Origin: Myxococcales bacterium
Lineage (GTDB): Bacteria > Myxococcota > Polyangia > Polyangiales > Polyangiaceae
DNA length: 10,859 nucleotides
NCBI GenBank assembly: GCA_020430865.1
Contig: JAGQIY010001195.1
Span: 1-10,859 of the forward strand
Direction of reading: 5' to 3'
In this document: positions 1 through 10,859 of the stretch, piece after piece
How positions within the stretch are numbered: the first letter of the stretch is position 1
How the letters are laid out: each line of letters opens with the position of its first letter
Notes under the pieces: model-generated
Told to the model about the DNA's origin: nothing
Databases searched by the model: none
What the model saw: only the letters and a program-made list of their open reading frames with translations
Made by a program: the position numbers and the translations under genes

Positions 1-1885
1 CGGGCGCGACGCCGAGCGCGGTGAGCGTCGCACTCAGCGCGTCCGCCTCTCGGTGGTCGAGATCCAGCAAGCGACACCAGGCCTCCTGCGCGTCTCGGCC
101 GCGGCCGAGACGCGCGGCCGCCAAGGCGATCGCAGCCACCGCGTCGACCGAGTCTGGGTCGAGGCCGAGAGCACGCTGCGCGACACTGATTGCCTTGTCC
201 GCCTCTCCGATGCTCGCCAGCACGCAGCTGCGCAGGGCGAGGGTCAGCGCGGGGTAGGGGTTCTGGTCCGTGCTGAGCGCGGCGAGCGCGGTGTGTGCGC
301 GCTTCACCCAGATCGGTTCGTTGTGACGACGATCCACGCGCACCGCCGCCCACGCGAGCGCCAGGCGCGCGGGATCCGACTCGGGATCGTCTCGATAGGC
401 TTGGTCGGCTTGGTGCAACGCCTGATCGGAGAGCCCGAGCTCGATCAACAGGCGCGCGACGCTGGCGCGCACCTCGGGCTCTAGCAGCGGAAACGCGCCC
501 AGGGCTTCGAGCTCGGTCGCCGCCGTCTCGTCTCGGCCGAGCTGGATCAGCGCCCGACAGCGCATCAGGCGTTGCTCTGGGTCGCTGGCGTGAGGCTGCG
601 CCGCATCCAGCACTCGGTCCGGGTGCCCTTCGTCGAGCCAGCTCGCGAGCTGAAAGAGCGAGGTACCGGGATCCGGAGGCGGAGGTACCGAGCGTACCTC
701 CCGCAGGTTGTGTACCTTCGGCTGCGCCTCACGAACGGCGGCCCGAGGCTGGGCGTCAGAGACCTCGGGCGCCGCGGGGGTGCTCGAGTAGAGGCCCGCT
801 CGTGGCGGAAGCTGGCTCTTGCGCTTCAGCGGATCGTAGGCCGTGAACTCGATGGCGGGGTACTCTCCGCTCGGAGAGAGGGAGCCACCGCCAGGCCCAG
901 CGGGCTCGACCTCGTTTGCGCGCGGAATCAAATTGGGAACGGCGGGCGCGCGTGGGATGGCCACACCGACTGGTCCCGGTGTGGGTCCAGGACGTTGACT
1001 GCCGTCGCTCAGGTTGGAAGAGAGGGCGGGCTCGGCAGGCGACATCACCTGCGCCTGCCGGCTTGGCTCCGGCGCTGGGACGTTGGGTGGTGCCGGCACC
1101 CTGGGCGGTGGGGGAACGGAGCTCACGTGCAGCGCGGCGCTGCTACCTGCGTCGGTCAGCTTGGGGCCGAGCTGATCGAGAGGCGGGACCGTGGACGCGC
1201 CGGCGCGCAGGGACGGAGGGAGATCGGGGATGGGGAGCGAGTCCATGGGTCGCGCGGCGCGCGGTCCGAGGCTCGGGATCACCCAGGCAGGTTCCCCGCT
1301 CTGCTCGGCGTTGGTCTCACTCGAGGCAGCCCAGGCGCGAGGCAGGCCTGGCGCCTTGGGGATGCTGGGACGGATGGCCGCGCCGAGGTCGTCCTCGCTC
1401 GCCGAGGGAGTCAGGTCGAGGTCGTCCTCCGTCCCGGCATCGCCGAGGTCGGGCTCGTCCGGGATCGGCGCATCGGAATCGTGATGCACGATGGCAGCCT
1501 GGGTCAGCACCTGGTGGTGGGGCTCGGAGTCCCTGCGCTGGGTCGCGGCGGCCTCGCTTCGCCTGGCTTCCTTCTCCAGCTTCAGCTTCCGGGCGGTGCC
1601 AAACTCGGTCAGCTCGCCCGAGCGCGCGGCTTCGAGCAGCGTGGTTGCCTCCGGGAAGCTCGTGACCTCCTTGAGCAGATCCTCGAGGCGCTGGGCCACC
1701 TCCTCGGCATCCAGTCTCCCGCGCAGAAACAGCAGACGCGTCGTCAGGTAGGCGGTCGCGTGGCGAAACAGCTCGATTTCCCCGAGCTGCATCAAGGCTG
1801 TAGCGGCGCGGTCCAGCTCTCGAGCGTCCAACAACTCGTCAATCTCACGCAAGCGAGGCTGATCGAGCGGTCCGGCGGAGGCCAT
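1..1885 (-). CDS. TPR-like protein with long Pro-rich linker (C-terminus outside the window)
   Basis: I translated this frame by hand: it is open from an ATG at 1885 to the left edge, 628 codons, with no stop. An in-frame TGA five codons upstream fixes the start; only a G-run precedes the ATG, so the ribosome site is poor. Residues 1 to about 115 are alpha-helical and charged. Residues from about 115 to 425 are low complexity, first acidic (Asp/Glu), then rich in Pro, Ala and Ser with PPPP runs, so probably disordered. From about 430 onward there are paired helices with TPR-like spacing (for example a repeat with GEADKAISVAQRALGLDPDS). No enzyme motif, signal peptide or membrane segment is visible in the part seen. 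It is probably a cytoplasmic protein-interaction scaffold. It follows the kinase gene after 137 bp and could be cotranscribed, but no partner is shown. Function unknown; gene call firm, TPR assignment moderate. Confidence 0.82.
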   Translation of the reverse strand, partial: MASAGPLDQPRLREIDELLDARELDRAATALMQLGEIELFRHATAYLTTRLLFLRGRLDAEEVAQRLEDLLKEVTSFPEATTLLEAARSGELTEFGTARKLKLEKEARRSEAAATQRRDSEPHHQVLTQAAIVHHDSDAPIPDEPDLGDAGTEDDLDLTPSASEDDLGAAIRPSIPKAPGLPRAWAASSETNAEQSGEPAWVIPSLGPRAARPMDSLPIPDLPPSLRAGASTVPPLDQLGPKLTDAGSSAALHVSSVPPPPRVPAPPNVPAPEPSRQAQVMSPAEPALSSNLSDGSQRPGPTPGPVGVAIPRAPAVPNLIPRANEVEPAGPGGGSLSPSGEYPAIEFTAYDPLKRKSQLPPRAGLYSSTPAAPEVSDAQPRAAVREAQPKVHNLREVRSVPPPPDPGTSLFQLASWLDEGHPDRVLDAAQPHASDPEQRLMRCRALIQLGRDETAATELEALGAFPLLEPEVRASVARLLIELGLSDQALHQADQAYRDDPESDPARLALAWAAVRVDRRHNEPIWVKRAHTALAALSTDQNPYPALTLALRSCVLASIGEADKAISVAQRALGLDPDSVDAVAAIALAAARLGRGRDAQEAWCRLLDLDHREADALSATLTALGVAP

Positions 1886-2022
1886 CCCCCGAGGGTATCA
1901 GCCCCGCCGGAGGATCAGCAGATCATAGTTGGGGCCCACGGCGCACCCTCACCCCCCAATCCGAACCCTGCCGCTGTTTTCATCGCCGCGGCGAGCCACG
2001 CGCGGGCACTGCTGTCCCGAGT

Positions 2023-4110
2023 CTATTCGGCTGCTGGTGTCGCGGCGCTCCCGCTCGTCTGGAAGTCCATGGCGCAGCGGAAGCCGTAGCCATAGGACTG
2101 CGTGTCCGGCGTCGCGGAGTAGCGGAACGACGGGCGCAGCCAGGCCTTGTAGCCGCCGTTCCAGGCACCCCCGCGAATCACGCGCTTCTCGCCGGTCTTG
2201 GGTCCATGAGGATCCACCTGGGCTTCCGAGGTGTATGGACCGTCGTAGTCCGCGACCCACTCCCACACGTTGCCGACCACGTCGAAGGGACCGAACCGCG
2301 ACTTCCCTGCGGGGTACTTCCCGACCGGCGCCGTGGTGGGGAAGCCGTCGTCGGCATCATACAGGGGCGTCAAACGCTCGCCGTGTTCCTGTCCCCACTT
2401 CACGCACTCGCTACCACAGGCGTTGAGGTGCTTCTCCGTCGGATCTTCGTCGCCCCAGGGATAGATCCGTCCGTCGGGGCCCCGGGTGGCGTACTCCCAC
2501 TCCGCCTCGGTGGGCAAGCGCTTGTCGTGCGCCTTGCAGTACGTGTCAGCCATCTGCCAGGTGACGCAGTTGATGGGGTGATCGCCGCGCCCCTCGACGT
2601 CGTTGATGTTGCAGAGCGGACCGTAGACCTTGCGTTGCTTCGCGGTAATGCCTTCCCACTCGACGTCCTTGGGAGCGCGCCGACACTTCCCCATGTCGGA
2701 ACACTTCTTGTACTCCGTGGTGGTGACCTCATACAGGTCCATGCAGAAGGCCTCGAGCTTGACGTTGTGGGAGGGCTTCTGGTTGGCCATCGCGTCGTCT
2801 TGATCCGAGCCCATGAAGTACTGACCAGCTGGGATCTTCACCGTGCGGTCGGGGCACTCGAAGGGCTTCTCCGCAACGCTTGGGGCGGCACTGGGAAGCG
2901 GCGTCGTGGCGGACTGAGCTGGCTCCTGGGGATCGTCACCGCGATTGAGGGCGAAGAACGCGCCGACGCCCAGCACGGCGACCGCTGCCACGCCAATGCC
3001 GGCGAACAGCAAGCCTTTTCCGCCTGGCTTTTCTTGTTGTGGGTCCAGCGTCGCCGGGTTTCCGGTGGTCGGCGAGCGCGGATTGACGTGGGTGGGGATG
3101 TTGCTCGCGAGCACCGTGGCGCCCGCGGCGAAGACCTCGGCCGCCGGTGCCGGGTTGGAGACCACGGCGGGGCCGGTGAACCCGCAGGCGATGGCGAACG
3201 CCTGGATGAACTGGCCGGCGCTGGCGTAGCGCTCACTGGGTGAGATCTTCAGTGCCTTCCCGAAGACTGCCTCCACCTGATCGGTTACCTGTGCGCCCAG
3301 GTTGCGTGGCGTCGGGCGCGCCTGGGGGTTGGCCGAGCTGAACGCCAGCTGCACCAGATCGCCGCCGTCGAGCGCCGGGCGGCCAATCAGCATCTCGATC
3401 GCCACCAGCGCCAGGGCGTAGACATCGGTCCACGGTCCCGTCGCCCCATGAGAGCGCGAGAACTGCTCTGGCGCTCCGTACTGGGGGGTGAAGCTGGTGA
3501 TGCTGGTGCCCGTCTTGGCGAGCGCAGCCTGGAGATGAGTGTTGTCGCTCATCATCTTCGCGACGCCGAAGTCGAGCAGCTTCACCGTGGCGCCTCCGGC
3601 GTGGGGATCGCCGTTGACGAAGATGTTGGCTGGCTTGATGTCGCGGTGGGCGATGCCGCGCCCGTGGGCGATGTCCAGCGCCATGGCGACCGGCTCGAGC
3701 AGCCGGTACACCTCCACGACCGACCAGGGCTGAGCGCCTGCCTGCTGCTCCGCATCCAGGATCGCGTCGAGCGGGCGCCCGTCCAGCCACTCGAGCACCA
3801 TGTACGGCATCCACTGACCGCTCGGCGACGTGTACGTGCCGACGTCGCGTGCCTGGACGATGTTGGCCGAGTGGCTCGAGAGCTCAGTCAGCAGCGCGCC
3901 TTCGTTGATGAAGTCCTGCATCAGGCTCTCGCGCTGATCGACCGGGGCCGACGACAAGCCGTTGAAGAACTTGATCGCGACTGGCTTGTTCCAGATCGTG
4001 TGGATGGCGCGGTACACGACGGCGAAGCCGCCTTCGCCGACGAGGCGCTCGACACGGTACTTCTCGGCGACGACTTGGCCGGCGAGGTTCAGGGGGTCGC
4101 GATCTGACAT
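2023..4110 (-). CDS. Transmembrane Ser/Thr protein kinase fused to a C-terminal FGE/SUMF1-like domain
   Basis: This 695-residue protein has three parts. Residues 18-305 are a Hanks-type kinase: glycine loop GEGGFAVVY (25-33), ATP lysine K47 in VAIKFF, helix-C Glu likely E70, catalytic loop HRDIKPAN (155-162), DFG at 180-182 and APEQ at 213-216. All catalytic residues are present, so it should be active on the cytoplasmic side. A Pro/Ala/Thr-rich juxtamembrane stretch leads to one membrane helix at about 366-387. Residues about 417-680 form a formylglycine-generating-enzyme-like domain (IPAGQYFMGS, RLPTEAEWEYATRG, PWGDE, VVGNVWEWVADY, RVIRGGAWN, GFRCA), predicted outside the cytoplasm. The two active-site cysteines of true FGE, expected after the RGGAW motif, are absent (NGGYKAWLRPSFRY instead), so it is more likely a sensory or binding module than a sulfatase activator. 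A weak AAGGA lies 15 nt before the ATG. Substrates are unknown; the architecture recurs in myxobacteria and planctomycetes. Confidence 0.95.
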   Translation of the reverse strand: MSDRDPLNLAGQVVAEKYRVERLVGEGGFAVVYRAIHTIWNKPVAIKFFNGLSSAPVDQRESLMQDFINEGALLTELSSHSANIVQARDVGTYTSPSGQWMPYMVLEWLDGRPLDAILDAEQQAGAQPWSVVEVYRLLEPVAMALDIAHGRGIAHRDIKPANIFVNGDPHAGGATVKLLDFGVAKMMSDNTHLQAALAKTGTSITSFTPQYGAPEQFSRSHGATGPWTDVYALALVAIEMLIGRPALDGGDLVQLAFSSANPQARPTPRNLGAQVTDQVEAVFGKALKISPSERYASAGQFIQAFAIACGFTGPAVVSNPAPAAEVFAAGATVLASNIPTHVNPRSPTTGNPATLDPQQEKPGGKGLLFAGIGVAAVAVLGVGAFFALNRGDDPQEPAQSATTPLPSAAPSVAEKPFECPDRTVKIPAGQYFMGSDQDDAMANQKPSHNVKLEAFCMDLYEVTTTEYKKCSDMGKCRRAPKDVEWEGITAKQRKVYGPLCNINDVEGRGDHPINCVTWQMADTYCKAHDKRLPTEAEWEYATRGPDGRIYPWGDEDPTEKHLNACGSECVKWGQEHGERLTPLYDADDGFPTTAPVGKYPAGKSRFGPFDVVGNVWEWVADYDGPYTSEAQVDPHGPKTGEKRVIRGGAWNGGYKAWLRPSFRYSATPDTQSYGYGFRCAMDFQTSGSAATPAAE

Positions 4111-4132
4111 GGCTCGAGCGGGCTTTCCTTGA

Positions 4133-4157
4133 GCTACCCAACTGGCTCGGGGGTAGC
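4133..4157 (-). promoter_or_regulatory. Inverted repeat upstream of the kinase gene
   Basis: GCTACCC (4133-4139) and GGGTAGC (4151-4157) are perfect 7-bp arms around an 11-nt spacer, 23 bp upstream of the kinase ATG. It could be an operator or a 5'-leader hairpin that limits access to the weak ribosome site. No regulator is identified, and 7-bp arms can arise by chance in GC-rich DNA. Confidence 0.3.
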
Positions 4158-4276
4158 GGCAGGCGAGTGTAGAACGTTCGGACGAAGACTACCCAGATAG
4201 GGGACGGTGGGAGCAACCACTCGGTTACACGACCGGGCCAGAGATCCGCAATGGTTGCGCGGAACATCGGGCCTCG

Positions 4277-4296
4277 CTCGGCCTCTCGGCCCCGAG
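4277..4296 (-). terminator. Weak hairpin after the MNIO partner gene
   Basis: On the minus strand CTCGG-GG-CC pairs with GGCCGAG around a GAGA loop, giving a 7-bp stem with a 2-nt bulge, 12 nt past the partner-gene stop. No T-run follows, so it is at best a pause or attenuator. The rest of the 198-bp gap to the kinase shows only the inverted repeat listed separately and no convincing promoter. Confidence 0.2.
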
Positions 4297-4308
4297 TCTG
4301 GCTGGACA

Positions 4309-5133
4309 TCAACCGCTGCCGAGCAGCGCTCCGCGCTCCGCCAAATCCGCGAGCACGCGAGCAGTGCCATCCAGCACCTCCTGAGTGAGTGAGACACCTA
4401 GGACCGAGCAGCCATCGAGCAATGCCTGCTGCAGGGGAATTCCTGCCAGCAGACCCTCCAGGATCTGGGCGGCGAGTGGTGTCAGCTCCAGGTAGCGCAC
4501 CTCGTGGCTGGGGCTACGGTAAACGAGCAACGCGACCGCGCGCTGCTCGGGAGGCTCCTCGTCGGTCTCGTCTTCGCTCAGCTGGTGCACCGCGTGCTCA
4601 TAGCGCACCAAGCGCGCCGCCTCGATGAAGCGGAGGGGCTTGTCCAGCTCGAGCTCCCCGGGCTCTTCGTCGCTGGCGCGCGCGGCCTCGGACGCGACCT
4701 CGATACGTAGCGCTTCGTGGCGCGCCAGCGCCATCAGGTAGTCGGGGATCTGCCGATCGTCGGGCCACAGCGGCTCGCAGTAGTCGAGGAACTCCCGGGT
4801 CACGTCGCGCAGGTAGTGGGTGCGGGGACCGTCCGCTGCGAGCCAGCGTGCGAGGTAGTCCTCGAACACGTGTGTTCCCATGCGATAAATCGCGCGGGGG
4901 ATCGCGAGCTCGATGGCCCCCTGGACGTTGCCGCGCACGAGCCTGCGATAGACGGCGAGCCTGCCCAGGCCCGTGCGCAGGATCGCGTCGCGGTCCTCAG
5001 GGTGCACCCCGGCGTCGATGAGCCAGCTGGAGATGGCGTGGGGATCGTCCTCGACCTCGGCCCCCAGGGCGAGCCGCGCCATGGCGGTCTCCAGAGCTCG
5101 AGCTCGCTCGACCTCCGCCTCGCGACTGCTCAT
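4309..5133 (-). CDS. MNIO partner protein, DUF2063-type (BufC/HvfC-like)
   Basis: The 274-residue protein matches the pattern of partner proteins that act with DUF692 oxidases. In that family the partner binds the precursor peptide and presents it to the iron enzyme in the cytoplasm. The N-terminal half is all-helical and typical of DUF2063: RLAVYRRLVRGNVQGAIE (58-75), an IPRAIYRMGTHVFEDYLARW run (78-97), and LRDVTREFLDYCE (108-120). After an acidic linker (about 153-198), a C-terminal region with a strand-rich start (VALLVYR, 200-206; VRYLELTPLAAQILEGLLAG, 212-231) resembles the peptide-recognition region of BufC/HvfC. The start at 5133 is set by an AGGAGGG ribosome site and an ATGA overlap with the stop of the upstream MNIO gene, so the two are translationally coupled. 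The same frame is open further upstream to 5850, but that part is a shadow of the MNIO gene. The MNIO link supports the assignment despite low expected identity in this family. Confidence 0.85.
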   Translation of the reverse strand: MSSREAEVERARALETAMARLALGAEVEDDPHAISSWLIDAGVHPEDRDAILRTGLGRLAVYRRLVRGNVQGAIELAIPRAIYRMGTHVFEDYLARWLAADGPRTHYLRDVTREFLDYCEPLWPDDRQIPDYLMALARHEALRIEVASEAARASDEEPGELELDKPLRFIEAARLVRYEHAVHQLSEDETDEEPPEQRAVALLVYRSPSHEVRYLELTPLAAQILEGLLAGIPLQQALLDGCSVLGVSLTQEVLDGTARVLADLAERGALLGSG

Positions 5134-6005
5134 CCGACCCTCCTGTTTCGCGCCTCCCAGGCCCCGATCGCTCGCTGGTAGGTTTCGCGCAGGCGCTGCA
5201 CCTCCGAGAGCAGCTCGGGGAGCTCGGGGACGTCGTTGTCCCGTTCGAGCAGCACCGGCCGGGGCCCGCTGCGCTCGAGCGTCCACTCCAGGAGCTCGTA
5301 GACCGGGTCGATGATCGGGGCACCGTGAGTATCCAGCAGCATGCCGTCTTCGAGCTCCGTGTGTCCCGCGACGTGGATCTGCACGACGCGCTCCAGGGGC
5401 AGCTCGGAGATGAACCCATAGGGATCGAAGCCGTGGTTCTGCGCGTTCACGTAGACGTTGTTCACGTCGAGCAGCATCCAGGCCTGGCTCTTGTCGAGCA
5501 CGCGATTGATGAAGTCGGTCTCGGATAGCTCGGGGGCGCCGGGGTGCGCGTACCAGCTGATGTTCTCGAACGCCATGGGAACGCCCAGCGCGTCTTGCAC
5601 TCGCAGCAGCCGCTCGGCGGCCCGGTCCGCCGTGTGCTTGCACAGCCTGAGCGGCAGCAGATCGTGGAGCACGAGCGGACCGGCGGTGCTGAAGCACAGG
5701 TGGTCCGAGTGCCAGGGAGAATCCATGCGGATAATCTCCTGCTTGAGCTCGTCCAGGTAGTCTCTGGGCGGGTCGTCCACCGCGCCGAGGGAGAGTGTCA
5801 GCCCGTGGGTGACGAGGGGATAACGTTCTCGCACCTTGGCCAGCGCCCACGGGAAGTAGCCGCCGCGCCGCATGTGGTTCTCCGGCGAGACCTCCCAGAA
5901 GGCGACGTCGAGCTGGGGGCCCTCCATCACCTCTTCGAGGAAGTCCCAGCGCAGGCCGAGGCCGACACCGAGGCGATTCTTGGGCACGAGAGTCGGAGTC
6001 GTCAC
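5130..6005 (-). CDS. DUF692-family multinuclear non-heme iron-dependent oxidase (MNIO; BufB/HvfB/MbnB-like)
   Basis: Members are TIM-barrel enzymes with two or three iron atoms that use O2 to modify cysteines of ribosomal peptides, for example to oxazolone/thioamide or thiooxazole groups that bind copper. The 291-residue product has the family's usual length and motif series: RLGVGLGLRW (11-20), WEVSPENHM (37-45), LVTHGLTLSLG (64-74), WHSDHLCFS (98-106), AFENISWY (145-152), LLDVNNVYVN (178-187), QIHVAGH (209-215), DTHGAPI (225-231) and LLERDND (252-258). The His, Glu, Asp and Asn residues expected to hold the irons are all present, so it should be active and cytoplasmic. I chose the GTG at 6005, just before the conserved N-terminus; a TTG at 6065 would add 20 unconserved residues. 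Neither has a strong ribosome site. It overlaps the partner gene by 4 bp. The likely substrate gene lies upstream at 8321-8758. Family certain; exact chemistry inferred. Confidence 0.95.
   Translation of the reverse strand: MTTPTLVPKNRLGVGLGLRWDFLEEVMEGPQLDVAFWEVSPENHMRRGGYFPWALAKVRERYPLVTHGLTLSLGAVDDPPRDYLDELKQEIIRMDSPWHSDHLCFSTAGPLVLHDLLPLRLCKHTADRAAERLLRVQDALGVPMAFENISWYAHPGAPELSETDFINRVLDKSQAWMLLDVNNVYVNAQNHGFDPYGFISELPLERVVQIHVAGHTELEDGMLLDTHGAPIIDPVYELLEWTLERSGPRPVLLERDNDVPELPELLSEVQRLRETYQRAIGAWEARNRRVG
5138..5144 (-). promoter_or_regulatory. Ribosome binding site deciding the partner-gene start
   Basis: AGGAGGG on the minus strand ends 4 nt before the ATG at 5133, inside the last codons of the MNIO gene. 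It is the best Shine-Dalgarno I found in the window. With the 4-bp ATGA overlap it points to coupled, near-equal synthesis of oxidase and partner. Confidence 0.8.
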
Positions 6006-6112
6006 GCTCTGAGAGTACGCGCCAGACGCCCGTTGGTTCGAGTCCGAGTCGAATCCCTCGAGCAATCCGCGGTCGCCTGACCTCGGCCCTCGGGTGGCGC
6101 CCGGAGTGGTGG

Positions 6113-6128
6113 TTTCAAATCTTTGAAA
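6113..6128. promoter_or_regulatory. AT-rich palindrome upstream of the MNIO operon
   Basis: TTTCAAA and TTTGAAA form perfect 7-bp arms around a 2-nt spacer. The site sits in a short AT-rich island between the 615-residue lipoprotein gene and the MNIO start, in otherwise GC-rich DNA. The size and symmetry fit a dimeric repressor or activator site controlling the MNIO pair. No T-run follows, so it is not a good terminator. No clear -35/-10 pair is visible; the regulator is unknown. Confidence 0.4.
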
Positions 6129-6158
6129 TCATTGTGAATTTAGGCGGAATGGGGGCGC

Positions 6159-8006
6159 CTACTTGATGGGCGGCGGCTCGTAGATGCGCTTCACGTCTGC
6201 CCCACCCGCGAATGCATAGGAACCGGCGCTGCCATAGCCATAGGCCACGATGCCGAACGGTACGTCCCCGCCCAGGCGGTGGGCGCCCTCTGCGAGCGGA
6301 CACACCCGGCTCTCGTAGCTGACACCGTCGATGGTGCCCGCGGGCTCCACCGTGCACCCGGACGTCGGCGCGCCGTCGATGTTGATGTTTGCCCCCTGGG
6401 GCGTCGAGATCACGACGTAGTTCTTGCTCCAGGACGGTGGCGTCAGGATCACGTACTCCGTGCGGAACTGGTCGACCGGCGGGAAGACGGTGAGCGACGG
6501 ATCACCGGTGTAGGGGCCTTGGACGCGGCCCTGGCTGACCAGCAGCTGCCCGATCATGATCGGCGTCGTGGAGGTGACGGTGACGTTGTCCTGGGCCGGC
6601 GCGGTGACGGTGTCCCCCGGGTTCAGCGTGAAGTTGTCGTAGGGCGGCGCCAGGCTGGTCGTCACCTGAGCCGTCTCGGCCACGCCGAGGAAGCGCAGCA
6701 CGTCGGGCTCGCGCCAACCGCCAGTCGAGCGCACCGGGCTGCGGGTGATCACGTACTTGCTGCCCAGGGACTCCGCGGGGAACATCTGCTCTTCGAGGTG
6801 ATCCAGGCAGCACGACTCGCCGCCGTTCCCGTCATCCCAGCCGGGGTATGTCGGGATGTCCCACGAACCAGGAACGCTCGTGCTCTCGACCCCGCTGAAC
6901 ACCGCGACCGGCTTGTCCGCCTGCACCACCGTGCCGGTGAGATCGGCAGTCGTCTTCGGGTCGTCCTGGAGCGTACCGTCGTCCGTTTCCAGGTTCAGCA
7001 CGTCGTAGGGTCCGAGGGTGACCTCGATCAGTCCCCCCGCGGGAGTCGCCGCGATCGGGCCGTTTCCGCGGATCCGCCAGGATGGCTTCACGCTGACCTT
7101 GGTGTTCGCCTGGGTGCCAACGACGGTCACGTACGAGCGGTCGATTGGCGAATTCAACACGCTGACGGGGTGTCCAGCGTTCCAGTTGATGATGCGGTAG
7201 ACCTTGCCCAGGGCGCTGGTTGGCAACAGCAGCGAAGCATCGTTGGAGTACTCGTTCGTGAAGACGTTGAACTGATAGACGACGATCGGGCTGCTGCTGG
7301 TGATCTTGAACGCGCGCGACGAGAGGCAGGTGCCGGGTGAGTTGTAGTCGTTCGGCTTGGTGCCGCAGTCCAGCTCGCGGGCGGGCAGCACCACCGTCTG
7401 CAGGCTCCCCGCGGGCACCGTGAGCTGCTTGACGGGCTGCAGCTGCAACGGATCCCCTGGCTTCGCCAGGTTCGCGTCGATGGTGATGTTCGCGCTGCCG
7501 TCTCCGGCGTTCGACAGCACCAGGCCCCAGGGGGCGCTGGCGGGGTCGTTCAGCGCGTCCTGCTGATCCAGGTCGACGCTCCAGAACTCACAGCCCACGT
7601 TGGAGGGTTGATCGGCGGCGATCTCACAGGCCGTGCCGCAGCGCCCGTTTCCGCACAGCTCGCCACTGGCGACGTCGCACACCTCGACCACCTCGTCGGT
7701 GTTGCTGCCATCGCTGGAACACTTGTGGACCTCGTTGCCGAAGCACACCGTTTCCTCGGGGGTACAGTAGCTGCAGCCCAGATCCGGCGTGCACGCCTCT
7801 TCACACTCCACGGGCTCTTGCGGTTCGCCGTCGATGCAAGGGGTGTAGGTCTGGCCCACGCAGCCGTTGCAGAACATGCCGCCGTCGGCGCCACCGTTCC
7901 CGCCGTTGCCTCCGCTGTTACCGTCCACCCCGCTGCTGCTGTTGCTCGCAGAGCAGGCAAAACCCAGGAACAAGAAGCCCAGACCGGCGATCAAGTGGCG
8001 AAGCAT
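6159..8006 (-). CDS. Cys-rich lipoprotein with IgGFc-binding-like domain
   Basis: This 615-residue protein starts at an ATG with AGGA 7 nt upstream. A hydrophobic signal (4-17) ends in GFAC, with Cys18 the probable lipid-anchor site; the lipobox is atypical (Gly at -3, Phe at -2). A Ser/Gly/Asn linker (19-45) leads to a region with 14 cysteines (46-139), like the EGF-like or knot-like modules of myxobacterial surface proteins. Residues about 230-605 resemble the IgGFc-binding-protein N-terminal domain: repeated beta stretches such as SSSPIVVYQFNVF, DKPVAVFSGV and TTPIMIGQLLVSQG, and an end with FGIVAYGYGSAGSYAFAGG. In bacteria this domain occurs on exported surface proteins, with unknown ligands; real antibody binding is not implied. 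It sits between the small lipoprotein and the MNIO pair, 153 bp before the GTG at 6005. Residues 118-124 read CGNGRCG, the motif seen in the putative MNIO substrate, but this also fits an ordinary Cys-rich module. Role unknown; domain call fairly firm. Confidence 0.88.
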   Translation of the reverse strand: MLRHLIAGLGFLFLGFACSASNSSSGVDGNSGGNGGNGGADGGMFCNGCVGQTYTPCIDGEPQEPVECEEACTPDLGCSYCTPEETVCFGNEVHKCSSDGSNTDEVVEVCDVASGELCGNGRCGTACEIAADQPSNVGCEFWSVDLDQQDALNDPASAPWGLVLSNAGDGSANITIDANLAKPGDPLQLQPVKQLTVPAGSLQTVVLPARELDCGTKPNDYNSPGTCLSSRAFKITSSSPIVVYQFNVFTNEYSNDASLLLPTSALGKVYRIINWNAGHPVSVLNSPIDRSYVTVVGTQANTKVSVKPSWRIRGNGPIAATPAGGLIEVTLGPYDVLNLETDDGTLQDDPKTTADLTGTVVQADKPVAVFSGVESTSVPGSWDIPTYPGWDDGNGGESCCLDHLEEQMFPAESLGSKYVITRSPVRSTGGWREPDVLRFLGVAETAQVTTSLAPPYDNFTLNPGDTVTAPAQDNVTVTSTTPIMIGQLLVSQGRVQGPYTGDPSLTVFPPVDQFRTEYVILTPPSWSKNYVVISTPQGANINIDGAPTSGCTVEPAGTIDGVSYESRVCPLAEGAHRLGGDVPFGIVAYGYGSAGSYAFAGGADVKRIYEPPPIK

Positions 8007-8320
8007 GGCGAAATCCTAACGGCCGTTTGGCTGGCGCCACAACAGAACTATCTTGCTGATTCGACAATCACCGAGCGAAGTTTCCCGCGCGACTGGAGGC
8101 TTGCGCTGTGGCTGTCCGCGACGGACGTCACCCGGGCTGACCTACGCAAGGCCAGGTGCCATTTCTCGGGTTCGGGGGTGAGGCGCGCCGTCGTACCCCG
8201 AGCTGGCACCGTATTTCCACAGGGAAGCGTCCTGCAACGAACGCGAACAGGCCGCTCGAGCGCTTGCTCGAACGGCCTGTCCTCCTCTGTCTTGAATGCT
8301 GCCCGCAGGCTTGGCGCTGA
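8007..8320. other. 314-bp intergenic region between the two lipoprotein genes
   Basis: It holds the hairpin at 8247-8280 next to the small lipoprotein gene, and the leader of the 615-residue lipoprotein gene with AGGA at 8014-8017. On the minus strand TTGTCG is followed after 17 nt by TGTTGT, a poor promoter match (3 of 6 at the -10), so I do not call it. I see no plausible gene on either strand. Confidence 0.6.
8247..8280 (-). terminator. Strong hairpin after the small CGxGxCG lipoprotein gene
   Basis: Arms 8247-8261 and 8266-8280 pair over 15 bp around a 4-nt loop, starting 40 nt past the stop codon. In the minus-strand RNA the stem is unbroken with one U-G wobble; in plus-strand RNA the same position is a C-A mismatch, so the structure suits minus-strand transcription. 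No full T-run follows (TTCGCGTTCGTT), so it may be a terminator of a GC-rich host or a stabilising 3' end. It would make the small lipoprotein message largely separate from the genes below. Confidence 0.65.
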
Positions 8321-8758
8321 TCAGCCGCAGGTGCCCGCGCCACAGCCGCCGCTCGCGCCCGCCGACTTCTTCGGGGCCGGCTTCTTTGCCGCCGGCTTCT
8401 TGGTGGCGCCGCAGCTCCCGGCGCCGCAGCCCGCCTTCGCACCAGCGGCCTTCTTGGGCTCATCCTTCTTGGCCTCTTCCTTGCCGTCGCTGCCTTCGTC
8501 GGCCTTGGAGTCGCCGTCCATGGCGCCGTCGCCTTCGGGCGCGGCGGTGTCTTCGGTGGCTTCGCCGCCCTCGGCGCCAGCGGCCTCGTCCGCAGCGTCC
8601 TCCATCGGGGCCTCGGGGGCTTCCGCCGCGGGGACCTCCTGGGCATCCACGGGGGACTCCGGCTCGGGCATGGCGTCACCACCGCAGGCGACGAGGCCCG
8701 AGGCGCTGAGGACGGCGAGAGTGGCGGCGATGCGGTTGAGGCTGAGCTTGTTCGACAT
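8321..8758 (-). CDS. Small acidic lipoprotein with two C-terminal CGxGxCG motifs; putative MNIO substrate (HvfA-like)
   Basis: The 145-residue product begins at ATG 8758, 11 nt after AAGGAG; a GTG at 8770 overlaps that ribosome site and is unlikely. Residues 1-24 are a signal peptide ending in lipobox LVAC, so Cys25 is probably lipidated after export. Residues 28-100 are acidic and low complexity (Glu, Asp, Ala, Pro, Gly); residues 94-132 turn Lys/Ala/Pro rich. The only other cysteines form two motifs, CGAGSCG (111-117) and CGAGTCG (139-145), the second ending exactly at the C-terminus. This C-G-x-G-x-C-G pattern is that of a doubled EGKCG motif in HvfA-type peptides, which MNIO enzymes modify for copper binding. 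An MNIO and its partner are encoded on the same strand 2.3 kb away. I infer that it is a lipid-anchored metal-binding peptide and the substrate of that pair. The alternative is an unmodified thiol-rich envelope lipoprotein. Its own hairpin fits the abundant expression expected of a substrate. Gene call firm; role moderate. Confidence 0.85.
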   Translation of the reverse strand: MSNKLSLNRIAATLAVLSASGLVACGGDAMPEPESPVDAQEVPAAEAPEAPMEDAADEAAGAEGGEATEDTAAPEGDGAMDGDSKADEGSDGKEEAKKDEPKKAAGAKAGCGAGSCGATKKPAAKKPAPKKSAGASGGCGAGTCG

Positions 8759-8769
8759 GGGTGATTTCA

Positions 8770-8775
8770 CTCCTT
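8770..8775 (-). promoter_or_regulatory. Ribosome binding site deciding the small lipoprotein start
   Basis: AAGGAG on the minus strand lies 11 nt before the ATG at 8758. It abuts the in-frame GTG at 8770, leaving no spacing for that codon, so the ATG four codons in is the likely start. Confidence 0.6.
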
Positions 8776-8815
8776 GGACTCGGGGTCCGGGTAACTCTGG
8801 TTGGTCCTTGTTGAC

Positions 8816-8837
8816 AGCCGAACCTGGGTTTTCGGCT
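8816..8837. promoter_or_regulatory. Inverted repeat upstream of the small CGxGxCG lipoprotein gene
   Basis: AGCCGAA (8816-8822) and TTCGGCT (8831-8837) are perfect 7-bp arms around an 8-nt spacer, 57 bp upstream of the ATG. It could be an operator or a leader hairpin. On the minus strand TTGAGC overlaps the right arm and might be a -35, but no good -10 follows. Its half-sites do not match the palindrome at 6113-6128. Confidence 0.3.
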
Positions 8838-9124
8838 CAAATTTGGCACCGGTTGGGTACTCCAGGGTGCTGACGGTCCTGGCGGGAGCGTAGCATCGTG
8901 TGCTCGGGGGCTACGCCGCCGAAGGCGTCGGGTTTCACAGAAAGTGTCTCTTGCGGTCCGGGTCTGGTCCCGTTGCGGCGCCGAACGGTGTGGCGACGCT
9001 GCTCGCTCTCCCCCAAAAAACCAGCATGCTACGGCGTAGAGGTGAGTTCGGATCAGGGGCAGATTCGGATTTCGCGGCCGAGAAAAATCTCCCGTGCGCT
9101 CTATCCCGGTCCAGTTGCTCAGGC

Positions 9125-10120
9125 TCAGCGCTTCGGTACCAACACCAGCTCCAGGCTGACCCGGACCTGACTGCCTGCGCGCTTCAGCAGGTCGCTCTTT
9201 GCTGCTTGCAGCACACCGTGTGCGTCCCGCGGCTTGATGTCGTGATCGGCGAAGTTGATGCGCAGCGGCTTGGTGGTCTTCAGCACAATGCGCTCAGGAG
9301 CGTTGCCCGCTGCGGCAGGTCCCTTGAACTCCAGCAGGGCTTCCATGTTCGCAGATGTTGCCTTGCGGAAACCATTTAGCGCGAGCTGCCCGTTCACGCT
9401 GAGGTGCGTGCGTCGGATCTCTCCCGGGAGGTTGGCCGGGTTCGGGTGCTCCCCGGTCTCTGGTGCGGGCTCCTCCAGGTCGTAGAGTTCGATGTCGCCT
9501 TGGGCGTTGCGCCGCTCGACCGGCTGCCTTGGCGAGGCTGGAGCGGCGGGGGCCGCCGAAGGCGCCGCTCCGCTGCTGCCCGAGGGGGCGGGGGGTAGCA
9601 GCTTCTTGACGAGCTTGGCCTCGAAGGCGCTCGCTGGACGCGCGGAGTCCAGCGCTTGAAACTCGAAGCGAGCCCAGCGGCTCTGCTCTCGTGCCGCTTC
9701 CGCGCGGCTTGAACCGACGTTGAGCCAGTTGCGCGCACGCTCGGCCTGGAGCTTGTTGTCGTCGTCCGACTCGAAGCTGTTCATGCGGAGCGCTGCGACG
9801 TCCACTTCGACATGGCCCGAGCTGTGTTCGAGATCGACCAGGTTCACCTTCACCTCGCCGCGAACGACGCCGATGCTGCCCGTCGAACTGACCTCACGGC
9901 TCTTGAGTTCGAAAGTCAGCTTGCTCTCGCTCGCGATGCGATAGGTCACCAGCTCGTCGGAGCTCGGCTCGTCGACGGGATGCGCGGGCCTCGGATCCGA
10001 CGGCACGTAGAGGTTCTCCGACCTGTCGTCGCAGCCCACGGCCGCGCTGCTGACAGCGCTCACCAGCAGGGCCCAGCCGAGACCGCGCCAGCGGGTCGGC
10101 GGAGTGAGTCGAGGGATCAC
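9125..10120 (-). CDS. YceI-family lipoprotein with Pro/Ala-rich insertion
   Basis: YceI proteins are exported lipocalin-like beta-barrels; characterised members bind polyisoprenoids in the periplasm, and others are linked to envelope or acid stress. The 331-residue product from GTG 10120 has a hydrophobic signal (13-29) ending AAVGC, with Cys30 the likely lipid site followed by two Asp, which in E. coli would favour inner-membrane retention; whether that rule holds here is unknown. The YceI fold is recognised from VTYRIASESKLTFELKSREV (58-77), RGEVKVNLVDLE (87-98), HVEVDVAALRMNSF (103-116), THLSVNGQLALNGFRKATSA (238-257) and the C-terminal strand VRVSLELVLVP (319-329). Residues about 174-235 are a Pro/Ala/Ser-rich insertion not usual in the compact 170-190 residue family. 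An in-frame GTG at 10135 is an alternative start; upstream extension to 10282 would overlap the neighbour and lacks support. There is no clear ribosome site. The family call is good; the ligand is unknown. Confidence 0.85.
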   Translation of the reverse strand: MIPRLTPPTRWRGLGWALLVSAVSSAAVGCDDRSENLYVPSDPRPAHPVDEPSSDELVTYRIASESKLTFELKSREVSSTGSIGVVRGEVKVNLVDLEHSSGHVEVDVAALRMNSFESDDDNKLQAERARNWLNVGSSRAEAAREQSRWARFEFQALDSARPASAFEAKLVKKLLPPAPSGSSGAAPSAAPAAPASPRQPVERRNAQGDIELYDLEEPAPETGEHPNPANLPGEIRRTHLSVNGQLALNGFRKATSANMEALLEFKGPAAAGNAPERIVLKTTKPLRINFADHDIKPRDAHGVLQAAKSDLLKRAGSQVRVSLELVLVPKR

Positions 10121-10206
10121 GGCGAGAACATGCACGACAGGCCCGAAACAGCCAAAAATATCGTGTCGTACTGCTCTCGCGCAGCCGGGTTGGTCGACGA
10201 CCGCGC

Positions 10207-10859
10207 TCAGTGCCAGACGCCTACGCTCGCGCTCCAGCCGAAATAGCGGGCTGCGGCGTCCAGCGCGCCCCCCACGCGCCACTCCGTACCGTCGTCGAAC
10301 AGACCGAACACCGTCCAGGGGAACGTCTTCAGGTCGAAGCCGAAGGTGCCGTGGAGCCGCGGGCTGCCGGCGCGGTAGCGCGAGGGCTCGCCATAGCTGC
10401 CGGCCCGTAGCTTCAGCCAGTTCGGGACGATCTCGCTCTCCACACCGACCCGCGGCGATAGCGTGACCTTCTCGCCAGCGCGGGCCACCCGGCGCTGGAT
10501 GAAGCTCTCCACGCCAACCGAGCTCGGTGACTGACCGACCAGCTGAAGCTCCGTGGAGATCAGCACGTAGCTCCGCTTCATCTCGCGGGCGCGGCGCACC
10601 AGGGTCTGGCGCAGAGCGCGCGCCTGACGTTCGAGCTCCAGCTCGTCGAGCGCGTCCTGGGTCGCGGACTGTGCCCGCAGGGCCCGAAGCTCCGCGGGCG
10701 TGCGCTGCTTCGCCTCTCGGCGTAGCCGCCTCGCGCGCTCACGCTTGCGAAACTCGACCACACGTTCGAGCTCGGCGATGGCGCGCCCCGGGTCGGTCCA
10801 GTGGGGGTTTAGGGGGCGAGGGCCGAACTGCAGCGCGAGGCCGACGCTCGCCTCCCACG
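10207..10859 (-). CDS. Outer-membrane beta-barrel-like protein, C-terminal part (N-terminus outside the window)
   Basis: The frame is open from the right edge to a TGA at 10209-10207, giving 216 residues. I found no stop upstream of the in-frame GTG at 10761, so that codon is internal. The visible part begins with a strand-like WEASVGLALQFGPRP, then a highly charged helical stretch of about 75 residues rich in Arg, Glu and Ala, which may form a coiled coil or plug. After that come alternating beta segments with aromatic ends (YVLISTELQLVG, VTLSPRVGVESEIV, LKLRAGSYG, LHGTFGFDLKTFPWTVFGLF, WRVGGALDAAARYFGWSAS). This pattern, with a Gly- and aromatic-rich C-terminus, fits an outer-membrane barrel of the UPF0164/PorV-like kind, but I cannot name the family. 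It ends 86 bp before the YceI start and may share its transcript. Coding call good, function tentative. Confidence 0.7.
   Translation of the reverse strand, partial: WEASVGLALQFGPRPLNPHWTDPGRAIAELERVVEFRKRERARRLRREAKQRTPAELRALRAQSATQDALDELELERQARALRQTLVRRAREMKRSYVLISTELQLVGQSPSSVGVESFIQRRVARAGEKVTLSPRVGVESEIVPNWLKLRAGSYGEPSRYRAGSPRLHGTFGFDLKTFPWTVFGLFDDGTEWRVGGALDAAARYFGWSASVGVWH

Follow-up and report, generated by a model that had tools for sequence, protein, structure and literature searches.

Gene content of the locus

The DNA analysed here, referred to as the window, comprises positions 1-10,859 of contig JAGQIY010001195.1 from a Myxococcales bacterium (Polyangiaceae; assembly GCA_020430865.1), and all the genes described below are encoded on its minus strand. 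A lipoprotein precursor of 145 aa, designated LPP (8321..8758), consists of a signal peptide with the lipobox LVA followed by C25, a linker rich in Ala, Pro, Lys and Glu, and two putative cores, AGCGAGSCG (C111, C116) and the C-terminal GGCGAGTCG (C139, C144). Its cysteines are exactly those at positions 25 (lipid), 111, 116, 139 and 144, the last four falling in two CGAG[ST]CG motifs, thus bearing out the initial annotation, which had described an upstream lipoprotein on the same strand with its non-lipid cysteines solely in two CGxGxCG motifs. An in-frame GTG occurs at 8770, upstream of the LPP ATG at 8758, and the closest homologues begin at the ATG. Searches of Pfam and NCBIfam, the HvfA and BufA2 families included, returned no match for the window LPP.

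The MNIO (DUF692) maturase is encoded at 5130..6065, with a start at TTG 6065 or GTG 6005 and the stop at 5130. It matched Pfam PF05114 with E=2e-87 and, by motif and alignment, keeps all 8 iron ligands and the catalytic Asp; its scores were below the NCBIfam cut-offs for HvfB (273.6 vs 360) and BufB (265.3 vs 310). The PME1 partner, here PME (4309..5133, 274 aa, ATG 5133), combines DUF2063 with an NGO1945_C/RRE-type domain (PF09836, 2.4e-8; PF22106, 5.3e-15, with a query truncated by 6 residues at its N-terminus). With a query equally short by 6 residues it stayed below the NCBIfam HvfC cut-off (111.9 vs 142), and a sequence search against solved structures gave no match. The PME start overlaps the MNIO stop as ATGA behind an AGGAGG, confirming the earlier description of an intact MNIO coupled to a DUF2063-type partner. 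A transmembrane Ser/Thr kinase with a C-terminal FGE-like ectodomain, STPK-FGE (2023..4110, 695 aa), begins 198 nt behind PME.

A YceI-like lipoprotein (9125..10120) carries the lipobox VGC at residue 30 when read from GTG 10120, its start being uncertain; PF04264 scored below cut-off, while its model matched YceI structures (Foldseek E=3.4e-9). Among 36 LPP-MNIO loci including the window, a YceI match was found in 27. The initial annotation had mentioned neither this protein nor the kinase with its FGE-like ectodomain behind PME, nor the substrate-linked enzyme substitution described below.

Between LPP and MNIO lies an IgGFc-binding-like lipoprotein (6159..8006; PF17517, E=4.5e-61), which makes a single operon uncertain in the window. 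It holds one CGxGxCG (CGNGRCG), as does its homologue in L001, the nearest relative, and the motif alone is therefore not unique to LPP in the window. Position directly before MNIO and possession of the motif would both suit a reading in which this protein is the substrate. As it is missing from the other 34 of the 36 loci, we regard that reading as extremely improbable. For the same reason the protein was rejected as a system component, its occurrence between LPP and MNIO in the window and L001 only (2/36) running counter to the earlier view that it forms part of a distinct version; it is probably an insertion outside the system.

Conservation of LPP beside MNIO

A profile of LPP only was searched against 289 genomes of the class and returned 37 places (E<=5.3e-5) beyond the loci already known. 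MNIO stood directly behind LPP in 28/37, lending support to the earlier proposal that the small lipoprotein is the MNIO substrate, and the co-occurrence check in relatives, set beforehand, was thus positive. The nine other places were three contig-end cuts, four unrelated lipoproteins without the core and two true orphans; once contig-end and unrelated matches are excluded, adjacency amounts to 28/30. A search with MNIO only yielded loci L001-L012, including the near-copies L002 and L003, and an LPP or LPP-like lipoprotein was present upstream in 10 of these 12. The exceptions were L010, cut by a contig end, and L006, whose MNIO is closely related to the LPP-linked enzymes yet has no LPP beside it. 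Where no IgGFc gene intervenes, 5-300 nt separate the LPP stop from the MNIO domain.

Sequence searching identified 30 LPP homologues, partly selected for the motif since it was in the query, of which 29 terminate in CGAGTC[GA], one of them with an extra Tyr; the other, P0001 (101 aa, annotated partial), ends ahead of the motif. On the sequence evidence, the core motif is no chance match. The lipobox was found in 40/40 fetched LPPs by a pattern of our own rather than SignalP, the profiles used for fetching containing both lipobox and core and so selecting for both features. Among 124 mature cysteines of 38 LPPs, the following residue was Gly or Ala in 104 and Ser in 18, and the preceding residue of core cysteines was mostly Ser, Gly or Thr. 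Lys preceded 5/124 and followed 0/124, which, with no Pfam match, leaves LPP outside the three described captophorin precursor groups (DUF2282, Lys-Cys 5-mer repeat, Cys-Lys). A phylum-wide search of 377 genomes with the A4 profile gave matches in 28 at E<=1e-5, and the genomes new in it contributed three weak matches only (1e-6 to 6e-6); LPP is likely confined to one class. The 20 residues before the lipid cysteine were 24% identical in LPP and 15% in the neighbouring YceI-like lipoproteins (23 loci). Lipobox picking in the latter was rough, and signal-peptide conservation was set aside as a mark of enzyme recognition.

These data also bear on whether LPP might escape modification and serve as a Cys-rich lipoprotein with a metal-binding or structural role, with the MNIO substrate encoded elsewhere and adjacency reflecting conserved synteny. 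Gene order is indeed kept over several genes, IgGFc splits LPP from MNIO in the window, and LPPs occur with no MNIO within the stretch examined (L076, L119, which is the same as L106, L100/L111, L094/L110 and L098). Adjacency nevertheless survives neighbour loss and rearrangement, PME being on the opposite strand in 7/36 loci and kinase and YceI being variable. Moreover, a motif scan of L001-L012 flagged only LPP and the L001 IgGFc protein, and the enzyme residue changes track substrate type. We consider this explanation highly unlikely, and LPP is very probably the substrate of MNIO and PME, judging from genomic data.

The LPP-linked enzymes

The iron ligands and catalytic Asp were invariant across 35 LPP-linked MNIOs, save N168, kept in 34/35. 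In the tree, these 35 enzymes and 5 other myxobacterial MNIOs formed one clade (99/96), sister to the HvfA-linked L013/L015, of which L015 was flagged as a long branch. The position of FonB-R16 is Trp in 33/35, the window included, and Phe in 2/35, and that of FonB-F250 is Asn, Gln or His in 30/35; the related enzymes L009-L011 have Ala or Ser at the R16 position. FonB-Arg16 is thought to contact Glu1 of EGKCG, and Trp or Phe at this site matches an LPP substrate without EGK. According to measurements on double variants in PMC13097082, FonBC tolerates Ala, Arg or Thr at position 3, accepts only Ala besides Gly at position 5, and needs two repeats. The cysteine contexts of mature LPP largely fit this measured acceptance, imperfectly because Ser after Cys (18/124) is not listed there as accepted.

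Four extra MNIO copies, L082-L085, in the L004, L001, L003 and L007 genomes, carry Val where FonB has R16 and Asp where it has F250. In two of the four loci a Cys-rich lipoprotein is encoded upstream; that of L083 (genome G001) is BufA2-like at 35.6 bits (cut-off 60), and that of L084 (genome G003) resembles BufA2 by eye. With their Val/Asp pair at the specificity positions, these two separate loci, each in a different relative, indicate that the LPP system runs parallel to Buf2.

The enzymes might install on LPP a different group, such as an oxazolone-thioamide, a hydantoin or a crosslinked Cys, or the product might serve a non-copper metal or another purpose, for instance redox or envelope stress sensing via the kinase. 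The Lys of EGKCG is missing from most LPP cores, and Asn, Gln or His at the F250 position together with Trp16 is a combination untried in the experiments described in PMC13097082. No copper gene was recognised among the conserved neighbours, most of whose families are unannotated, and a kinase is a neighbour. On the other side, all characterised MNIO-PME1 cases in that account install 5-thiooxazole and generally bind Cu, and the LPP-linked clade is sister to HvfA-linked enzymes. We judge such a different chemistry or purpose to be unlikely, and consider it probable that the window encodes a lipid-anchored RiPP metallophore system of captophorin/bufferin type, comprising modification, export, Cu(I) binding and a kinase partner.

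From gene content, conservation, active-site residues, lipobox pattern and clade, all directly established, we infer the modification, its chemistry, the metal, the localisation and the role of the kinase as follows. PME would hold cytoplasmic LPP through its RRE-type domain, and MNIO would act on the CGxG[ST]C cores, oxidising their cysteines, most likely into 5-thiooxazoles. LPP would then leave the cytoplasm by the Sec/lipoprotein route and be acylated at Cys25. Lipoproteins with no Asp at +2 are as a rule sorted to the outer membrane, and LPP, with Gly at this position, would probably be destined there. Its flexible linker would present groups that bind soft metals, Cu(I) being the most likely, while the kinase with its FGE-like periplasmic domain would be a functional partner that probably senses the state of the envelope and adjusts modification or expression.

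Comparison with known systems

The locus has three features of the captophorin class, namely an MNIO with an intact iron site, a DUF2063/RRE-type PME1 and a Cys-rich exported precursor encoded beside MNIO, although IgGFc lies between the two in the window. With the HvfABC oxazolin/fontiphorin/gonophorin systems (EGKCG captophorins) it has in common the MNIO with its DUF2063/RRE partner, the exported precursor, and cysteines spaced as CxxxxC and usually followed by Gly, and their enzymes are its nearest MNIO relatives in the tree. LPP differs in having no EGK, mostly Ser, Gly or Thr before Cys and a C-terminal core on a long linker, and its MNIO has Trp/Phe in place of R16. No DoxX was found near LPP in 21 genomes; the nearest was 126 kb away on the same contig, and 18/21 genomes have one somewhere.

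NedA and the DAG-RiPPs (Chen et al., PMC12636315) have a Sec/SPII lipobox precursor modified by MNIO, and acylation was demonstrated there for the NedA and DybA products; LPP carries a lipobox by pattern and would resemble them if it is an MNIO substrate. They differ in their EGKCG repeats or CPACGMG core and in taxa, and the passages of PMC12636315 considered here describe no YceI-like protein or kinase. The CxxxxC family (Antoine et al., PMC12452194; cluster X in PMC12636315) resembles LPP in signal peptide/lipobox, CxxxxC and position beside MNIO/DUF2063. As described in PMC12452194, its clusters carry DoxX, in contrast to LPP loci, and Lactamase_B_2 in 54%. LPP may belong to this family, with which it was compared by published description. 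Buf2 (BufA2/BufB2/BufC2) shares the MNIO with PME1 and the Cys-rich exported precursor, about 16% of its precursors being predicted lipoproteins (described in PMC12452194).

Lipid anchoring of MNIO products is already known, as lipidated EGKCG NedA and the CxxxxC lipoproteins of cluster X illustrate (described in PMC12636315). Of the lipid-anchored version claimed earlier, the lipobox thus stands, while the novelty of anchoring does not, given NedA, cluster X and the Buf2 lipoproteins. What is new is an unnamed myxobacterial precursor family added to the captophorin/bufferin class, in a setting with a YceI-like lipoprotein and, in 20/36 loci, a transmembrane kinase behind PME. With mostly Ser, Gly or Thr before the putatively modified Cys and a matching specificity change in MNIO, it provides a natural variant on which the proposed FonB-R16/F250 rules can be tested. 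A word search of the phylum review PMC12766979 found no DUF692, MNIO, RiPP, copper, methanobactin or RRE.

The kinase and other neighbours

The window kinase keeps the VAIK, HRD and DFG motifs and has one transmembrane segment at about residues 366-388. In 20/36 loci a kinase domain is either fused to PME or starts <=250 nt from its stop codon, whereas in the other 16 it is not directly behind PME; the FGE-like ectodomain was seen in 17. Formylglycine-generating enzyme binds copper through two active-site cysteines. Since LCHDSYC of the enzyme (6muj/2q17) aligns with AWNGGYKAW of the ectodomain and the copper cysteines are missing, a copper-dependent formylglycine enzyme was rejected. In L007, PME, kinase and FGE are fused, with an internal Met about where the kinase would begin, and the fusion could therefore be an assembly error. 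Fusion as a general rule was discarded: among the best 7995 candidates scored, long proteins with a PME region numbered 6, all with an MNIO Pfam domain, and L007 stays a single case.

As a tentative and rather doubtful extension, the FGE-like ectodomain might read modified or metal-loaded LPP and the kinase might phosphorylate PME or MNIO, setting the LPP modification level. Such receptor-kinase coupling is supported by the kinase behind PME in those 20 loci (one fused, L007), and by two LPPs that have no adjacent MNIO and lie beside an FGE-like protein (L095/L109, L096/L108). If true, the RiPP would be metal buffer and signal together, and the conserved kinase would be the first metallophore-signalling link of such type within the literature searched.

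Finally, two partial genes flank the locus. A FadL-like outer-membrane barrel protein (10207..10857), of which the window end leaves the C-terminal part, was identified from the model of its L001 homologue (pLDDT 69.7) and has a homologue in 11/36 loci. Behind the kinase lies the N-terminal part of a TPR-type protein (1..1885), whose L001 homologue measures 1009 aa and which has a similar neighbour in 11 of the 36 loci compared for neighbour families.

Organization of the window and the candidate substrate

The genes of the window all lie on the minus strand, in the order FadL-like barrel protein (C-terminal part, cut by the window end), YceI-like lipoprotein, LPP (the 145-aa lipoprotein with two CGAG[ST]CG motifs), IgGFc-binding-like lipoprotein (6159-8006), MNIO (the DUF692 enzyme), PME (its DUF2063/RRE-type partner), a transmembrane Ser/Thr kinase with an FGE-like (formylglycine-generating-enzyme-like) C-terminal domain and the start of a TPR-type protein gene. 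The MNIO-PME overlap reported in the initial annotation was confirmed as ATGA, with AGGAGG ahead of it, and its cysteine positions in LPP were also correct, as only Cys25 (lipobox LVA/C), 111, 116, 139 and 144 occur. The coordinates checked agreed with that annotation. The IgGFc-like lipoprotein carries, among many cysteines, one CGNGRCG resembling the LPP core.

Conservation of LPP beside MNIO

Genome contigs were scanned with the window MNIO, returning 19 loci, the closest being L001 from a Polyangia MAG (79%). Among the loci L001-L012, a protein matching the LPP profile lies upstream of MNIO in L001-L005 and L007, L002 and L003 being near-copies, and a look-alike was picked up by motif in L008. 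The upstream lipobox proteins of L009, L011 and L012 begin similarly and contain EVP[AG] as well as SCG or SCS in repeated copies. Neither LPP nor look-alike was found upstream of MNIO in L006, and in L010 this side is cut by the contig end.

The LPP profile A1 by itself served as an independent test; run against 289 genomes of the class, it matched 51 at E<=1e-3. The best 40 places (down to E=5.3e-5), which rank above 21 weaker ones, were examined; three, in G002, G003 and G005, were loci already found through MNIO. In 28 of the other 37, MNIO directly follows LPP on the same strand; a lack of such conservation in relatives would have refuted the proposal of the initial annotation. Contig ends cut three places (L080, L081, L114), and two are orphan LPPs lacking MNIO (L076, L119). 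The six matches added last account for one of these orphans and brought nothing contrary to the main pattern. LPP is very probably the substrate of MNIO/PME, an assignment we consider well supported. Thiooxazole chemistry and copper are likely in the LPP system because of its kinship with known systems.

The remaining four places (L115-L118) were rejected as LPPs, being other lipoproteins matched through signal peptide and linker only. Besides an MNIO-linked LPP, the genome of L119 (the same as L106) encodes this second, LPP-like lipoprotein; its cysteines are paired, and it showed no CGxGTC end and no MNIO within about 8 kb.

The wider profile A4 matched 28 of 377 phylum genomes at E<=1e-5. 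MNIO was present in 12 of 22 loci (L086-L107, with L086, L090 and L107 repeating known loci) and was not seen in nine within the 3.2-3.5 kb examined for each; three of these nine, the weak matches L102, L104 and L105, are probably unrelated. L103 holds an MNIO fragment, into which an LPP signal peptide continues in one frame, and looks like a decayed copy. G011 has two LPP-MNIO loci (L093, L107), one with two LPP-like lipoproteins in tandem.

In the genomes G070 and G030, a second LPP adjoins an FGE-domain protein, with no MNIO within 15.7 kb and 13 kb, respectively, and another LPP match adjoins MNIO elsewhere; in G070 a distant kinase match lies upstream of the second LPP. This arrangement is seen in L095 (L109) and L096 (L108), where the LPP has a CGEGTC[AG] end and the FGE-domain protein is immediately adjacent on the same strand, with no MNIO nearby. 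These LPPs could possibly serve as substrates in trans.

Precursor sequences

The lipobox pattern and CxxxxC occurred in 40/40 fetched LPPs, the profile used selecting for both features. Across 38 LPPs, the core was the most alike (mean pairwise identity 0.61), with the signal peptide at 0.49 and the linker at 0.41. In their mature parts these LPPs have 124 non-lipid cysteines, which are followed by Gly (91), Ser (18), Ala (13), His (1) or Arg (1), and preceded by Lys in five cases. For FonBC, the characterised EGKCG-type enzyme, the consulted sections of Gadgil et al. (PMC13097082) report a requirement for two repeats, double variants tolerating Ala, Arg or Thr before Cys and, besides Gly, only Ala after it, and single modification of some other 5-mers, one having Tyr after Cys. 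Judged by sequence, the minimal LPP core, with two cysteines at the same spacing, would mostly fit FonBC acceptance, and Ser after Cys would not clearly do so.

The consulted parts of PMC12636315 describe NedA as acylated with a -12 Da change, so that lipidated MNIO products are already known, and list CxxxxC lipoproteins as cluster X. Those of PMC12452194 define a CxxxxC family (76 proteins) with DoxX and Lactamase_B_2 as gene neighbours, put unclassified precursors bearing signal peptides in the hundreds, and predict about 16% of Buf2 (bufferin-type precursors) to be lipoproteins; its main text has no words starting YceI, kinase, Polyang, Deltaproteo or Myxococc. Some LPPs may already be in the supplementary tables of these papers. 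The LPP-MNIO-kinase arrangement was not found described in open-access titles or abstract beginnings.

Enzyme residues and phylogeny

By motif and alignment mapping, the window MNIO has all eight ligands named for VcMbnB in PMC8888699 and the FonB Asp249 equivalent, as do 35 LPP-linked MNIOs with the single exception of Asn168 in one of them. The 35 retain FonB Arg15, carry Trp (33) or Phe (2) at the Arg16 position, and Asn (16), Gln (8), His (6), Phe (2), Leu, Glu or Met (1 each) at that of Phe250. Ala or Ser replaces Arg16 in the related enzymes of L009-L011. In the tree, the 35 group with five other myxobacterial MNIOs in a single clade (99/96). Sister to this clade are L013 and L015, both with precursors that match HvfA models; the position of L015 is unsure because of its long branch and unusual composition.

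L082-L085 are other MNIO copies from the genomes of L004, L001, L003 and L007. They carry Val at Arg16 and, at Phe250, Asp, the Cys-Lys mark according to PMC13097082. Upstream of MNIO, L083 encodes a Cys-rich BufA2-like lipoprotein (5119-5469; 35.6 bits, under the cut-off of 60) and L084 a Cys-rich lipoprotein (6681-7001) whose likeness to it was judged by eye; none was found before MNIO in L082 and L085. Given these lipoproteins and the Val/Asp pair, two genomes therefore appear to carry a Buf2-like locus in parallel with the LPP-MNIO locus.

A conserved kinase and other neighbours

Neighbours were compared in the 36 loci having both LPP and MNIO (L052 dropped). In 20 (19/35 without the near-copy L002), a same-strand kinase domain begins no more than 250 nt from where PME stops or forms a fusion with PME; in L003 the PME and kinase frames overlap by 4 bases. 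The FGE-like domain is visible in 17 of these 20; L002 and L008 stop at contig ends and the L004 frame stops early. L066 has a kinase-FGE gene 1.5 kb farther on, seven more loci have an opposite-strand kinase <=3.2 kb from MNIO (centre to centre), and eight show none within 5 kb. Each of the 14 kinases checked had a TM segment as well as VAIK-type, HRD and DFG motifs. The small control of four MNIO loci, L082-L085, gave no kinase match in the 6-16 kb examined. Among the neighbours in LPP-MNIO loci, the kinase is both frequent and conserved.

YceI matches occurred in 27/36 loci (on the other strand in L003), FadL-like barrel homologues in 11/36 and IgGFc in 2/36. For the window YceI-like protein, the predicted model matches YceI structures (E 3.4e-9), and for the barrel protein, the model of the L001 homologue (pLDDT 69.7) matches FadL (E 1.8e-11).

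PME lies on the strand opposite to MNIO in seven loci (L062, L064, L067, L071, L074, L075, L079), several with an adjacent kinase. A single 979-aa frame in L007 (10836-13775) joins PME, kinase and FGE-like domain, either as a natural fusion or through a stop lost in the MAG. MNIO-PME fusions, useful as single-chain enzymes for structure work, occur in L002/L003 (L003:9956-11863), L061 (6647-8443), L012 and L017 and in six database proteins (P0031-P0036).
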